Part shown: positions 1-64,000 of the stretch, piece by piece | Layout: the number at the start of each line of letters is the position of its first letter | Numbering within the stretch: the stretch's first letter is position 1 | Assembly (NCBI RefSeq): GCF_000743705.1 | Contig: NZ_JQEZ01000002.1 | Coordinates: 165,250-229,249 of the forward strand | Direction of reading: 5' to 3' | Source: Ruegeria halocynthiae | GTDB taxonomy: Bacteria; Pseudomonadota; Alphaproteobacteria; Rhodobacterales; Rhodobacteraceae | Length of the DNA stretch: 64,000 nucleotides | Program-made: the position numbers and the translations under genes | Notes under the pieces: model-generated | Told to the model about the DNA's origin: nothing | Seen by the model: the letters and a program-made list of their open reading frames with translations, nothing else | Databases searched by the model: none

Positions 1-224
1 GTTTTAAACAGCGAATGGTGCCCGCAATCATGTTGAAGCACGTACAGACGCACCGCCGCAAAGGCGAAAACGATCCCTGCGGGGATCATGACGTACCACC
101 GATCGACATAGATAACAGCCAAAGACAGCGATGCGAAATACACCGCAAATGTTCCAAAATAGCTGAGCGCGGCCAATCTGTTGTCCTGAACCGCGTATTG
201 TCTTGTATATTCCCTCAGATCCAT
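1..224 (-). CDS. Fatty acid desaturase, N-terminal fragment (cut by window edge)
   Basis: Reading the minus strand from the ATG at 224 gives an open frame to base 1, about 74 codons, beginning MDLREYTRQYAVQDN. A hydrophobic stretch covers residues 20-40 and a second residues 43-63. At residues 65-70 stands HDCGHH, the first histidine box of membrane fatty acid desaturases, whose histidines bind the di-iron centre. The remaining histidine boxes would lie outside the window. The enzyme would introduce a double bond into membrane acyl chains. A purine-rich GGGGGCGGA lies just upstream of the ATG. Its substrate position (for example delta-9 or delta-12) cannot be told from this fragment. Confidence 0.75.
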   Translation of the reverse strand, partial: MDLREYTRQYAVQDNRLAALSYFGTFAVYFASLSLAVIYVDRWYVMIPAGIVFAFAAVRLYVLQHDCGHHSLFK

Positions 225-315
225 CCCGTCCGCCCCCTAACGATGGCCCGGTCAAACCGTCTCAAAAATCAAAATGCGGTCAATCTGCCCACACGCAGCG
301 CGCGAAACAAATGCA

Positions 316-333
316 CGCTAGCGAATGCTAGCG
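316..333. repeat. 18-bp perfect palindrome between der and the desaturase gene
   Basis: Arms CGCTAGC and GCTAGCG flank a GAAT loop, a perfect 7-bp inverted repeat. It sits in the 163-bp gap downstream of der and about 92 bp upstream of the desaturase start. No T-run follows on the minus strand, so it could be an operator of the desaturase gene rather than a terminator. Confidence 0.4.
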
Positions 334-387
334 CGGGGAATGGGGGCTGTCACGCCCCTCAGCCAAAAATGCTGAAAATTGGCGCAG

Positions 388-1851
388 TTACGCCTTGCCC
401 TTGAGATGTTTTGCCAGCGCGCCGGCGTTTTTCTTGCGCCGCCCCTTGTAGGGGTTCTTGTCACCCTGCCCGCGCAATGTCAGGCGGATCGGCGTTCCGG
501 GCATGTCAAAATCTTCGCGCAGGCCGTTGACAAGATAGCGCTTGTAACTTTCGGGCATCTTATCGGGATGCGAGCACATGACAACAAACCCCGGCGGGCG
601 GGTTTTGGCCTGTGTCATATAGCGCAACTTGATCCGGCGTCCCTGCGGGGCTGGCGGTGGGTGCTGTTCCAGCATAATAGCCAGCCAGCGGTTCAACGCC
701 GCCGTGGGAATGCGGCGGTTCCAGACATCATGGGCGCGCATAATGGCGTCGCGAAGACGTTCAAGGCCCCTGCCCGTCTTGGCCGAAACCGTAATCAGCG
801 GCGCGCCGCGCAATTGCGGTAGCAAACGCTCAAAGGATTCTTTCAGGTCGCGCAGCTTTTCCTGCTTTTCCTCTTCGATGTCCCACTTGTTGACGGCAAC
901 AACCACGGCGCGGCCTTCGCGCTCGGCCAGATCGGCAATGCGCAGATCTTGCTGTTCAAACGGGATGGCAGCGTCCAGAAGGACCACCACGACCTCGGCA
1001 AATTTGACAGCGCGCAACCCGTCGGACACGGACAGCTTTTCCAGCTTTTCCTGCACCTTGGCCTTTTTGCGCATCCCCGCTGTGTCGAAAATCCGCATCG
1101 GGGTGCTTTCGCCATCGGGGTCTGCCCAATCAATCCGCAAGCTGATCGCATCACGGGTGATCCCGGCCTCAGGGCCGGTCAGCAGGCGATCTTCGCCCAC
1201 GATCTGGTTGATCAGCGTGGATTTCCCGGCATTCGGGCGGCCGACAACTGCCACCTGCAAAGGTCTGGCGGCGGTGATAAGACGGGCTTCGCCTTCGCCA
1301 TCCTCGTTCAGCTCGATATTCGTTACAGGAGTATCATCAATTGCCTGTTCTTCTGCCGCATCGGCCAATGGCATGAGGTGTGAATAAAGGTCGGTCATCC
1401 CCTCGCCATGCTCGCCTGACAGGCGCACCGGTTCGCCCAGACCCAGGTTATATGCCTCAAGCACCCCAGCATCTGCCGCGTTACCTTCGGCCTTGTTGGC
1501 GGCCAGAATCACATGTTTTGATCGTTTGCGCAGGATCTCGGCGAACATCTCGTCGGTGGGCGTCAGCCCCACACGCGCGTCGATCATGAACAGGCAGACG
1601 TCGGCCATATCGACCGCACGTTCGGTCAGGCGGCGCATACGCCCCTGAAGGCTGTCGTCGGTGGCGTCTTCAAGCCCTGCTGTGTCGATCACGGTAAAGC
1701 GCAGATCACCCAGACGCCCTTCGCCTTCGCGCAGATCACGCGTTACGCCGGGCTGGTCGTCGACCAATGCCAGACGTTTGCCCACAAGGCGGTTGAACAG
1801 GGTGGATTTGCCCACATTCGGGCGCCCCACAATGGCGAGGGTCAGCGACAT
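388..1851 (-). CDS. der: Ribosome biogenesis GTPase Der (EngA)
   Basis: The protein is 487 aa with two tandem GTPase domains and a C-terminal KH-like domain, the hallmark of Der, which acts in 50S subunit assembly. The first P-loop GRPNVGKS is at residues 9-16 with DTAG at 56-59. The second P-loop GRPNAGKS is at residues 204-211, followed by DTAG and NKWD. The tail is lysine- and arginine-rich. An in-frame TTG lies three codons upstream (1860), but the ATG at 1851 gives the usual family N-terminus [12 protein letters not shown]. It follows bamB on the same strand after about 50 bp. The yfgM-bamB-der order is the same as in E. coli. Confidence 0.97.
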
Positions 1852-1899
1852 GATACTCAACTTTCAAGACTCAGACGCGCCCTTTAGCGCATCTTGCGG

Positions 1900-3222
1900 T
1901 CAACGGAAAGCGTGCAGTTCACCTTTTGTCGACACAACGTACAACGTTTGCCCTGCCACAACCGGTGCCGTGGTGGCGCCACCGGGCACCTCGACACGGT
2001 GAACCAGCGCACCATCGACCGGGTTGAAGAACCGCAAGTATCCGTCATTCGAGGCAATAACGATGCGTCCACCCGCGAGGATCGGACCGTAGTGGGCGAA
2101 GATAGGGCCGCGCCGTTTGGGCTTGTCCTTGACAAAGCCCGGCAGGTCCTGCGCCCAGACAACCGACCCGTCAGCGGCGTTCAGCCGAACCAGCTGACTG
2201 CGGTCGCTGATCAGGAAAACACTGTTGCCCGCAGGCCAAACAGTATCAACCGCGCCTTCGTCTGCCGTCCATTTCCGTTCACCCGACCCGGAATCGAACG
2301 CCACCGTCCGGCCCGAGTGGTTGCCAATGTAAATCGTATCGCCCGCGACCATCGGTCCACCGGTTACGTCCACGATCTGAGCGGCAGCGCGTCCCCTGCG
2401 GCCACCCGCGACCGAGGCGTTCCAACGGCGGATACCGCCACGGCGGAAGGTCGCCGCGATATCACCCGATCCAAAGGCAAAGACCGACAGGTCCGACGCA
2501 ATAACCGGGGCCGGAGCGCCCAAAACATTGCCGACACTGGGTGTGCCCTGAATTTGCCAGGCGACGCGCCCATCTTTTGTATTCACGGTCCAGCCGGTTT
2601 CGTCACCCGCGACCAGATACAACAGGCCGCCGTTGACCAAAGGTGCGCCGCTGCCGGTTGCATTCAGCCGCTTTTGCCATTTGAGTGCGCCTGTCTTCGC
2701 GTTCAGCGCCGTCAGCCGACCATAGCCAGAGGAGACGTAGAGTACCCCGTTGTCATAGGCCATCCCGCCGCCCGTGGCGTCCGAGTCGCCGTCATTGGGG
2801 GGAACCAGGCTCATGCTCCAGGCCACCTGCCCCTGTGCCGTGACCGCAGATACGGTGGCACCGGAATCCAGGGTATAGATCAACCCGCCCGCCACAACCG
2901 GCTCGGCCGTGATGCGTTGCTTGCGTGAATCACCATCACCGATGGAGGTCGACCAGATTTGTTGCGGCGTGCTGCGCAGCGCGGCATTTGTCGTCCGGTA
3001 AGCAGGGGTGCCCGCGCTTTGGGGCCAGCTGGCGTTTTTGCTTTGCCCCGGAAGGCTGATCGGTTTGGCACCGCGTTTTTCAACGGTTTCCGTGTCCGAG
3101 GCCGGTCGGATATCTTCACGCGTACCGGGAAGAATGACTTCGGCTTCCTCACACGCGGCCAGCACAGTCAACGATACTGCGACAACCGACAACCCAATGC
3201 GGGAGAATAGACTTGTCACCAT
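1900..3222 (-). CDS. bamB: Outer membrane protein assembly factor BamB (lipoprotein)
   Basis: This 440-aa protein begins with a lipoprotein signal ending LAAC, so Cys24 would be acylated and the protein anchored to the outer membrane facing the periplasm. The rest shows repeated blocks of the PQQ-like beta-propeller kind, such as 'LTALNAKTGALKWQKRL', 'VAFDSGSGERKW' and 'VRLNAADGSVVWAQDL', consistent with the eight-bladed BamB propeller. BamB helps the BAM complex fold beta-barrel proteins. The ATG at 3222 has GGAG four bases upstream. It lies between the yfgM-like gene (38 bp away) and der, as in E. coli, and is probably cotranscribed with both. Confidence 0.93.
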   Translation of the reverse strand: MVTSLFSRIGLSVVAVSLTVLAACEEAEVILPGTREDIRPASDTETVEKRGAKPISLPGQSKNASWPQSAGTPAYRTTNAALRSTPQQIWSTSIGDGDSRKQRITAEPVVAGGLIYTLDSGATVSAVTAQGQVAWSMSLVPPNDGDSDATGGGMAYDNGVLYVSSGYGRLTALNAKTGALKWQKRLNATGSGAPLVNGGLLYLVAGDETGWTVNTKDGRVAWQIQGTPSVGNVLGAPAPVIASDLSVFAFGSGDIAATFRRGGIRRWNASVAGGRRGRAAAQIVDVTGGPMVAGDTIYIGNHSGRTVAFDSGSGERKWTADEGAVDTVWPAGNSVFLISDRSQLVRLNAADGSVVWAQDLPGFVKDKPKRRGPIFAHYGPILAGGRIVIASNDGYLRFFNPVDGALVHRVEVPGGATTAPVVAGQTLYVVSTKGELHAFR

Positions 3223-3260
3223 GATACTCCGAACTCGCCTGTCATAATTTCTGCGCCCAC

Positions 3261-3932
3261 TCAGCCTTGCCGGGCCGCCAGCGGCTCTGGCTCGCCGCCC
3301 AAGGCAACGATCAACTGAGCTGCACGTTGTTGAAGGTCAACACCGATCTCTGCATCCTGGCGCATGGCTTGGAGTCTTTCGATCGCCGCATCGACATTCC
3401 CTTCCGAGATGTCGATCAGGGCCAGTTGCTCTTGGGCCAGCAACCGCAGCGGGGCACCCGGTGCGGCCAAAACCTCGAACTGCTGACGACGATCGGCAAC
3501 GGGCATCGTTTCACTTTGCAGCAACAGCGCCTTGAAACCTGCTATTGCGCGATAGATCTCTGGCAGGTCGCCCTGAACGGCAATAGCGTTCAGGCTGTCC
3601 ACGGCGTCCTGCCGCGAACCGGCTTCGACCTGCGACGCGGAAAGAAGCATTTTCAGAACGGCGTCGCCACCGGGGGCCTCTGACGCGATACCCTCCAGGC
3701 TGCTTGCCCGTTCCGCCGAGTCGTTCTGTGCAAGCGCCTGTAGAATCGCATCGCCCAAATCCTCGGCCTGACCGGTGGTGCGCGCCTTGCGGAATTCATT
3801 GAACGCTGCGCCGCCGACGATCAGGATCACGGTCAGAACGCCAACCCAGCCCCACCGACGCAGCAGCAGGAACATGCGGTCGCGGCGTACCTCTTCGGTC
3901 ACCTCTTCAATAAAACTGTCGACGTCGCTCAT
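3261..3932 (-). CDS. YfgM-like single-pass membrane protein with TPR-like periplasmic domain
   Basis: The 223-aa protein has a charged N-terminus (MSDVDSFIEEVTEEVRRDR), one membrane helix at about residues 28-46 (GWVGVLTVILIVGGAAF) and an alanine/leucine-rich helical remainder typical of the TPR-like YfgM/AncA domain. YfgM of E. coli associates with the Sec translocon and PpiD and is encoded next to bamB and der, as here. GGAG lies about 6 bp upstream of the start. In alphaproteobacteria these proteins are usually just called tetratricopeptide repeat proteins. Function is inferred from synteny and topology. Confidence 0.8.
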   Translation of the reverse strand: MSDVDSFIEEVTEEVRRDRMFLLLRRWGWVGVLTVILIVGGAAFNEFRKARTTGQAEDLGDAILQALAQNDSAERASSLEGIASEAPGGDAVLKMLLSASQVEAGSRQDAVDSLNAIAVQGDLPEIYRAIAGFKALLLQSETMPVADRRQQFEVLAAPGAPLRLLAQEQLALIDISEGNVDAAIERLQAMRQDAEIGVDLQQRAAQLIVALGGEPEPLAARQG

Positions 3933-4038
3933 CCCTGCTCCCCGGGCTGTGTCTTGCTGTATAGCGCCATGTCATACTCCGGTGCCTTTGCCAAGCCAAG
4001 GGTCCGATTTCGCACATTTTCGCGGGTAGATACTGTCC

Positions 4039-4074
4039 TTGCGAAAAAAAATAAACCGAACTATTCAGTTCAGT
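4039..4074 (+). promoter_or_regulatory. Candidate promoter with overlapping palindromic operator of the RND operon
   Basis: TTGCGA (4039-4044) and TATTCA (4062-4067) are spaced by 17 bp and could be -35 and -10 boxes. An inverted repeat ACCGAACT-ATTC-AGTTCAGT (4055-4074, 7 of 8 arm positions paired) covers the -10. The size and 4-bp centre fit a TetR/AcrR-type operator, which commonly represses RND pumps. No regulator gene is adjacent. Confidence 0.5.
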
Positions 4075-4156
4075 GTAGAAAAGATGCATACTTGACCCCA
4101 TTTTCAAGCATGCGCGCCGAAGGACAATCGGCGAAGAATTCTGGGAGAAGTTCTGT

Positions 4157-5389
4157 ATGCGTTTGATTTCATTCGTGAACGCGTTTTTGGTGATTGTCGC
4201 CTTGTTCTTTTTGGTATTCGAGCGGGACGCATTATTTGCCTTTGCCGGGCGGGGCGAAGCGGACGACAGCACCGCGCCCGAGGCAGAATCAATCGATGAT
4301 GCGGCCTCGGATCAGGCTGAAATTGGCGTGGTCGCTTTCCGCTCTGTGGCGCAGGAAGTCGATAGCGCCGTGTTGTTGCGGGGCCAGACCAAGGCCAATC
4401 GGCAGGTCGAAGTGTTGGCGGAAACCACCTCGCCCGTAATCTCGGAACCCAAGCGCAAGGGCACTTTTGTCGAGGCGGGCGATTTGCTGTGCGAACTCGA
4501 CCCTGGCACCCGCCCGGCCAGCCTGGCCGAGGCAATGGCCAACAAGCTGGAGGCCGAAAGCCGCGTGCCCGAGGCCGAAGCCCGCCTCGAAGAAGCTCAT
4601 GCGCTTGTTGCTGAAGCGGACAACAACCTGACGGCGGCACGAAAGCTGTCGGAAACCGGTTTTGGGTCAGAGACCCGCAGAATTTCAAGCGAAGCCGCGA
4701 TGAGCACCGCCGAAGCCGGTGTGAAATCCGCCGAGGCTGGGCTTGAAGCCACCCGCGCCGGGATCGAAGCCGCGTCCGCTGCAGTCGAAGCGGCGCAGCG
4801 CGAAATCGAACGCCAGACCATAGAAGCCCCCTTCAAGGGCTTGCTGGAAAGCGATACCGCCGAACTGGGCAGCCTGATGCAGCCCGGGTCGCTATGCGCA
4901 ACCGTTATTCAGCTTAATCCAATAAAGCTGGTCGGCTTTGTACCCGAGGCCGAGGTAAATCGGATCACCGTCGGTTCGGAAGCGTCTGCACAACTGGTTA
5001 CCGGCCTTCAGGTCGCGGGCCGCGTGACTTTCCTGAGCCGGTCGGCGGATGAGATCACCCGCACCTTCGAGGTCGAGATCACCGTTCCCAACCCTGAACT
5101 TTCCATTCGCGACGGCCAGACCGCCGATATCCGCATTTCAGCCGAAGGTGCCAAGGCGCATCTGTTGCCGCAATCGGCGCTGACGCTGAACAAAGAAGGC
5201 CAAGTTGGTATCCGCACCGTCAGCCTGGGCAATGCCGTCGATTTCATGCCCATCCGCCTGTTGCGCGACACCGCGCAGGGCGTCTGGGTCGGAGGGTTGC
5301 CTGAAACCGTGGACGTCATTGTCGTCGGACAAGAGTTCGTAACCAAGGGCGTTGTGGTCAAACCCACATATCGGGAAGCAACAGAATGA
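4157..5389 (+). CDS. RND efflux periplasmic adaptor subunit (membrane fusion protein)
   Basis: The 410-aa protein has an uncleaved or anchor-like hydrophobic N-terminus (residues 3-22). An acidic linker follows, then a lipoyl-like half (RQVEVLAETT...GTFVEAGDLLCELDPG), a long alanine/glutamate-rich alpha-helical hairpin (about residues 120-220) and the second lipoyl half (IEAPFKGLLESDTAELGSLMQPG), then the beta-barrel. This is the HlyD/AcrA adaptor order. It would bridge the inner-membrane pump encoded next to an outer-membrane channel. GGGAGAAG lies 6 bp upstream of the ATG. The stop overlaps the permease start (ATGA), so the two are translationally coupled. No TolC-like gene is present nearby. 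Confidence 0.92.
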   Translation: MRLISFVNAFLVIVALFFLVFERDALFAFAGRGEADDSTAPEAESIDDAASDQAEIGVVAFRSVAQEVDSAVLLRGQTKANRQVEVLAETTSPVISEPKRKGTFVEAGDLLCELDPGTRPASLAEAMANKLEAESRVPEAEARLEEAHALVAEADNNLTAARKLSETGFGSETRRISSEAAMSTAEAGVKSAEAGLEATRAGIEAASAAVEAAQREIERQTIEAPFKGLLESDTAELGSLMQPGSLCATVIQLNPIKLVGFVPEAEVNRITVGSEASAQLVTGLQVAGRVTFLSRSADEITRTFEVEITVPNPELSIRDGQTADIRISAEGAKAHLLPQSALTLNKEGQVGIRTVSLGNAVDFMPIRLLRDTAQGVWVGGLPETVDVIVVGQEFVTKGVVVKPTYREATE

Positions 5390-8300
5390 CCGGGATCGTC
5401 AGTTGGGCCGCAGGCCGGGCCAGAATGGTCATGGCCTTTATCGCAATCTCGCTGCTGGTCGGCGGGTATGCGTATGTTGGGCTGCCGAAAGAGGGTGAGC
5501 CCGATATCGAAATTCCGGCTCTGTTCGTCTCTGTCCAATTCCCCGGCATTTCTGCGGAAGATTCGGAAAACCTGCTGATCAAGCCAATGGAAACCGAACT
5601 GGCGGATCTGGATAATCTCAAGGAAATGACCTCGACCGCCGCCGAAGGTTATGCCGGTGTTGTGCTTGAATTCGATTTCGGCTGGGACAAGACCGCGATC
5701 ATGGCCGATGTGCGCGATGCCATGAACAGCGCGCAGGCTGACTTCCCCGAAGGGGCCGAGCAGTATTCCCTGAATGAAATCAACTTCTCGGAATTCCCCA
5801 TCGTCATCGTCAATCTGACGGGCGCGGTTCCGGAACGCACAATGGCGCGTGTTGCCAAGGATTTGCAGGACGAACTGGAAGCGATGGATTCGGTGCTGGA
5901 AGCAGGCATCGCGGGCAACCGGGATGAGCTGCTTGAGGTTGTCATCGACCCCCTGCGGCTGGAAGCTTACAACGTCACAGCAGCCGAGCTGATCAATGTT
6001 GTGCGGAACAACAACCAACTGATTGCCGCCGGTGAAGTCGAAACCGAACAGGGCACCTTCTCGGTCAAGATCCCCTCGTCCTTCAAAACGGCGCAGGACG
6101 TGTACGCCTTGCCGGTCAAGGTCAATGGCGACCGGGTTGTCACTTTGGGTGAGTTGGCCCAGATCAACTATACCTTCGAAGACCGCGAGGGCACCGCGCG
6201 CTTCAACGGAGAGGCCACGGTCGCCCTGCAAGTGGTCAAGCGCAAAGGATACAACCTGATCGACACGGTCGAAGATGTCAAAAAGACCATCGCCGCCGCT
6301 CAGGAAAAATGGCCTTCGGACTTGCAGGCTGCCGTTGAACTGGGGACATCGAATGACCAAAGCCGCATCGTCGGTTCCATGGTCAGCCAACTGGAAGGCT
6401 CTGTTCTGACGGCCATCGCGCTGGTGATGATCGTCGTTCTGGCCTCACTTGGGACGCGCGCAGCGCTGTTGGTGGGCTTTGCCATCCCGACCTCATTCCT
6501 GTTGTGCTTTGCCTTCCTTGCGGTGATGGGGGTCAGCATCTCGAATATCGTGATGTTTGGCTTGATCCTTGCGGTCGGGATGCTGGTCGACGGGGCCATT
6601 GTGGTCGTCGAATACGCGGACAAGCGCATCAGCGAGGGCGTTGGCCCGATGCACGCCTATGTCGAGGCGGCACAGCGGATGTTCTGGCCCATCGTGTCGT
6701 CCACGGCGACGACGCTATGCGCCTTTCTGCCCATGCTGTTCTGGCCCGGCGTTCCCGGCGAATTCATGGGAATGCTGCCCGTCACGCTGATCTTTGTGCT
6801 GTCGGCCTCGCTGATCGTGGCGCTGATCTACCTGCCGGTTATGGGCGGTGTTTCTGGCCGCATGAGCCGCTTTTTCGACCGCACAGCAGATTGGCTGCGG
6901 GGCCGCACGTCGTGGTGGGTTCGGGCTGCGATGGTTCCCCCGTCGCTGGTCCTGATTTTCCTGGGCGCGATGCAGGTCCTGAACCCCGCCTATCTGTTGC
7001 CAGCGGATACTTGGGGGGCTTTGCCTTTCGGGGCCGTTGTATTCCTGCTGGGTGCCTTTGCCGGGTCCGTGACCCTTAGCGCGGTCAAGATAGAACGCGC
7101 CCCTGATCCGCATGTTCACACAGTGCGTGAGCACACGCCATTCGGCCATGTCATCAAGTTTCTGGTTGGCAATCCGATCATGCCGATCGTTTCCATCGTT
7201 GTCGTCGGCCTGTTGGTGGCGACGGTGATAACGACCTTCGCAAGCAACAATCGCGGCGTGGAATTCTTTGTCGAAAGCGAGCCGGAACAGGCCACCGCCT
7301 ATGTCCGTGCCCGCGGTAACATTTCGCTGGCCGAGAAAGACGCGATGGTTCTGGCCGCCGAGGACATCATCCGCGCGCATCCCGCTGTCATCAACGTATT
7401 CTCCTTTGCCGGAGAAGGCGGCCTGAACCAGAACAACGGTGGCGCAGAAGCGCCCAAAGATACGATCGGTCGGGTTCAGTTCGAAATCATCCCCTGGGAA
7501 GACCGCCCGAACGTGTCAGAGCCCATCCTGGGCGGCCTGATCGACCGGCATACAGTGGCGCCGGAATATGACGGCGACTTTGTTCTGGAGGAGCTGACCG
7601 AAGAGCTGGCGCAAATTCCCGGCATCAAGGTCGAAATCCTGGCGCTTGCAGGTGGTCCGGCCTCGGCGAAACCTGTTCATCTGCGTATCAAGGGCGACGC
7701 TTGGGAAGACCTGACCGCGGCCACCCTGTCCGCGCGTGAGGTCTTCAACACGACCCCCGGCCTGATCAAGGTCGAAGACACCCTGCCCCTGCCCGGCATC
7801 GACTGGCAGATCGACGTGGATGTGGCCAAAGCGGGCCGGTTTGGCGCGGATGTCGCCACCGTTGGCGCAATGGTGCAATTGGTTACGCGCGGCCTTCTGC
7901 TGGGTGAAATGCGCCCGGACGGCGTGGATGATGAGATCGAAATCCGCGTCCGCCTGCCGAATGAGGACCGGGTCCTGTCCACCCTCGATACGCTCAAGGT
8001 GCGCACGGCGGACGGATTGGTGCCGCTGTCAAACTTTGTCACGCGCAAGCCGGTGGCCAAGCTGGCCGAGATCAACCGGATTGATCAGCAGCGTTATTAT
8101 GATGTCAAAGCGGATGTTGAACCCGGGCTGATCCAAGTCGCAGCCGTCGTCCCTGGCGCTGGGGCGGAACAGGGTGCGGACAAGCAACGTCTGGCCATCG
8201 TTCGACCAATGCAGGAAGGCGTTACGCCAGCAGGTCAGACAATAGAAAAAGGCGACGGTACGACCTATGAACTGGTTGCACTGATGGGGGCTGAAAATGT

Positions 8301-9198
8301 CGGTGCGCTGCGCTCTAAAATCGCATCTGGTGATGTCATTTTCTCACCGATCAACCCCAACGAGAGAATTGCGTTCCTGACTGAATGGCTGGAGACCGCC
8401 CCCTTCGGCAGCGCCATCAGCTGGGAATGGACGGGCGATCAGGAAGATCAGGCTGAATCCGGGGCCTTCTTGTTGAATGCGTTTGCAGGTGCCCTTGGGC
8501 TGATGTTCGTGATCCTGCTGGCGCAGTTCAACTCGTTCTACAACTCGGTTCTGGTCCTGCTGGCCGTAGTTTTGTCGACCGTCGGTGTTTTGATCGGGAT
8601 GATGGTGATGCAACAGCCGTTCTCGATCATCATGACGGGCACGGGCATCGTGGCGCTGGCTGGGATCGTGGTGAACAACAACATCGTTCTGATCGACACC
8701 TATCAGGAATACAGCCGTTACATGCCCCGGATCGAGGCCATCATCCGCACGGCCGAGGCGCGTATCCGTCCGGTTCTGTTGACCACGCTGACCACGATGG
8801 CGGGCCTGACCCCGATGATGTTCGGACTGTCGCTGGACTTTATCAATGGCGGCTATTCCATCAACAGCCCAACCGCGCTGTGGTGGACCCAACTGGCCAC
8901 TGCCGTGGTGTTCGGGCTGGGCATCGCCACGGTTCTGACCCTTATCGTGACCCCATCGCTTTTGGCGCTGCGGGTATGGGTCATGACCTTCGTGGTATGG
9001 CTGTTCAAGGTTATCACCCGTGCGGCGGCAGGCCATTCCAGTCAGGTGGCGCAGGACATGGCCATAGGCAAAGAAGCGCTTCAGGCGCAGGCGACTGAGG
9101 TTGTCTGGGGCGACAGCACGTCCCCTTCAGAACCCGAACTGACAAACGAACAGGAACCGGATCACCCATCCGGTCCGCCGCTGAAGGCCGCTGAGTAA
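5386..9198 (+). CDS. RND efflux transporter permease, unusually long (1270 aa)
   Basis: This inner-membrane proton/drug antiporter of the AcrB/HAE1 superfamily starts within the adaptor stop codon. The N-terminal helix is followed by a large periplasmic loop (...SVQFPGISAEDSENLLIKPMETEL) and helices TM2-TM6 (for example IVMFGLILAVGMLVDGAIVV, with the conserved acidic residue in the membrane). A second loop and TM8-TM12 follow (GIVALAGIVVNNNIVLID). At 1270 aa it exceeds the usual 1030-1060 aa. The excess comes from about 110 residues after TM6 that include two extra hydrophobic segments (about residues 510-565), and from an acidic cytoplasmic tail of about 60 residues. Substrate is unknown; a terminator follows. 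Confidence 0.92.
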   Translation: MTGIVSWAAGRARMVMAFIAISLLVGGYAYVGLPKEGEPDIEIPALFVSVQFPGISAEDSENLLIKPMETELADLDNLKEMTSTAAEGYAGVVLEFDFGWDKTAIMADVRDAMNSAQADFPEGAEQYSLNEINFSEFPIVIVNLTGAVPERTMARVAKDLQDELEAMDSVLEAGIAGNRDELLEVVIDPLRLEAYNVTAAELINVVRNNNQLIAAGEVETEQGTFSVKIPSSFKTAQDVYALPVKVNGDRVVTLGELAQINYTFEDREGTARFNGEATVALQVVKRKGYNLIDTVEDVKKTIAAAQEKWPSDLQAAVELGTSNDQSRIVGSMVSQLEGSVLTAIALVMIVVLASLGTRAALLVGFAIPTSFLLCFAFLAVMGVSISNIVMFGLILAVGMLVDGAIVVVEYADKRISEGVGPMHAYVEAAQRMFWPIVSSTATTLCAFLPMLFWPGVPGEFMGMLPVTLIFVLSASLIVALIYLPVMGGVSGRMSRFFDRTADWLRGRTSWWVRAAMVPPSLVLIFLGAMQVLNPAYLLPADTWGALPFGAVVFLLGAFAGSVTLSAVKIERAPDPHVHTVREHTPFGHVIKFLVGNPIMPIVSIVVVGLLVATVITTFASNNRGVEFFVESEPEQATAYVRARGNISLAEKDAMVLAAEDIIRAHPAVINVFSFAGEGGLNQNNGGAEAPKDTIGRVQFEIIPWEDRPNVSEPILGGLIDRHTVAPEYDGDFVLEELTEELAQIPGIKVEILALAGGPASAKPVHLRIKGDAWEDLTAATLSAREVFNTTPGLIKVEDTLPLPGIDWQIDVDVAKAGRFGADVATVGAMVQLVTRGLLLGEMRPDGVDDEIEIRVRLPNEDRVLSTLDTLKVRTADGLVPLSNFVTRKPVAKLAEINRIDQQRYYDVKADVEPGLIQVAAVVPGAGAEQGADKQRLAIVRPMQEGVTPAGQTIEKGDGTTYELVALMGAENVGALRSKIASGDVIFSPINPNERIAFLTEWLETAPFGSAISWEWTGDQEDQAESGAFLLNAFAGALGLMFVILLAQFNSFYNSVLVLLAVVLSTVGVLIGMMVMQQPFSIIMTGTGIVALAGIVVNNNIVLIDTYQEYSRYMPRIEAIIRTAEARIRPVLLTTLTTMAGLTPMMFGLSLDFINGGYSINSPTALWWTQLATAVVFGLGIATVLTLIVTPSLLALRVWVMTFVVWLFKVITRAAAGHSSQVAQDMAIGKEALQAQATEVVWGDSTSPSEPELTNEQEPDHPSGPPLKAAE

Positions 9199-9206
9199 AC
9201 CCCAAT

Positions 9207-9229
9207 CGGGGCTGGTTCTTCCAGCCCCG
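9207..9229. terminator. Bidirectional stem-loop terminator between RND permease and DUF2147 genes
   Basis: CGGGGCTGG and CCAGCCCCG form a perfect 9-bp stem around TTCTT. It is followed by CTTTG on the plus strand and lies between two convergent genes. Confidence 0.75.
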
Positions 9230-9236
9230 CTTTGCG

Positions 9237-9641
9237 TTACAGGCGTGTCCAGGACTGGTGCGCGCAGATGTGATGCTCGCACCCTTTGACCTTGAGGGTG
9301 TCGCCCTGAAGGGTCATCTGGGGAACCGCGTCCACGTTGATAAGCGGCACCCAGAACTCTCCCCCGCCGTATTTGCCGGCCCCCTGACTTGCGACATCCC
9401 AGAACAGTTTCTTGCCAATGTTGGGGGTCTGCACTTCTTTGCCGGACTTGTCATAAGCGGACAGTATCTTGCCGCAGAATTTATCACCGCAGGCCGTGAT
9501 CTGAATATGAGAAGTCAGTTCTTTGCGATCCGGCTCGGTTTTCCAGACGCCCTCGATGGGGTCACCCGCAGCCAGGCCCGGGGAGAGAAATACACCAGCG
9601 CAAAGCGTGGATATTACAGTTTTTCGGATGAGATTTCGCAT
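9237..9641 (-). CDS. Secreted DUF2147 family protein
   Basis: The 134-aa protein has a signal peptide (MRNLIRKTVISTLCAGVFL...GLAA, cleavage near residue 25) and a mature part of the DUF2147 type: 'EGVWKTEPDR' near the start, 'CGDKFCGKIL' with a possible disulfide, and 'LKVKGCEHHICAHQSWTRL' at the end. DUF2147 proteins are small periplasmic or exported beta-barrel-like proteins, often of unknown function. I chose the ATG at 9641 because AGAGG lies 7 bp upstream and the signal peptide starts there; the frame stays open 12 codons further upstream. It is convergent with the RND permease. Confidence 0.82.
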   Translation of the reverse strand: MRNLIRKTVISTLCAGVFLSPGLAAGDPIEGVWKTEPDRKELTSHIQITACGDKFCGKILSAYDKSGKEVQTPNIGKKLFWDVASQGAGKYGGGEFWVPLINVDAVPQMTLQGDTLKVKGCEHHICAHQSWTRL

Positions 9642-9701
9642 AACAACACCTCTGACTTGGGGCCAAGATTGTATCATAGTTTTCCGCCGAGCGGCCGTGC
9701 C

Positions 9702-11525
9702 CTAGGCGGCTTGCGTGTCCGATTGCTGACGGTTCCAAAGTTGCGCATAGCGGCCTTCGTGTCGCAGCAACGCGTCATGCGTGCCCTGTTCCAGAATTTC
9801 GCCACGTTCCAGCACAACAATTTGGTCCGCTTCAGCAATGGTGCTTAGACGGTGGGCGATGGTCAGAACCGTCCGCCCCTCGCCCGCACGTGCCAGGGCG
9901 TCCTTTATGTCCCGCTCGGTATCCGTATCCAACGCCGATGTCGCCTCATCCAACAACAGGATCGGAGGGTTCTTCAGCAGGGTCCGCGCAATACCAACAC
10001 GTTGCTTTTCGCCGCCCGACAGCTTCAGGCCACGTTCACCAACCTTGGTGTCATAACCTTCGGGCAAGGTGACGATGAAATCGTGAATCTGTGCCGCCCT
10101 TGCGGCGGCTTCGACGTCTTCCTGCGTTGCACCGTTGCGGCCATAAGCAATGTTGTACCGGATGGTGTCATTGAACAACACCGTGTCCTGCGGCACCACA
10201 CCGATAGCGGCGTGCAGGCTGGACTGCGTTACATCGCGCACATCCTGCCCGTCGATCTTCAAGGCGCCGCCGGTCACGTCATAGAACCGGAACAGCAGCC
10301 GCCCGATGGTCGACTTGCCCGACCCCGTGGCACCGACAATGGCCACCGTCTGCCCTGCAGGAACCGTCAGCGAAATACCCCTGAGGATTTCACGGTCGGC
10401 GTCATAGCCAAAGCGCACATTGTCCAACGTGACCTCGCCCCCCGAAACGACAAGATCGCGCGCGCCGGGTTTGTCGGTGACTTCGGCGGGTTGCCCTAGC
10501 AGGTCGAACATCTGCCCCATATCCACCAGCGACTGACGGATTTCGCGATAGACCGTGCCCAGAAAGTTCAACGGTACGGTAATCTGGATCATATACGCAT
10601 TGACCATGACGAAATCGCCCACCGTCAGCCCGCCATTCTGCACGCCGATCGCCGCCAGAACCATCACGCCGATCAGGCCACAGGTGATCAGGAAGGATTG
10701 CCCAAAATTCAGAAATGCCAGCGAATACGCAGTCTTGAGCGCGGCCCCCGCATACGCCTTCATCGAGACGTCATACCGTTCAGCTTCGCGGGTTTCCGCG
10801 TTGAAATACTTGACCGTTTCAAAGTTCAGCAGGCTGTCGATTGCGCGTTGGTTGGCCTCGGTGTCCTGATCGTTCATCTCGCGCCGCAGCTTCACCCGCC
10901 ATTCGGTCACCGCGAAGGTGAACCAGATGTACAGCGCGATGGTCACAGCGACCACGACCAGATACCACACGTCGAACAGCCACATCAGGATGATCGCAAC
11001 CAGAAGCAGCTCCAGGATCAGCGGCCCGATAGAGAACAGCAAGAACCGCAGCAGGAATTCCACACCCTTCACGCCGCGCTCGATAATGCGGCTCAGACCT
11101 CCGGTGCGGCGGGTTACGTGATAGCGCATGGAAAGCTGGTGAATATGCTGGAACGTCTCAAGCGCAAGGGCCCGCAGCGCCCGCTGCCCCACAGGCGCAA
11201 AGGCCGCGTCGCGCAACTGTTGAAAGCCGACGGTCATCATTCGTGCGACACCGTAAGCCACGGTCAACCCCACAGCGCCCAGCGCCAGCGGCGGAACGCC
11301 TTCATTCGCCAGCCCATCGACCGCGCCTTTGTACAGGATCGGGGTATAGACCGCGATCAGCTTGGCGATCACCAACATGCCCATGGCCAGCGCAACGCGG
11401 CGTTTTACCCACGGCTCGTCTTCGGGCCACAAGTAGGGCGTGACTTTCCGGATCGTGCGCCAGCCAGAACGGCGCTCGTCGGTTTCTGGCATGTCGTCAG
11501 AGTTCATTGGGGCTGTCCGTCTCAT
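9702..11525 (-). CDS. Atm1/HMT1-type ABC transporter (permease fused to ATPase)
   Basis: This 607-aa half-transporter has a membrane domain of about six helices (residues 45-320) followed by an ABC ATPase: Walker A 'GATGSGKS', Q-loop 'GVVPQDTVLF', signature 'LSGGEKQR', Walker B 'ILLLDEATSALD' and H-loop 'IAHRLSTI'. The stretch 'ETVKYFNAETREAERYD' and the overall size match the Atm1/HMT1 branch, whose bacterial members export glutathione- and metal-linked compounds from the cytoplasm. It would act as a homodimer. The ATG at 11525 has AGGT upstream; a later ATG at 11507 has no good ribosome site. Confidence 0.9.
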   Translation of the reverse strand: MRRTAPMNSDDMPETDERRSGWRTIRKVTPYLWPEDEPWVKRRVALAMGMLVIAKLIAVYTPILYKGAVDGLANEGVPPLALGAVGLTVAYGVARMMTVGFQQLRDAAFAPVGQRALRALALETFQHIHQLSMRYHVTRRTGGLSRIIERGVKGVEFLLRFLLFSIGPLILELLLVAIILMWLFDVWYLVVVAVTIALYIWFTFAVTEWRVKLRREMNDQDTEANQRAIDSLLNFETVKYFNAETREAERYDVSMKAYAGAALKTAYSLAFLNFGQSFLITCGLIGVMVLAAIGVQNGGLTVGDFVMVNAYMIQITVPLNFLGTVYREIRQSLVDMGQMFDLLGQPAEVTDKPGARDLVVSGGEVTLDNVRFGYDADREILRGISLTVPAGQTVAIVGATGSGKSTIGRLLFRFYDVTGGALKIDGQDVRDVTQSSLHAAIGVVPQDTVLFNDTIRYNIAYGRNGATQEDVEAAARAAQIHDFIVTLPEGYDTKVGERGLKLSGGEKQRVGIARTLLKNPPILLLDEATSALDTDTERDIKDALARAGEGRTVLTIAHRLSTIAEADQIVVLERGEILEQGTHDALLRHEGRYAQLWNRQQSDTQAA

Positions 11526-11585
11526 CACGTACCTGAACTTCGGTCAGAGATAGCCCCTGCCCCAGCATGGGCCAGGAGCAGGGGT

Positions 11586-12869
11586 TTATTCGGGTATCGT
11601 AAAGACCTGCCCCGGGTAGATCAGGTCAGGGTCCCGGATCGCGCCCCGGTTGGCTTCGAACAGCTTCACATACAGAACGCCGTCTCCGAATCTTTCACGC
11701 GACAATGCCCAAAGGGTATCGCCCTCTTGGACGGTCACGGAACGGATGGCGGGTGTTCCCGCTTCGGTCGCGGGCGTGTCAGAGACGTCGGCGGCGCGCA
11801 GCACGTCCAACGGCTCGCGTTTGAAGGGGGTTTCCAATCGGCTGACCACGGTGCCGTCGGCCGCAACCTCATCCAGACGCAGGGTATAGACACCTGGGTC
11901 GATGCCCTCCAGCTCACTACGCCATTTTCCGTCTTCGGCAGGTGCCAGATCGGCCACCAACCGGTTGTCCAGATACAAACGTATCGCAGAGCCGTCCGGC
12001 ACCCGGCCCGTCAGTTCGACGCCACCCGCGTTCGAATAACCGATGGTGTCCAATGCAACCTGATCCGGCGCGCCGGGTTGCGGCGTCAGTGGCTGCACAA
12101 GCTCGACACCGTCTTCGCCCGACCGCAGAATGGCAATCTGCTGGCCCGGCGCATCGTCCGCGGTTTCCTCGGCTGGGGCCTGTGCCGTCTGGTCAGGCTG
12201 ATCTTCGACGGGTTGGGCCGGTGCCTCGGCCACCTCCGCCTCGCCGTCTGTCGGCGCGGATGCCTCTGCGGCGGGTGCTTCGGCGTCGGGCACGTCGGGC
12301 ACAAGGTTCTCGGCTGTTTCCACACCTGTCACAGCTTTGTCTTCGGGTTCGGGCGCGGGCAAGGCCGCAATGACGTAATCATCCGACCGCACGGGCTGAT
12401 CGCCGCCTGCCACCTCAAGCGTCAGACCCCGGGCATCATTGGAAAAGGGGATCGACACGAATTCCGCAAACTGGCCGCTGGGATCAACGGTAAAACTGTG
12501 AACCTGCTCACCATCCAGCAAGACGCGAACATCCGCACCCGGTTCGGCGTTGCCGGACAACACGGCGTTGCCGTCGCGTTCCACAAAGATCTGATCCAGC
12601 GTTGGCGCAACCTCGGCCGCCTCTTCCGGCGCAGCGGTATCGGGCACAGACGTGCTGTCTTCGCTAACATCCGCAGATGTGGCGTCATCGCTCTGGGCGA
12701 CTTCATCGGTGGGCTGGACCGCAACATCCGTTTGCGGCGCGGTTCCTTCCGGGTCGCCACCACTGATGCCGGACAGGAATAACCCGCCAGCCCCTGCCAC
12801 CACTACAATACCGGCGATCACCCCCCAGATGAAAGTACCGGAGCGTCCGCTTCCTGACTCGGCGTTCAT
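11586..12869 (-). CDS. Membrane-anchored protein with C-terminal LysM domain
   Basis: The 427-aa protein has one membrane helix close to the N-terminus (residues 15-37, FIWGVIAGIVVVAGAGGLFL). A long, very acidic Ala/Pro/Glu-rich middle region looks disordered, with short beta-rich repeats ('GNAEPGADVRVLLDGEQV', 'GRVPDGSAIRLYLDNRLV'). The last 50 residues form a LysM peptidoglycan-binding module ('SVTVQEGDTLWALSRERFGD...PDLIYPGQVFTIPE'). It probably tethers the inner membrane to the cell wall, a role inferred from domains. The ATG at 12869 has AAGGA upstream; the frame is open further but without a ribosome site. It is transcribed toward the ABC exporter, 60 bp away. Confidence 0.85.
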   Translation of the reverse strand: MNAESGSGRSGTFIWGVIAGIVVVAGAGGLFLSGISGGDPEGTAPQTDVAVQPTDEVAQSDDATSADVSEDSTSVPDTAAPEEAAEVAPTLDQIFVERDGNAVLSGNAEPGADVRVLLDGEQVHSFTVDPSGQFAEFVSIPFSNDARGLTLEVAGGDQPVRSDDYVIAALPAPEPEDKAVTGVETAENLVPDVPDAEAPAAEASAPTDGEAEVAEAPAQPVEDQPDQTAQAPAEETADDAPGQQIAILRSGEDGVELVQPLTPQPGAPDQVALDTIGYSNAGGVELTGRVPDGSAIRLYLDNRLVADLAPAEDGKWRSELEGIDPGVYTLRLDEVAADGTVVSRLETPFKREPLDVLRAADVSDTPATEAGTPAIRSVTVQEGDTLWALSRERFGDGVLYVKLFEANRGAIRDPDLIYPGQVFTIPE

Positions 12870-12995
12870 TCTTTTCCTTTCACTCCGCAGGGCAAGTGCT
12901 TTGACTATAACACATTCTGCCGAACGGTTGAGCCAATCTATCAATCCCGCTATCACGGGTCAAAACCTCAGGCACAACCCCGGAGAAGCCATCTG

Positions 12996-13547
12996 ATGTC
13001 TCAGAAATCCATCTGTGTGTATTGCGGGTCACGCAATGGCGCGAATTCGGCCTATTCTCAGGCCGCGCGGTCCTTTGGAAGCTTGCTGGCGCGGGAAGGT
13101 TGGCGGCTGGTTTATGGCGCGGGTGATGTCGGTTTGATGGGCGAGGTCGCGCGTGCGGCCCAGACCGCAGGGGGCGAGACATTCGGCGTCATCCCCGTGC
13201 ATCTGGTCAACCGCGAAGTCGGTAAAACCGACCTGACCCATTTCGTGATCACCGAAACGATGCACGAGCGCAAGAAGGTCATGATCATGAACGCCGATGC
13301 CGTTGTGGTTCTGCCGGGTGGTCCGGGGTCACTGGACGAGCTGTTTGAGGCACTCACGTGGCGGCAGTTGGGCCTGCATGAAAAACCCATTCTGGTGATG
13401 AATGTGGATGGCTATTGGGATGCTCTGCAGTCGCTGCTGGATCATGTGATCGGCCAGGGCTTTGCCGATAGCACGCTTGCCGACTTCGTCACCTGGGTCG
13501 ACGACGCCGAAACAGCGATGACAGCCCTGCGCGAGAAACTGACCTGA
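12996..13547 (+). CDS. LOG/TIGR00730 family Rossmann-fold protein
   Basis: The 183-aa protein begins 'KSICVYCGSRNGANSAYSQAAR', contains 'YGAGDVGLMGEVARAA' and carries 'PGGPGSLDELFEAL', the PGG-x-G-(T/S)-x-x-E signature of LOG-type nucleoside monophosphate phosphoribohydrolases. Homologues cleave AMP or cytokinin riboside monophosphates to the free base and ribose 5-phosphate. In bacteria they are often misnamed lysine decarboxylases. GGAG lies upstream of the ATG. It is divergent from the LysM gene with about 126 bp between them. Confidence 0.9.
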   Translation: MSQKSICVYCGSRNGANSAYSQAARSFGSLLAREGWRLVYGAGDVGLMGEVARAAQTAGGETFGVIPVHLVNREVGKTDLTHFVITETMHERKKVMIMNADAVVVLPGGPGSLDELFEALTWRQLGLHEKPILVMNVDGYWDALQSLLDHVIGQGFADSTLADFVTWVDDAETAMTALREKLT

Positions 13548-13560
13548 GGCCACCCGGGCT

Positions 13561-13584
13561 AACGGGCGGCCTGAGCCGCCCGTT
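13561..13584. terminator. Strong stem-loop after the LOG-family gene
   Basis: AACGGGCGGC and GCCGCCCGTT form a perfect 10-bp stem around CTGA between two convergent genes. There is no T-run on either side, so it may act with Rho or as a 3' end stabiliser. Confidence 0.55.
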
Positions 13585-13591
13585 GAAGGGA

Positions 13592-14053
13592 TCACGCAAA
13601 GCGGGGTGCGGGTTTCAGACGCTGGGTCAGGACTTGTTCGACCTTGTGCAGCGGGTGATTTGTCAGGGTCCTGTCCACTTCGGCCACGACCTTGGCCAGA
13701 ACCTTTCCATGCAGGCGACGGCGCAAAAGGCCCAGAACATGCGGACTGGCAACAAGCACCAGCCGCTCAAACGACCCCTTTAGCCCCTTGCGGTTCAGCA
13801 AATTGGCCAGATCCTGAACAAACAGAGACTTGGCGTGGGTTTTCCATTTCGGTTCCTCAACGGCGAACTTTTGATTTGGCCCGCGATCATATCGACGCCC
13901 GGCCCGGTCCGATGGTTTGGGGCTCGGTGCGTCCTGTTCCTCGACCGAGACAACAACCAGATTTGGATCTTCGGCGTCGGTGATATTCTCCATGAACAAC
14001 GCCTTTTCCCCGTCAGCTATGACAACCCATGTTCCCTGTTCAAGTGCGACCAT
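13592..14053 (-). CDS. Host attachment family protein
   Basis: This 153-aa cytosolic protein starts 'MVALEQGTWVVIADGEKALFMEN' and holds 'FAVEEPKWKTHAKSLFVQDLANLLNR', 'FERLVLVASPHVLGLLRRRL' and 'EVDRTLTNHPLHKVEQVL'. This is the profile of the family named from a plant-attachment gene of Agrobacterium and related to eRF1/RNase-E-like folds. The name does not establish a function here. It is convergent with the LOG-family gene. Its start is preceded by a 312-bp gap with nested inverted repeats. Confidence is good for the family, low for the role. Confidence 0.82.
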   Translation of the reverse strand: MVALEQGTWVVIADGEKALFMENITDAEDPNLVVVSVEEQDAPSPKPSDRAGRRYDRGPNQKFAVEEPKWKTHAKSLFVQDLANLLNRKGLKGSFERLVLVASPHVLGLLRRRLHGKVLAKVVAEVDRTLTNHPLHKVEQVLTQRLKPAPRFA

Positions 14054-14091
14054 TGTGATCTCCTGTTATGGCGTGTGTGGCCATCCCTCTT

Positions 14092-14149
14092 TCGTCAGGC
14101 ACAGTTAAACCCTGACGCGCCAGTGGAATTTCGGCGCGTTGCCTGATGA
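14092..14149. repeat. Nested inverted repeats in the 312-bp gap between sodB and the host-attachment gene
   Basis: The gap 14054-14365 holds no convincing gene. Outer arms TCGTCAGGCA (14092-14101) and TGCCTGATGA (14140-14149) pair at 9 of 10 positions and enclose CGCGCC...GGCGCG. An alternative hairpin CGTCAGG/CCTGACG spans 14093-14117. The region lies upstream of the host-attachment gene, so it could be its 5' leader or operator. The sodB terminator occupies the far end of the same gap. Confidence 0.35.
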
Positions 14150-14302
14150 TTATGTCTTTGGTTGGCGGCTCTCTCCCTCCGCCTAACCTAAGGTAAGCAA
14201 TGATGGGCGGCGTACAATCCATCTCAGGATGAAACTTTATTCATCAGCAGGTTTCCTCCTGCCGGACCGACAGCCAGCCCGACGGAAAACCCGCACACGA
14301 CA

Positions 14303-14336
14303 ACAAAAAAGACCTGCCAGCGTCACCGCCAGCAGG
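14303..14336 (-). terminator. Rho-independent terminator of sodB
   Basis: On the minus strand, CCTGCTGGC and GCTGGCAGG form a stem around GGTGAC and are followed by TCTTTTTTG, a classic U-tract. It lies about 30 bp after the sodB stop. Confidence 0.75.
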
Positions 14337-14365
14337 CCCTTGATAAACCCTTGTCGGGTTAATGG

Positions 14366-14965
14366 TTACATCCGCGACGCAACGTTTTCCCAGTTCACCA
14401 GATTATCGAGGAAGTTCGACAGGTAAACCGGGCGCTTGTTGCGGAAGTCGATGTAGTAGGAATGCTCCCACACGTCGCAACCCAGCAGCGCGGTCTGACC
14501 AAAGCACAGCGGGTTCACGCCGTTTTCAGTTTTGGTCACGGCCAGCGAGCCGTCAGCGTTCTTGACCAGCCATGCCCAGCCCGAACCGAACTGACCGGCA
14601 CCAGCGGCGCTGAACTGCGATTTGAATTCATCAACCGAGCCAAAGTTTTCGGTCAGAGCTTTTTCCAGCTCACCGGGCATGGCATTGCCGTCGGGGCCCA
14701 TCATTTCCCAGAACTGGTTGTGGTTCCACAGCTGGCTGATGTTGTTGAAGATGCCATTCTGCGCGACGGCGGATTTGTCGTAGGTGCCAACGATTGTCTC
14801 TTCCAGCGACTTGCCGTCCCACTCAGTCCCTGCGATCAGCTTGTTGCCGTTGTCGACATAGGCCTTGTGGTGCAGATCATGGTGATATTCCAATGTTTCC
14901 GCGGACATACCCTTGGCTGCCAGCGCGTCATGTGCATAAGGAAGATCAGGAAGTTCAAAAGCCAT
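14366..14965 (-). CDS. sodB: Superoxide dismutase, Fe type
   Basis: The 199-aa cytosolic enzyme converts superoxide to peroxide and oxygen. The metal ligands are visible: His28 in 'EYHHDLHHKAY', His82 in 'QLWNHNQFW', and Asp164 and His168 in 'DVWEHSYYIDF'. Gln78 before the second ligand (NNISQLWNH) and 'AGAGQFGSGWAWLV' favour iron over manganese. It starts at MAFELPDLPYA, the usual family N-terminus, and ends with its own terminator. It is divergent from the FkbM methyltransferase gene, with an imperfect inverted repeat between them. Confidence 0.96.
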   Translation of the reverse strand: MAFELPDLPYAHDALAAKGMSAETLEYHHDLHHKAYVDNGNKLIAGTEWDGKSLEETIVGTYDKSAVAQNGIFNNISQLWNHNQFWEMMGPDGNAMPGELEKALTENFGSVDEFKSQFSAAGAGQFGSGWAWLVKNADGSLAVTKTENGVNPLCFGQTALLGCDVWEHSYYIDFRNKRPVYLSNFLDNLVNWENVASRM

Positions 14966-14991
14966 GTCGGCCCCCTGTTAAAATGATTGTT

Positions 14992-15028
14992 GCGGTTCCA
15001 AAGGTTAAATGCTTTGGCAACCGCCGCA
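14992..15028. repeat. Imperfect inverted repeat in the sodB/FkbM-methyltransferase divergent region
   Basis: TGCGGTTCCAAAG and CTTTGGCAACCGC pair with one bulged base around GTTAAATG. The position, 27-60 bp upstream of sodB, suits an operator or a leader hairpin of either gene. Confidence 0.35.
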
Positions 15029-15065
15029 GGTCAAGGGCCGAGGCAATAAAACCCGGAGGTCCGCG

Positions 15066-15827
15066 ATGCTTACCCAGGCGCGCAAGATGTTCTACCGCGC
15101 CCGCGGATATTATGCTGGCAACCTGAATGGTCAGCCATTCCGCCTGGACCCCTATCACTCGAAATTCTGGCGCAAGGCGTCGGCGGGCAACTGGGAGCCC
15201 GAGACTTTTACCGTTCTGGACGAATACCTGTCGCCCGACCGGGACTATCTGGATATCGGCGCGTGGATCGGCCCGACGGTTCTGTACGGGGCCAGCAAGG
15301 CGCGGCGTGTCTGGTGTTTCGAACCCGACCCTACGGCCTTTCGTTATCTGGCGTGGAACCTGGACCTGAACGGGATCACCAACGTGTCGGCCTTTGGCGT
15401 GGCGCTGTCGGATCAGTTCGGCGTGGCCCGCATGGCATCCGTCCGTGGAGAACCCGGCGATTCCACCAGTTCGCTGCTGCATGACGGCGCGCATGGCAGC
15501 GATGCGCTGACCATCGCCTGGGACCAGTTTGAAGCGGTCAATGACCTGTCAGCGGTATCGCTGGTGAAAATGGATATCGAAGGGGCAGAATTCTTTGTCC
15601 TGCCAACGGTGTTGCCATGGCTGAAACAACATCGCCCAACCTTGCTGTTGTCACTTCATGCGCCCCTGTTGGCCGAAAAGGACAGGCGCGACAAAGTCAA
15701 AAAACTGCTGGAGCAGCTAAACTTCTACAGTCGTTTGTCCGACGAAAAGCACAAATCAATTTCCGCAGAGGATTTGCTGTCTCATACCGCTTTGTCCCAG
15801 TACCAGACAGTATTGTTGCAAAAGTAG
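15066..15827 (+). CDS. FkbM family methyltransferase
   Basis: The 253-aa protein has a SAM-binding Rossmann core: 'DYLDIGAWIGPTVLYGA' (motif I, about residues 60-76), 'VWCFEPDPTAFRYLAWNL' (motif II acidic residue) and 'SLVKMDIEGAEFFVLP', the signature of FkbM-type O-methyltransferases. These often act on sugars of surface glycans or natural products; the substrate here is unknown. GGAGG lies 8 bp upstream of the ATG at 15066, so the longer open frame from 15009 is not used. No glycan genes are nearby. Confidence 0.88.
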   Translation: MLTQARKMFYRARGYYAGNLNGQPFRLDPYHSKFWRKASAGNWEPETFTVLDEYLSPDRDYLDIGAWIGPTVLYGASKARRVWCFEPDPTAFRYLAWNLDLNGITNVSAFGVALSDQFGVARMASVRGEPGDSTSSLLHDGAHGSDALTIAWDQFEAVNDLSAVSLVKMDIEGAEFFVLPTVLPWLKQHRPTLLLSLHAPLLAEKDRRDKVKKLLEQLNFYSRLSDEKHKSISAEDLLSHTALSQYQTVLLQK

Positions 15828-15926
15828 AGCAGTCGATCTGATTTTACCTTTTTACGGGACTTATAAGTTGCGCTTCCCCTTTGAATCCGGCGACCTGAAT
15901 TCATCTAATTTAGCGAGAGACGACTG

Positions 15927-16322
15927 ATGAAAAAAATAATTCTGGCCTGCGTTGCAGCACTGTCCGTGCAAACAGCATGGGCTGACACCGTTGAATACAA
16001 ATGCAATATTACAAAGCCGGACAGCCATGGCTGGATTGCACCCGAATACCACTTTCAGATAGATGCCGACACTGGTCAGGCCAAAGTCGTCAGTGGGCAT
16101 CACGACTGGACCAAAGCAAAGCTGAAAGTGAAAAAAGGGAACGAGTATCGAGTCCTTTGGAACGTCACTCTGCGATCAAGCGAAGGCCAGAACCTGCGTA
16201 TGAAGTATCAGGCCAACTTTGATGCGGCGAAAACTACGGTCCGGGTACGCGCCAGTTTTTCACATATAAATGCTTCCAACAAACCTTATGGCTCTGGGGT
16301 CTGCAGTGTTGTCACTGGTTAA
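15927..16322 (+). CDS. Small secreted protein of unknown function
   Basis: The 131-aa protein has a clear signal peptide (MKKIILACVAALSVQTAWA, cleavage at about residue 19). The mature part contains two cysteines far apart, 'YKCNI' near the start and 'GVCSV' at the end, which could form one disulfide. Alternating polar and hydrophobic residues ('YHFQIDADTGQAKVVSG', 'LRMKYQANFDAAKTTVRVRAS') suggest a beta-sandwich. I do not recognise the family. It is a single-gene unit between the FkbM gene and a strong terminator. Confidence 0.72.
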   Translation: MKKIILACVAALSVQTAWADTVEYKCNITKPDSHGWIAPEYHFQIDADTGQAKVVSGHHDWTKAKLKVKKGNEYRVLWNVTLRSSEGQNLRMKYQANFDAAKTTVRVRASFSHINASNKPYGSGVCSVVTG

Positions 16323-16324
16323 AG

Positions 16325-16351
16325 AAAAGCCCCGGTTTGAACGGGGCTTTT
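16325..16351. terminator. Bidirectional Rho-independent terminator
   Basis: AAAAGCCCCG and CGGGGCTTTT form a perfect 10-bp stem around GTTTGAA, with TTTTTTCTTTT on the plus side. It ends the small secreted protein gene and, on the other strand, the soxBDAG operon. Confidence 0.9.
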
Positions 16352-16364
16352 TTCTTTTCCGATG

Positions 16365-16931
16365 TCAGTACACCCCAACCTCACTGCCGGGTTGTGCCGC
16401 AACCTTGAGAAGTTTGAACACGTAATCCGCCGCCGACCGAAAACAGACGACGCGGAAGGTTTCGTCGTCGTCCATCCAGAACGCGCCCGCCACCTGTGCC
16501 AGACGCGAACGGCGGATTTGACCGGGCTGAAAGGCCTCGGCCGACAGATCGACCGGGGCCAGTTTGCCCATCACTTCACGCGCGTTGGCGCCAGCGATAC
16601 GGAACACCGCGCGGGCGTCCGAGACGTTGACTGCCAGCGCATGAACTCCGCTAAGTGCGTTGCTCATCACGGCCAGTTTGGTTTCAACCTCGGCATAAGG
16701 GACCAGCACCAGAAGTTCGTCGGTGGACATCCAGCAGACACCGGTGTCGCCCTTGATCAGCGCCTCGCGCTGGCCGGGCACTTTCTGCCCGGTGGCGTCT
16801 TTGACGGCCTTGATCAGCACCTTGTCGGACAGGTCGCCCCGCAGGGTGATCATACCTTGCAGGCCGCATTCTTCGACCTTGGCGATGCCGGTATAGCTGG
16901 CGTGGTTCAGTGCGCTGATGGGTTCAGACAT
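16365..16931 (-). CDS. soxG: Sarcosine oxidase subunit gamma
   Basis: The 188-aa protein is the smallest-but-one subunit of the heterotetrameric sarcosine oxidase. It belongs to the GcvT-like fold family and helps form the folate-binding channel. Matching stretches are 'ISALNHASYTGIAKVEECGLQGMITLRGDLSD', 'DELLVLVPYAEVE' and 'RQIRRSRLAQVAGAF'-like segments near the end. The ATG at 16931 overlaps the soxA stop by 8 bp, so translation is coupled. A longer open frame exists upstream within soxA but is not needed. It is the last gene of the operon. Confidence 0.93.
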   Translation of the reverse strand: MSEPISALNHASYTGIAKVEECGLQGMITLRGDLSDKVLIKAVKDATGQKVPGQREALIKGDTGVCWMSTDELLVLVPYAEVETKLAVMSNALSGVHALAVNVSDARAVFRIAGANAREVMGKLAPVDLSAEAFQPGQIRRSRLAQVAGAFWMDDDETFRVVCFRSAADYVFKLLKVAAQPGSEVGVY

Positions 16932-19900
16932 TCTGCTTCTCCCCGTCCTTGTCGAAAAAGATCGGGTCCACGATCTTGGCTTTGTAGGATTTACCGTCGG
17001 TGCCCGGGAACTCGACAATCTCACCCATGCGATCGGGGCCGTGCTTGATCAGGCCCATGGCGATGCCCTTGCCCAGATTGGCCGAGTAATAGGTCGAGGT
17101 CACGCGCCCGATCATGTTGCGCTGACCATTGGCGTTGACGCCCTCGCCCACCGCATAGGCACCATCGGGGATGACAGACCCATCCACAGTCTCAAGCCCG
17201 ACCAGTTTCCAGCGTTCGGGATCGGCCATATGGGTGCGCGAATGGGCGCGCTTACCCAGATAGTCCTCTTTCTTTTTCGACAATGCCCAGTGCAGCCCCA
17301 AATCCTGTGGGATCACGGTGCCGTCGGTCTCGTCGCCGATCATGATAAAGCCCTTTTCGGCCCGCAGGATGTGCAGACATTCAGTGCCATATGGCATCAC
17401 GCCGAACTCTTTTCCTGCCTCTGTCAGGGCATCCCAGAACGCCTGGCCCTGCGATGCGGGCACGGCAAGTTCATACGACAGCTCACCCGAGAACGAGATG
17501 CGATAGGCGCGGCAATCAAAGTCACCGATCTTGCCATCCCGCCATTCCATGAAGGGCAGCGCCTCTTTCGACAGATCCATGCCGCCCAGTTTCTCAAGCA
17601 CCTTGCGGGCGTTGGGGCCAACAACGGCGACCTGCGCATATTGCTCGGTCACGTTGGCGACATAGACTTTCCAGTCCCACCATTCGGTCTGCAGCCATTC
17701 TTCCATGTGACCATGGATACGTTCCGCCCCGCCGGTGGTGGTGTGGCACAACCACGTATCCTCGTCGATGCGGGCGACAACGCCGTCGTCGATCAGAAAG
17801 CCGTTTTCCGAACACATCAGGCCATAGCGGCATTTGCCGACCTTCAGCGTGGACATCATGTTGGTGTACATCATGTCCAGGAATTTGCCCGCATCGGGGC
17901 CTTTGACGATCAGCTTGCCCAGCGTGGATGCATCCAGCAGCCCGAGGTTTTCGCGGGTATTCTTCACCTCGCGGTTCACGGCGTCATGCACGGATTCACC
18001 GGGACGGACATAGGCATAGGTCCGGCGCCAATGGCCGACCGGCTCCCAATCCGCGCCATTCTTGTCGTGCCAATTATGCATCGGCGTTTGACGGATCGGC
18101 TGGAACACGTCACCGCGTGCCTCGCCGCCGATAGACGCCATCGAAATAGGTGTGTAGGGCGGGCGAAAGGTGGTGGTGCCGACCTTTGGAATCTCCGAAT
18201 CCAACGCATCAGCAAGGATCGCCAGTCCGTTGATGTTGCTCAACTTACCCTGATCCGTCGCCATACCCAAAGTGGTGTAACGCTTGGTATGCTCGACACT
18301 CTCGTACCCTTCGCGGGCGGCCAGTTGGACGTCGGATACTTTGACGTCGTTCTGGAAATCAAGCCACGATTTCATTCGCAGCTGAATGTCGGCATTGGCA
18401 GGCATCAGCCACACCGGCTCCATCGGGGCCTCTGCCACATCCGCGCCTTTGGGGGCATCCGCTGTAACCGGCGTGAACCCTGCGGCGTTAGAGGCCGCCT
18501 CGCCGGCGGTTTGCGCATCGAACAGGACATCCTGCAACGGCATCGCTCCGTTTGCGGCACCGGCCGCGACGACAAAGCCCTCGCCGTTTGCGCCCAGCGG
18601 CGGGCGTTCGGGGTCCGGGTGGAAATGGGCGTTCGCCTCATCCCAAAGCAACTTGCCCCCGCAATGGGACCACATATGCACGACCGGAGACCAACCACCC
18701 GACATGGCGACCGCGTCGCATTCGATTTCCTCGCGTGCGCCACCGATGCCGTCCTGATTGCACAGCGCCACTTTCTTGACGCGTTTGCCGCCTTTGACCT
18801 TGGCGATGGCCTTACCCGGATCAACGCGGATACCAAGCTGACGCGCTTCTTCGGCCAGCGGTCCGGCTGTTGCCCTAGCGTCAACAACACGCAAGATATC
18901 CACACCCGCCTGTTTCAGGATAATCGCAGTGCGGTACGCGTCGTCATTGTTGGTGGCGACAATGACCCGGTCACCTGGGGTCACACCCCAGTTCACCACG
19001 TAATCGCGCATGGCCGAGGCCAGCATGACACCCGGCACATCGTTGCCCGCAAAGGATAATGGCCGCTCAATTGCACCCGTAGCGGTTACAATCTGCTTTG
19101 CGCGGATACGCCACAAACGGTGACGCGGGCCTTGTGCGCCCGGTTTATGGTCTGTCAGACGCTCATAACCCAGCACATAACCATGATCATAAACGCCGGC
19201 ACCCATGCACCGGGACCGCATCGTGACGTTGTCCATTGTTTCGAGTTCGGAAACCAATTGTTCCACGAACTTATCCACAGGCTGGCCGTCAACGGTTCCG
19301 CCATCGACCGGCGCACGCCCGCCCCAATGGGCGGTTTGTTCGATCAGCATCACCTTGGCACCGGACTGCGCCGCCGCTTTGGCGGCCTGAAGCCCCGCAA
19401 TACCGCCACCGATTACCAGAATATCAGTGAAGGCATAGAAGTGTTCATAGGTGTCCGCATCCCGGCTGTCTTTGTCGGGCGCCTTGCCCAGACCCGCCGA
19501 CTGGCGAATGAAGGGTTCGTAGACATGTTTCCAGAACGGTTTGGGGTGGATGAACATCTTGTAATAGAAGCCCGCCGGCAGAAAACGCGACAGATGTTTG
19601 TTCACGGCCCCGATGTCGAACTCCAGGTTCGGCCAGTGGTTCTGCGAGGCCGAAGTCAGGCCATTGAACAGCTCGGTCGTGGTGGCACGTTGGTTCGGCT
19701 CAAACCGATTGCCCTGCCCCAGACCGACCAGCGCGTTGGGTTCTTCGGCACCACTGGCGACAACGCCGCGCGGACGGTGGTATTTAAACGACCGGCCCAT
19801 CATCATCTGATCGTTGGCCAGCAGGGCCGAGGCAAGCGTGTCGCCCTCATACCCCTGCATCGAGGTGCCGTTAAAGGTAAAGGTGACCTGTTTCGACCGG

Positions 19901-19938
19901 TCGATCAAACGGCCTTGTTTTGCGAGACGGGTGCTCAT
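16924..19938 (-). CDS. soxA: Sarcosine oxidase subunit alpha
   Basis: The 1004-aa subunit has the expected domain order: an N-terminal 2Fe-2S-like fold ('VTFTFNGTSMQGYEGDTLASALLAND'), an NAD-binding Rossmann domain with 'DILVIGGGIAGLQAAKAAAQSGAKV' (about residues 170-195), and a C-terminal GcvT-type folate domain ('GKCRYGLMCSENGFLIDDGVVARI' onward). With soxB, soxD and soxG it oxidises sarcosine to glycine and passes the methyl group to tetrahydrofolate as 5,10-methylene-THF, giving peroxide. The ATG is at 19938. A 67-bp gap to soxD contains a short repeat element. Confidence 0.96.
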   Translation of the reverse strand: MSTRLAKQGRLIDRSKQVTFTFNGTSMQGYEGDTLASALLANDQMMMGRSFKYHRPRGVVASGAEEPNALVGLGQGNRFEPNQRATTTELFNGLTSASQNHWPNLEFDIGAVNKHLSRFLPAGFYYKMFIHPKPFWKHVYEPFIRQSAGLGKAPDKDSRDADTYEHFYAFTDILVIGGGIAGLQAAKAAAQSGAKVMLIEQTAHWGGRAPVDGGTVDGQPVDKFVEQLVSELETMDNVTMRSRCMGAGVYDHGYVLGYERLTDHKPGAQGPRHRLWRIRAKQIVTATGAIERPLSFAGNDVPGVMLASAMRDYVVNWGVTPGDRVIVATNNDDAYRTAIILKQAGVDILRVVDARATAGPLAEEARQLGIRVDPGKAIAKVKGGKRVKKVALCNQDGIGGAREEIECDAVAMSGGWSPVVHMWSHCGGKLLWDEANAHFHPDPERPPLGANGEGFVVAAGAANGAMPLQDVLFDAQTAGEAASNAAGFTPVTADAPKGADVAEAPMEPVWLMPANADIQLRMKSWLDFQNDVKVSDVQLAAREGYESVEHTKRYTTLGMATDQGKLSNINGLAILADALDSEIPKVGTTTFRPPYTPISMASIGGEARGDVFQPIRQTPMHNWHDKNGADWEPVGHWRRTYAYVRPGESVHDAVNREVKNTRENLGLLDASTLGKLIVKGPDAGKFLDMMYTNMMSTLKVGKCRYGLMCSENGFLIDDGVVARIDEDTWLCHTTTGGAERIHGHMEEWLQTEWWDWKVYVANVTEQYAQVAVVGPNARKVLEKLGGMDLSKEALPFMEWRDGKIGDFDCRAYRISFSGELSYELAVPASQGQAFWDALTEAGKEFGVMPYGTECLHILRAEKGFIMIGDETDGTVIPQDLGLHWALSKKKEDYLGKRAHSRTHMADPERWKLVGLETVDGSVIPDGAYAVGEGVNANGQRNMIGRVTSTYYSANLGKGIAMGLIKHGPDRMGEIVEFPGTDGKSYKAKIVDPIFFDKDGEKQNV

Positions 19939-19971
19939 GGTGCGGACCTTTCGCGGATGGAAGCGTCAAAG

Positions 19972-20003
19972 CCTCCGGCGGGAGTATTTTGGATAAGATG
20001 AAG
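19972..20003 (+). repeat. Short intergenic repeat, copy 1, between soxD and soxA
   Basis: The stretch reads CTCCGGCGGGAGTATTTT then GGATAAGATGAAG. A related sequence is found inverted at 46700-46728, sharing CTCC, GGGA, TATTTT and AGATGAAG in the same order. CTCC-GGC-GGGAG can also form a small hairpin. Confidence 0.5.
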
Positions 20004-20005
20004 CA

Positions 20006-20335
20006 TCAGGAGAACTCTCTCCACGTCCATCCCGGGCGCTTGGCAGTGATGGCATCCTTGATCTTTTGCGGTGGCTCAAACACCTGCGCAGAATAAGTTC
20101 CGAACACTTCGAGCGTCTGGGTGCAACGGGCCGCGTGGAACCACTTGCCGCAGCCATTGGCGTGCCGCCAGCGTTCGAAATGAACACCCTTGGGGTTTTC
20201 GCGCATGAACAGATAGTCGTGAAAGTCGCCATCCGACGAGCCCGGGCCATAGCGCTTCAGATGCGCCTCGCCACCAGCGGCCAGTTCGGTTTCTTCGGCG
20301 TCCACGCCGCAATAGGGGCAATTCAGGATCAGCAT
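20006..20335 (-). CDS. soxD: Sarcosine oxidase subunit delta
   Basis: The 109-aa subunit has the SoxD layout: 'MLILNCPYCGVDAEETEL' at the start, 'EAHLKRYGPGSSD' and 'FERWRHANGCGKWFHAARCTQT' in the middle. Cys6 and Cys9 with the histidine and cysteines of the second motif would bind the structural zinc of the delta subunit. The ATG at 20335 matches family N-termini; the open frame upstream is not coding. It lies between soxB and soxA in the operon. Confidence 0.93.
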   Translation of the reverse strand: MLILNCPYCGVDAEETELAAGGEAHLKRYGPGSSDGDFHDYLFMRENPKGVHFERWRHANGCGKWFHAARCTQTLEVFGTYSAQVFEPPQKIKDAITAKRPGWTWREFS

Positions 20336-20399
20336 GTGTTCATCCTTTCGGCGACAGGCGAGACGTAAGTGCCTGTGAAATCTGTGACAGGGGCGCAAA

Positions 20400-20420
20400 A
20401 GATTTTTCGACGAAAAATCT
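20400..20420. repeat. 21-bp perfect palindrome immediately after soxB
   Basis: Arms AGATTTTTCG and CGAAAAATCT surround a single A. It lies 4 bp past the soxB stop and 65 bp before the soxD start. An intercistronic hairpin here could trim or stabilise soxB mRNA or partly terminate transcription. Confidence 0.55.
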
Positions 20421-20423
20421 CCA

Positions 20424-21668
20424 TCAGTGCGCTACCCCGGCGGCGACGCTTTCGTCGATGAAGCGGCCTTCCTTGAAGCGGTCCAGCGAGAAGGCCTCGG
20501 TCAGTGGTGAATGGCCAGTGGCCATCAGTTGTGCCATGCCCCAGCCCGAGCCCGGGATGGCCTTGAAACCACCAGTGCCCCAGCCGCCGTTGATGAAACA
20601 GCCCTGAAGCGGCGTTTTCGACAGAATGGGGGAACGGTCGCCGGTCATATCCACGATCCCGCCCCATTGACGCAACATTTTCAGGCGCGAGATCATCGGG
20701 AAGGTCTCGACCAGCGCCCGCACCGTTTCCTCGATGTGGTGGAAAGAGCCGCGCTGGGTATAGTTGTTGAACCCGTCGGTGCCGCCGCCGATCACCATTT
20801 CGCCCTTGTCGGATTGCGACATATAGCCGTGCACGGTGTTGGCCATCACAACCACATCCATGCAGGGCTTGATCGGCTCGGACACCAGCGCCTGCAAGGC
20901 AATGGCCTCAAGCGGCAATCGGAATCCCGCCATCTCGGCCAGTTGGCCCGAGTGGCCCGCAACAACGATCCCAAGCTTTTCGCAATCAATCGCGCCTTTG
21001 GTGGTATCAACGCCCACAACGCGGCCATTTTCCTGCCGCACGCCGGTGACTTCGCACTGCTGGATGATATCCATCCCCATCGCAGAACAGGCGCGGGCAT
21101 AGCCCCAGGCCACCGCATCGTGCCGTGCGGTGCCGCCGCGTTCCTGCCACAGCGCGCCCAGAACCGGATAGCGCGGGCCGTCGATGTTGATGATCGGCAC
21201 CAGTTCCTTGACACGTTCTGGCGTTATCCACTCGGTCTGCACACCCTGCAACGCATTGGCGTGAGCGGTGCGCTGATAACCACGGATTTCGTGCTGGGTC
21301 TGGGCCAGCATCATAACACCGCGCGGGCTGAACATGATGTTATAGTTCAGGTCCTGGCTGAGATCCTCGTACAACCCCCGCGCCTTTTCGTAGATCGCGG
21401 CCGACGGGTCCTGAAGATAGTTCGATCGGATGATCGTTGTGTTCCGGCCAGTATTGCCACCGCCCAGCCAACCCTTTTCGATCACGGCAACATTCTGGAT
21501 GCCATAGTTCTTGCCCAGATAATACGCCGTCGCCAAACCATGCCCGCCCGCACCGACAATGATCACGTCATAGCGTTTCTTGGGCTGGGGCGACCGCCAG
21601 GCGCGTTCCCATCCGGTGTGATAGCGAAGCGCCTCGCGCGCCACGGCAAAAGCTGAATAGTGTTTCAT
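20424..21668 (-). CDS. soxB: Sarcosine oxidase subunit beta
   Basis: The 414-aa catalytic subunit starts 'MKHYSAFAVAREALRYHTGWERAWRSPQPKKRYDVIIVGAGGHGLATAYYLGKNYG', with the FAD-binding GxGxxG at about residues 36-46. It continues with 'VIEKGWLGGGNTGRNTTIIRSNYL', highly typical of SoxB, which binds FAD and covalent FMN and demethylates sarcosine. The ATG at 21668 matches family N-termini; upstream in-frame codons, including an ATG at 21680, lack support. It is the first gene of soxBDAG. A pair of direct repeats 88-118 bp upstream may be the activator site. Confidence 0.95.
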   Translation of the reverse strand: MKHYSAFAVAREALRYHTGWERAWRSPQPKKRYDVIIVGAGGHGLATAYYLGKNYGIQNVAVIEKGWLGGGNTGRNTTIIRSNYLQDPSAAIYEKARGLYEDLSQDLNYNIMFSPRGVMMLAQTQHEIRGYQRTAHANALQGVQTEWITPERVKELVPIINIDGPRYPVLGALWQERGGTARHDAVAWGYARACSAMGMDIIQQCEVTGVRQENGRVVGVDTTKGAIDCEKLGIVVAGHSGQLAEMAGFRLPLEAIALQALVSEPIKPCMDVVVMANTVHGYMSQSDKGEMVIGGGTDGFNNYTQRGSFHHIEETVRALVETFPMISRLKMLRQWGGIVDMTGDRSPILSKTPLQGCFINGGWGTGGFKAIPGSGWGMAQLMATGHSPLTEAFSLDRFKEGRFIDESVAAGVAH

Positions 21669-21755
21669 GGGCGAATCCATCCGGTTCGGTGATTGAGCGC
21701 AGATATGCCGCGTAACGACAGAATACCCCTGCCATGCAACGCCGTAATATCGCAC

Positions 21756-21786
21756 TATTGCGACATAGCCCCCATTATTGCGACAT
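21756..21786 (-). promoter_or_regulatory. Direct repeat upstream of soxB, candidate activator site
   Basis: ATGTCGCAATA (minus strand) occurs twice, at 21756-21766 and 21776-21786, exactly 20 bp apart. The first copy also makes an inverted repeat TCGCA-CTAT-TGCGA (21750-21763). A two-turn spaced direct repeat with a TGTCGC core resembles AraC-family sites such as those of Pseudomonas ArgR/GbdR. The regulator identity is inference. Confidence 0.45.
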
Positions 21787-21864
21787 GTAGTCGTCTCGCG
21801 GCCATTTGTCCCTTTTTTCTGCCGGTCCACAGGTCTAAGTCAGGACAGCCAATTCGGAGAAACC

Positions 21865-23091
21865 ATGTCGTTCTGGGCCGTGACCGTTCTAACCGCGCTG
21901 CTGATTGCTGCGTTTCTGGGGTATTCAATGCTGCGTGGTCGCAAATCGCGCGAACCGGCAGCAGCCTTTGACCTGCGCGTATACCGACAGCAGTTGGTGA
22001 GCGTGGATCGGGATCTGGCCCGTGGCGTCATCGCCGATGCTGACGCTGAAAGGGTGCGGACCGAAATCTCGCGCCGTATTCTGGCAGCGGATGCGCAAAC
22101 GCAGACCCGCACCGAGCGATCCGGGCCACCGGCTTGGGCAACGATTTCGGCACTTGCAGCCGTCGCTCTGCTATTGGTTGGTGGGGCGACTGCGCTGTAC
22201 CGCCAGTTGGGCGCCGCTGGTTTGCCTGACCAACCTTTGTCATTTCGTGTTGAGATGGCCGAGAATTTGCGCGCGGAACGCCCCAGTCAGGCCGAAGCCG
22301 AAGCCGCCGCGCCACCCGCGCCCCTGCCGACACTGGATGAGAATTACGCCAACCTTTTGAAGCAGCTGCGCGAAACCGTCGCTGAGCGCCCCGACGATTT
22401 GCAAGGTCAAATTCTGCTGGCGCAACACGAAGCAAACGCGGGCAATTTTCCGGCAGCTTACACGGCACAGCAACGAGTCATCGAATTGTCTGGCGAAACA
22501 GCACCGGCAGATGCCTATTCGCACCTGGCTGAAATGATGGTCTTGTCCGCCAACGGATATGTTTCACCCGAAGCCGAAGACGCCCTGCGTCAGGCGCTGA
22601 AACGTGATCCGCGCCACGGGCCGTCGCAATATTACCTGGGCCAGATGATGGTTCAGGTCGGACGCCCCGACATTGGATATCGGATCTGGGTCGATGCCCT
22701 GCGCGACGCGCCAGCGGGTGCGCCGTGGGCCGAGGCCATTCGTGCGCAGTTGGATGAGCTGGCCTTTCGTGCCGGCGTATTCAATGCGCCAAACATTCCC
22801 GCCCCGGCATCGCCCGGCCCCAGCCAGGATGACGTCGAAGCCGCCGCCGCTTTGACACCGGAAGAGCGGCAGGAAATGATCATGGGCATGATCAACCAAC
22901 TGTCGGATCGTTTGGCCACCGAGGGCGGTGCGCCGGAAGAATGGGCCAGGTTGATCGCAGCACTGGGCGTTGTGGGCGACACCGAACGGGCCGCCGGGAT
23001 TTATGAGGAATCCCAGGCGGTTTTTGCCGGTAACTCTGATGCGCTGGACATGCTGACCGCAGCAGCCCGGCAAGCGGGGGTGACGCAATGA
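21865..23091 (+). CDS. ccmI: Cytochrome c biogenesis protein CcmI
   Basis: The 408-aa protein has a membrane helix at residues 3-19 and a second at about residues 94-112 (WATISALAAVALLLVGGATALY). The cytoplasmic loop between them has the CcmI pattern 'DLRVYRQQLVSVDRDLARGVIADADAERVRTEISRRIL'. After it comes a periplasmic TPR-rich region ('LLKQLRETVAERPDDLQGQILLAQHEANAGNFPAAYTAQQRVI'). CcmI chaperones apocytochrome c to the haem ligation complex. GGAG lies upstream of the ATG at 21865. Its stop overlaps ruvX by 4 bp. No other ccm genes are in the window. Confidence 0.9.
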   Translation: MSFWAVTVLTALLIAAFLGYSMLRGRKSREPAAAFDLRVYRQQLVSVDRDLARGVIADADAERVRTEISRRILAADAQTQTRTERSGPPAWATISALAAVALLLVGGATALYRQLGAAGLPDQPLSFRVEMAENLRAERPSQAEAEAAAPPAPLPTLDENYANLLKQLRETVAERPDDLQGQILLAQHEANAGNFPAAYTAQQRVIELSGETAPADAYSHLAEMMVLSANGYVSPEAEDALRQALKRDPRHGPSQYYLGQMMVQVGRPDIGYRIWVDALRDAPAGAPWAEAIRAQLDELAFRAGVFNAPNIPAPASPGPSQDDVEAAAALTPEERQEMIMGMINQLSDRLATEGGAPEEWARLIAALGVVGDTERAAGIYEESQAVFAGNSDALDMLTAAARQAGVTQ

Positions 23092-23552
23092 TCTATGACG
23101 TATTCGAGGATTTCGCAGCCTCACTTGCACCCATGACCGCATTGATGGGTCTGGATCTGGGCGAGAAGACAATTGGTGTTGCCGTAACCGATCGGATGCG
23201 CACGGTCGCCAGCCCGCTTGAAACAGTGCGCCGCAAGAAATTCACACTCGATTCCGCCCGTCTGCTGGAAATCATCGCCGATCGCGAAATGGGTGGCATA
23301 CTGCTGGGTCTGCCCAGAAATATGGACGGTACCGAAGGCCCCCGCTGCCAATCCACCCGCGCCTTTGCGCGCAACCTGTCGCGGCTGACCGAGATGTCAA
23401 TTGGGTTTTGGGACGAACGGCTCAGCACCGTTGCGGCGGAAAAGGCACTGCTTGAGGCGGATACGACACGAAAACGTCGCGGACAGGTTATCGACCACGT
23501 CGCCGCAGGCTATATTCTGCAAGGGGCGCTGGACCGGATGCGCTTTCTTTAG
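23088..23552 (+). CDS. ruvX: Putative pre-16S rRNA nuclease / Holliday junction resolvase-like protein (YqgF)
   Basis: The 154-aa protein of the RNase H fold shows 'ALMGLDLGEKTIGVAVTD' with the first catalytic Asp, 'ILLGLPRNMDGTEGP', 'FWDERLSTVAAEKAL' and 'DHVAAGYILQGALD' with the terminal acidic residue. This matches YqgF/RuvX, which processes the 5' end of pre-16S rRNA in E. coli. Its start overlaps the ccmI stop (ATGA), so expression is coupled to ccmI. Confidence 0.93.
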   Translation: MIYDVFEDFAASLAPMTALMGLDLGEKTIGVAVTDRMRTVASPLETVRRKKFTLDSARLLEIIADREMGGILLGLPRNMDGTEGPRCQSTRAFARNLSRLTEMSIGFWDERLSTVAAEKALLEADTTRKRRGQVIDHVAAGYILQGALDRMRFL

Positions 23553-23569
23553 TGGAACGGGATCGACCA

Positions 23570-23803
23570 ATGACAAACATGGTTTGGAAAAGGAACGAGG
23601 TCGAAAGCCCGTGCGTCCAGATTTGTGTCGTTCACCCGACCGAACGCATCTGCACCGGCTGCTATCGCACGCTGGATGAGATTTCGCGTTGGTCCAAGAT
23701 GGACAGCGTGGAACGTGCGGAAATCATGGAAGACCTGCCCTCACGCAAGCCCCGCCTGGCCAAGCGCCGTGGCGGCCGGGCCGGACGCCTAAAGAACTCC
23801 TGA
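23570..23803 (+). CDS. DUF1289 family small cysteine-rich protein
   Basis: The 77-aa protein contains 'ESPCVQICVVHPTERICTGCYRTLDEISRW', the DUF1289 motif with four cysteines (C-x3-C...C-x2-C), probably a metal site. The tail is rich in arginine and lysine. I chose the ATG at 23570; an in-frame GTG at 23552 lacks a better ribosome site. It follows ruvX by 17 bp and probably belongs to the same operon. The function of the family is not established. Confidence 0.85.
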   Translation: MTNMVWKRNEVESPCVQICVVHPTERICTGCYRTLDEISRWSKMDSVERAEIMEDLPSRKPRLAKRRGGRAGRLKNS

Positions 23804-23837
23804 CAGGTTTTGGGTAAAGCCCTATTCGCTGATGCTT

Positions 23838-23915
23838 CGCCGCTGCAGGGTCGTCCGAACTCCGAGGGGGTCAAGTTCAAAGACAACTTTTGAGTGAGTG
23901 GTCCCTACAGCGGCG
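23838..23915. ncRNA. Candidate structured element in a gene-free gap
   Basis: The gap 23804-24079 (276 bp, convergent genes) has no supported gene. CGCCGCTGCAGGG (23838-23850) and CCCTACAGCGGCG (23903-23915) pair at 12 of 13 positions. The enclosed 52 bases can form a smaller stem around TCAAGTT...AACTTTTGA. This may be a small RNA or a structured 3' end; no promoter is evident. Confidence 0.3.
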
Positions 23916-24028
23916 CGCTTCGGTATTTATGTTCATCCAGCGTGGTATGACCGGCGAACAGTGCTTGTTCTATTTCTTTTTTGACCAATCAATCAAGAAA
24001 AACTGAAGGCCTCTTTTGCCTGACCTTA

Positions 24029-24052
24029 CGTCAGCGTATTTCTACGCTGACG
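24029..24052. terminator. Perfect 10-bp inverted repeat between convergent genes
   Basis: CGTCAGCGTA and TACGCTGACG surround TTTC. It lies 28 bp past the end of the SpoIIAA-like gene (minus strand) and downstream of the DUF1289 gene. The stem is strong but lacks a T-run, so it may stabilise 3' ends rather than terminate alone. Confidence 0.5.
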
Positions 24053-24079
24053 ATAGTGTTCAAATACGTCAGGGATTGC

Positions 24080-24808
24080 TTATCCGGCAGCCAACCAGGA
24101 CTTGGCATTTTCAAACTCTTCCGACGGAAAGAATTCGGTTCTTGTGCCCAACACATGGCTGGCGACCCGCTGCGCCATATGCTGCCAGGCCTTGTCCCCG
24201 ACGATTGCCGCACGGTCCAGCATCCCGACATGCCCGCGCGCCAGCCGGAAATGCGCGGTCAATGCCGTCAGGCCCTGCCAGCCATCGAACTCTCGCAGGT
24301 CAATCAACAGCCGGAACCCCTGTTTCTTGTGCAGCAGGGTATCCAGATCGACCTCGGCTTGCTTGTATTCGTCGGGGTCCAGCTTGCCCATCAGACTGAT
24401 CTGAACGCATGGGCCGCCCAGATCGGTCACATGAATGGCCCCCAGCGATTCGCGCATCCAGCGACGGGCGGCTTCCAGTTCGGACAATTCGAACACCTGA
24501 ACCGGGCACGGCAAGATCGGTGCCGCCAGACGGATGCTGGTCTGGACCCAGCTCTGATCTGCTGCAACCGCGATGCGATCAAAGCCACGCCAGTGGCTGA
24601 GGCCCAGCTTTGTGTCAGACCACGCCGCGCTCAGATCGTACCCTTTGAATTCCGGCTGGATCACCGCCAGCAGCCGAACCGTTTCATGTTCTGTCAGCGC
24701 GGCTTCGATTGCGGGGACCAGGGCTTGGGTGTAATCGGCGCTGGTCACCTCGCCAGACAGCTCGATTTCGATCAACGCACCATCAGAATTCGTATGGACC
24801 GTTATCAT
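24080..24808 (-). CDS. Tandem SpoIIAA-like (STAS-fold) protein
   Basis: The 242-aa protein consists of two SpoIIAA-like domains of about 120 residues. Copy 1 has 'ALIEIELSGEVTSADYTQALVPAIEAALTEHETVRLLAVI...FKGYDLSAAWSDTKLGLSHWRGFDRIAVAAD'. Copy 2 has 'PCVQISLMGKLDPDEYKQAEVDLDTLLHKKQGFRLLIDLREFDGWQGLTALTAHFRL...DRAAIVGDKAWQ'. Both share the beta-alpha order and the 'F-x-G-W/Y' core. Single-domain members are common in proteobacteria, some membrane-associated; the fused pair is unusual. GGAGGT lies 8 bp upstream of the ATG. It is the last gene after dusA, tauE-like and phyH-like. Function is unknown. Confidence 0.78.
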   Translation of the reverse strand: MITVHTNSDGALIEIELSGEVTSADYTQALVPAIEAALTEHETVRLLAVIQPEFKGYDLSAAWSDTKLGLSHWRGFDRIAVAADQSWVQTSIRLAAPILPCPVQVFELSELEAARRWMRESLGAIHVTDLGGPCVQISLMGKLDPDEYKQAEVDLDTLLHKKQGFRLLIDLREFDGWQGLTALTAHFRLARGHVGMLDRAAIVGDKAWQHMAQRVASHVLGTRTEFFPSEEFENAKSWLAAG

Positions 24809-24844
24809 CGGTCAAAACCTCCAAACATTAATAATGGCAAGAGG

Positions 24845-25627
24845 TTACGGGGATTCGATCCATTCGGCTACACCCCCTGCGCATTCAGGTCGGAAATAAG
24901 CGATCATCCGTCCTTCCGGCCCGGCAACACCCCCCGCCCCCCAAGGCGCGACGCCATGCAGACAGTGGCGGTGCAGCAGATACGCCTCACCCGGTTTTGC
25001 GGGCAATTCGATGCGCTGGCAGGTTTCGAACACCTTGCGGCGGGCGGTCTGGTAGATGTCGGTGACGTCCACTTGATCCAAGGCATCTTTGGGTACCCCG
25101 GCCAAGGCGTCTTGGAATGCGGCGCGCATGATCCTGTGGCTTTGGTCCCACAGCACCATCGGCGCGGCATCTGCGCTGGCATCTGTCAGGGGAATTCCCA
25201 GAATCCAGGCATGGGGTTCATCCACACGACGGCGGCGATCCGGCCCGTTTGGCCGCAGCCCGTCCACATGGGCCGCGTCCCGGTTCAAACGATACCGCGC
25301 AGCATTCGCCCCCTCCCCGCGCCGCGGGCGGGGATAGCCGGGATAAATCACCGAGACCTGCCCTTTGTGCAGAGGCAAAGACCCGTAATGCTCGGCGATG
25401 AAGGCCATGGCCTGCCCGGCCAAAACGTCAGAGCGCCCCACCCTGCCCTTTGGGTCGTTGTCCAACGCATCGACGCCAATAAACCACGTCCCGTCACAAT
25501 CCAGCCACGCGGCATGCGCCGGATCATCGACCGACGCACGCGCCAAGGGCAAAGCGTGGTTCACCCACTCGGCGATGTCCGGGTCGAACGGAAACTTGAC
25601 CCACCCATTCGCCCAGAAATCAGTCAA
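24845..25627 (-). CDS. PhyH-like Fe(II)/2-oxoglutarate dioxygenase
   Basis: The 260-aa protein has 'DAAHVDGLRP', an HxD metal motif, in the middle and 'AYLLHRHCLHGVAPWG' with the distal histidine, followed by 'GRMIAYFRPE' with an arginine that could hold 2-oxoglutarate. This is the jelly-roll phytanoyl-CoA dioxygenase superfamily; the substrate is unknown. The best start is the TTG at 25627, which overlaps the stop of the upstream exporter gene (TTGA). The frame is open further inside that gene but has no signal. This coupling suggests a shared role with the exporter. Confidence 0.7.
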   Translation of the reverse strand: MTDFWANGWVKFPFDPDIAEWVNHALPLARASVDDPAHAAWLDCDGTWFIGVDALDNDPKGRVGRSDVLAGQAMAFIAEHYGSLPLHKGQVSVIYPGYPRPRRGEGANAARYRLNRDAAHVDGLRPNGPDRRRRVDEPHAWILGIPLTDASADAAPMVLWDQSHRIMRAAFQDALAGVPKDALDQVDVTDIYQTARRKVFETCQRIELPAKPGEAYLLHRHCLHGVAPWGAGGVAGPEGRMIAYFRPECAGGVAEWIESP

Positions 25628-26448
25628 TAGCCCAGCGCCTTGCGCAGCATGTTCAGCGCGACCAAGGTCAGGAACACCGCAAACACGCGTTTCAGGGGCT
25701 TGGGGTCCATGGCATGGGCCAGCTTGACCCCCCATGGTGCGGTGATCATCGTCATGGCAACCACGATCCCGAATGCGACCAGATTGACCGCCCCGATTGT
25801 AAACGGCGGGCGATGCTCTGGCGCGATGTCCAGAAACAGAAAGCCCAGAACCGAAGGCACCGCGATGATCACGCCAAACCCGGCGGCCGTGGCGACGGCC
25901 CGGTGGATAGGAGTGTTAAACAGGCTCATCAGCGGTACGCCGAAACTGCCCCCGCCGATGCCCATCAGGACGGACAGAAAGCCCACAGATGGCGACAGGG
26001 TCGCGCGGCGGATACCTTTGGGCATGGCATCACCCAGACGCCACTCTGACCGGCCCAGACCCAGATAGGCGCCGATGACCATGCCAAGGACGCCGAACAG
26101 GGCCTGCAACGCTTCGGTCCGCAGAGCCGAGGCAACCAGAACCCCCAGGACCGCTCCGATGGCGATACCCGGCCCCCAGCCACGCAGGATATCCCAGTCC
26201 ACCGCACCCTTCTTGTTATGCGCCAGCACCGACCTGATTGACGTCACGATAATGGTCGCCAAAGACGTCGCCAGACACAGTTGCATCAACTGCGGGCCGC
26301 CATATCCAAGCGTTTGAAACGCATAGAAAAACGCGGGCACAAGGACAATACCGCCTCCGACGCCAAGCAATCCGGCCAACACACCGGCCAGCGCCCCGAT
26401 CACAAGCAAAAGGCCCAGCATCTGGGCCAGCAACATCGTCTCGGGCAT
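25624..26448 (-). CDS. TauE/SafE family sulfite/organosulfonate exporter
   Basis: The 274-aa inner-membrane protein has about eight hydrophobic segments. The family repeats are visible: 'LAGVLAGLLGVGGGIVLVPAFF' near the N-terminus and 'LSVLMGIGGGSFGVPLMSLF' in the second half, the two GxGGG half-repeats of TauE/SafE. Members move sulfite, sulfoacetate or related anions. GGGGGG lies upstream of the ATG. Its stop overlaps the TTG of the PhyH-like gene. It follows dusA by 39 bp. Confidence 0.88.
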   Translation of the reverse strand: MPETMLLAQMLGLLLVIGALAGVLAGLLGVGGGIVLVPAFFYAFQTLGYGGPQLMQLCLATSLATIIVTSIRSVLAHNKKGAVDWDILRGWGPGIAIGAVLGVLVASALRTEALQALFGVLGMVIGAYLGLGRSEWRLGDAMPKGIRRATLSPSVGFLSVLMGIGGGSFGVPLMSLFNTPIHRAVATAAGFGVIIAVPSVLGFLFLDIAPEHRPPFTIGAVNLVAFGIVVAMTMITAPWGVKLAHAMDPKPLKRVFAVFLTLVALNMLRKALGY

Positions 26449-26487
26449 CTTCCCCCCAAACCGGCCCCGGGCCGTATCTCATTCCAT

Positions 26488-27513
26488 TCAAACTTCGGCC
26501 AGTGGTGCCACATTCTCCAGCGCCTGCAGCATCACCTCGGGTCCGGCACCATCGTGCACCGCGCCTTCGGACAAGGCCCGCCGCCAGGCCCGCGCACCGG
26601 GACGACCGGCAAACAGACCCAGCATATGCCGTGTGATCTGGTGCAAACGCCCCCCTTCGGCAAGGTGCCGATCAACATAAGGCACCATTTTGTGGACGAC
26701 ATCAATCGGATCAGCGGTCTGTCCTGTTCCAAAAATTAGCGGGTCGGCGGCCGCCAGAATATCGGTCGGCTGATGATAGGCCGCGCGCCCGATCATGACG
26801 CCATCCAACCCGGCCTCAAGGTGCTCGCGCGCCTGATCCAACGACGAGATACCACCGTTTACCGAGATATGAAGGTCCGCAAACGCCGCCTTCATCCGGT
26901 GAACCAGATCATAATCCAGCGGTGGAATATCCCGGTTTTCCTTGGGGCTAAGCCCCTGAAGCCACGCCTTGCGCGCATGGATTGTCACCCGCCGACACCC
27001 GGCTGCGCGGATCTGTTCCAGAAAGGTGGGCAGAACTATGTTGGGGTCCTGTTCGTCCACACCGATGCGACATTTCACGGTGACCTCGACATCAACCACC
27101 TCACGCATGGCGGCGACGCATTCGGCGACCCGCCCGGGTTCCTTCATCAAAACGGCACCAAATGTCCCGGATTGAACACGGTCCGAGGGGCAGCCACAGT
27201 TCAGGTTGATCTCATCATACCCAGCATCGGCCCCAAGCCGCGCAGCTTTTGCCAACTCAAGCGGGTCCGAGCCGCCCAATTGCAGCGCAACGGGATGTTC
27301 CTGCGGGTTATAATCCAACAAATGCAACGCCCCACCACGCACCAACGCCGGAGCCGTCACCATTTCAGTATACAACAACGCCTGCCCGCTGAGCAGCCGA
27401 TGCAGATAGCGGCAGTGCCTGTCGGTCCAGTCCATCATGGGAGCGACAGACAGGCGTGCGGCTCGGTCGACCCTGTCGAAACCTGTTTTGCTGGAATGCT
27501 GCAAAGCTGACAT
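26488..27513 (-). CDS. dusA: tRNA-dihydrouridine(20/20a) synthase DusA
   Basis: This 341-aa FMN enzyme reduces uridine 20 and 20a in the tRNA D-loop. It shows 'LSVAPMMDWTDRHCRYLHRLL', 'YTEMVTAPALVRG', 'DEINLNCGCPSDRVQSGTFGAVLM' with the catalytic cysteine, 'VTVKCRIGVDEQ' and 'ISVNGGISSLDQAREHLE', then 'GLDGVMIGRAAYHQP'. Together these are specific to the DusA branch. The ATG is at 27513. It appears to head the gene string dusA, exporter, dioxygenase and SpoIIAA-like protein. Confidence 0.95.
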   Translation of the reverse strand: MSALQHSSKTGFDRVDRAARLSVAPMMDWTDRHCRYLHRLLSGQALLYTEMVTAPALVRGGALHLLDYNPQEHPVALQLGGSDPLELAKAARLGADAGYDEINLNCGCPSDRVQSGTFGAVLMKEPGRVAECVAAMREVVDVEVTVKCRIGVDEQDPNIVLPTFLEQIRAAGCRRVTIHARKAWLQGLSPKENRDIPPLDYDLVHRMKAAFADLHISVNGGISSLDQAREHLEAGLDGVMIGRAAYHQPTDILAAADPLIFGTGQTADPIDVVHKMVPYVDRHLAEGGRLHQITRHMLGLFAGRPGARAWRRALSEGAVHDGAGPEVMLQALENVAPLAEV

Positions 27514-27656
27514 CGTTTCCGTTTTCCCGCCTTGGTCTGATCGTTATGCAATGCTGATGGGATTGAAAGTCAAGAACGCCGTTTAGCACTGTTTCAGGAT
27601 CAAAGACCACACAGAAACGCCAACTCGGCGGGATGTCCTGAGATGGGATTGGCGGG

Positions 27657-28268
27657 TCAGTGGCCTTTGGTTCCGTAGCGGCTGAGAATCATTTCGACGC
27701 TGCTTTCGATTGTGGCCGTCATTTCGGCCTCGCTCAGAACATCACCGGTGAAGACCATCGGCCAAAAGGCTTTTGCCTTGATCAACCCGATGAACTCCTG
27801 CCCGGCCTGATCCGGGTTGTCGATCTGCAACTGCCCGTCATCTGCGGCGTCTTTCAGCATGGCGACAAAGATCGCGGTCTTGTCCAGCTTGCCCTGCGCC
27901 GCCGCCGCCAGAACCGGATTGCGCAGGGTTTCGCTGATCACCATGCGCGACATTGCGATCACCTCGGGCAGCATCAAAATGCGCCCTTCGGCCCAGGCCA
28001 GATCCGTCAGCTGTTCGCGGATATCGCGGCCTTTTTGGTATCGGATATCCAACACCCCGGCAAAGCGGCTGGACAATTCGATCACAATGGATCGGAACAG
28101 ATTTTCTTTGCTTTCAAAGTACTTGTATAACGTGCGCTTGGAAACCTCGGCCCGGGCCGAGATACGGTCCATACTGGCGGCAGCGAATCCCTTTTCCTGG
28201 AATTCGGCCACGGCCGCCTCGATGATCTGGGCGTGTTTGGGCGTATTCGGCGCGCTGCAATCACTCAT
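27657..28268 (-). CDS. TetR/AcrR family transcriptional regulator
   Basis: The 203-aa protein has an N-terminal helix-turn-helix: 'AQIIEAAVAEFQEKGFAAASMDRISARAEVSKRTLYKYFESKENLF' (about residues 12-57). A variable helical ligand domain follows, ending 'VEMILSRYG'. It is divergent from the molybdenum hydroxylase genes, and the 141-bp space between them holds two palindromes, so it very likely represses that operon and itself. No ribosome site precedes the ATG at 28268, and the predicted -10 lies only 9 bp upstream, suggesting a leaderless message. Confidence 0.92.
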   Translation of the reverse strand: MSDCSAPNTPKHAQIIEAAVAEFQEKGFAAASMDRISARAEVSKRTLYKYFESKENLFRSIVIELSSRFAGVLDIRYQKGRDIREQLTDLAWAEGRILMLPEVIAMSRMVISETLRNPVLAAAAQGKLDKTAIFVAMLKDAADDGQLQIDNPDQAGQEFIGLIKAKAFWPMVFTGDVLSEAEMTATIESSVEMILSRYGTKGH

Positions 28269-28276
28269 ATTTCAAT

Positions 28277-28306
28277 GCTATAGACCTATTGACTTATCCA
28301 GGTCAA
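28277..28306 (-). promoter_or_regulatory. Candidate promoter of the tetR gene
   Basis: On the minus strand TTGACC (28306-28301) and TATAGC (28282-28277) are separated by 18 bp. Transcription would begin within a few bases of the ATG at 28268. Confidence 0.5.
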
Positions 28307-28313
28307 ACACCAC

Positions 28314-28331
28314 GTAAACTCTCTAGTTTAC
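28314..28331. promoter_or_regulatory. Operator 1 in the tetR/hydroxylase region
   Basis: GTAAACT-CTCT-AGTTTAC is a perfect 7-bp inverted repeat with a 4-bp centre. Its right arm overlaps the -35 box TTTACA of the hydroxylase promoter. It is a TetR-type operator by size and position. Confidence 0.7.
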
Positions 28332-28355
28332 ACATGCGAAATCATCACCTAATGT
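28327..28355 (+). promoter_or_regulatory. Candidate promoter of the molybdenum hydroxylase operon
   Basis: TTTACA (28327-28332) and TAATGT (28350-28355) are spaced by 17 bp. Each box overlaps one of the two palindromic operators, so a bound repressor would hide both. Confidence 0.6.
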
Positions 28356-28371
28356 AAACGCGCCAGTTTAC
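28354..28371. promoter_or_regulatory. Operator 2 in the tetR/hydroxylase region
   Basis: GTAAACG-CGCC-AGTTTAC pairs at 6 of 7 arm positions and has the same half-sites as operator 1, 40 bp away centre to centre, about four DNA turns. Confidence 0.68.
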
Positions 28372-28409
28372 CGACTCAGGTAACCAGCCCAACACGGAGA
28401 GTCCCCCCA

Positions 28410-28874
28410 ATGGCTTTAACTTTGAAATTGAATGGCGAAACCCACACGGTTGACGCCGAACCCGGCACGCCCCTGCTGTGGGTAATCCGGGATGAGCTTA
28501 AGCTGACCGGAACCAAATTCGGCTGCGGCGTTGCCTCGTGTGGCGCGTGTACCGTACATCTGAATGGTGAGCCCGTGCGCTCTTGCCAGACCTATATCGA
28601 AGATGTCGAAGACGCCGAGATCACCACAATCGAGGCGGTTGGCGATGACAAGATCGGCGCTGCCGTTCAGCAGGCCTGGGTCGAACTTGACGTGGTCCAA
28701 TGCGGCTATTGCCAATCCGGTCAGGTGATGTCGGCGGTTGGGTTGCTGTCTGAAAACCCCAAACCCTCGGCCCAAGAGATCGACGACTACATGCACGGCA
28801 ATGCCTGCCGCTGTGCCACCTATCAACGCATCCGCGCCGGTATTCAGCGCGCATCCGATATTCTGGAGGGCTGA
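28410..28874 (+). CDS. 2Fe-2S subunit of a molybdenum hydroxylase (isoquinoline 1-oxidoreductase type)
   Basis: The 154-aa protein carries two 2Fe-2S clusters: a plant-ferredoxin-type motif 'FGCGVASCGACTVHLNGEPVRSC' (about residues 38-60) and the helical-bundle motif 'CGYCQSGQVM...GNACRCATYQRI' (about residues 100-140). This is the small subunit of xanthine dehydrogenase-family enzymes, passing electrons from the Mo site. GGAG lies upstream. The large subunit starts 4 bp after its stop. There is no separate FAD subunit, which fits the two-subunit IorAB-like group that uses cytochromes or other acceptors. Confidence 0.92.
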   Translation: MALTLKLNGETHTVDAEPGTPLLWVIRDELKLTGTKFGCGVASCGACTVHLNGEPVRSCQTYIEDVEDAEITTIEAVGDDKIGAAVQQAWVELDVVQCGYCQSGQVMSAVGLLSENPKPSAQEIDDYMHGNACRCATYQRIRAGIQRASDILEG

Positions 28875-28877
28875 TCC

Positions 28878-31064
28878 ATGACCATCAACACTTCTCGCCG
28901 TGGATTTCTGAAAACAGCCGCCGCCGCTGGTGCCGTCCTGCTGGTCGGTGCCCGCACCGATGGCGCGCTGGCTGCGGCCTCGACCGAAACCGCTCAGTTC
29001 AACCCCTTCGTCAAGATCGACGCGGACGGCACCGTGACCGCCATCGTCAAGCATTTTGAAAAGGGTCAAGGCCCGGCAACCGGTCTGCCCACGCTGATCG
29101 CCGAGGAAATCGGCCTGCGCATGGATCAGATCGAATACGAATTCGCGCCGTCCAATCCGCAGGTCTATAACAATCTTCTGTTTGGTCCGTTCCAGGGCAC
29201 CGGCGGGTCGACCGCGATGGCGAATTCGTGGTTGCAATACCGCCAGGCAGGCGCAGCCGCTCGCGAGATGCTGATCAACGCCGCCGCCCAAAGCTGGGGC
29301 GTAGACGCATCCGGCATCGTGATCGAGGAAGGCATCGTCAAGGCGGGCGATAAATCCGCCCCGATTGCCGAGTTTGTCGCTGCGGCCTCTCAGATGGAGC
29401 CCCCGGCCGAGCCGCGCCTAAAAGAACCATCAGAATTCCGCCTGATCGGCAATGACGCCGTGCGACGCAAGGATTCGCCGATCAAAGGCAATGGGCAGGC
29501 AAAATATGCGATGGACGTGCATTTGCCGAACCAGATGGTCGCCATGATCAAGCGCCCTGAATCACGCGGCGGCATCGCCACCGGCTTTGACGACGGCGCC
29601 TCCAAAGCGATCAAGGGATACATCAACGCCGCCGTTCTGCCCAACAAGGCTGGTGTGGCCGTTTACGCCGAAAACACCTGGGCCGCGATTCAGGCGCGCG
29701 ACGCGCTTGAGGTCGAATGGGACATGTCGGGCGCGGAAACGCGTGATTCCGATCAGATCAAGGCCGAGATCATGGCCGCGCTGGACGCAGAACCCGCATA
29801 TAACGTGAACAAGGCAGACGCGGCGGCGGTTTCGGCGACGATTGATGGCGCAGACAAGGTGGTCGAAAAGACCTTTTACTTCCCGCTGCTGGCCCATGCC
29901 CCGATGGAGCCCCTGAACTGTACCATCGAGCAGACCTCTGACGGGTCCATCGTCCTGCATGACGGTGCGCAAATGCCGACCGGACCGCATATGGCCTATC
30001 AGCAGATATTCCAACTGCCGCCCGAGAAGATCCAGATCAAAACGATGCTGGCGGGTGGCTCTTTCGGGCGTCGCGCGACCCCCGATGCGGATTATCAGGT
30101 CGAGGCGGCGCTGGCCTTTGTGGTCACAGATCGTTCGCGGCCTGTGAAGCTGGTCTGGACGCGCGAAGACGACATTCGCAGCGGATACTACCGCCCCGCT
30201 TTCGGCCACAAAGTGCGCGTTGGTCTGAATGCGGATGGCACCATTGCCGGATGGCAGCATCAGGTGGCCGGGCAGTCGATCATGAAGGGCACCCCGTTCG
30301 AGGCGTTCTCGGTTCATGACGGGATTGACCACAGCTCGGTCGAAGGGATTGGCGACAGCCCCTATACGATCCCGGACATGGCGGTTGGGTTGACCGACAC
30401 GCCCAAGGCGACCTCGGTTCTGTGGTGGCGCTCTGTGGGCCATACGCATACGGCCTATGCGATGGAGACCATGATGGATCTGGTCGCCGAGGCCGCAGGC
30501 CGTGATCCGATCGAATTCCGTCTGGCGCATCTGGCCGACAGCAGTGATCCGGATCAGGCGCGCAAGGCGGCTGTCCTGAAACTGGCGGCTGAAAAGGCGG
30601 GGTGGGGCAATGCCCCGGCTGGCCGGTCACAGGGAATCGCGGTACATAAGTCCTTTGGCTCTTATGCGGCCGAAGTTGTCGAAATCTCGGGCGATCCTGA
30701 AATCGGCATCAAGATCGAAAAGATCACCTGTGCTGTGGATTGCGGTATCGCCGTAAACCCGGACGTGGTGCGCGCGCAGATGGAAGGCGGTATCGGTTAC
30801 GGCATCGGCCACGCCATGCGCGACCAGATCACCCTGACCGGCGGGGCGGTGGATCAATCCAACTTCCCCGACTATGAACCGCTGCGGATCGGCGACATCG
30901 CCGCGATTGACGTGCATATCGTGCCCTCGGCCGAGGCCCCGACCGGCGTTGGTGAACCTGGCACGCCCCCGTCCGCACCGGCTTTGGCCAATGCGATCAA
31001 CGCCCTATCCGGCGTTCACGTGGCCGAACACCCGATGGTTGAGAACGGCGTCAGCTTCGTCTGA
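28878..31064 (+). CDS. Molybdopterin-binding large subunit of a molybdenum hydroxylase, Tat-exported
   Basis: The 728-aa protein starts with a twin-arginine signal (SRRGFLKTAAAAGAVLLVGA), so the folded enzyme should be exported to the periplasm, carrying the iron-sulfur subunit along. Family stretches include 'GGSTAMANSWLQYRQAGAAARE', 'AMDVHLPNQMVAMIKRPESRGG', 'HAPMEPLNCT', 'MLAGGSFGRR' and 'GVGEPGTPPSAPALANAI' with the catalytic Glu near the C-terminus. This is the IorB/aldehyde-oxidase-like branch; the substrate could be an N-heterocycle or an aldehyde. It lies under the two TetR-type operators and ends at a very strong terminator. Confidence 0.9.
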   Translation: MTINTSRRGFLKTAAAAGAVLLVGARTDGALAAASTETAQFNPFVKIDADGTVTAIVKHFEKGQGPATGLPTLIAEEIGLRMDQIEYEFAPSNPQVYNNLLFGPFQGTGGSTAMANSWLQYRQAGAAAREMLINAAAQSWGVDASGIVIEEGIVKAGDKSAPIAEFVAAASQMEPPAEPRLKEPSEFRLIGNDAVRRKDSPIKGNGQAKYAMDVHLPNQMVAMIKRPESRGGIATGFDDGASKAIKGYINAAVLPNKAGVAVYAENTWAAIQARDALEVEWDMSGAETRDSDQIKAEIMAALDAEPAYNVNKADAAAVSATIDGADKVVEKTFYFPLLAHAPMEPLNCTIEQTSDGSIVLHDGAQMPTGPHMAYQQIFQLPPEKIQIKTMLAGGSFGRRATPDADYQVEAALAFVVTDRSRPVKLVWTREDDIRSGYYRPAFGHKVRVGLNADGTIAGWQHQVAGQSIMKGTPFEAFSVHDGIDHSSVEGIGDSPYTIPDMAVGLTDTPKATSVLWWRSVGHTHTAYAMETMMDLVAEAAGRDPIEFRLAHLADSSDPDQARKAAVLKLAAEKAGWGNAPAGRSQGIAVHKSFGSYAAEVVEISGDPEIGIKIEKITCAVDCGIAVNPDVVRAQMEGGIGYGIGHAMRDQITLTGGAVDQSNFPDYEPLRIGDIAAIDVHIVPSAEAPTGVGEPGTPPSAPALANAINALSGVHVAEHPMVENGVSFV

Positions 31065-31072
31065 CACACCTG

Positions 31073-31100
31073 CCCCGCGCCGCAAAAATGCGGCGCGGGG
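31073..31100 (+). terminator. Rho-independent terminator of the hydroxylase operon
   Basis: CCCCGCGCCGCA and TGCGGCGCGGGG form a perfect 12-bp stem around AAAA, followed by TTAATTTG. Confidence 0.85.
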
Positions 31101-31102
31101 TT

Positions 31103-31116
31103 AATTTGATCAAATT
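31103..31116. promoter_or_regulatory. TTTGATCAAA palindrome upstream of the first glutamine-synthetase-like gene
   Basis: AATTTGATCAAATT is a perfect 14-bp palindrome, followed by TCGTGAC. A longer version occurs at 32531-32546. A possible promoter GTGACA (31119-31124) and TACATC (31142-31147), 17 bp apart, lies directly downstream. Confidence 0.6.
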
Positions 31117-31175
31117 TCGTGACAAGTGGCGCAGTCTCGACTACATCTCGGGAAACCAGAGTGATGGAGACCCCG

Positions 31176-32495
31176 ATGGACCTGAGCGCCCTGCACAGTT
31201 TTCGCGTAGCTGCCTGCGACCTGAACGGTCAGTTGCGTGGCAAGCGAGTGCCGCCCGCTTATGCCGACAAATTGGACAAAGGTGCGGTGCGAATGCCCCG
31301 GTCGGCATTGAATGTGGACCTGTGGGGCGCGGATATCGACGGCAGCCCCCTTGTGTTTGAATCTGGCGATGCCGATGGCATCCTGCTACCGACAGAGCGC
31401 GGACCGGTCCCGGTCCCCTGGCTGACAACGGATACCGCCCTTGTGCCGATGGCGATGTATGATGAATCCGGCACGGCGTTTCCCGGCGACCCACGGCACG
31501 CGCTGGCTGCGGTGCTGGATCGCTACGCCCAGCGTGGCTGGTCGGTCGTTGCCGCCACCGAGTTGGAATTCACTCTGCTGGACGCGTCAGGCAAGCAACC
31601 GCAGCCGCCTGTAAACCCAGTCACCGGGCGGCGGCTGGCAGCCGAGGCGGTTCTGTCCATCGCCGAGATTGACGCCTTCGATGCCTTTTTCACCGATCTT
31701 TATGACGGCTGCGCGGCGATGGGTCTTCCGGCCCAAACCGCCATTTCCGAAAGCGGCATTGGCCAGTTCGAGATCAACCTGAACCATCAGGACGCGATGC
31801 GCTGTGCCGATGATACATGGCTTTTCAAGGCATTGACGCGTGGCCTGGCCCAAAAGCACGGGTTCACGGCGACGTTCATGGCCAAACCCTATGTGGATGA
31901 TCCGGGCAATGGGATGCATGTTCATTTCTCGGTCAAGGATCAACAGGGCCGGAATGTGTTCGATGATGGTGGCCCCGAAGGCACCGATCTTTTGCGTCAG
32001 GCCGTGGCGGGATGTCTGGCTGCCATGCCCGGCTGTACGCTGATTTTCGCGCCGCACGGGAATTCCTATACACGTCTGGTTCCGGGCGCGCACGCCCCGA
32101 CCCGCGCAAGCTGGGCCTATGAAAACCGCACCGCCGCGCTGCGTATTCCCGGTGGCGCCGCGGCGGCCCGGCGCATCGAACATCGCGTTGCGGGCGGGGA
32201 TATCAACCCCTATCTCATGCTGGCCGCAGTGCTGGGGGCCGCGCTGAACGGAATCGAAGATCAGGCAAACCCGCCTGCCCCGATCATCGGGAATGCGTAT
32301 GAGATTGCCGGGTTGCCGCAACTGGCCAGTGGCTGGTCCGCGGCCATCACAGCGTTCGAGACCGACCCGCATGTGGCGCGCATCTTCCCGCCTGAACTGA
32401 TCCGCTATTTTGCCCTGACCAAGCGGCAGGAAATCCGGCGCTTTGCGGATCGAGCGCCCGAGGAACACTGGCTGAGCTACGTCGAGGCGGTTTAA
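31176..32495 (+). CDS. Glutamine synthetase family protein, gamma-glutamylputrescine synthetase-like (1)
   Basis: The 439-aa ligase of the PuuA/GlnA superfamily would couple glutamate to an amine using ATP. Visible are 'RVAACDLNGQLRGKRVP' at the start, 'VAATELEFTLLD' (metal-binding Glu), 'ISESGIGQFEINLNHQDAM', 'FTATFMAKPYVDDPGNGMHVHFSV' and 'NRTAALRIPGG...RIEHRVAGGDINPYLMLAAVL'. The ATG at 31176 has GGAG 6 bp upstream; an ATG at 31164 is a weaker alternative. The gene forms its own unit between two copies of the same palindrome. Putrescine is the likely substrate by context, but other amines are possible. Confidence 0.87.
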   Translation: MDLSALHSFRVAACDLNGQLRGKRVPPAYADKLDKGAVRMPRSALNVDLWGADIDGSPLVFESGDADGILLPTERGPVPVPWLTTDTALVPMAMYDESGTAFPGDPRHALAAVLDRYAQRGWSVVAATELEFTLLDASGKQPQPPVNPVTGRRLAAEAVLSIAEIDAFDAFFTDLYDGCAAMGLPAQTAISESGIGQFEINLNHQDAMRCADDTWLFKALTRGLAQKHGFTATFMAKPYVDDPGNGMHVHFSVKDQQGRNVFDDGGPEGTDLLRQAVAGCLAAMPGCTLIFAPHGNSYTRLVPGAHAPTRASWAYENRTAALRIPGGAAAARRIEHRVAGGDINPYLMLAAVLGAALNGIEDQANPPAPIIGNAYEIAGLPQLASGWSAAITAFETDPHVARIFPPELIRYFALTKRQEIRRFADRAPEEHWLSYVEAV

Positions 32496-32501
32496 GCCCC
32501 C

Positions 32502-32530
32502 TTGCCCGCTTAGATTCGGTGCGTTAGAAT
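32502..32530 (+). promoter_or_regulatory. Candidate promoter of the amidotransferase operon
   Basis: TTGCCC (32502-32507) and TAGAAT (32525-32530) are spaced by 17 bp. The palindrome begins at the next base and would cover the transcription start. Confidence 0.55.
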
Positions 32531-32546
32531 AAATTTGATCAAATTT
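32531..32546. promoter_or_regulatory. TTTGATCAAA palindrome upstream of the amidotransferase operon
   Basis: AAATTTGATCAAATTT is a perfect 16-bp palindrome, followed by GGTGAC as in the first copy. Its place on the start site fits a repressor operator. Confidence 0.65.
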
Positions 32547-32554
32547 GGTGACCT

Positions 32555-33235
32555 ATGAAAATCGGTATCTTGCTGACCGGCCACCCGCCGGAAGAACTAA
32601 ACGACCAGTTCGACGAATACGACGTGATGTTTCGCACCCTGCTGGATGGCAACGGGTTTGAATACGAGACATTTGCCGTCGTCGACAATGACTTCCCCGA
32701 CAACGAAGATCAGGCCGACGGCTGGATCATCACCGGCTCGCGTCACGGTGCGTATGAAGATCACGCCTGGATCCCACCTCTCGAAGATCTGATCCACGCG
32801 ATTCAGGAAAGCGGCAAGCCGTTGATCGGCGTGTGTTTCGGCCATCAGATCATCGCGCAGGCGCTGGGTGGAAAGGTCGAAAAGTTCCAAGGCGGCTGGG
32901 CCGTTGGGCGCACCGACTATGATCTTGACGGGCAGACCGTAACACTGAACGCCTGGCATCAGGATCAGGTGGTGGCGCTGCCCGAGGGCGCGCAGGTGAC
33001 GGGAACAAATGCGTTTTGCCGCAATGCCATGGTAGCTTATGGCGATAACATCTGGACGGTGCAGGCCCACCCTGAATATGGCGATAGCTTCATTCAGGGC
33101 CTGATGGACACGCGCGGCAAAGGCGTGGTGCCCGACACGCTGTTGGACGCCGCCGCCAATCGTCTGCCCTGCCCCGATGACAATCCGAAGATCGGGCGAC
33201 ATATGGCTGAGTTTCTGAAGAGAGAGAGGACCTGA
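32555..33235 (+). CDS. Class I glutamine amidotransferase, gamma-glutamyl hydrolase-like
   Basis: The 226-aa protein has the GATase1 triad: nucleophile Cys in 'PLIGVCFGHQIIAQALGG' and His-x-Glu in 'WTVQAHPEYGDSF'. It also has 'DGWIITGSRHGAYEDHAWIPPLEDLI' typical of the GMP-synthase-like branch. Placed in front of a gamma-glutamyl ligase, it most likely cleaves gamma-glutamyl products (PuuD role, releasing glutamate and GABA), although it is not of the classic PuuD sequence type. Its TGA overlaps the next ATG (TGATG), indicating coupled translation. Confidence 0.85.
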   Translation: MKIGILLTGHPPEELNDQFDEYDVMFRTLLDGNGFEYETFAVVDNDFPDNEDQADGWIITGSRHGAYEDHAWIPPLEDLIHAIQESGKPLIGVCFGHQIIAQALGGKVEKFQGGWAVGRTDYDLDGQTVTLNAWHQDQVVALPEGAQVTGTNAFCRNAMVAYGDNIWTVQAHPEYGDSFIQGLMDTRGKGVVPDTLLDAAANRLPCPDDNPKIGRHMAEFLKRERT

Positions 33236-34593
33236 TGGCCGACTGGAAGGATCAGCTGCCACAGGCAGCACGCGACTATTTCGACGGCCAGCGGCTGGAT
33301 GAGGTCGAATGCATCATCTCGGATTTGCCCGGCATCGCCCGAGGCAAGGCGGTGCCCGCGTCCAAATTCGCGCGGCAAGACTATTTCCACCTGCCCGACA
33401 GCATCTTTTACCAGACCATCACGGGTGATTGGGGCGAGGCTGCGGGCGAAGACGGGTTCATCGAACGGGACATGATCCTGAAACCCGACTTCTCGACCGC
33501 TTCGGCCGCGCCGTGGACCGGCGATTGGACGTTACAGGTGATCCACGACGCCTATGACCGGGACGGGGAACCAATCCCCTTCAGCCCGCGCAACGTGCTG
33601 AAACGCGTGGTGCAGATGTATCACGACAAAGGCTGGAACCCGGTTGTCGCGCCTGAGATGGAGTTCTTTCTGGTCGCCCGCAATGTCGATCCGGCACAGG
33701 CGATCAAGCCGATGATGGGCCGTTCGGGCCGTCCGGCGGCGGCGCGTCAGGCCTATTCGATGACGGCAGTGGACGAGTTTGGCCCGGTGATCGACGACAT
33801 CTATGATTTCGCCGAACACCAGGGATTCGAGATTGACGGCATCACGCAGGAAGGTGGCGCTGGCCAGCTTGAGATCAACCTGCGCCACGGCGATCCGGTC
33901 AAGCTGGCGGATGAGGTGTTCTATTTCAAACGCCTGATCCGCGAGGCCGCATTGCGCCACGATTGTTTCGCCACCTTCATGGCCAAACCGATCGAGGACG
34001 AGCCCGGTTCAGCCATGCATATCCACCACTCGATCACAGAAATGGAAACGGGTCAGAACATCTTCTCTGGTCCGCAGGGTGGTGAGACGGACGCGTTTTA
34101 CAACTTTATCGCCGGGCTGCAGAACCACCTGCCCGCCGGTCTGGCCGTCATGGCACCTTATGTGAATTCTTATCGCCGCTATGTGAAAGACCATGCCGCG
34201 CCGATCAATCTGGAATGGGCGCGCGACAACCGCACCACCGGCATCCGCGTGCCGCTGTCCGGACCTGAGGCGCGCCGGGTCGAAAACCGCATCGCTGGTA
34301 TGGACTGCAACCCCTATTTGGGCATCGCGCTGTCGCTGGCCTGTGGTTATCTGGGCCTGACCCGGCAGGAACGCCCCCGCCGCCAGTTCTATGGCGACGC
34401 TTATGAGGGCGAAGGCGATATCCCGCAGGTCATGGGAAACGCGCTTGACCTGTTTGATGAGGCCACCGCCCTGCACGAGGTGCTGGGCCCCGAATTTGCC
34501 CGCGTCTATGGCATTGTGAAACGGGCGGAATACGAGGAATTCTTGCAAGTAATCTCTCCGTGGGAGCGTGAGCATCTGTTGATGAACGTCTGA
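33235..34593 (+). CDS. Glutamine synthetase family protein, gamma-glutamylputrescine synthetase-like (2)
   Basis: The 452-aa paralogue of the ligase at 31176 shows 'VECIISDLPGIARGKAVPASKF', 'VVAPEMEFFLVARN', 'ITQEGGAGQLEINLRHGDPVKLADEVFYFKRLIREAALRHDCFATFMAKPIEDEPGSAMHIHHS' and 'NRTTGIRVPLSGPEARRVENRIAGMDCNPYLGIAL'. The metal and nucleotide motifs of the family are intact. The two ligases differ enough to suggest different amine substrates or a complex. Its start overlaps the amidotransferase stop by one base, and the oxidase follows after 8 bp. Confidence 0.88.
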   Translation: MADWKDQLPQAARDYFDGQRLDEVECIISDLPGIARGKAVPASKFARQDYFHLPDSIFYQTITGDWGEAAGEDGFIERDMILKPDFSTASAAPWTGDWTLQVIHDAYDRDGEPIPFSPRNVLKRVVQMYHDKGWNPVVAPEMEFFLVARNVDPAQAIKPMMGRSGRPAAARQAYSMTAVDEFGPVIDDIYDFAEHQGFEIDGITQEGGAGQLEINLRHGDPVKLADEVFYFKRLIREAALRHDCFATFMAKPIEDEPGSAMHIHHSITEMETGQNIFSGPQGGETDAFYNFIAGLQNHLPAGLAVMAPYVNSYRRYVKDHAAPINLEWARDNRTTGIRVPLSGPEARRVENRIAGMDCNPYLGIALSLACGYLGLTRQERPRRQFYGDAYEGEGDIPQVMGNALDLFDEATALHEVLGPEFARVYGIVKRAEYEEFLQVISPWEREHLLMNV

Positions 34594-34601
34594 GGCGTGT
34601 G

Positions 34602-35906
34602 ATGAACCTGCTCTATTCCAATGATCGCAAGGCCGAGTATCCGGCCAGCTGGTATGCCGCCACGGCCCACCCGGCCACGCCGTCCCCGGCGCTAAGCGGT
34701 GACACCAAGGCGGATGTCTGCATCGTGGGCGGCGGTTACACCGGCCTGTCCGCCGCGCTGCATCTGGCAGAGGCCGGGTTCGACGTGGTGCTGCTTGAGG
34801 CGCATCGCGTGGGCTTTGGTGCCTCGGGTCGCAATGGCGGCCAGTTGGGCAGCGCGCAGCGGATGGATCAGGAAGACCTTGAGCGGCTGGTCGGTGACGA
34901 TGACGCCGCCAAGCTGTGGGATCTGGCCGAGGACGCAAAGGATCTGGTCAAATCCCTGATCGCGAAACATCAGATTGAGTGTGATCTGAAACCCGGCGTG
35001 GCCGTTCTGGGCCTGAGTGCGGGCGAGCAATCCGAACTGCATGACCACGCCGCCCATTTGTCCGGGCGCTATGGCTATGACCAGATCGAACCGCTGGATG
35101 AGGCGGCTGGTCAAACGCTTTGCCCCTCACCCGCTTACAAAGGCGGCTACCTTGATATGGGCGCGGCGCATCTTCACCCGCTGAACTATGCGTTGGGCCT
35201 GGCGCGGGCAGCGGTCAAAGCCGGGGTACGCATCCACGAAAGCACCGAGGTTCAGAGCGTCGACCAGACTACGCCTGCCAGGGTGCGAACCGCCAACGGA
35301 ACGGTCAGTGCAGATCATGTCATTCTGGCCTGCAACGGATACCTTGGCGATCTGAACCGCAAGGTCGCAGCGCGGGTCATGCCCATCAACAACTTCATCG
35401 CAGCAACCGAGCCGCTGGGCACCGATGTCGCCCGGGTTTTGACACAAGACGTCGCAGTAGCCGATACCAAATTCGTGGTGAACTATTTCCGCCTCAGCGC
35501 CGACGGGCGGCTGCTGTTTGGCGGCGGCGAAAGCTATGGCTATCGGTTCCCCTCGGATATTGCCGCCAAAGTTCGCAAGCCAATGATAGAGATTTTCCCG
35601 CATCTGCAGGATGCAAAGATCGACTATGCCTGGGGAGGTACGCTGGGCATTACCATGCGCCGGATGCCGTATCTAACGCGGGTCGCGCCCAACATCCTGT
35701 CGGCCTCGGGCTATTCCGGCCACGGGGTCGGCACGGCCACCCATGCCGGGCAATTGATGGCGCTGGCCATTCAGGGACAGGCCGAAGGGTTTGACACCAT
35801 GGCCCGCGTGCCCGCTTTGCCCTTCCCTGGTGGCCCCTCTTTGCGCAGCCCGCTGCTGGTGCTGGCAATGACATGGTTTGCACTGCGGGATCGGCTGGGG
35901 ATCTGA
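34602..35906 (+). CDS. FAD-dependent amine oxidase, gamma-glutamylputrescine oxidase-like
   Basis: The 434-aa DAO-fold flavoprotein starts 'MNLLYSNDRKAEYPASWYAATA' and carries the FAD dinucleotide motif 'DVCIVGGGYTGLSAALHLAEAGFDVVLLEAHRVGFGASGRNGGQLGS' (about residues 35-80), then 'ILACNGYLGDLNRKVAARVMPINNFIAATEPL' and a C-terminal 'AWGGTLGITMRRMPYLTRV'. This is the PuuB/OrdL type, which oxidises the gamma-glutamylated amine to an aldehyde with release of peroxide and ammonia. GAGG precedes the ATG at 34602. It completes the ligase-hydrolase-oxidase set; the aldehyde dehydrogenase (PuuC) is absent. Confidence 0.88.
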   Translation: MNLLYSNDRKAEYPASWYAATAHPATPSPALSGDTKADVCIVGGGYTGLSAALHLAEAGFDVVLLEAHRVGFGASGRNGGQLGSAQRMDQEDLERLVGDDDAAKLWDLAEDAKDLVKSLIAKHQIECDLKPGVAVLGLSAGEQSELHDHAAHLSGRYGYDQIEPLDEAAGQTLCPSPAYKGGYLDMGAAHLHPLNYALGLARAAVKAGVRIHESTEVQSVDQTTPARVRTANGTVSADHVILACNGYLGDLNRKVAARVMPINNFIAATEPLGTDVARVLTQDVAVADTKFVVNYFRLSADGRLLFGGGESYGYRFPSDIAAKVRKPMIEIFPHLQDAKIDYAWGGTLGITMRRMPYLTRVAPNILSASGYSGHGVGTATHAGQLMALAIQGQAEGFDTMARVPALPFPGGPSLRSPLLVLAMTWFALRDRLGI

Positions 35907-35988
35907 CCCTTTAGATTTTACGACAGGTTGGTGAAATTTTGCCGCATGGCTGATTGAGGGCTTGGATTGCGCCGTTTTTAGCTTTAAC

Positions 35989-36013
35989 TTTCCCAAAGGT
36001 AGAATTTGGGAAA
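35989..36013. promoter_or_regulatory. 25-bp inverted repeat overlapping the leader of the DegT aminotransferase gene
   Basis: TTTCCCAAA and TTTGGGAAA form a perfect 9-bp inverted repeat around GGTAGAA, ending 7 bp before the ATG. It could be an operator, or an RNA hairpin that hides the GGGA ribosome site. Confidence 0.5.
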
Positions 36014-36020
36014 ATCAAAT

Positions 36021-37235
36021 ATGACGCTTCCTCCTAACGTACACAACGCCGAACCCATCCCCGCAGCCGCAAGAGAAGCCATTGACGCCCTGATGCAATC
36101 GGGAGACCTGTTCCGCTATACCGCGCCGCAGGATGCGCCGGTCGCTCTGCTCGAATCCGAATTCGCGGCTCTGTTGGGTTCGAAATTTGCGCTGGCCGTG
36201 TCGTCCTGCTCGGCCGCATTGTTCCTGTCGCTCAAGGCGCTGGGCCTGCCACGGGATGCGCGGGTTTTGATCCCCGGATTTACCTTTGCTGCTGTGCCTT
36301 CGTCCGTCGTACACGCGGATTGCATTCCGGTGCTGTGCGAAGTGGCAGATAACTATCGCATCGACATGGACGACTTTACCGCCAAGCTGGACAGCGTTCA
36401 GGCGGTGATCATCAGCCATATGCGCGGGCATACATCGGACATGGACGCGATCATGGCGCTGTGCGACGCACGCGGTATTCCGGTGGTCGAAGATGCAGCC
36501 CATTCGCTGGGCACCACCTGGCATGGGCGCAATATCGGCACCATCGGCAAGGTGGGCTGTTTCTCGTTCCAGTCCTACAAGATGATCAACGCGGGCGAAG
36601 GCGGTATCCTGATCACCGATGACGCCGATCTGGTGGCCCGCGCCGTCATCATGTCCGGCGCTTATGAACATAACTGGAAAAAGCACAAAACCCCGCATGG
36701 CGACAACTCGCCCGAGTTGGAGCAAGCCTTTGCCCGTTGGCAGAACCAGTTGCCGCTGTATAACCTGCGGATGAGCAACCTCAGCGCCGCCGTGATCCGG
36801 CCGCAAATCCCCGAACTGGCGCGGCGCGTGCGCGACGGGTTGGAAAACCACGACTATGTGGCCGAACGGCTGAACAATTCGCCCTATATCAACGTTCCCG
36901 CCCCATTGGCCCCTGAACGCCGCGCGCCGGATTCGATTCAGTTCAACCTCGTCGACCTTGACGAGGACGATATCCGCGCCTTTGCAGCGGCGGCTGACGC
37001 ACGGGGCGTCAAGGTTCAGGTCTTTGGCCTGAGCGAGGACAACGCCCGCGCCTTCTGGAACTGGCAATTCCTGCCCGAACAGGTTGACCTGCCCCAGACC
37101 CGCGCGATGCTGATGAATGCCTGCGATGTGCGGCTGCCGGTACGGTTGACACGCGAAGAGTTGGATGTAATCGCCGATATCCTGCTGGCTTCGGTCGGAG
37201 AAGTGATCAGCCCGGTCCCCGCTTACGGCACCTGA
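36021..37235 (+). CDS. DegT/DnrJ/EryC1/StrS family PLP aminotransferase
   Basis: The 404-aa protein has the DegT fold: 'FAALLGSKFALAVSSCSAALFLSLKALGLPRDARVLIPGFTFAAVPSSVVHADCIPV', 'PVVEDAAHSLGTTWHGRNIG' with the PLP-binding Asp, and 'CFSFQSYKMINAGEGGILITDD' with the Schiff-base lysine. These enzymes usually aminate sugar nucleotides. Here no sugar genes are near and it follows the amine-catabolism genes, so it may transaminate an amine- or amino-acid-derived carbonyl. The ATG at 36021 is chosen; a TTG at 36006 is possible. Confidence 0.85.
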   Translation: MTLPPNVHNAEPIPAAAREAIDALMQSGDLFRYTAPQDAPVALLESEFAALLGSKFALAVSSCSAALFLSLKALGLPRDARVLIPGFTFAAVPSSVVHADCIPVLCEVADNYRIDMDDFTAKLDSVQAVIISHMRGHTSDMDAIMALCDARGIPVVEDAAHSLGTTWHGRNIGTIGKVGCFSFQSYKMINAGEGGILITDDADLVARAVIMSGAYEHNWKKHKTPHGDNSPELEQAFARWQNQLPLYNLRMSNLSAAVIRPQIPELARRVRDGLENHDYVAERLNNSPYINVPAPLAPERRAPDSIQFNLVDLDEDDIRAFAAAADARGVKVQVFGLSEDNARAFWNWQFLPEQVDLPQTRAMLMNACDVRLPVRLTREELDVIADILLASVGEVISPVPAYGT

Positions 37236-37238
37236 GGT

Positions 37239-38006
37239 TCAGTTTCCTTCGATCTCAAACACATCGACGGAAAGGAACATGGCCGCAATCCCCTGTGGGG
37301 TTGCGGCGACGCGGGACAGGATACCGGCAACCCGCAAACCCGATGGCGTCTGAACCAGCAGCGGCGCGCCGGAATCCCCCATCATGACCGGGCAGATCGC
37401 AATCATTAACCCGTCGGCGGATCGACGCGACGGGCAATCTTTGGTTCGGCTCAGGATGTGCGGCCGCAGACCCGGGTACCCGGCAACTGTCGCGGCTTGG
37501 ACTTCTGCATCGGTTTGCGAAGTTGAAATGAAGCCCACGGTTTCACCGATGGGTTCGATCAATTCAAGCACCGCCCAATCCAACGCCGTGCGATTGTCAA
37601 ACCCGGCGGCGGTATTCTGTTCGCTATGCACCCGATAGTGTTTGACAACCGAATGCGCGACCGCCTCGCCGCGCTGATACCCGGCGACGAACCGAATGCT
37701 GGACGCCGGTATCCAGCGTTTGCGCGCCGCGTTGTACAGGCAATGTGCGGCGGTCAGAACCAGCCTTTCCGACACCAGAACACCGGTGCAATGCGACCGC
37801 TGTCCCCGGCTGGCGAAATTGACCCGCCCAATCGCGCGCCACGGGGTTTCCGTGGCGTCCAGAATCTCGCGCTTTCGGATATCCTCGCACCCGGCCTCCA
37901 ACTTGCCACCCAACGTGCAGATCGGAGACCAGACTTCGGAAAAGTTGCCTTGCGCCAACACGGGTTGCGCCCAAAGCAACGCCACACTCAGAAACAGCCA
38001 GCGCAT
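37239..38006 (-). CDS. Secreted trypsin-like serine protease
   Basis: The 255-aa protein has a signal peptide (MRWLFLSVALLWAQPVLA) and an S1 protease domain with the full triad: His in 'LVLTAAHCLYN', Asp in 'RTALDWAVLEL' and Ser in 'VMMGDSGAPLLVQ'. Four further cysteines could form disulfides ('CTLGGKLEAGCEDI', 'CPSRRS...CPVM'). It acts in the periplasm or outside. It is convergent with the DegT gene (3 bp gap) and follows phaR by 11 bp on the same strand, so it may be read through from the pha operon. Confidence 0.87.
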   Translation of the reverse strand: MRWLFLSVALLWAQPVLAQGNFSEVWSPICTLGGKLEAGCEDIRKREILDATETPWRAIGRVNFASRGQRSHCTGVLVSERLVLTAAHCLYNAARKRWIPASSIRFVAGYQRGEAVAHSVVKHYRVHSEQNTAAGFDNRTALDWAVLELIEPIGETVGFISTSQTDAEVQAATVAGYPGLRPHILSRTKDCPSRRSADGLMIAICPVMMGDSGAPLLVQTPSGLRVAGILSRVAATPQGIAAMFLSVDVFEIEGN

Positions 38007-38017
38007 CGACCCGGATA

Positions 38018-38566
38018 TCAGTTCAATTTGGACAGCTTTTGCTGCAATTCGGCGAGCTGCTTTTTGATATCGTCCAGATCTTCTTTGGATTCAGACTTGG
38101 GACCGTCTTCTGCGTCAGACCATCCACCGGACAGGCCGCCTGTCATCGCCTTCAGGAATGCCTGTTGCTGCGCCTGAAGTGCGTCAAAACCCGGCACTTG
38201 CGACATCGGGTTTATCGCGTTCATGTTTTCCATGATTTTGCTTTGGTTTTCGCGCAGCATATCGAACGAGCTTTGCAGGAACTGCGGCATCACGCCCCCA
38301 CCCGGCAGCATATAGCTGCGCACCAGATCATTCAGCACGTTCACCGGCAGAACATTTTCACCCCGGCTTTCGTGCTCGGCAATGATTTGCAACAGATACT
38401 GCCGCGTCAGGTCATCACCTGTCTTCAGGTCGATAATCTGCACCTCGCGCCCCTCGCGGATAAATGCCGCGATATCCTCGAGCGTGACGTAGTCGCTGGT
38501 TTCAGTGTTATACAGCCGACGGCTGGCGTAGCGTTTGATTAACAGCGGTTTTTCTTGCTTTGACAC
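38018..38566 (-). CDS. phaR: Polyhydroxyalkanoate synthesis repressor PhaR
   Basis: The 182-aa DNA-binding regulator starts with 'KPLLIKRYASRRLYNTETSDYVTLEDIAAFIREGREVQIIDLKTGDDLTRQYLLQII', the PhaR N-terminal domain, followed by a PHB-accumulation region 'YMLPGGGVMPQFLQSSFDMLRENQSKIMENM' and a lysine-rich coiled-coil tail. PhaR binds both PHA and DNA and releases phaP and phaC promoters when granules form. The start is GTG at 38566, supported by GGGGAGGG 6 bp upstream. Confidence 0.93.
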   Translation of the reverse strand: MSKQEKPLLIKRYASRRLYNTETSDYVTLEDIAAFIREGREVQIIDLKTGDDLTRQYLLQIIAEHESRGENVLPVNVLNDLVRSYMLPGGGVMPQFLQSSFDMLRENQSKIMENMNAINPMSQVPGFDALQAQQQAFLKAMTGGLSGGWSDAEDGPKSESKEDLDDIKKQLAELQQKLSKLN

Positions 38567-38630
38567 CTGTAACCCTCCCCAAGGATGATGCGTTGCAGCA
38601 GAGATTATGCGAGCGCAGCACAAAAAGAAA

Positions 38631-38652
38631 GGGCAGGTCAAAAGACCTGCCC
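38631..38652 (-). terminator. Rho-independent terminator of phaP
   Basis: GGGCAGGTC and GACCTGCCC form a perfect 9-bp stem around four bases, followed on the minus strand by TTTCTTTTTG. It separates phaP from phaR. Confidence 0.85.
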
Positions 38653-38701
38653 TGCGCGATTGCACCAAATGGGAGGAAAGGGTGCGCGTCGCGGCGTTCC
38701 C

Positions 38702-39148
38702 TTACTTGGCAGCTGTTGCTTTCTTGGCAGCAGCAGTCACGTCGTTGGTGGCTTTTTTGACAGCAGTGGTTGCGTCTTCTGCAGCGTCTTTGCCAGCGGC
38801 CATCAGCAGCTCAACGGTTTCGGACTGCAGTTTTTTCGCGATTTCAGCGAAAGCAGCCAGGTTTTCAGCAGCAACTTCAGCCGAAGCGCTTGCATAGTCG
38901 GTTGCCGCTTTGGCGTAATCAGCCGGGTCTGTCTTGGCTTTCGAAACTTCGGACAGTTTGGCCAGGGTGTCCTTGGTCCATTTGTTCGAGATCTCTGCCG
39001 ATTTCTCAGCTGCTTCCAGCGCCGCGCCCGACAGTTTTTCGTTCAGGGTTGCTGTCGACTTGAAAACGCCTTCCAGCGCCGAAGTGTCGACAGGGTATGC
39101 GCCCATGATGTCTTTCAGAGTCGCGGTGAAGTCCTGAGTCTTTGCCAT
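38702..39148 (-). CDS. phaP: Phasin family protein
   Basis: The 148-aa protein has no signal and is almost entirely amphipathic helix rich in Ala, Lys and Glu ('SGAALEAAEKSAEISNKWTKDTLAKLSEVSKAK', 'AAENLAAFAEIAKKLQSETVELL'), ending with an Ala/Lys-rich tail similar to granule-binding repeats. Phasins coat PHA granules. It is placed between phaC and phaR. Two CTGC-N3-GCAG boxes lie 67-108 bp upstream, and it ends with its own terminator, which suits a highly expressed single-gene transcript. Confidence 0.9.
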   Translation of the reverse strand: MAKTQDFTATLKDIMGAYPVDTSALEGVFKSTATLNEKLSGAALEAAEKSAEISNKWTKDTLAKLSEVSKAKTDPADYAKAATDYASASAEVAAENLAAFAEIAKKLQSETVELLMAAGKDAAEDATTAVKKATNDVTAAAKKATAAK

Positions 39149-39214
39149 TGTTCAAATCCTTATTGCCGAACCGGGCCCACCCCGGTTTTCATCAGCTTGA
39201 CGACAATATGGTTG

Positions 39215-39255
39215 CTGCACTGCAGCATTGCAAGATTTTTCTTGCTGCAGCGCAG
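39215..39255 (-). promoter_or_regulatory. Two PhaR-type boxes upstream of phaP
   Basis: CTGC-ACT-GCAG (39215-39225) and CTGC-AGC-GCAG (39245-39255) are 30 bp apart within a TTGC/GCAA-rich stretch. PhaR of Rhodobacter and Paracoccus is known to bind CTGC-N3-4-GCAG. Confidence 0.7.
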
Positions 39256-39279
39256 AAATTTCGCAAGAATGGATAAAAA

Positions 39280-41082
39280 TCAATCGGTTGATTTGGCCTT
39301 AACATAGGTTCCGGGTGCCGGGCACAGTCGGGGATGATCCGAATCGCCGGTATCACGCGCCGGAACCTGCTTGCCTGAACGCGGTTTGAGCCACGCCTCC
39401 CACAGGGGCCACCACGATCCCTGGTGAAACTCAGCTTCTTTCAACCAGGTCTCGGCATCTGCTTTCATGCCAGGGTTCGTATAATGCCCATACTTCTTTT
39501 TGCTGGGCGGATTCACGATCCCCGCGATGTGACCGGATTGCGAGACGACAAAGGACTTGGATCGCGAGCCCATCTGCTGCACCCCGCGATAACAATCCTT
39601 CCAGGCCGCGATGTGATCAGTTTCGCAGGTGATCGCCATCAGGGGGACGTCCACCTCGCGGATGTGAACCTTTTGCCCCAACAATTCGAAGCCATCTGTG
39701 ACGAAATCATTGCTTTGACATAATCCACGCAAATATTGGACCGCCATACGGCCGGGCAGATTTGCCCCGTCTCCGTTCCAATACAGCAGATCAAAAGCCG
39801 GAGGGGTTTCGCCCAGCATATAGCTGCGGATCGCAGGTCCATATATCAGGTCGTTTGACCGCAGGAACGACATTGTGCGCCCAATGACCCAAGCCCTGAG
39901 GATACCGTCCTTCGAAATCTGATCTTCGATGCCGTCTACAAAATCGTTCTGCAGGAAAGGTGTAAATTCGCCCTGCTCGGAAAAATCCGTAAGCGTCGTG
40001 AAAAAAGTCGCGGATTTAACGGATTTGTCCCCGCGTTGTTTTAACAACGACAAGGTCAGGCTCAGCGTGGTGCCGGCGATGCAATAGCCCACCGCGTTGA
40101 CCTGTTTGACCTTGCATATCGCCTTGACCTGTTCAATGGCGGTCAGAAAGCCCTCTTGTACATAATCGTCCAACCCGACATCCGCATGGGACGCGTCCGC
40201 ATTTACCCAGCTGACGACAAACAGGGTATAGCCCTGCTCGGTCACCCATTTGATCAGGCTGTTCTGTGCCTTGAGATCCAGAATGTAGAATTTGTTGATC
40301 CAGGGCGGAAACAAAACGATCGGTGTTTCATGAACCGTCTCGGTCGCCGGTTTATACTGGATCAGCTCTATCAACCGATTTCTGTACACCACATCACCCG
40401 GCGTTGTCGCCAGATTGCCCCCGATCTGAAAGGCACTGTCGTCGGCCAGCTTGACGACCATCTCGCCGTCGTTGGCCTCAAGATCGGCCACCAGGTTTTC
40501 CAATCCCTTGATCAGGGACTGCCCTTCTGTCTCAACCGCTTTTTCCAACGCATCCGGGTTGGTCGCCAGGAAATTCGTCGGCGACATCATGTCGATAATT
40601 TGCTGCGAAAAGAACTTGAGACGCCGTTTGTCTGTCGCGTCTATGTCTTCGACAGACGCAACGGCCTGCGCAATCGCCTCGGCGTTGGTCTGATATTGCT
40701 GACGTATAAAGCGGAAGTAGGGGTTCGTTTCCCACAGGGGATTGGAAAAGCGTTTATCACCGGATCCGGTGTTGCTGTCCTGGGCATCGCCTGCAGCAAA
40801 GGTCTTTTGCGCTTCGGCGAAATTCAGGACCGATTTTCCCCAAAATTCGATTTGTTGCTCAAACAACTTAGCGGGGTTTTGCCACGCTTCGGCCATATAC
40901 GCGGTTGCTGCTTTTGCGAAAAGCTCTTGATTCGGACCATCTAACGCTGGGGAATGCGCCTTTTTTCCGGCCATTACTTCGATCAGCCGTTTCGACAGTT
41001 CTTCGACCCTGGCCATATTTTCTTTAAGTTGTTCAAGGTGTTCCTCGGACAGCTCTGGTGTCTGGTCTTCACTTGTTGTCAT
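39280..41082 (-). CDS. phaC: Class I poly(3-hydroxyalkanoate) synthase
   Basis: The 600-aa enzyme polymerises 3-hydroxyacyl-CoA at the granule surface. The lipase-like box 'VGYCIAGTTLSLTL' holds the catalytic cysteine, with the Asp in 'AITCETDHIAAWKDCYRG' and the His in 'VVSQSGHIAGIVNPP'. The N-terminal 'NPLWETNPYFRFIRQQYQ' and 'PTNFLATNPDALEKAVET' and 'FPPWINKFYILDL' are class I PhaC signatures. It is divergent from the depolymerase gene phaZ and upstream of phaP and phaR. No phaA or phaB is in the window. Confidence 0.96.
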   Translation of the reverse strand: MTTSEDQTPELSEEHLEQLKENMARVEELSKRLIEVMAGKKAHSPALDGPNQELFAKAATAYMAEAWQNPAKLFEQQIEFWGKSVLNFAEAQKTFAAGDAQDSNTGSGDKRFSNPLWETNPYFRFIRQQYQTNAEAIAQAVASVEDIDATDKRRLKFFSQQIIDMMSPTNFLATNPDALEKAVETEGQSLIKGLENLVADLEANDGEMVVKLADDSAFQIGGNLATTPGDVVYRNRLIELIQYKPATETVHETPIVLFPPWINKFYILDLKAQNSLIKWVTEQGYTLFVVSWVNADASHADVGLDDYVQEGFLTAIEQVKAICKVKQVNAVGYCIAGTTLSLTLSLLKQRGDKSVKSATFFTTLTDFSEQGEFTPFLQNDFVDGIEDQISKDGILRAWVIGRTMSFLRSNDLIYGPAIRSYMLGETPPAFDLLYWNGDGANLPGRMAVQYLRGLCQSNDFVTDGFELLGQKVHIREVDVPLMAITCETDHIAAWKDCYRGVQQMGSRSKSFVVSQSGHIAGIVNPPSKKKYGHYTNPGMKADAETWLKEAEFHQGSWWPLWEAWLKPRSGKQVPARDTGDSDHPRLCPAPGTYVKAKSTD

Positions 41083-41106
41083 TTTAACAATTCCCCCCTA
41101 ACCTCG

Positions 41107-41117
41107 CTGCTATGCAG
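41107..41117. promoter_or_regulatory. PhaR-type box between phaC and phaZ
   Basis: CTGC-TAT-GCAG occupies the 99-bp divergent region, 25 bp upstream of phaC and 65 bp upstream of phaZ. It could serve both genes. Confidence 0.6.
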
Positions 41118-41181
41118 AATAACGTCGTGAACGCCGTGGGGCAAAGCGACGAATGGTCCGAACACTCAGGAGTCCCATTTT

Positions 41182-42453
41182 ATGCGCTATATGATCACAT
41201 ACGATCTTATGGAAACCATGCGCAACACCAACCAATGGATGGGTGCGACTGCCAGTGCGATGGCCTCTTATCCCCTGTTCTCGATGGTGCCCAACCCCGC
41301 GCTCAGCATGATGGCCGCGTGGGGAGAAGTGACTGAGCGTACGTTTCAACGCATGGTCGTCAAACCGGACTGGGGCATTCGGACCTTTACCTGTGAGGAT
41401 GGCAAAGACCACCTTGTAGACATCGTTCCCGTCATGGAGCGCCCCTTTGGCGACCTGATCCATATTCGCGTCAACGGCCGCGAAGAACAGCCCCGTAAGG
41501 TTCTGCTGGTGGCACCGATGTCCGGTCACTATGCGACATTGCTGCGTTCCACGGTCAAAAGCCTGCTGGTCAATTGCGAAGTTTACGTCACCGATTGGCA
41601 TAATGCGCGCGATATTCCCGTGTCCGAAGGCAAATTCGATGTCGAAGACTATACCCTGTATCTTGTCGATTTCATGAAAGAACTTGGCCCGGACACACAT
41701 GTTGTTGCTGTCTGCCAACCTGCCCCCCTGACGCTGGCCGCCACCGCCTATCTGGCTGAGGTCGAGCCGCAGGCGCAGCCCTCAACCCTGACGCTGATCG
41801 GTGGACCGGTCGACCCGGATGCCACGCCAACCGATGTCACCGATTTCGGCCGCCGCGTGACGATGGGCCAGTTGGAAGAAACCATGATCCAGCGGGTCGG
41901 TTTCAAGTACAAAGGTGTCGGACGGATGGTCTATCCCGGCCTTTTACAACTGGCGTCGTTCATGTCGATGAACGGCGATCGCCATTCGCAGGCGTTCACG
42001 GATCAGATTCAGCGGGTGATGCGGGGCGAGGCCTCGGATCAAGACGCGCACAACCGATTCTACGACGAATATCTGGCTGTCATGGACATGACCGCCGAAT
42101 TCTATCTGTCCACGGTCGAGCGCGTCTTTAAAAACCGCGAGATCGCGCGCAACGAATTTGTTGTTGCGGGACACAAGGTCGATATCGGGAAAATCACCGA
42201 CGTTGCCGTTAAAACGGTGGAAGGTGCCAATGACGACATCTCGGCCCCCGGTCAGTGTATCGCAGCCCTTGATCTGTGTACCGGCCTGCCGGATTCCAAA
42301 AAGGCCAGTCATGTTGAACCCGCCGCAGGCCACTATGGCATTTTCGCCGGGCGCAGCTGGCGCGACAATATCCGGCCTTTGGTCATCGACTTCATGAACG
42401 CCAACACACGCAAACCCCGCCGCAGCGCAGCCAACAAAAACAAGGTGGCCTGA
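41182..42453 (+). CDS. phaZ: Intracellular polyhydroxyalkanoate depolymerase
   Basis: The 423-aa enzyme of the intracellular PHB depolymerase family shows 'MRYMITYDLMETMRNTNQWMGATASAMASYPL', 'VLLVAPMSGHYATLLRSTVKSLLVNCEVYVTDWHNARDIPVSEGKFDVEDYTLYLVDFM', 'HVVAVCQPAPLTLAATAYLAE' with a cysteine in the nucleophile elbow, and a C-terminal 'HVEPAAGHYGIFAGRSWRDNI' with the catalytic His. It mobilises stored polymer. AGGAG lies upstream of the ATG. It is divergent from phaC with a PhaR-type box between. Confidence 0.94.
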   Translation: MRYMITYDLMETMRNTNQWMGATASAMASYPLFSMVPNPALSMMAAWGEVTERTFQRMVVKPDWGIRTFTCEDGKDHLVDIVPVMERPFGDLIHIRVNGREEQPRKVLLVAPMSGHYATLLRSTVKSLLVNCEVYVTDWHNARDIPVSEGKFDVEDYTLYLVDFMKELGPDTHVVAVCQPAPLTLAATAYLAEVEPQAQPSTLTLIGGPVDPDATPTDVTDFGRRVTMGQLEETMIQRVGFKYKGVGRMVYPGLLQLASFMSMNGDRHSQAFTDQIQRVMRGEASDQDAHNRFYDEYLAVMDMTAEFYLSTVERVFKNREIARNEFVVAGHKVDIGKITDVAVKTVEGANDDISAPGQCIAALDLCTGLPDSKKASHVEPAAGHYGIFAGRSWRDNIRPLVIDFMNANTRKPRRSAANKNKVA

Positions 42454-42485
42454 CACGGAAGAGGGAACGCGGGGCAAAAGACACC

Positions 42486-43042
42486 GCCTTCTCCTGCGAT
42501 TGTGGAACCTTACACGGCCGCATAACTGCGGTCGGGGTGCAATCCGGCACGCACGTGGTATGTTTTGTCACGATTGTCGTGCGGCCCAGCTGTATTTCGG
42601 ACAACCCGACCCGGCACCCGGCCCGGTTGACGTTCTGCAAACAAACCCGGAAGAGATCAAATTCGACAGTGGGGCAGAGCATCTTGCGCTTATGCGGCTT
42701 AGTCCCAAGGGGGCGCTGCGTTGGTATGCCAGCTGCTGCAACACGCCACTTGCAACCACGTCCCGCACACCAAAGTTTCCCTTTGCCGGGTTCATCGTCA
42801 ATCGGATACCCGACCCCAGTGGCCTTGGCCCGATCACCACGCGCGGATTTGTTCCGCGGCCGAATGGCAAGCAATCGCATGAAAAGCTTGGACCGGCGAT
42901 CATTGGATTGCTGACGCGGGTCGCCAAGTCGCGGTTGTCCGGCAGTTGGAAAGATACACCGTTCTTCAACCCCGATACCGGAAAGCCTGTGGCAGAACCG
43001 ATCATCCCCAGCAAAGCTGAGCGGGCGGCGCTTTATCCGTAA
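42486..43042 (+). pseudogene. Frameshifted GFA-like (DUF6151-type) zinc protein
   Basis: Two frames together make one protein. The upstream frame reads 'FSCDCGTLHGRITAVGVQSGTHVVCF' (about 42489-42565); the downstream frame continues 'CHDCRAAQLYFGQPD...LMRLSPKGALRWYASCCNTPLATT' to 43042. Joined, they give CxC...CYC/CHDC zinc ligands as in glutathione-dependent formaldehyde-activating-like domains. The switch falls in TGTTTTG near 42562, where five T would restore the frame. No ATG, GTG or TTG precedes the upstream part, only CTG at 42450. It is either a decayed gene or a sequencing error. It overlaps the next, convergent gene by 10 bp. Confidence 0.65.
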
Positions 43043-43749
43043 GCCACCCGCGCCGGGGTATTCAGCCACGCCTCAAGCGCGTCATTCACGACCTGCGGTG
43101 TTTCAAGTGTTGGCAGATGCCCAGCCTCGTCAATGACTTGCAGGTCGGCGCCTGGTATCAAATCAGCCATAAAGGAATGTTTCCGTGCTGGCGTCAGTGT
43201 GTCATGTGCGCCACACAGAACCAACGTCGGCACGTTTATCCTCCGCAGTTCCGCTTGCTGTTCCGGGCGACGCTGCAAAGCCCGGATCTGGCGTTCGAAA
43301 ACGTCAGGCCCAAGGTCCATCGCCATCTTGATCACCTCGTTCAAAATCGGAATACGCCTCGGCCCCGGGGCCAATGAGTCCGAGCCGATGATCCTGCGCA
43401 TAACATCTTCCAGCCGCCCTGCCTTTGCGCCAACCAAATACTCTTCGCGGGTGGCTGCGATCTGAGGGGTATCGGCATGTGCATCCGTCGACAGCAACGC
43501 CAGCCGCGTCACACGACCGGGCGCGCGGCGGATGATTTCAAGCGCAACCACACCGCCCATGCTGTGCCCCGCCAAAGCAAATCGGTGCGGCAGCTGATCC
43601 AACATCCCCGAGGCGATTTCTTCGACCCGTTCAGCCGTTGAAACCGGTGCCACCGTCACCGCGCGTTGACGCGACAGGCGGACGATCTGCGGTTCAAAAA
43701 GCCGTGCATCACACATCAGTCCGGGTAGTAGAACCAGCGGCTCGATCAC
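43033..43749 (-). CDS. Alpha/beta hydrolase
   Basis: The 238-aa protein has the nucleophile elbow 'FALAGHSMGGVVALEII' (Ser), an acid in 'VLCGAHDTLTP' and the His in 'VIDEAGHLPTLETPQ', the canonical triad. It starts MIEPLVLLPGLMCDARLFEPQI, resembling small esterases of the 3-oxoadipate enol-lactonase group. The start is GTG at 43749, with a perfect AGGAGG 6 bp upstream; the frame is open seven codons further. The substrate is unknown. It follows the M15-like gene by 84 bp. Confidence 0.85.
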   Translation of the reverse strand: MIEPLVLLPGLMCDARLFEPQIVRLSRQRAVTVAPVSTAERVEEIASGMLDQLPHRFALAGHSMGGVVALEIIRRAPGRVTRLALLSTDAHADTPQIAATREEYLVGAKAGRLEDVMRRIIGSDSLAPGPRRIPILNEVIKMAMDLGPDVFERQIRALQRRPEQQAELRRINVPTLVLCGAHDTLTPARKHSFMADLIPGADLQVIDEAGHLPTLETPQVVNDALEAWLNTPARVAYG

Positions 43750-43833
43750 GCGGGGCCTCCTGTTATTCACCTTCTGCGGCGGTCTTGCTTACACTCAGGA
43801 TGAGAGGTTTTTCGACACCGGGCAAGGGAAAGT

Positions 43834-44466
43834 TCAAGGATAGTTGATACCGCGAAAGGCGGGAAAATCCGCGTATCTTTCACGCCGCGTTTGCAGGTCT
43901 TCTTCCGGTTCGCCCCCCGGGCGTATAAGACAACCGCGTGGGGCGATATAGCTATCGATCCGACGCTGAGGATCAGGCCGCCACACAAGGTTGAAGGCAC
44001 AGAGTTTGGGAAAGAACCAAACTTCAGAATACGGCAGGTGATCGTGTATCCACCAGGCCAGATCGCGCCAATCCCGGCCTGCCTCGTAACGATCCGCAAA
44101 CCATGGGATGACAATTGACGCCCCGGAAACCCGGTTGCCCCCCTTACCCCAATCCCAGATATGGCATTCCAGCGGATTGTCATTGCGGGCGCAATTCAGG
44201 CGGTTCTCATTCCCGAACTTATTGAGCGAGGCTGAGCGATACCCCGACCGCACCGCAACACGGCCGAAGGTCTCTTCCAACGGGTCCAGCAATGTCTGGC
44301 AAAAGGCGCGTCCGGTTTCGATGGCAAGGTCAGGATCGTCGGGAATATTCTGCTTTTCGTGAAAATTCCCAATCTCGGAATACAGGAAATCACGCATGAA
44401 AAAATGTCGCGACAGGCGCACGCGGCCCAGCGTCTCAAGGCTCCACATGCTGCCGGGCTTGCGCAT
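43834..44466 (-). CDS. M15-like (D-Ala-D-Ala carboxypeptidase-fold) protein
   Basis: The 210-aa protein without a signal peptide contains 'RLSRHFFMRDFLYSEIGNFHEKQNIPDDPDLAI' and 'FGRVAVRSGYRSASLNKFGNEN', the latter like the RSGYRS substrate-binding turn of M15/VanY peptidases, then 'HIWDW' and 'WWIHDHLPYSEVWFFPKLCAFNLVWRP'. The metal ligands are not all in standard spacing, so activity is uncertain. The ATG at 44466 lies two bases after the VOC stop (TGAAAATG), so it is coupled. I know similar proteins only as conserved hypotheticals. Confidence 0.65.
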   Translation of the reverse strand: MRKPGSMWSLETLGRVRLSRHFFMRDFLYSEIGNFHEKQNIPDDPDLAIETGRAFCQTLLDPLEETFGRVAVRSGYRSASLNKFGNENRLNCARNDNPLECHIWDWGKGGNRVSGASIVIPWFADRYEAGRDWRDLAWWIHDHLPYSEVWFFPKLCAFNLVWRPDPQRRIDSYIAPRGCLIRPGGEPEEDLQTRRERYADFPAFRGINYP

Positions 44467-44468
44467 TT

Positions 44469-44894
44469 TCAGTATCCGTTCCAGCGAAACGACCCATCCG
44501 GTCCAAGGGGCGAAAACGGGTTGAACGCGATTTCCCAAATGGTGCCATCCGGGGCCTGAAAATAACCGTGGTGCCCGCCCCAGAACACATCCGACGCGGG
44601 TTTCAGAATTGTCGCACCGGCGGCTTTGGCCCTGTGCAGAATGTCGGCGACGTCATCCTTGGATCGGCAGTTGTGGCTCAGCGTCATGGCACCCCGACCC
44701 AGCGTCGCAATATCCATCCCGATTTCACCCGCCAGAGCCGCCAGCGGATACAGGCCCAGTGTCTGGCCAATCAGATCAAAGGCGATGACCCCGTCTGGGC
44801 TGTTGACACGCTGCCAACCCATAGCCTCATAGAAAGTCGCAGCTGCCTCAAGGTCGTCCACCCCAAGGGTTATCAGGCTAACACGTTGCTCCAT
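44469..44894 (-). CDS. VOC family (glyoxalase-fold) protein
   Basis: The 141-aa protein shows one VOC module: 'VSLITLGVDDLEAAATFYEAMGWQRV' at the start and 'GYFQAPDGTIWEIAFNPF' with the terminal acidic metal ligand near the end. The middle 'MTLSHNCRSKDDVADILHRAKAAGATILKPA' is typical of bleomycin-resistance-like proteins. The ATG at 44894 overlaps the stop of the upstream hydrolase (TGATG). The substrate is unknown. Confidence 0.87.
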   Translation of the reverse strand: MEQRVSLITLGVDDLEAAATFYEAMGWQRVNSPDGVIAFDLIGQTLGLYPLAALAGEIGMDIATLGRGAMTLSHNCRSKDDVADILHRAKAAGATILKPASDVFWGGHHGYFQAPDGTIWEIAFNPFSPLGPDGSFRWNGY

Positions 44895-45889
44895 CACTGA
44901 ATCCCCAAGTCCTTCAACCAGCTCAAAATATCAGATACCGCCGCCTCGGTCTGCCCGGGCGACATCAGTCGGCCAGCAACAACATGCGCGGCGGGATCGT
45001 CACCCGGACCCATTGTCACCAATTCAACCCGCGCCGGGCCACCCCAGACATTCGCAACCTTATGGGTGCGATCCGGGCGCACCACCTGATCGTCGCCCGA
45101 GAACCAGAACAAGGCAGGGATCTGCGCCGCAGAGAAATCAAGCGCATAGACGGCGTCGACCAACGCCGACATCGGCACGACAGCTTCCCATGGGTAGATC
45201 ACGGACCAATATTTGTTCTTTTCCGGGTCCGGGTCGGACACATCGCGGTTTTCACCCATCAAGATCGGCAGCCAAATTCTCGCCCAGGGAAGGCTGGGTA
45301 TCCACGCGCCGGACGTGTTCACGCCGAAATTGGGTGAGATGAAAACCATGCCCGCTACGTTTCGGCTTAACTCGTCGTCCAATGCCGCAGCCGCTGCCAG
45401 CGTTGCCCCCGTCGACGTCGCGATCACCACGACCTGATCCCCAACCGCGCGCGCAGCTGCCAACCCTTCGGCCGCATCCTGCATCCAGCCAGAGGCGGTG
45501 CCTTCGGCCATTGCCTGCCCGGTCCGGCCATGGCCCTGCAAGCGAGCATAAACCAAATTCGCCCCAAGCGCATCGGCCACCAAATCCGGCACCGGGCGGA
45601 TCTCCTCGGACGTGGCGGAAAACCCATGCAGATACAGAACAGAAACCGGCGTCCGCTGTTCCTTGAACCCGTCTTGCCAGATCACGCGCTTTTCAACACC
45701 GGGGGTGATATCGTCAAAGGCGGATTCGACGCTTTCAAAATACACCTGAATCCCTTCGCCGAATTTACGCGGTTCGAAACGGGGATGCAGGTCCACCTGT
45801 TCCCGTGGCCCAAGCCAATAGATCAATCCACCGACCAGCCACAGCACCAGAAAAAAGCGCCCCAAAAACCATCCAAACCGCCGGATCAT
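44894..45889 (-). CDS. Membrane-anchored alpha/beta hydrolase
   Basis: The 331-aa protein has an N-terminal membrane helix (residues 5-26, FGWFLGRFFLVLWLVGGLIYWL) and a serine hydrolase domain outside it: 'SVLYLHGFSATSEEIRPVPDLV', nucleophile elbow 'VIATSTGATLAAAAAL' (Ser), 'FWFSGDDQVV' (Asp) and a late His in 'PAAHVVAG'. It resembles S33-type lipases/lysophospholipases. It overlaps the next upstream hydrolase by 4 bp and the VOC gene by one base, so these are one transcript. Confidence 0.85.
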   Translation of the reverse strand: MIRRFGWFLGRFFLVLWLVGGLIYWLGPREQVDLHPRFEPRKFGEGIQVYFESVESAFDDITPGVEKRVIWQDGFKEQRTPVSVLYLHGFSATSEEIRPVPDLVADALGANLVYARLQGHGRTGQAMAEGTASGWMQDAAEGLAAARAVGDQVVVIATSTGATLAAAAALDDELSRNVAGMVFISPNFGVNTSGAWIPSLPWARIWLPILMGENRDVSDPDPEKNKYWSVIYPWEAVVPMSALVDAVYALDFSAAQIPALFWFSGDDQVVRPDRTHKVANVWGGPARVELVTMGPGDDPAAHVVAGRLMSPGQTEAAVSDILSWLKDLGIQ

Positions 45890-46635
45890 TGTGCGCCCGA
45901 TACGTCAACAACGGCCGTTTCGATCACCCCAAGGCAAGGCCCATCGGAAAAGCGATGATCGGCATCCTTGACCAACAGCAGGCGCACGTCTGGCCCTGTT
46001 GCGTGCCCAAGCAGAACAACCGCCGTTTCGGTCGACACTGCGGTATCCTCGGTCCCTTGCAGGAACCGAACCGGAAATGGCAGGTGTAAGGCATCCCGCA
46101 GCACAAGGTGCTGGCGGCCGTCTTCGATCATGCGTTTGGTGATGACGTAAGGCTCCATGTAATCCGAAGGCAGTTCGACATGCCCGACTGTGTCCAGCGC
46201 TTGTTTCTGCGCTTCCGTGAACGACGCCCAATATCCATCTTCAGTAAAATCCGGCGCAGCCGCGATGGTGACCATCCCGGCGATCCGTTCGGGCATTGCC
46301 TTGGCCAGCAACAGCGCCTGCCATCCCCCCATGGACGAACCTACAATGATCAACGACCCTTCGGTCAACGCGGAAACTGCGGCCACCGTGTCCTGATGCC
46401 AATCGCCGATGCACCCCTCCTCGAACGTGCCCGAACTTTCGCCATGCCCGGAATAGTCGAACCGCAAAAACGCCTGCCCCCGGGCCTGCGCCCAGGCTTC
46501 AAGATGCACCGCCTTGGTGCCCTCCATATCCGATTTCAGCCCGCCCAGAAAAACGATGATCGGACCCGTACCCTCGCTCTTGTGAAAAGCCAATCGCCGC
46601 CCTTGCGCGGTCTCCAGAAATTCTGTCGCTGCCAT
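45886..46635 (-). CDS. Alpha/beta hydrolase, ABHD10-like
   Basis: The 249-aa cytosolic hydrolase begins 'TEFLETAQGRRLAFHKSEGTGPIIVFLGGLKSDMEGTKAVHLEAWAQARGQAFLRFDYSGHGES'. This matches the ABHD10-like group of bacterial proteins. The nucleophile is in 'IIVGSSMGGWQALLLA', the acid in 'FLQGTEDTAVS' and the His in 'KDADHRFSD'. ABHD10 relatives are thioesterases or acyl-glucuronide esterases. It heads the operon; thrS is divergent 218 bp away. Confidence 0.87.
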   Translation of the reverse strand: MAATEFLETAQGRRLAFHKSEGTGPIIVFLGGLKSDMEGTKAVHLEAWAQARGQAFLRFDYSGHGESSGTFEEGCIGDWHQDTVAAVSALTEGSLIIVGSSMGGWQALLLAKAMPERIAGMVTIAAAPDFTEDGYWASFTEAQKQALDTVGHVELPSDYMEPYVITKRMIEDGRQHLVLRDALHLPFPVRFLQGTEDTAVSTETAVVLLGHATGPDVRLLLVKDADHRFSDGPCLGVIETAVVDVSGAQ

Positions 46636-46699
46636 GAAACCCTCTCTGCTTCCAGGGCATCATGCACGCCCCACCCCCAAGTGCAATTCCCCGGTCCGC

Positions 46700-46749
46700 C
46701 TTCATCTGGCTAAAAATATCCCGGGGAGCGCGAGGGGCTGGCCCCTCGC
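46700..46749 (-). repeat. Short intergenic repeat, copy 2, with attached hairpin
   Basis: On the minus strand this reads CTCCCCGGGATATTTTTAG then CCAGATGAAG, related to the copy at 19972-20003. Beside it, GCGAGGGG and CCCCTCGC form a perfect 8-bp stem around CTGG (46730-46749). It lies between divergent genes. Confidence 0.5.
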
Positions 46750-46853
46750 CCGCGCAACACTTGACACAGGTGCCCCGGCCTGCCAAATGGCCTGAACACA
46801 AATAACCCGCAACCGGGCGTTCAGTGGGCGCCAAACCGACGAGGAGAGCCGAT

Positions 46854-48812
46854 ATGGCCCTGGATACAAAATCCGTCTCTCTCACCCTTCCCGATGGCAA
46901 TGCACGTTCCTATGACGCAGGCGTCACGCCCGCGCAGGTGGCGGCTGATATCTCGACCTCGCTGGCGAAAAAAGCCATCTCGGCCACAGTGAACGGTCAG
47001 CATTGGGACCTGCAATGGCCCATCGAAGCCGACGCCGATATCGCCATCCACACCATGAAGGATGAGGTTCAGGCCAATGAGCTGATCCGCCACGATCTGG
47101 CCCACATCATGGCCCGCGCCGTGCAGGAAATCTGGCCCGACACCAAAGTCACCATCGGCCCCGTCATCGAAAACGGCTGGTATTACGACTTTGACCGGGC
47201 GGAACCGTTCACGCCCGAAGACCTTGGCCTGATCGAAAAAAAGATGAAGGAAATCATCAACAAACGTGATGCGGTCACCACCGAGGTCTGGGACCGTCAG
47301 CGCGCGATTGATTTCTACACTCAGAACGACGAGCCTTATAAGGTCGAACTGATCGACGCCATCCCCGGCGACGAGCCGCTGCGCATGTATTGGCACGGCG
47401 ACTGGCAGGACCTGTGCCGTGGGCCGCACCTGCAACACACCGGTCAAGTGCCGGGCGACGCTTTCAAACTGATGTCCATCGCAGGCGCATATTGGCGCGG
47501 TGACAGCGACCGGGCGATGCTGCAGCGTATCTACGGCGTGGCCTTCACCGGCAAGGAAAAGCTCAAAGCGCACCTGCACATGCTGGAAGAGGCCGCCAAA
47601 CGCGACCACCGCAAACTGGGCCGCGAGATGAACCTGTTCCACATGCAGGAAGAAGCCCCCGGTCAGATTTTCTGGCATCCGAATGGCTGGAAAATCTACA
47701 CCACTTTGCAGGACTACATGCGCCGGATGCAAGAGCGGGACGGCTATGTCGAGGTGAACACTCCCCAAGTGGTCGACCGCAAACTGTGGGAGGCCTCGGG
47801 CCATTGGGACAAGTACCAGGAAAACATGTTCATCGTTGAAGTCGACGAGGAACATGCCCGGGAAAAAGCGATCAACGCGCTGAAGCCAATGAACTGCCCC
47901 TGCCATGTACAGGTGTTCAATCAGGGTCTGAAATCCTATCGCGATCTACCGCTGCGGATGGCTGAATTCGGATCCTGCGCGCGCTATGAACCCTCGGGCG
48001 CACTGCATGGTATCATGCGTGTGCGCGGCTTTACGCAGGATGATGGCCACATCTTCTGTTCCGAAGATCAGATTGAATCCGAGACCGCCAAGTTCATCGC
48101 CTTCCTGTCCAAGGTTTATGCCGATCTGGGCTTCCATGATTGGACGATCAAACTGTCCACCCGCCCGGAAAAGCGGATCGGGTCTGATGAAAGCTGGGAT
48201 TTGGTCGAAAAGGCGCTGGGCGATGCCTGCAAGGCCGCCGGGTACGACTATGAACTTCTCGAAGGTGAAGGCGCGTTTTACGGACCCAAGCTCGAATTCA
48301 CCCTGACCGACGCGATTGGCCGGACATGGCAATGCGGCACCTTGCAGGTTGACCCCAACTTGCCCGAACGCTTGGATGCCAGCTTTGTCGGCGCCGACGG
48401 GGCCAAGCACCGCCCGTTCATGCTGCACCGGGCGACGCTGGGCTCGTTCGAACGCTTCATCGGCATCCTGATCGAAGAACATGCAGGAAAACTGCCGTTC
48501 TGGCTGGCGCCGCGGCAGGTTGTTGTCGCTTCAATCACCTCCGAGGCGGACGAATACGTTATGGAAGTGGTCGAAACGCTCAAGGCCGCCGGTGTCCGGG
48601 TCGAGGCTGATATTCGCAACGAAAAGATCAACTACAAGGTCCGCGAGCATTCGGTCGGCAAAGTGCCGGTCATCCTTGCTGTCGGCCACCGCGAGGTCGA
48701 GGAACGCACCGTAAGTGTCCGGCGTCTGGGCGAAAAACAAACGCAGGTTCAATCGCTTGAGGCTGTAACAAACGAGCTGTCCCAGGCGGCCACCCCGCCC
48801 GACCTGCTGTAA
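46854..48812 (+). CDS. thrS: Threonine-tRNA ligase
   Basis: The 652-aa class II synthetase has the full set of domains: TGS ('[23 protein letters not shown]', residues 7-60), editing domain with '[15 protein letters not shown]' and '[12 protein letters not shown]' zinc-like motifs, the catalytic core ('[19 protein letters not shown]', '[10 protein letters not shown]', '[26 protein letters not shown]') and anticodon domain ('[28 protein letters not shown]'). The ATG at 46854 has GGAGAG upstream. A strong stem-loop follows the stop. Confidence 0.98.
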
Positions 48813-48834
48813 CATTTGGCGATAAATCGCCCGA

Positions 48835-48862
48835 AATCCGGCCTCAAACACGAGGCCGGATT
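48835..48862 (+). terminator. Stem-loop terminator of thrS
   Basis: AATCCGGCCTC and GAGGCCGGATT form a perfect 11-bp stem around AAACAC, 22 bp after the stop, followed by only a weak T-rich stretch. Confidence 0.7.
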
Positions 48863-48897
48863 GAAACACTTTCCATTTTTCAATTCAAAAACAATTT

Positions 48898-48924
48898 GTT
48901 AACCTGCAAGGGTGCATGACGGTC
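48898..48924 (+). promoter_or_regulatory. Possible ECF-sigma promoter of the bufferin operon
   Basis: GTTAACC (48898-48904) and CGGTC (48920-48924) are 15 bp apart, resembling the AAC-type -35 and CG-type -10 used by ECF sigma factors. Bufferin operons of Caulobacter are driven by an ECF factor, SigF. No sigma gene is adjacent. A 5' leader of about 100 bp would result. Confidence 0.3.
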
Positions 48925-49033
48925 TTTGACGGGGTTGTGAGACACGGGCTCGTGAATTCAACTGTGCCGTCATAGCCATTAGGTTATTCACTGTCACAAA
49001 CAGACATACGCAGTCATCAAAAGGATTACCGAG

Positions 49034-49336
49034 ATGTCGAAAACAGCAAAATCCCTTGTTATCGCAAGCGCCGTCGCGGCCGCCGTTTCGGGCGCAGCTA
49101 CCACTGCCACCGCCCAAGCCAAAGAGAAATGCTATGGCGTTTCGCTTGCCGGTCAGAACGACTGTGCTGCAGGCCCAGGCACCACCTGCGCGGGCACCTC
49201 GACCGTGGACTATCAAGGCAACGCATGGACCCTGGTAGATGCCGGCACCTGCGCCGATATCGAATTGCCCAAATCGGCCGACGGTGCGGCCCGCAGTGGT
49301 TCGCTGGAACCGCAGGACCGCGACCTGCCCGCATAA
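49034..49336 (+). CDS. bufA: Bufferin-type RiPP metallophore precursor (DUF2282, BufA1 family)
   Basis: The 100-aa precursor has a signal peptide (residues 1-29, [20 protein letters not shown]...AQA), so the product is periplasmic. The core has four cysteines, Cys33, Cys44, Cys52 and Cys73, in '[18 protein letters not shown]', '[17 protein letters not shown]' and '[11 protein letters not shown]'. This is the family pattern. In characterised bufferins, cysteines are turned into thiooxazole-type rings by the neighbouring MNIO enzyme and the peptide binds copper. The tail after residue 78 is hydrophilic. A terminator-like hairpin separates it from bufB, consistent with the precursor being made in excess. 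Confidence 0.88.
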
Positions 49337-49360
49337 GGCAAAGTCAACGAAAGCATGAGG

Positions 49361-49390
49361 GGCGGGCAACAACGCCCGCCTCTTTGTTGT
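49361..49390 (+). terminator. Intra-operon terminator/attenuator between bufA and bufB
   Basis: GGCGGGC and GCCCGCC form a 7-bp stem, extendable through a wobble pair, around AACAAC, followed by TCTTTGTTGT. It probably lets most transcripts end after bufA. Confidence 0.65.
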
Positions 49391-49407
49391 GACCGGAGGA
49401 CTTGTAC

Positions 49408-50265
49408 ATGTTGGATAATGCACACAAATCGAACAGATTGCCCGCCGCGCCGGGCGTTGGTTACAAGCCTCAACATTTCGACCAGATTCTGAAACATGCC
49501 CATCCCGTGGCATGGCTTGAGATCCACGCAGAAAACTACATGGGTGATGGCGGTCGGCCGCTGGCCCAACTGCGACACCTGTCTGAACAATTCCCCATTT
49601 CGGTACACGGCGTCGGCCTGTCGATTGGTGCCGAAGGACCATTGGACCCGGATCATCTGGCGCGTCTGAAACATCTTGTCGGCTGGCTGAACCCGGCCAG
49701 CTTTTCCGAACATCTGGCGTGGTCAACCCATGACGGCCACTTTCTGAACGACTTGCTGCCCCTGCCCTACACCGATGCGACCCTGACGCGTATCTGCGAT
49801 CACATTGATCAGGTGCAAGAAACCGTTGGCCGCCAGATGCTGTTGGAAAACCCCTCCAGCTATCTGGCATTTGAAGAAAGCACCTGGTCCGAGCCTGACT
49901 TTCTGCGGGAAGCTTCTCGTCGTACGGGCTGCGGTCTGTTGCTGGACGTGAACAACGTCTTTGTGTCGGCAACCAATCTGGACTTCTCACCGCAAGGCTA
50001 TATCGACGCTTACCCGCTGGAAAAAGTCGGGGAAATTCACCTTGGCGGACATGATGAGGATGAGGACGACCACGGTCGCCCCCTGCTGATTGACAGCCAT
50101 GGGCGCGAAGTGGTCGATCCGGTCTGGGCTTTGCTGGACTATGTGCTGGAACGCTCAGGCCCCAAACCCGTTCTGGTCGAATGGGACACGGATGTTCCTG
50201 ACTGGCCCGTTCTTCGGGCCGAGGCGGACCGCGCACAAGCGGCGCTGGACCGCGTTCCGGCATGA
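49408..50265 (+). CDS. bufB: MNIO family bufferin-modifying enzyme (DUF692)
   Basis: The 285-aa TIM-barrel protein of the multinuclear non-haem iron oxidative enzyme family shows the metal-binding pattern '[14 protein letters not shown]', '[16 protein letters not shown]', '[24 protein letters not shown]', '[11 protein letters not shown]', '[14 protein letters not shown]', '[12 protein letters not shown]' and '[12 protein letters not shown]'. These His, Asp, Asn and Glu residues bind two or three irons. It would oxidise precursor cysteines with oxygen. The ATG at 49408 has GGAGG 8 bp upstream; a TTG at 49402 is too close to that site. It overlaps bufC by 4 bp. Confidence 0.93.
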
Positions 50266-51023
50266 GTGTTTCCCAAACCACGTTTCACGAGGCCTTGCTG
50301 GACCCATCAGCGGCGATTCCCGACGGGCTGCTTGACGCCAAGGCCCAGCCCGCCGGGCGGCGGTTCAGCGTGTACCGCAACAACGTTGCCGTTTCGCTGA
50401 CCGAAGCGATGCATCAGGCCTTCCCCGTCATCACGAAACTGCTTGGCACCAAGAATATGGATGGCCTTGCGGGGATTTTCCTGCGCAAACACCCGCCCTT
50501 GTCACCTTTGATGATGTTCTACGGCGAAGAATTCCCCGAATTTTTGGCCGGGATGGAGCAGCTTTCCCATCTGGGGTATCTGCCGGACATCGCCCGGCTG
50601 GAACTGGCACTACGCCGGTCCTATCACGCAGCTGACAGTCAGCCGGTTTCCGAAAACGCACTGGCCGTTTCCCCGGAAGATGTCATGCGCGCGCAACTAG
50701 GGTTTGCGCCTGCAATGCAGGTCTTACGTTCGGACTGGCCAATTTACTCTATCTGGCGCTTCAACACCGAAGAAGATGCCCCCAAACCGGAACCCGACGG
50801 TCAGGACGTGCTGATCACTCGACCGGATTACGACCCCCATCCACACTTGCTGCCTTTGGGTGGCGCAGATTGGATCGCCCGACTTCAGTCGGGGCAAACC
50901 ATCGGCGACGCGTATGAAAATACCGCCGCCGACTTCCCCGAGTTCGACCTTGGGGCCACTCTTGCGCTGCTTCTGCAGGGCGGCGCAATATCTTCTGTGA
51001 CTATCGAAAGGCTGGCACCATGA
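50262..51023 (+). CDS. bufC: Bufferin partner protein BufC (DUF2063)
   Basis: The 253-aa protein begins '[91 protein letters not shown]', the DUF2063 (HvfC/BufC) domain. The second half ('[15 protein letters not shown]', '[25 protein letters not shown]') is the family's variable recognition region. It forms a complex with the MNIO enzyme and presents the precursor. It is coupled to bufB and to the DoxX gene by ATGA overlaps. Confidence 0.9.
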
Positions 51024-51538
51024 CTGCCCTGATCTCTTTGCACAACAACACTTTGGGGAGGCTGGATCTGGCCTCTGGCTGGTTGACCCCGACACTGGCG
51101 CGGGTCGTGTTCATCGCGGTTTTGCTGTTCTATTTCTGGAATTCGGCGATGACGAAAATCGACGGCTCGATTTTCTCGCCCTCGGCTGGCGCCTTTGGTC
51201 AGATCTTTCCGAAAGCCGCCGAAGCTGCCCTGTATGACGTCACGCAGATGACCTTTTTCCAGCGTATCGTGATTTTCTTTGGCACCGTCGGTGAATTTGT
51301 CCTGCCCGCGCTGCTGCTGGTTGGTCTGTTCACGCGTCTGGCCGCATTGGGCATGATTGGGTTTATCTGGGTTCAGACCGCCACCGATGTTTCCGGGCAC
51401 GGCGTGAAACTTGGCAGCCTGTTCGACAACGCGATCTCGTTGATGGATCAACGCGTGATGTGGACCTTCCTGTTTCTTGTCATCATCATCAATGGCGCTG
51501 GTCCGATCTCGGCGGATCGTTTGCTGCGCTTAAAGTGA
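51020..51538 (+). CDS. DoxX family membrane protein of the bufferin operon
   Basis: The 172-aa protein has about four membrane helices ('TLARVVFIAVLLFYFWNSAMTKID', 'RIVIFFGTVGEFVLPALLLVGLFTRLAALGMIGFIWVQTATDV', 'VMWTFLFLVIIINGAGPISADRLL'). The 'NSAMTKI...GEFVLPALLLVGLFTRLAAL' pattern is DoxX. DoxX proteins commonly close bufferin and related MNIO operons and may supply reducing power or help export, which is inferred. Its start overlaps the bufC stop by 4 bp. Confidence 0.9.
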   Translation: MTALISLHNNTLGRLDLASGWLTPTLARVVFIAVLLFYFWNSAMTKIDGSIFSPSAGAFGQIFPKAAEAALYDVTQMTFFQRIVIFFGTVGEFVLPALLLVGLFTRLAALGMIGFIWVQTATDVSGHGVKLGSLFDNAISLMDQRVMWTFLFLVIIINGAGPISADRLLRLK

Positions 51539-51539
51539 T

Positions 51540-51908
51540 TTAGAAATGCGCCTTGGGCTCGTCCGGTTTCCCAGCGGCCAGCCCAAGGATACCCGCCACG
51601 GCGGCAAAGGCGACCGGGAACATCGTGAACGCATTAAACCCAAACGCATAATACATTCCCGCCGCAGACATCAGCAACAACACCCCGCCGATCAAAGCGC
51701 GCGCATGGGCCATCGCACCACCTGCGATGGCCAACAAAGGCGCAACAAGTGACGCCACCTGTATGACCTGAGCATTGTCGAACTGTTCGGCCACACCTTC
51801 GACCTCGCCAAAACGTTCGACCAACTCAATATAGCCGTATCCGAAAAAGCCCACGATCATGCCGATCAAACCGGCGATGACACCCAAAATCATTGCTGCG
51901 TTACGCAT
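51540..51908 (-). CDS. Small membrane protein of unknown function
   Basis: The 122-aa protein has four hydrophobic segments ('AAMILGVIAGLIGMIVGFFGYGYIEL', 'VIQVASLVAPLLAIAGGAMA', 'ALIGGVLLLMSAAGMYYAF', 'FPVAFAAVAGILGLAAG') with an acidic loop between the first two. It resembles DUF4064-like small membrane proteins. It is convergent with the DoxX gene, one base apart, so it is not part of the buf operon. Confidence 0.75.
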   Translation of the reverse strand: MRNAAMILGVIAGLIGMIVGFFGYGYIELVERFGEVEGVAEQFDNAQVIQVASLVAPLLAIAGGAMAHARALIGGVLLLMSAAGMYYAFGFNAFTMFPVAFAAVAGILGLAAGKPDEPKAHF

Positions 51909-51948
51909 TTACCAACCTCTTGCCTGCGCAATCCAGATAAGGGCCCGT

Positions 51949-52266
51949 TCATGCAACGCCAAGCCCCTTTCGCGATTCCGGGGTCCAGGCCAGAAACAGC
52001 TCTCCGTCCTTTTCGATCAGCGGGCGTTTCATCAAAGTCGGATGATCCCTGAGCAATTCCAGCCGGGGCCGCGCGCGTTCTTCTTCCGCCAACCCGCGCC
52101 AGGTTGTTGAGCGGGTATTGAGCAAAGCCTCGCCGAACCTCTCATGCGCCTGCGCCAAAACGGAATCGGGCACGCCTTGTGTCCGAACGTCGATGAATTC
52201 GGCATTTGGAAGCGATTTCAGTGCCTTGCGGCAGGTATCACAGGTTTTTAGTCCAAAAAGGCGCAT
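51949..52266 (-). CDS. ArsC/Spx-family thioredoxin-fold protein
   Basis: The 105-aa protein begins 'MRLFGLKTCDTCRKALKSLPN', with a CxxC redox-type motif at residues 9-12, and ends 'HPTLMKRPLIEKDGELFLAWTPE', the ArsC-family C-terminus (MKRPL). The short length fits the YffB/ArsC-like group rather than a genuine arsenate reductase. The function is not settled. It lies 40 bp downstream of the unknown membrane protein's start on the same strand. Confidence 0.82.
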   Translation of the reverse strand: MRLFGLKTCDTCRKALKSLPNAEFIDVRTQGVPDSVLAQAHERFGEALLNTRSTTWRGLAEEERARPRLELLRDHPTLMKRPLIEKDGELFLAWTPESRKGLGVA

Positions 52267-52481
52267 TTATCGGCCGCTCCTGCATTTGACGGATTTTCTG
52301 GCATTTTTGCCTGCTTGTTCCGGTAATTCTTGATTTTTTACTTCACCATGCAATGTTGAAAAAGACGAAACCCGCAATGTGGACCGTTTGGCGCAAGCGA
52401 AACTGGGATGTGTTGCGGTGTCGTCATCCGCTACCCCACCAATTTTGTGGGACAACGTGCAAGTAGAAGGAGACACGGGAA

Positions 52482-52688
52482 ATGCCAACTGGCACCGTGA
52501 AATGGTTTAATACCACCAAAGGCTACGGGTTTATTGCCCCTGATGAAGGCGGCAAGGACGTATTTGTTCATATCTCAGCTGTCGAACGATCTGGTCTGAC
52601 TGGACTCGCTGATAATCAGAAGGTCTCGTACGAATTAGAAGACGGACGCGACGGACGCCAAATGGCGTCTGATTTGAAGCCTCTGTAA
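52482..52688 (+). CDS. Cold-shock domain protein
   Basis: The 68-aa single cold-shock domain has both RNA-binding motifs: 'KGYGFIAPDEG' (RNP1) and 'DVFVHISAVERSGL' (RNP2), starting MPTGTVKWFNTTKGYGFI. It melts RNA structure and may act in cold or stationary phase. AAGGAG lies 8 bp upstream. A 215-bp space precedes it, room for the long 5' leader typical of cspA-type genes; CCCAC/GTGGG (52435-52451) can pair in that leader. Two stem-loops follow the stop. Confidence 0.95.
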   Translation: MPTGTVKWFNTTKGYGFIAPDEGGKDVFVHISAVERSGLTGLADNQKVSYELEDGRDGRQMASDLKPL

Positions 52689-52694
52689 ATCGCC

Positions 52695-52749
52695 CCGCTT
52701 TCGGCGGGAATATCAAAAAAGGTCTGCGGCCAATTTCCGGCCGCGACCA
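52695..52749 (+). terminator. Two consecutive stem-loops after the cold-shock gene
   Basis: CCCGC/GCGGG (52695-52709) is followed by GGTC-T-GCGGCC pairing with GGCCGC-GACC (52722-52749). Neither has a long T-run. The rest of the gap to thyX (52750-52915) shows nothing I can support. Confidence 0.5.
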
Positions 52750-52915
52750 TTTCCAAAGGTTCTAAACCTTACCCTCATGTGGGCGCGGCCCTGACATGAG
52801 CGTTTCAGTTTTGGCCCATCACCGCGATACAGGATGTCCCGGTGGCGTATGTGATCGCCATCGTCCAGCCACCTTTATCGCTGGTTCAGCTCCTCCCGAT
52901 ATGCTGCAAGTGGGC

Positions 52916-53827
52916 TTAACTGTCGCGAATGACGGCTTCGAACTCGCGCCACTCACGTGCGGTCATTCCCGAATTCTCTTGCGTCACGGTTTCACCGGCA
53001 ATCATTCTGCGCAGGCTATCAACCATTTGCGCCGACAGGTTGACCGCACCCAGACGGTAATCTTCGAACGCCTTATAGGCAAAGGGCACCCAGTCGGCGA
53101 CGATCTTGCACATCATGTCGGCATATACGCGAATCTCATACTGTGCATGTGGATCGGCCCGTAACCGCAGGAAGTGGAACAGGTTGTGCAGATCGACCTT
53201 CCAGTACCATTGCGTATAGATGTTCGCGGGCAGGTTCATCCGCGCCAGTTCACGGGCCAGCCCCTGCTGGCCGTCCTGATTGATCATCGCCTCGTAATTG
53301 TCATAACACCGCGCGCTGTCGGCCTTGAGCATTTCCAGAACGCGGGCGGCCTCTTCCCCTTGCAAAGCATCGCCCCGGCCCTGGTTGTTCACTTCGGACT
53401 GGGCGGCGACGTGATCGGGTGCGGGAATATAGAACTCCCGGTCCAGTATCGAATATCGCGCTGAGTATTCATTCACATTTGCCGTGCGGTGCCGAATCCA
53501 CTGCCGGGCCACAAAAACGGGCAGTTTGACGTGCAGCTTGATCTCGCACATTTCGAACGGGGTCGAATGCCAGTGGCGCATCAAATAGCGGATCAGGCCT
53601 TCGTCGTTCTGAACCGACTTGGTGCCCTTACCGTAAGACACCCGCGCAGCCTGACAGATCGCGGCATCATCACCCATATAATCGATCACACGAACAAAGC
53701 CGTGGTCCAGAACCTGATGGGCCGTATAAAGATGGTCTTCCATTCCCGCAGCCACAACGCGGCGTGTTGGATGCGATTGCGCCCGTTGCGCTTCGATCTC
53801 GGCCAGTTGGTCAGAGGACAGCGGCAT
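52916..53827 (-). CDS. thyX: Flavin-dependent thymidylate synthase ThyX
   Basis: The 303-aa enzyme makes dTMP from dUMP using methylene-THF and FAD/NADPH. The ThyX signature RHR-x7-S appears as '[18 protein letters not shown]'. Other conserved stretches are '[25 protein letters not shown]' and '[42 protein letters not shown]'. The ATG at 53827 has AAGGAAG upstream. ThyX uses the same folate pool that sarcosine oxidase charges. Confidence 0.97.
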
Positions 53828-54002
53828 GAAACTTCCTTTCCAGCAATGAGTCGCCGACCACTATATCTCGGCTAATCCTGGACAGGAACCGCGATATCTG
53901 TACCTAATACTCCATTTCTCAAATTGTGTCTGCGCTGCCCCTCGACACGCAAGGCGCGCGCGCTAAGCTGCTGCCTATCACCTGATCAGAAAGGACGCCG
54001 CA

Positions 54003-54431
54003 ATGGGGCTGACATATCTTCACACCATGGTTCGTGTTAAGGATCTGGAGAAATCCATAGCCTTCTACGAACTGCTCGGCCTGAAGGAAACCGATCGTTA
54101 CGACAGTGAGGCGGGACGATTTTCGCTGATCTTCATGGCGCCTCCGGGGCAAGAGGATCGGCCTATCGAACTGACCCACAATTGGGACGGAGATGACGAG
54201 CTGCCCACCGACAGCCGGCATTTCGGGCATCTCGCCTATGGCGTCGATAACATCTATGAGGCCTGCCAGCACCTGCAGGACAATGGCGTTGTGATCAACC
54301 GCCCACCGCGCGATGGGCGCATGGCGTTTGTGCGTTCACCCGACAATATCTCGGTTGAGCTGTTGCAAAACGGTGCCGCGCTGGAACCCGCTGAACCATG
54401 GGCCAGCATGGAAAGCACCGGTCACTGGTGA
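54003..54431 (+). CDS. gloA: Lactoylglutathione lyase (glyoxalase I)
   Basis: The 142-aa enzyme isomerises the hemithioacetal of methylglyoxal and glutathione. Metal ligands are visible: His7 in 'YLHTMVRVKDLEKSIAFYELLGL', Glu in 'RPIELTHNWDGDDE', His in 'RHFGHLAYGVDNIYEAC' and Glu in 'DNISVELLQNG'. The NWG-type motif (HNWDGDD) is glyoxalase I-specific. AAGGA lies 7 bp upstream of the ATG. The stop overlaps the GTG start of the following gene (GTGA). Confidence 0.94.
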   Translation: MGLTYLHTMVRVKDLEKSIAFYELLGLKETDRYDSEAGRFSLIFMAPPGQEDRPIELTHNWDGDDELPTDSRHFGHLAYGVDNIYEACQHLQDNGVVINRPPRDGRMAFVRSPDNISVELLQNGAALEPAEPWASMESTGHW

Positions 54432-55132
54432 TCCGTTGGTTGATACCCTTTGGTCTGGCCGTTCTGGCCAGCCCCCTTCGGGCTGAGACCTGCCGTCTTG
54501 CTTTGGCATTGGCGATGGATATTTCAACCTCGGTTGACGCAACCGAAGACGCCCTGCAACGGCAAGGTCTGGCCGCCGCGTTGACCGCGCCCGAGGTGAC
54601 CGAGGCGTTCTTTTCCTCGCCAATGCCCGTTGCCCTGGCGGTCTATGAATGGAGCGGCCGCACCACACAGCGCGTCATTCTGAACTGGACAATGATCGAC
54701 TCTGAATCTGACCTGCTGTTGGCGGCCACCACCATTCAGCAGTCAGTTCGATCCGACAGCGGATCGGCGACGGCGATGGGTTACGCGCTGGCGTTCGGCG
54801 CAACCTTGATGCAACAAGCCCCCCGGTGCCTGTTTCAAACCATCGACCTGTCGGGGGATGGGTCAAACAATGACGGGTACGGGCCGGATTCGGCTTACCG
54901 GCACTTCCCCTTTGAGAACACGGTCGTCAACGGGCTGGTCATCAATGCCGCCGATTTCGAAGGCGAGCTTTTTCTGATCCCCTTCTTTGAAAACAACGTG
55001 CTGCATGGCTCCGGTGCTTTTCTGGAAATCGCGCAGGGGTTCGAAGATTTCGAACGTGCCATGCGCCGCAAGCTAGAGCGTGAGTTGAAGGGGCTGCAAA
55101 TCGGCAGCCTGCGCGACACATACACAAAATGA
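54428..55132 (+). CDS. Secreted DUF1194 (VWA-like) protein 1
   Basis: The 234-aa protein has a signal peptide (residues 1-18, start GTG read as MIRWLIPFGLAVLASPLRA). Its von Willebrand A-like domain has the metal motif in 'LALAMDISTSVDATED' (D-x-S-x-S) and 'TIDLSGDGSNNDG' with further MIDAS residues. The C-terminus 'GSGAFLEIAQGFEDFERAMRRKLERELKG' is shared with the next gene. It would be periplasmic and bind a divalent metal or a partner protein. The GTG at 54428 overlaps the gloA stop, and its own stop overlaps the next gene. Confidence 0.85.
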   Translation: MIRWLIPFGLAVLASPLRAETCRLALALAMDISTSVDATEDALQRQGLAAALTAPEVTEAFFSSPMPVALAVYEWSGRTTQRVILNWTMIDSESDLLLAATTIQQSVRSDSGSATAMGYALAFGATLMQQAPRCLFQTIDLSGDGSNNDGYGPDSAYRHFPFENTVVNGLVINAADFEGELFLIPFFENNVLHGSGAFLEIAQGFEDFERAMRRKLERELKGLQIGSLRDTYTK

Positions 55133-55857
55133 TGCGGATTCTGGCAACTTTCCTGTGCTTGCTGGCCAGTTCTGCTGCGTCTGAATGTCGTCAGGCACTG
55201 GCCTTGGGTCTGGATGTGTCCGGGTCGGTCGACAGTCAGGAATACCGCCTGCAACTTGGTGGTTTGGCGGCGGCTTTGCAGCGCCCCGAAGTAAAGCAGC
55301 TGCTGCTGTCAGATAGTGCCGCCCCCGTCCGCCTTGCGGTCTTTGAATGGAGCGAACCCGGCCATCAGCGGATGCTGCTGAACTGGACGGAAATACGTTC
55401 CTCCCAGGATGTGACGCGTATTGCGGCCTTGTTGAACCGGGTTGAACGCAGCAGCGCGCCGCAGGGCACTGCGGTCGGGGCCGCGATGGACTTTGGCGCT
55501 GAGTTACTGGCGCAGCAGGCGGGATGCTGGAAACGCACGTTGGATCTGTCGGGGGACGGCAAGCACAACATCGGCCAGCACCCGCGCGCGGTGAAACAGA
55601 TCCTGCAATCCACCGGCATCACCATCAACGGCTTGGTCATCGGCGCGGATGACCCCAATCACGCGGACAAGCGCCACGTTCAGGTTGGCGAACTGTCCGC
55701 CTATTATCAGGCTTGGGTCATTCTTGGCCCCGGCGCTTTTGTCGAAGTGGCCCTTGGGTTTGAGGCCTATGAAGAGGCCATGACCCGAAAGCTGCTTCAG
55801 GAACTGGAAGGGCTGGTTCTGTCGGATGCCGGTCCCGCCGCCCCGCGTGATCAATAG
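55129..55857 (+). CDS. Secreted DUF1194 (VWA-like) protein 2
   Basis: This 242-aa tandem paralogue of the preceding gene has a signal peptide (ILATFLCLLASSAAS), 'LALGLDVSGSVDSQEY' with an intact DxSxS metal site, 'LDLSGDGKHNIGQHP' and 'GPGAFVEVALGFEAYEEAMTRKLLQELEG'. The pair is coupled by an ATGA overlap. The two share length and both ends, so they probably arose by duplication and may form a heterodimer. It ends 7 bp inside the convergent ldtR gene. Confidence 0.85.
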   Translation: MMRILATFLCLLASSAASECRQALALGLDVSGSVDSQEYRLQLGGLAAALQRPEVKQLLLSDSAAPVRLAVFEWSEPGHQRMLLNWTEIRSSQDVTRIAALLNRVERSSAPQGTAVGAAMDFGAELLAQQAGCWKRTLDLSGDGKHNIGQHPRAVKQILQSTGITINGLVIGADDPNHADKRHVQVGELSAYYQAWVILGPGAFVEVALGFEAYEEAMTRKLLQELEGLVLSDAGPAAPRDQ

Positions 55858-56348
55858 ATATAGCGGATTTGATCTGTCCAATACCTCTCGACCCGGCGAA
55901 GCGAGGTGGTGATATCCTCGATCCCTTCCAATCCCAGCACACCGCGCGACTGCAGGCCTTCGGCATGGCGCGCAAACAACTTGGTCACAACGTTCCGAAT
56001 TTCCCGCCCTTGCGGCGTAAGCCGAACCCGAACCGAACGTCTGTCAATCTCGCACCTCTGGTGGTGCATATAGCCCATTTCGACCAGCTTCTTGAGGTTA
56101 TAGCTGACATTGCTGCCCTGATAATAACCCCGGCTTTTCAGCTCGCCCGCCGTCACCTCATGATCGCCGATATTGAACAGTAGCAGGGCCTGAACCGCGT
56201 TGATCTCTAATACGCCGACGCGCTCAAACTCATCCTTGATAACGTCCAGCAGCAGGCGGTGCAGCCTCTCGACCAGGGCAAGCGCCTCAAGATAGCTGGT
56301 CATGAAACCCTTGGTTTCCGGCGCGGAGACCTGCATTTCCATACTCAT
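55851..56348 (-). CDS. ldtR: MarR family transcriptional regulator, LdtR type
   Basis: The 165-aa winged-helix regulator carries 'YLEALALVERLHRLLLDVIKDEFERVGVLEINAVQALLLFNIGDHEVTAGELKSRGYYQGSNVSYNLKKLVEMGYMHHQRCEIDRRSVRVRLTPQG', nearly the invariant LdtR core of alphaproteobacteria. LdtR controls an L,D-transpeptidase and osmotic tolerance genes in rhizobial relatives. Here the targets are unknown. It is convergent with and overlaps the second DUF1194 gene. Confidence 0.9.
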   Translation of the reverse strand: MSMEMQVSAPETKGFMTSYLEALALVERLHRLLLDVIKDEFERVGVLEINAVQALLLFNIGDHEVTAGELKSRGYYQGSNVSYNLKKLVEMGYMHHQRCEIDRRSVRVRLTPQGREIRNVVTKLFARHAEGLQSRGVLGLEGIEDITTSLRRVERYWTDQIRYIY

Positions 56349-56426
56349 CCGATCCTCCGATTCAGTCGCGTTGTTTCAGACACGATGAACGGAAATTCCC
56401 AAAAATCGGTTAAGTTGGATTTTCTT

Positions 56427-56684
56427 TTATTTTTGAAATGTTTGCGCGATATCCGCTACAAGAACGGAAAAGGGCTCTGGTGGCTGAACCTGCCCGGTCA
56501 CCCACTGATAGAGGTCCTGATCGTTTTCGTGCAGCAGCGCGTCGTAGCGATCCAGACCTTCTGTGTCCATCTCCGCCAGATTACGCTTGGCATAAGCGGA
56601 CAGGATCAAATCCATCTCTTTGATGCCACGGCGCATCGACCGCATCTGCATGCGCTTGATCCTGACGTCCCGTGTTTCGGTCAC
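56427..56684 (-). CDS. sdhE: Succinate dehydrogenase assembly factor SdhE
   Basis: The 85-aa protein contains 'RIKRMQMRSMRRGIKEMDLILSAYAKRNL', with the RGxxE motif (RRGIKE) that is needed to attach FAD covalently to the succinate dehydrogenase flavoprotein. It continues 'LDRYDALLHENDQDLYQWVTGQ'. The ATG overlaps the stop of the upstream helix-turn-helix gene by 4 bp, so they are cotranscribed. The sdh genes are not in the window. Confidence 0.93.
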   Translation of the reverse strand: MTETRDVRIKRMQMRSMRRGIKEMDLILSAYAKRNLAEMDTEGLDRYDALLHENDQDLYQWVTGQVQPPEPFSVLVADIAQTFQK

Positions 56685-57073
56685 TTGCCCTGCTCCAGCA
56701 TCAGCCGCAGTTTCTTTTCAAGCCGTGCAGCCCGTTCGGCGCTTGCGCGCATCTCGCCACGGATCGCACGCAGTTCGGCCACCGCGTCCACGAGTTCAAG
56801 ATTTGCCTCGCCGTCTTCGACCGGGGCTTCCATGCCCTCGCCCTCGCCGGTCAGCAACCACATGATCGAGACGTTGATCATCCCGGCCATCATCGACAGA
56901 CGGTTGGCGCGGGGCTCGGACAGATCATTTTCCCAGGCTGCGATTGTGGCCTTTTTGACCCCCAGACGTCGCGCCAGCTGCGCTTGCGTCATCGCCGCCG
57001 CCTCGCGTGCGCCAGCCAGCCTGTCCCCGAATGTCGCGGACTCTGGTCCGTACCAGTTGTTTTCGTCGTTCAT
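56681..57073 (-). CDS. XRE-type helix-turn-helix protein coupled to sdhE
   Basis: The 130-aa protein has an HTH_3 domain, 'FGDRLAGAREAAAMTQAQLARRLGVKKATIAAWENDLSEPRANRLSMMAGMINVSIMWLLTG' (about residues 16-78), then an acidic linker and a C-terminal coiled coil ('LVDAVAELRAIRGEMRASAERAARLEKKLRLML'). It is probably a DNA-binding regulator dimerised by its tail. The ATG at 57073 has GGAG 6 bp upstream. It is divergent from the aminotransferase gene and overlaps sdhE. Confidence 0.85.
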   Translation of the reverse strand: MNDENNWYGPESATFGDRLAGAREAAAMTQAQLARRLGVKKATIAAWENDLSEPRANRLSMMAGMINVSIMWLLTGEGEGMEAPVEDGEANLELVDAVAELRAIRGEMRASAERAARLEKKLRLMLEQGK

Positions 57074-57143
57074 CCGGGTCTCCAATTCTCTGTTTCATAC
57101 GGCTTGATCGTCAATCGGGCGCACCCTATGACAGACAGGTTGA

Positions 57144-58367
<1,224 letters not shown>

Positions 58368-58379
58368 CCGGAGGAACCC

Positions 58380-58781
58380 ATGACCGCAGAGTTGCCCGAG
58401 TATTACTTCCGTGTGCGCGAGAACGGGGCGGCGGTTTTCAAGATTGACACCGAAAACCGCCTGCGTCGGATCGAGATGGATCAGATCGCGGTCATAAACA
58501 TCCGCAACGGCGAGGTAAAACCACAAGGTCAGCGGGTGTTATCCGAGGCGGATCAGGCGGAAATCGCGCACTGGATGGAACAACGCAAGTCCCTGTTGGC
58601 GCAGCGGGATATCGACGACATTCATCGCGCGGTGGACTACTTGAACCTGACCACGCAATGGGCACAATCCAAGGCAACGGACGACCAGCTTGAGGATGTA
58701 ACCGACCGGTTGTTGATGGCGATGCATGATTTGCGCACCGTATTGGTGCGCAAAAAAGCTGGCCGCATGAGCAAGGACTGA
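58380..58781 (+). CDS. Conserved hypothetical protein
   Basis: The 133-aa soluble protein begins 'MTAELPEYYFRVRENGAAVFKIDTENRLRRIEMDQIAVINIRNGEVKPQG' (a likely beta-rich half). It continues with a helical half ('EADQAEIAHWMEQRKSLLAQRDIDDIHRAVDYLNLTTQWAQSKATDDQLEDVTDRLLMAMHDLRTVLVRKKA'). I do not recognise a named family; the sequence looks like a Rhodobacterales conserved protein. It sits 12 bp downstream of the aminotransferase with its own GGAGG, so it is likely cotranscribed. Confidence 0.8.
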   Translation: MTAELPEYYFRVRENGAAVFKIDTENRLRRIEMDQIAVINIRNGEVKPQGQRVLSEADQAEIAHWMEQRKSLLAQRDIDDIHRAVDYLNLTTQWAQSKATDDQLEDVTDRLLMAMHDLRTVLVRKKAGRMSKD

Positions 58782-58791
58782 CCTCGCGCAG

Positions 58792-60156
58792 CTATTCCGC
58801 CGGGACACCGACCGCACGAACCGAACGCGTCCAGAATCGCACCATCAGCAGGGCCGCTGCACAGGCAAGCCCAACCACAAGACCCAGCCACACACCAACG
58901 CCGCCCATACCCTGAACAAACCCAAAGTAATACGACGTGCTGATGCCCACCAACCAATAGCTGATCACCGCTATGACCATCGGCACCTTTGCGTCCTGCA
59001 ACCCACGCAGCAGGCCCAGCGCGATGATCTGCGCCCCGTCCACCAGCTGAAACAGCGCCGCCATCGCCAGCAACCCGGTGCCAATTGCCAGAATCTGCGG
59101 GCGCAGAGGGTCGTTGTTTTCGATGAACAGTGAAATCAGCGGCTCGGCGTAGATCAGGAACAGGGCAATCGCCAGCGCCGACATGATCAGAGACATACCG
59201 GTCACGGCAATCGCGCCGCGTTCAAGATGCCCCCGGTCCCGGCGGCCCAATGCATTACCCGCGCGAATGGTAGCCACATTCGAAAGCCCCAGATGCACCA
59301 TGAAAGTGGCGGATGCCAGGTTCAGCGCGATCCCATGCGCCGCCAGCGGCACCTTGCCCAGCCATCCCATCATGATGGCCGACATTGCAAACAAAGAAGC
59401 CTCGGCCAGGGTGGTGAAACCAATCGGAACCCCCAGCCGCAGAACACGCTGAAACATATCCCAATCCGGGCGCCAGAAACGTTGGAACAGGCTGTGTTCC
59501 GGCATGATGCGCACCGTGTAGGCAATAACACACAGCAACGACACGATCTGCGTCACGACCGAGGCGATGGCCGCACCGGTCACGCCCAGCTCGGGCGCGC
59601 CCCAGTTTCCGAAGATCAGCGCATAGTTGGTCACTCCGTTCACCAAGGCGGCGGCGACTGCGATCCACAGAACAATCTGCGTCCGCTCAAGCGCCGCCAG
59701 ATAGGATTTAAGGACCATCATCAGCAAGGCGGGGAACAAGCCCCACCCGGCGATGCGCAGATATTCCGAAGCCATTGCAGCGACTTCCGGCTCTTGCTTT
59801 AGGGCGATCAGGATCGGGTGAGACCACCAAAGCAGCGGCATCATCAACGCGCCGTAAATCAGCGACAACCACAATCCCATTCGGGTCGAACGGCGAATGT
59901 TGGTTTCATCCTCTTCGGCGGCGGCCATTGCCACCATCGGCATGACGGCCAGCCCGAACCCACTGCCGAACAGAAACAGCACAAAGAAATAGCTGCTGGC
60001 CAGCGTCACTGCGGCCAGCGCCTCGACCCCATACCACCCCAACATGACGGTATCGGTCAGACCAATAGCGAATTGCGCCAGATGCCCGCCGATCAACGGC
60101 AGACCCAGCACAGTAATGGCCCGGAAGTGGGCGCGATATGTCATCACTTTCTTCAT
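58792..60156 (-). CDS. MATE family efflux transporter
   Basis: The 454-aa protein has twelve predicted membrane helices in two halves. Each half opens with a MATE-like segment: 'LGLPLIGGHLAQFAIGLTDTVMLGWYGVEALAAVTLA' and 'LGVPIGFTTLAEASLFAMSAIMMGWLGKVPLAAHGIAL'. It belongs to the NorM branch, which exports cationic drugs or metabolites using sodium or protons. I chose the ATG at 60156 (AAGG upstream); the ATG at 60144 is nearly as good. It is convergent with the conserved hypothetical, 10 bp apart. Confidence 0.92.
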   Translation of the reverse strand: MKKVMTYRAHFRAITVLGLPLIGGHLAQFAIGLTDTVMLGWYGVEALAAVTLASSYFFVLFLFGSGFGLAVMPMVAMAAAEEDETNIRRSTRMGLWLSLIYGALMMPLLWWSHPILIALKQEPEVAAMASEYLRIAGWGLFPALLMMVLKSYLAALERTQIVLWIAVAAALVNGVTNYALIFGNWGAPELGVTGAAIASVVTQIVSLLCVIAYTVRIMPEHSLFQRFWRPDWDMFQRVLRLGVPIGFTTLAEASLFAMSAIMMGWLGKVPLAAHGIALNLASATFMVHLGLSNVATIRAGNALGRRDRGHLERGAIAVTGMSLIMSALAIALFLIYAEPLISLFIENNDPLRPQILAIGTGLLAMAALFQLVDGAQIIALGLLRGLQDAKVPMVIAVISYWLVGISTSYYFGFVQGMGGVGVWLGLVVGLACAAALLMVRFWTRSVRAVGVPAE

Positions 60157-60252
60157 CGTATCAGCCTTATGCCCAGCCGAAGGCCACGACAAGAGCAGAA
60201 CGATGGAGTTTCAAAGTGAGGCTAACTTTAGGTAACCCGAAGGCTGCCCCAA

Positions 60253-61176
60253 TTACCGCGCGTCGGGATGCAGCGTTTTGCCCAAAATATGTTCAGACTG
60301 CTGAATGACATGATCCGCCTGCCCGACGATCAAAGGATCAGGCTGGCCGACAACGTCGTGATTTTTATCCGGATAATCCAGTGTTGACAGGAAATGGCGC
60401 ATACAGTTCAGGCGCGCGCGTTTCTTGTCGTTCGATTTGACGATGGTCCACGGCGCATCGGCAGTGTCGGTGTAGAAGAACATCGCCTCTTTCGCCTCGG
60501 TGTAGTCATCCCATTTATCAAGGCTTGCCTTGTCGATGGGCGACAGCTTCCATTGCTTCAGGGGATCGGTTTCCCGGCTTTTGAAACGGCACTGCTGTTC
60601 AGGTTGCGTGACCGAGAACCAGTATTTGTACAGTTTGATACCCGAGCGAACCAACATCCGTTCCAGCTCGGGCGTTTGTCGCATGAATTCCAGATATTCG
60701 TTCGGGGAACAGAACCCCATCACCCGCTCAACCCCGGCGCGGTTGTACCACGATCGGTCATAGAACACCATTTCACCCAGTGTCGGCAGCTCCTGAATGT
60801 AGCGCTGGTAATACCACTGCCCTTTTTCCTCAAGCGTCGGTTTGTTCAGGGCCACGACGCGCGCTTGCCGGGGGTTCAGATGCTCCATGAACCGCTTGAT
60901 CGTGCCGCCCTTGCCTGCGGCATCGCGGCCTTCGAACAGCAGGACAAACCGCTGCCCTGTTTCCTGCGCCCAAAGCTGAACCTTCAGCAGCTCGGCCTGC
61001 AACTGCGCCTTTTGCGCCTCATAAGTGCCGCGCGCCATTTTACGGCCATAGGGGTATTTGCCGCTTTCAAAGGCTTGGCGGATCTTCTCGGGGCTGGGTT
61101 GAGACTGCCCGGGATCTGGCGTTGGGACAATTTTTACAGGCGGTTGTTTTTGCTCGATTTGGGCCACAGAGTCCAT
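60253..61176 (-). CDS. ppk2: Polyphosphate kinase 2
   Basis: The 307-aa enzyme has the PPK2 nucleotide-binding motifs: Walker A 'LLFEGRDAAGKGGTIKRFMEHLNPRQARVVAL' and Walker B 'MVFYDRSWYNRAGVERVMGFC', plus the lid 'RSGIKLYKYWFSVTQPEQQCRFKSRETDPLKQWKLSPIDKASLDKWDDY'. A short disordered N-terminus precedes the domain. PPK2 phosphorylates nucleoside diphosphates or monophosphates from polyphosphate. GAGGAG lies upstream of the ATG at 61176; the long open frame before it is not coding. Confidence 0.95.
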   Translation of the reverse strand: MDSVAQIEQKQPPVKIVPTPDPGQSQPSPEKIRQAFESGKYPYGRKMARGTYEAQKAQLQAELLKVQLWAQETGQRFVLLFEGRDAAGKGGTIKRFMEHLNPRQARVVALNKPTLEEKGQWYYQRYIQELPTLGEMVFYDRSWYNRAGVERVMGFCSPNEYLEFMRQTPELERMLVRSGIKLYKYWFSVTQPEQQCRFKSRETDPLKQWKLSPIDKASLDKWDDYTEAKEAMFFYTDTADAPWTIVKSNDKKRARLNCMRHFLSTLDYPDKNHDVVGQPDPLIVGQADHVIQQSEHILGKTLHPDAR

Positions 61177-61311
61177 TCGGATTCTCCTCGTTTCACTATC
61201 CAAAGGAACGACTAGCAGAAGGTCTGATTTTGCGCTTTGATTGGGGTCAATATGACACCGCCTTAAACGTCGCACCCACCATCGCTGACAGACCTGAAAC
61301 ACGGGCCAGAT

Positions 61312-62187
61312 ATGGACACAGAATTCGTCGACCTGAACGGTCAATCCTTTTTCTTGCGCAGTTGGGGGCACCCGGATTTGCCACCCCTGCTTATGCTGCA
61401 CGGGTTTCCCGAATATGGCGGCGCATGGGGTGATCTTGCCCCGTATCTGGCCGATCATTTCCACTGTATCGCACCCGACCAGCGCGGGTATGGGCAAAGC
61501 TGGACCCCCGACGGGGTCGGCAGCTATGCGCTGTCAAAACTGGTGTCTGACATGGCTGCGCTGATTGAACGGTTTGATGCGCCAATCTGTGTTCTGGGTC
61601 ACGATTGGGGGGCTTCGGTCGCTTATGGGCTGGCCATGTTCCGCCCCGATCTGGTCAGCCGGTTGATCATCGCAAACGGTGTCCACCCGGTACCGTTTCA
61701 ACGCGCCATGGCAGCCGGAGGGGCGCAATCCGAAGCGTCGCAATACATCAACGCCCTGCGCGCATCGGATGCGACCGCGCATTTTTCGGCCAGTAATTTC
61801 GCCAAACTGGAACATTTTTTCCGCTTCGGCATGGGCACGGACTGGCTGTCCGACGCCACCATTCAGGATTATCGCACCGAATGGTCCCGGCCCGGACGAC
61901 TGGACGCGATGTTGAACTGGTATCGCGCCTCGCCCCTGGTTGTGGCAAGGCCGGGCGAACCCCGCACCGACCTGCCCGAATTTCCGCCCGATCGCCTGAT
62001 GGTCAACTGCCCGCATCTGTTGCTTTGGGGGTCTGAGGACAAGGCGCTGCTGCCGGAATCGACCGACGGGTTAGAGGCATTCGCGCCCGATCTGACGCGC
62101 GTCGAAATTCCCAGCACCGATCACTGGCTGCATCACCAGCGGCCAAAGACCGTTGCGCAGGAAATCCTGAACTGGATGGCAACCTGA
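61312..62187 (+). CDS. Alpha/beta hydrolase, epoxide hydrolase-like
   Basis: The 291-aa hydrolase shows 'PLLMLHGFPEYGGAWGDLAPYLADHFHCIAPDQRGYGQS' with the oxyanion HGFP. The elbow 'CVLGHDWGASVAYGLA' has an Asp nucleophile, as in epoxide hydrolases and haloalkane dehalogenases. Acid 'LLLWGSEDKALLPE' and His 'STDHWLHHQRP' complete the triad. The Tyr lid residues of epoxide hydrolases cannot be fixed by eye. It is convergent with the AhpD-like gene, 4 bp apart. Confidence 0.88.
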   Translation: MDTEFVDLNGQSFFLRSWGHPDLPPLLMLHGFPEYGGAWGDLAPYLADHFHCIAPDQRGYGQSWTPDGVGSYALSKLVSDMAALIERFDAPICVLGHDWGASVAYGLAMFRPDLVSRLIIANGVHPVPFQRAMAAGGAQSEASQYINALRASDATAHFSASNFAKLEHFFRFGMGTDWLSDATIQDYRTEWSRPGRLDAMLNWYRASPLVVARPGEPRTDLPEFPPDRLMVNCPHLLLWGSEDKALLPESTDGLEAFAPDLTRVEIPSTDHWLHHQRPKTVAQEILNWMAT

Positions 62188-62191
62188 TCCT

Positions 62192-62800
62192 TTAACGGTG
62201 GCCCCAATCTGCGGGGTCGTCAGAGTTGTTCGGGGACAGGCCCAGAATGTCTCCGTCTGTCGAACATCCCAACCCAAGAACCGTCCGGTTGGCATAGGAA
62301 AAATACGCGCAGACCTGATTGATCTCAAGAATCTCGCCGTCATCCCACCCGGCCTCACGCAGGGTTTCGATATCTTTCTGGATCATATCTGCCGGAGTTT
62401 CCGTCAACTTGCGCGCATAGCCCATCGCCACGATCTGTGCGGCGTCCAACGGGGCCGTTTCGGGCCTGCCCGCCTCAATCGCCGCGCGGATAGCAATGGC
62501 CCGATCTGGATCCGCCAAAAGCCGTTGCAGCCCGCCAAAGTGATGTTCGACGCAATATCCGCATCGATTCAGCGAGCTGACCCAAACCCCCAGCACCTCA
62601 AGAAACCACTTTGGAACCGTATTGGCGGAATGATGCAGGACGTTCTTATACAATACCATATGGCCTTCCATCGAATGTGGCCGCAGGGAATGCGCCATCA
62701 TGATGTTGTCCACGTTATTGCCGGGGCCGGTGACCCGTTCGTAAAGCTTCTTCAGCTTCCCGGTGGCTTGTTCGAACGGCACGGTTTTGATCCAGCTCAT
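62192..62800 (-). CDS. AhpD-like / carboxymuconolactone decarboxylase family peroxidase-related protein
   Basis: The 202-aa helical protein has the AhpD core 'WVSSLNRCGYCVEHHFGGLQRLL' with a CxxC and a nearby His-His pair, followed by 'AMGYARKLTETPADMIQKDIETLREAGWDDGEILEINQVCAYFSYANRTVLGLGCS'. This matches the peroxidase-related subgroup. It would use the cysteine pair to reduce hydroperoxides or act as a disulfide carrier. It starts MSWIKTVPFEQATGKLKKLYERV. Confidence 0.88.
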   Translation of the reverse strand: MSWIKTVPFEQATGKLKKLYERVTGPGNNVDNIMMAHSLRPHSMEGHMVLYKNVLHHSANTVPKWFLEVLGVWVSSLNRCGYCVEHHFGGLQRLLADPDRAIAIRAAIEAGRPETAPLDAAQIVAMGYARKLTETPADMIQKDIETLREAGWDDGEILEINQVCAYFSYANRTVLGLGCSTDGDILGLSPNNSDDPADWGHR

Positions 62801-62986
62801 CTTTTCCCCGTCGATTGATTAGTATGAGTCGCCCCACCCTAGTTTCGATCCCCCCAACCTACGAGGTGAAACTGGCCCCTCCGGCACCAAAAACCCACCC
62901 AGATCAGTGTCAGAAAAAACATTCAGGTCTTTGCGACCCTGCCCCATCTGGGTAAGCTCGGGCAATTCAAGGGAGGTACTCAACTT

Positions 62987-63826
62987 ATGGATAAAGCGGA
63001 AAAAATTGTCGCGGAATGGTATTCCAACCATCCGATTTCTGCACCGCACATTCTTACGAAACTGAAATCCAGTGGTCGCGAGTTGGAGGATGTTCAGCCG
63101 CAAGACCTCTATCCTTATGATCAGGATCATTACGACGGGTTGGACGCGAACGCCAGACTGGCTGAAAATACCGGGATGAAATCCGGCGACAGCGTGATCG
63201 ACGTCTGCGCTGGGCTGTGTGGGCCTGCGCGATGGTTTGCAGCCGAACGTGACGTGCAGGTAACCGGGGTCGATATCAGCCCCAATCGCGTCGAGGGGGC
63301 AAAGAAACTGAACACCCTTGTCGGGCTTCAGGATCAGGTCCATCCGGTTTTGGCAAGCGCAATGGATATCCCCTTCGAAGCAGACAACTTTGATGCGGCG
63401 GTCAGTCAGGAATCGTTTCTGCACATCCCCGACAAACCCAAGGCCCTGCGCGAGGTGTACCGCGTTCTACGCCCCGGCGGCCGCTTTTCCTTTACCGATT
63501 GGGTCATGCACACCCCCCTGCCCGATGACGAGTTCGAACAATACCGTCAACGCTTTGCCTGCCAATCCATGCTGAGCATACCGGAATACCAAACCCAGCT
63601 TGAAAAGGCCGGTTTTACGGTTATCTCGGCCGACGATGTCACGCAGGCCTGGGGTGATATTCTCGCCCGGCGGCTCAGGATGTATCAGGACCTGGATGCC
63701 GAGGCCGAGCGCGCGGGCAACCCCTCAAAAGGCGATGACTTTCTAAAAATGTACGCGAAATTTGTGGATGACGTTCAACAACGCCGGGTCGGTGGCGTCT
63801 GCTTAACTGCTGAAAAATCACATTAA
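62987..63826 (+). CDS. SAM-dependent methyltransferase, UbiE/sarcosine-methyltransferase-like
   Basis: The 279-aa class I methyltransferase has an N-terminal helical part ('KAEKIVAEWYSNHPISAPHILTKL') and the SAM motif 'DSVIDVCAGLCGPARWFAAERDVQVTGVDISPNRVEGA' at about residues 65-102. It also has 'MDIPFEADNFDAAVSQESFLHIPDK', 'VYRVLRPGGRFSFTDW' and a later 'LEKAGFTVISADDVT'. The 'QDLYPYDQDHYDGLDAN' lead resembles glycine/sarcosine N-methyltransferase-type enzymes, but the substrate is open. GGGAGG lies upstream. A 186-bp gap precedes it. Confidence 0.85.
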   Translation: MDKAEKIVAEWYSNHPISAPHILTKLKSSGRELEDVQPQDLYPYDQDHYDGLDANARLAENTGMKSGDSVIDVCAGLCGPARWFAAERDVQVTGVDISPNRVEGAKKLNTLVGLQDQVHPVLASAMDIPFEADNFDAAVSQESFLHIPDKPKALREVYRVLRPGGRFSFTDWVMHTPLPDDEFEQYRQRFACQSMLSIPEYQTQLEKAGFTVISADDVTQAWGDILARRLRMYQDLDAEAERAGNPSKGDDFLKMYAKFVDDVQQRRVGGVCLTAEKSH

Positions 63827-63966
63827 CCACCCTTGGGGCGCGGCAACGGAACGGCACCGTTGTCGCACTCAATGGCAGCCAAACGTCTACAACACCTCGC
63901 GCCCCTCTTTCCCCGGACCACATCACCTGCCATAATGGGTCAAACCCAAAAACAAGAGCAGCACCC

Positions 63967-64000
63967 ATGCCTGACGACCTGTTGACGCCCAGCGCCACCA
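63967..64000 (+). CDS. Possible gene start cut by the right edge
   Basis: An ATG at 63967 opens MPDDLLTPSAT and runs off the window after 11 codons. AAGAG lies about 9 bp upstream. It is too short to identify. The gap before it (63827-63966) has a weak GGCAACGG/CCGTTGTC inverted repeat and no gene. Confidence 0.35.
   Translation, partial: MPDDLLTPSAT

Follow-up and report, generated by a model that had tools for sequence, protein, structure and literature searches.

A Buf1 bufferin operon in Ruegeria with a putative CenR-activated promoter

The operon and its surroundings

The window (the whole 64,000-nucleotide stretch of Ruegeria halocynthiae DNA that was analysed) contains the four genes bufA-bufB-bufC-doxX, and the open reading frames and Pfam matches confirm that they form a real operon. 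All are on the forward strand, in the order and at the coordinates first proposed: bufA at 49034..49336, bufB at 49408..50265, bufC at 50262..51023 and doxX at 51020..51538. The original prediction also had the genes joined by ATGA couplings, which are present at the 50262 and 51020 junctions, but not between bufA and bufB, where there is instead a gap of 71 nt.

BufA, the bufferin precursor (100 aa), matches Pfam DUF2282 with 86.5 bits (cut-off 22.4). Its cysteines are at positions 33, 44, 52 and 73, as expected; the spacers between them, said to be Gly-rich, show no marked richness in Gly. Read by eye, the N-terminus has a positive charge at the start, a hydrophobic stretch, and small residues ahead of KEKC, suggesting a Sec signal peptide of approximately residues 1-29. 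The first bufA encodes four Cys after residue 20 in all of the 84 loci examined, these being the 85 family genomes with DUF2282 minus G098, which is at a contig edge; the window represents its own genome, and the second bufA copies of G007 and G100 were left unscored.

BufB (285 aa, from the ATG at 49408, with a TTG at 49402 also in frame) is an MNIO-family bufferin maturase, scoring 346 bits against Pfam MbnB_TglH_ChrH (cut-off 25) and exceeding the threshold of the NCBIfam bufferin-maturase model MNIO_BufB (375.5 vs 310). Eight residues, H67, H102, E147, D180, H211, D229, H231 and E258, are invariant among 23 sequences, and the same residue types are found at these positions in 3bww; we take them to be the iron ligands. 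BufC (253 aa) matches Pfam DUF2063 with 82.7 bits (cut-off 27.2), and its predicted structure (mean pLDDT 91.6) has a fold matching 8hi7 (E 4.7e-7) and 3dee (E 4.8e-5). It is thus predicted to be a DUF2063 partner protein with an RRE-like fold, as in TglI and NGO1945. The last gene encodes a membrane protein of 172 aa that scores 22.0 bits against Pfam DoxX, slightly under the cut-off of 23.6, and aligns with nine doxX genes at the equivalent place in relatives. DoxX is frequent in Buf1 clusters, though not obligatory.

The thrS gene is located upstream on the same strand as the operon, in agreement with the adjacency that had been noted, and it is likewise correct that no metal regulator gene adjoins the operon: the neighbouring ORFs scanned encode an alpha/beta hydrolase, thrS, an ArsC-family protein, a cold-shock protein, ThyX, a glyoxalase and a protein with a weak DUF4064-like match. 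A search of the genome gave one bufferin and one MNIO match, and there is no second copy of either elsewhere. No riboswitch or other known RNA was found in the leader, the whole window having no Rfam match at gathering scores.

The precursor family, the maturase model, the partner fold, the probable DoxX and the gene order together support the initial reading of a bufferin-type operon, and all of the features that can be tested in the sequence fit published Buf1 clusters. As such, the gene set is common and has been described previously. Its rarity had been overrated: DUF2282 is present in 85/120 genomes of the family Rhodobacteraceae, and a scan of genome contigs confirmed at least 571 relatives of BufB. 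Linkage to thrS, scored up to 1.3 kb upstream, is seen in 54 of the 84 loci, and contig edges may conceal some further cases. The novelty lies in the control of the operon and not in its genes.

A CenR-like double box ahead of bufA

Sites were scored with a matrix built from 31 published R. sphaeroides CenR sites. CenR-like box 1 (48927..48941, forward strand, TGACGGGGTTGTGAG) scores 12.46, the highest of approximately 128,000 15-mers in the window, and is the only T[CG]AC-N6-GTGA on either strand. It is abutted by box 2 (48942..48956, forward strand, ACACGGGCTCGTGAA), which scores 8.85 on the forward strand and 12.44 on the other strand, offset by one base. Box 2 is identical at 12/15 positions to the published R. 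sphaeroides cenR site and at 11/15 to the site ahead of the Ruegeria cenR-like gene. The two boxes sum to 21.3, and no other pair in the window exceeds 13.0. Single scores of 12 were seen elsewhere in the window, and single sites must therefore be common in the genome. The double-box pattern, allowing up to 3 mismatches, occurs in the genome at bufA and at one other place (3 mismatches; control 1), and an exact shorter pattern only at bufA (control 1). The tandem form therefore looks specific to bufA, and it did not serve to outline a larger regulon.

The box is widely retained. Among the thrS-linked loci, 48/54 score above the 95th percentile of coding controls and 44/54 above that of shuffles; with column-permuted matrices (300 permutations) at most 14/54 are high, and the bufA promoter ranks first in 2/300. 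Measured against the 99th percentile of 833 coding controls, the double box is present in 48/54 thrS-linked loci (being missing in 6/54) and in 10/30 of the others. It is found in all of 79 usable close relatives, these being the loci of the 80 closest BufB relatives minus L190, which has no usable start; the 80 partly overlap the family sample (e.g. L145/G043) and are therefore not independent of it. Over 24 loci, conservation is 0.96 in the boxes vs 0.79 in the flanks. Outside the Rhodobacteraceae, 13/29 bufA upstream regions exceed the shuffle 95th percentile for a CenR-like box, and a box above 8.5 lies near the -35 in only 2/8 sigma-F-type promoters (29 loci among 65 genomes with a match, of which L234 belongs to the family of the window).

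The six bases directly following box 2, TTCAAC (48957..48962, forward strand), are the inferred -35, and the inferred -10 is TAGGTT (48980..48985, forward strand), with a spacer of 17 nt. TTCAAC matches TTGACA at only 3/6 positions, and the proposed promoter does not appear in the list from a consensus promoter scan; TTCAAC or a near form heads the tally of -35 sequences among the relatives. In 68/79 relatives a TAnnnT begins 22-25 bases past box 2, compared with a mean of 5.4 and a maximum of 14 in 200 shuffles. The promoter behind the double box would be a weak one of housekeeping type.

The Ruegeria genome contains 13 Trans_reg_C matches, 12 of them above the family cut-off. Among these 13 loci, L123 is the gene with the residues D11-13, D51 and D56 described for R. 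sphaeroides CenR. It encodes 228 aa and is preceded by ACACGAGGGCGTGAG, identical at 14/15 positions to the published R. sphaeroides cenR site. On the strength of these Asp residues and of its own upstream site, it qualifies as the putative CenR orthologue. Four genes known as CenR targets were looked at in the Ruegeria genome. The site scores 9.3 at cenR and 10.9 at one msrA. It was not found upstream of tolQ or of a CAP gene, CenR targets in R. sphaeroides, where the best scores (6.1 and 6.8, respectively) fall short of 8.5.

Proposed control and alternative explanations

CenKR is a two-component system of the cell envelope, in which CenR governs envelope upkeep and is essential in both R. 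sphaeroides and Caulobacter. We consider it probable that the Buf1 operon is activated by phosphorylated CenR through the double box, sigma-F and NrsF having been lost. CenR~P would bind head to tail at the two boxes right before the -35 and activate the weak housekeeping-type promoter that reads the operon, with a transcript start near 48992, and bufferin output would then vary with the condition of the envelope as CenK senses it. The genes, the box and its conservation, the promoter spacing and the NrsF pattern are direct results of the computation; control of bufferins by CenKR in Ruegeria is what we predict. From the published family, BufA would be made with a signal peptide and exported, and would buffer copper in the periplasm, after BufB (an iron oxidase), guided by BufC, had turned Cys44 and Cys52 into thiooxazoles; the mature peptide would have a Cys33-Cys73 disulphide, and DoxX a role in the membrane. 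The chemistry and the metal are as given in PMC12452194 and PMC13097082. Thiooxazole peptides are reported to absorb near 305 nm.

In Caulobacter, bufferin operons are driven by sigma-F, of which NrsF is the partner, and one could suppose that a sigma-F-type ECF sigma factor still drives the Ruegeria operon without NrsF. The promoter pattern GTAA[CT]-N17-CG[AT] is indeed present in 10/14 NrsF-bearing genomes. However, the Ruegeria genome has no NrsF match (the Caulobacter positive control was detected), the 260 nt ahead of bufA do not contain the pattern, and a TAnnnT -10 stands at a fixed distance instead; a dedicated sigma-F promoter at this locus was rejected on the absence of both NrsF and the pattern. 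NrsF is found in 0/54 thrS-linked genomes vs 14/30 of the others, and the pattern in 2/54 of the linked loci, close to the 1 in 84 expected by chance. We regard continued sigma-F control as extremely improbable. Most of the NrsF-bearing relatives have one CenR-like box, 4-5 bases ahead of the sigma-F -35. A different OmpR-family regulator at the double box, such as ChvI or one from a metal-sensing two-component system at another locus, is a rather unlikely explanation but a credible one, and would mean that bufferin answers metal directly and not CenKR. OmpR-family proteins favour such repeats, 13 loci in the genome match Trans_reg_C, a related repeat is found in the S. meliloti chvI promoter, and the site is missing ahead of tolQ and of the CAP gene. 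Against it, the matrix derives from CenR ChIP-seq sites and its signal is abolished by column permutation, and the gene with CenR's Asp residues itself carries the nearly identical cenR site. We think it unlikely that copper is incidental in Ruegeria and that the role of the peptide lies with a different metal, or with envelope or oxidative stress in general. In favour of such a role, a CenR-like promoter suggests a response to the envelope, the operon adjoins no metal regulator, related Caulobacter operons respond to chromate and cadmium, and a related operon in Cupriavidus responds to gold; but the bufferins so far characterised are copper-binding and help cells to grow under copper stress (PMC12452194), and copper tolerance in Caulobacter requires the sigma-F regulon.

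The gap between bufA and bufB contains a hairpin (49357..49384, forward strand; arms 49357-49367 and 49374-49384), which would hold bufA mRNA above bufBC mRNA. The stability of the gap has z -3.5 at this locus (60 shuffles), and over the 84 loci z has a mean of -2.6 and is below -2 in 53 (60 shuffles each; L043, with a miscalled bufB start and a gap of 0, was retained). The 11 pairs are retained in most of 23 close relatives, with a compensated change at 2 pairs. A stem so stable, here and in most relatives, could be a full terminator, with bufBC-doxX read from a separate promoter, and L076 does have a second double box (score 15.8) between bufA and bufB. However, the T run 3' of the stem is poor (CTCTTTGTTG), terminators are not in excess in the scan (4 terminator-like hits vs 3.5 in shuffles), and L076 is alone among the 84 loci in having a convincing double box there, L062 scoring 11.2. 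Full termination with a second promoter therefore appears very unlikely.

Returning to activation by CenR, its extension to the Roseobacter group and its family seems somewhat better than an even proposition: bufferin synthesis would there have become an arm of envelope control by CenKR, with the single CenR box becoming two boxes before a housekeeping promoter on the loss of sigma-F and NrsF, and envelope state would have replaced a dedicated metal-stress sigma factor in the tuning of copper buffering. If the promoter has been read correctly, a controlling factor can be named for this operon throughout a large marine bacterial group, metal-binding peptides of a new class are tied to a two-component system with an essential regulator, and the operon is a clear example of a response regulator taking over stress genes from an ECF sigma factor. 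Our literature search found no paper joining CenR with bufferin, and none joining bufferins with Roseobacter.

Comparison with known systems

The Buf1 operon of Caulobacter vibrioides (CC3254-CC3257) and that of Ruegeria agree in gene order and in all four gene families, doxX being a probable assignment in Ruegeria, and both encode a four-cysteine precursor, which in Ruegeria is predicted to be secreted. The difference is in the surroundings: Caulobacter Buf1 adjoins sigF-nrsF and has a sigma-F promoter, whereas the Ruegeria genome has no NrsF, and the operon there has thrS as its neighbour and the CenR-like double box ahead of a putative housekeeping-type promoter. The captophorins (fontiphorin, oxazolin and gonophorin), which carry 5-thiooxazole on cysteine and are associated with copper, resemble Buf1 in having an MNIO enzyme with a DUF2063 partner, but their precursors contain EGKCG repeats, while the Ruegeria precursor is of the DUF2282 group. 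MbnBC and TglHI share the fold families of enzyme and partner with Ruegeria BufB and BufC, but act on other precursors to give other products, and identity is low.

On the regulatory side, the CenKR regulon of R. sphaeroides shares with Ruegeria bufA the sequence of the box, its co-direction and its place right before the -35. It differs in that the published targets (its Table 1), mainly envelope genes, include no bufferin gene, and in that Ruegeria bufA has two adjacent boxes. The srlA promoter of S. meliloti has a single inverted repeat and an unrelated target gene, but its repeat is likewise of the TCAC-N6-GTGA type and beside the -35; there CenK-CenR is needed, and activity is lost when the repeat is mutated.

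The bufferin operon and its occurrence

The original prediction placed bufA, bufB, bufC and doxX in this order, and the order is borne out: all four genes lie on the forward strand, at 49034-49336, 49408-50265, 50262-51023 and 51020-51538, respectively. The genome (4.3 Mb, completeness 99.96%) contains a single MNIO and a single DUF2282 gene. BufA matches DUF2282 (86.5 bits), and in the profile search it scores above the cut-off with none of the bufferin models of NCBIfam. BufB matches both Pfam MbnB_TglH_ChrH (346 bits) and the NCBIfam bufferin maturase model (375.5 against a cut-off of 310). BufC matches DUF2063 (82.7 bits), and the DoxX score is slightly below the Pfam cut-off. The nearest named relatives of BufB among the matches listed are from Ruegeria strains, the top one being R. 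lacuscaerulensis HKCCA6521 (94% identity). Related solved structures are 3bww, TglH and MbnB. Across 23 BufB sequences, eight active-site-type His/Asp/Glu positions are unchanged. For BufC, a search of solved structures with the single sequence found no relative, and a profile gave only a weak match, to the TglI chain (E 0.13); its predicted structure (mean pLDDT 91.6) resembles TglI (E 4.7e-7) and NGO1945 (E 4.8e-5). Immediately past doxX, on the reverse strand, is a membrane-like ORF of 122 aa (51540-51908; DUF4064 weakly matched at 15.4 bits, cut-off 32.1), and on the same strand at 51949-52266 is an ArsC-family protein that scores under the NCBIfam cut-offs for the reductase and Spx-type models.

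The core genes and chemistry of bufferin clusters are already published (PMC12452194, PMC13097082); according to the former, Buf1 peptides carry modifications at both central cysteines, and a disulphide links the two outer ones. DUF2282 is present in 85/120 sampled genomes of the Rhodobacteraceae and 65/190 of the class, and 84 of the 85 family loci were examined. The operon has thrS upstream in 54 of these 84, and the thrS-adjacent site is therefore a feature of the family rather than peculiar to this genome. The doxX gene comes next in 76/84 (53/54 thrS-linked loci and 23/30 others). In two genomes (loci L050 in G007 and L079 in G100) bufA is duplicated in tandem upstream of bufB, and in one locus (L064, about 2463-2763 after re-orientation) bufB and bufC are separated by about 300 nt, where most loci have almost none; a small gene may have been inserted.

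In the window 71 nt separate bufA from bufB (median across loci 70 nt), and in most of the 84 loci this gap is predicted to form a GC-rich stem (mean z -2.6; z below -2 in 53/84, with 60 shuffles each), which differs in sequence between loci. In 23 close relatives its 11 pairs are mostly retained, with compensated changes in two; as the stem is nearly invariant in these relatives, it yields little covariation. A terminator scan gave no excess above shuffles. In our interpretation the stem would act either by terminating transcription in part or by stabilising the 3' end, and would leave more bufA message than bufBC. In one locus (L076, G063) a strong hairpin and T run in this gap are followed by another double box of the CenR-like type, scoring 15.8, as if bufBC had acquired its own copy of the promoter.

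A double box and promoter before bufA

Alignment of the upstream regions shows a conserved element about 100 nt 5' of bufA, and its tandem pattern is found upstream in 38/54 thrS-linked and 5/30 other loci, and in 0/84 in each of 50 shuffles. The 31 published sites of R. sphaeroides CenR have the form TGA-N8-TGA and mostly lie immediately before the -35 (Lakey and others, PMC9275681). A matrix was built from these sites, none of which is a bufferin sequence. Of the roughly 128,000 window positions it ranks 48927-48941 (box 1) first, and second the reverse strand of the adjoining box 2 (48942-48956), which follows end to end with no gap. The summed score of the pair is 21.3, and that of the best other pair in the window 13.0. 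The 95th percentile is exceeded by 48 thrS-linked loci when it is taken from coding controls and by 44 when it is taken from shuffles; among the 30 others, the number is 15 in both cases. With 300 column-permuted matrices the linked loci above the coding percentile averaged 3.9 (maximum 14), and only two of these matrices ranked the bufA promoter of the window first. Set against 833 coding controls, the double box lies above the 99th percentile in 48/54 linked and 10/30 other loci. It exceeds the same bound in 79/79 usable named relatives, and a single box scores above 8.5 in 76/79, these being the closest relatives and mutually non-independent. In 24 Ruegeria-like loci the majority base has a frequency of 0.96 in the boxes and 0.79 in the flanks. 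Scores of about 12 arise by chance within 64 kb, and a lone box would therefore not be significant genome-wide; the weight of the case for CenR is carried by the pairing of the boxes, by how well they are conserved and by where they stand. The genome has one other spot within three mismatches of the double box (about 1500 in locus L247, inside an ORF whose start resembles that of a secreted His-containing protein). This is probably a chance match, and a backward control likewise gave one.

Immediately past box 2, TTCAAC and near forms are the commonest sequences in the relatives, and TAnnnT begins 22-25 bases past it in 68/79 (23 bases in 49, 24 in 18 and 22 in one; in 200 shuffles the mean was 5.4 and the maximum 14). 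From their positions relative to box 2, the putative -35 is TTCAAC at 48957-48962 and, after a 17-nt spacer, the putative -10 is TAGGTT at 48980-48985. A consensus promoter scan did not list this weak promoter (48957-48985), which would be expected if it depends on an activator. The conserved element and promoter before bufA are almost certainly genuine.

CenR as the candidate binder

Judged from sequence, CenR is a fairly likely identity for the protein that binds these boxes. Of the 13 Trans_reg_C loci of the genome, L123 codes for a regulator of 228 aa that shares with the described CenR the residues D11-13, D51 and D56. Upstream of its start, at 86 nt, stands ACACGAGGGCGTGAG, which agrees with the site published for cenR in 14/15 positions; box 2 agrees with that published site in 12/15 and with the L123 site in 11/15. 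Of the CenR targets known in R. sphaeroides, msrA has two counterparts here, scoring 10.9 at -81 and 11.1 at -33, the latter within possibly coding upstream sequence. Counting against CenR, no good site was found upstream of tolQ (best score 6.1) or the CAP gene (6.8), two more of its R. sphaeroides targets, both assigned by inferred orthology. Table 1 of the CenR study contains no bufferin genes, and copper and DUF692 go unmentioned there (PMC9275681); bufferin is likewise absent from passages of a second CenKR paper (PMC10470753).

Independent support comes from S. meliloti, where the srlA promoter has AGTCAC-N6-GTGACT adjoining the -35, is less active when the repeat is mutated, and requires CenK-CenR (PMC9561847). 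The bufA promoter has the same type of TCAC-N6-GTGA repeat beside its putative -35. The window has a single T[CG]AC-N6-GTGA, which is box 1, and the pattern stands upstream of bufA in 31/54 linked, 5/14 NrsF-bearing and 5/16 remaining loci (shuffle means 0.3, 0.04 and 0.1). Four loci from other families of the class (L211, L216, L222 and L223) have a near-palindromic TCAC-N6-GTGA 160-171 nt 5' of bufA and no sigma-F pattern.

Comparison with sigma-F control

In Caulobacter, the bufferin operons form part of the sigma-F regulon; NrsF restrains them, and chromate, cadmium and copper induce them (PMC3511200, PMC8224329). NrsF occurs in 17/120 family genomes, 14 of which have a bufA locus in the examined set, and in 0/54 thrS-linked genomes; in 12 of the 14 it lies within about 3 kb of bufA on the same contig. 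These 14 have the sigma-F promoter pattern in 10, a single box above 8.5 in 10 and a double box in one. The 54 linked loci have the sigma-F pattern in two, which is chance level, and the double box in 48, and the 16 loci with neither NrsF nor thrS linkage have them in 0 and nine, respectively. Thirteen NrsF-type loci have GTAA[CT], and in 10 of them the highest-scoring box ends 4-5 bases upstream of it, two of these boxes scoring below 8.5 (L032, 6.1; L108, 8.4). Of eight sigma-F-type promoters in other families of the class, two are preceded, at a gap of 3, by a box that scores above 8.5. From the pattern within the family, the box seems to predate the change of promoter, and its doubling seems to accompany the loss of NrsF.

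In contrast to the Caulobacter system, a profile search found no NrsF in the genome of the window, the Caulobacter control genome giving a match. The operon is of a known kind that is widespread in its family; its control region is unlike the described sigma-F type.
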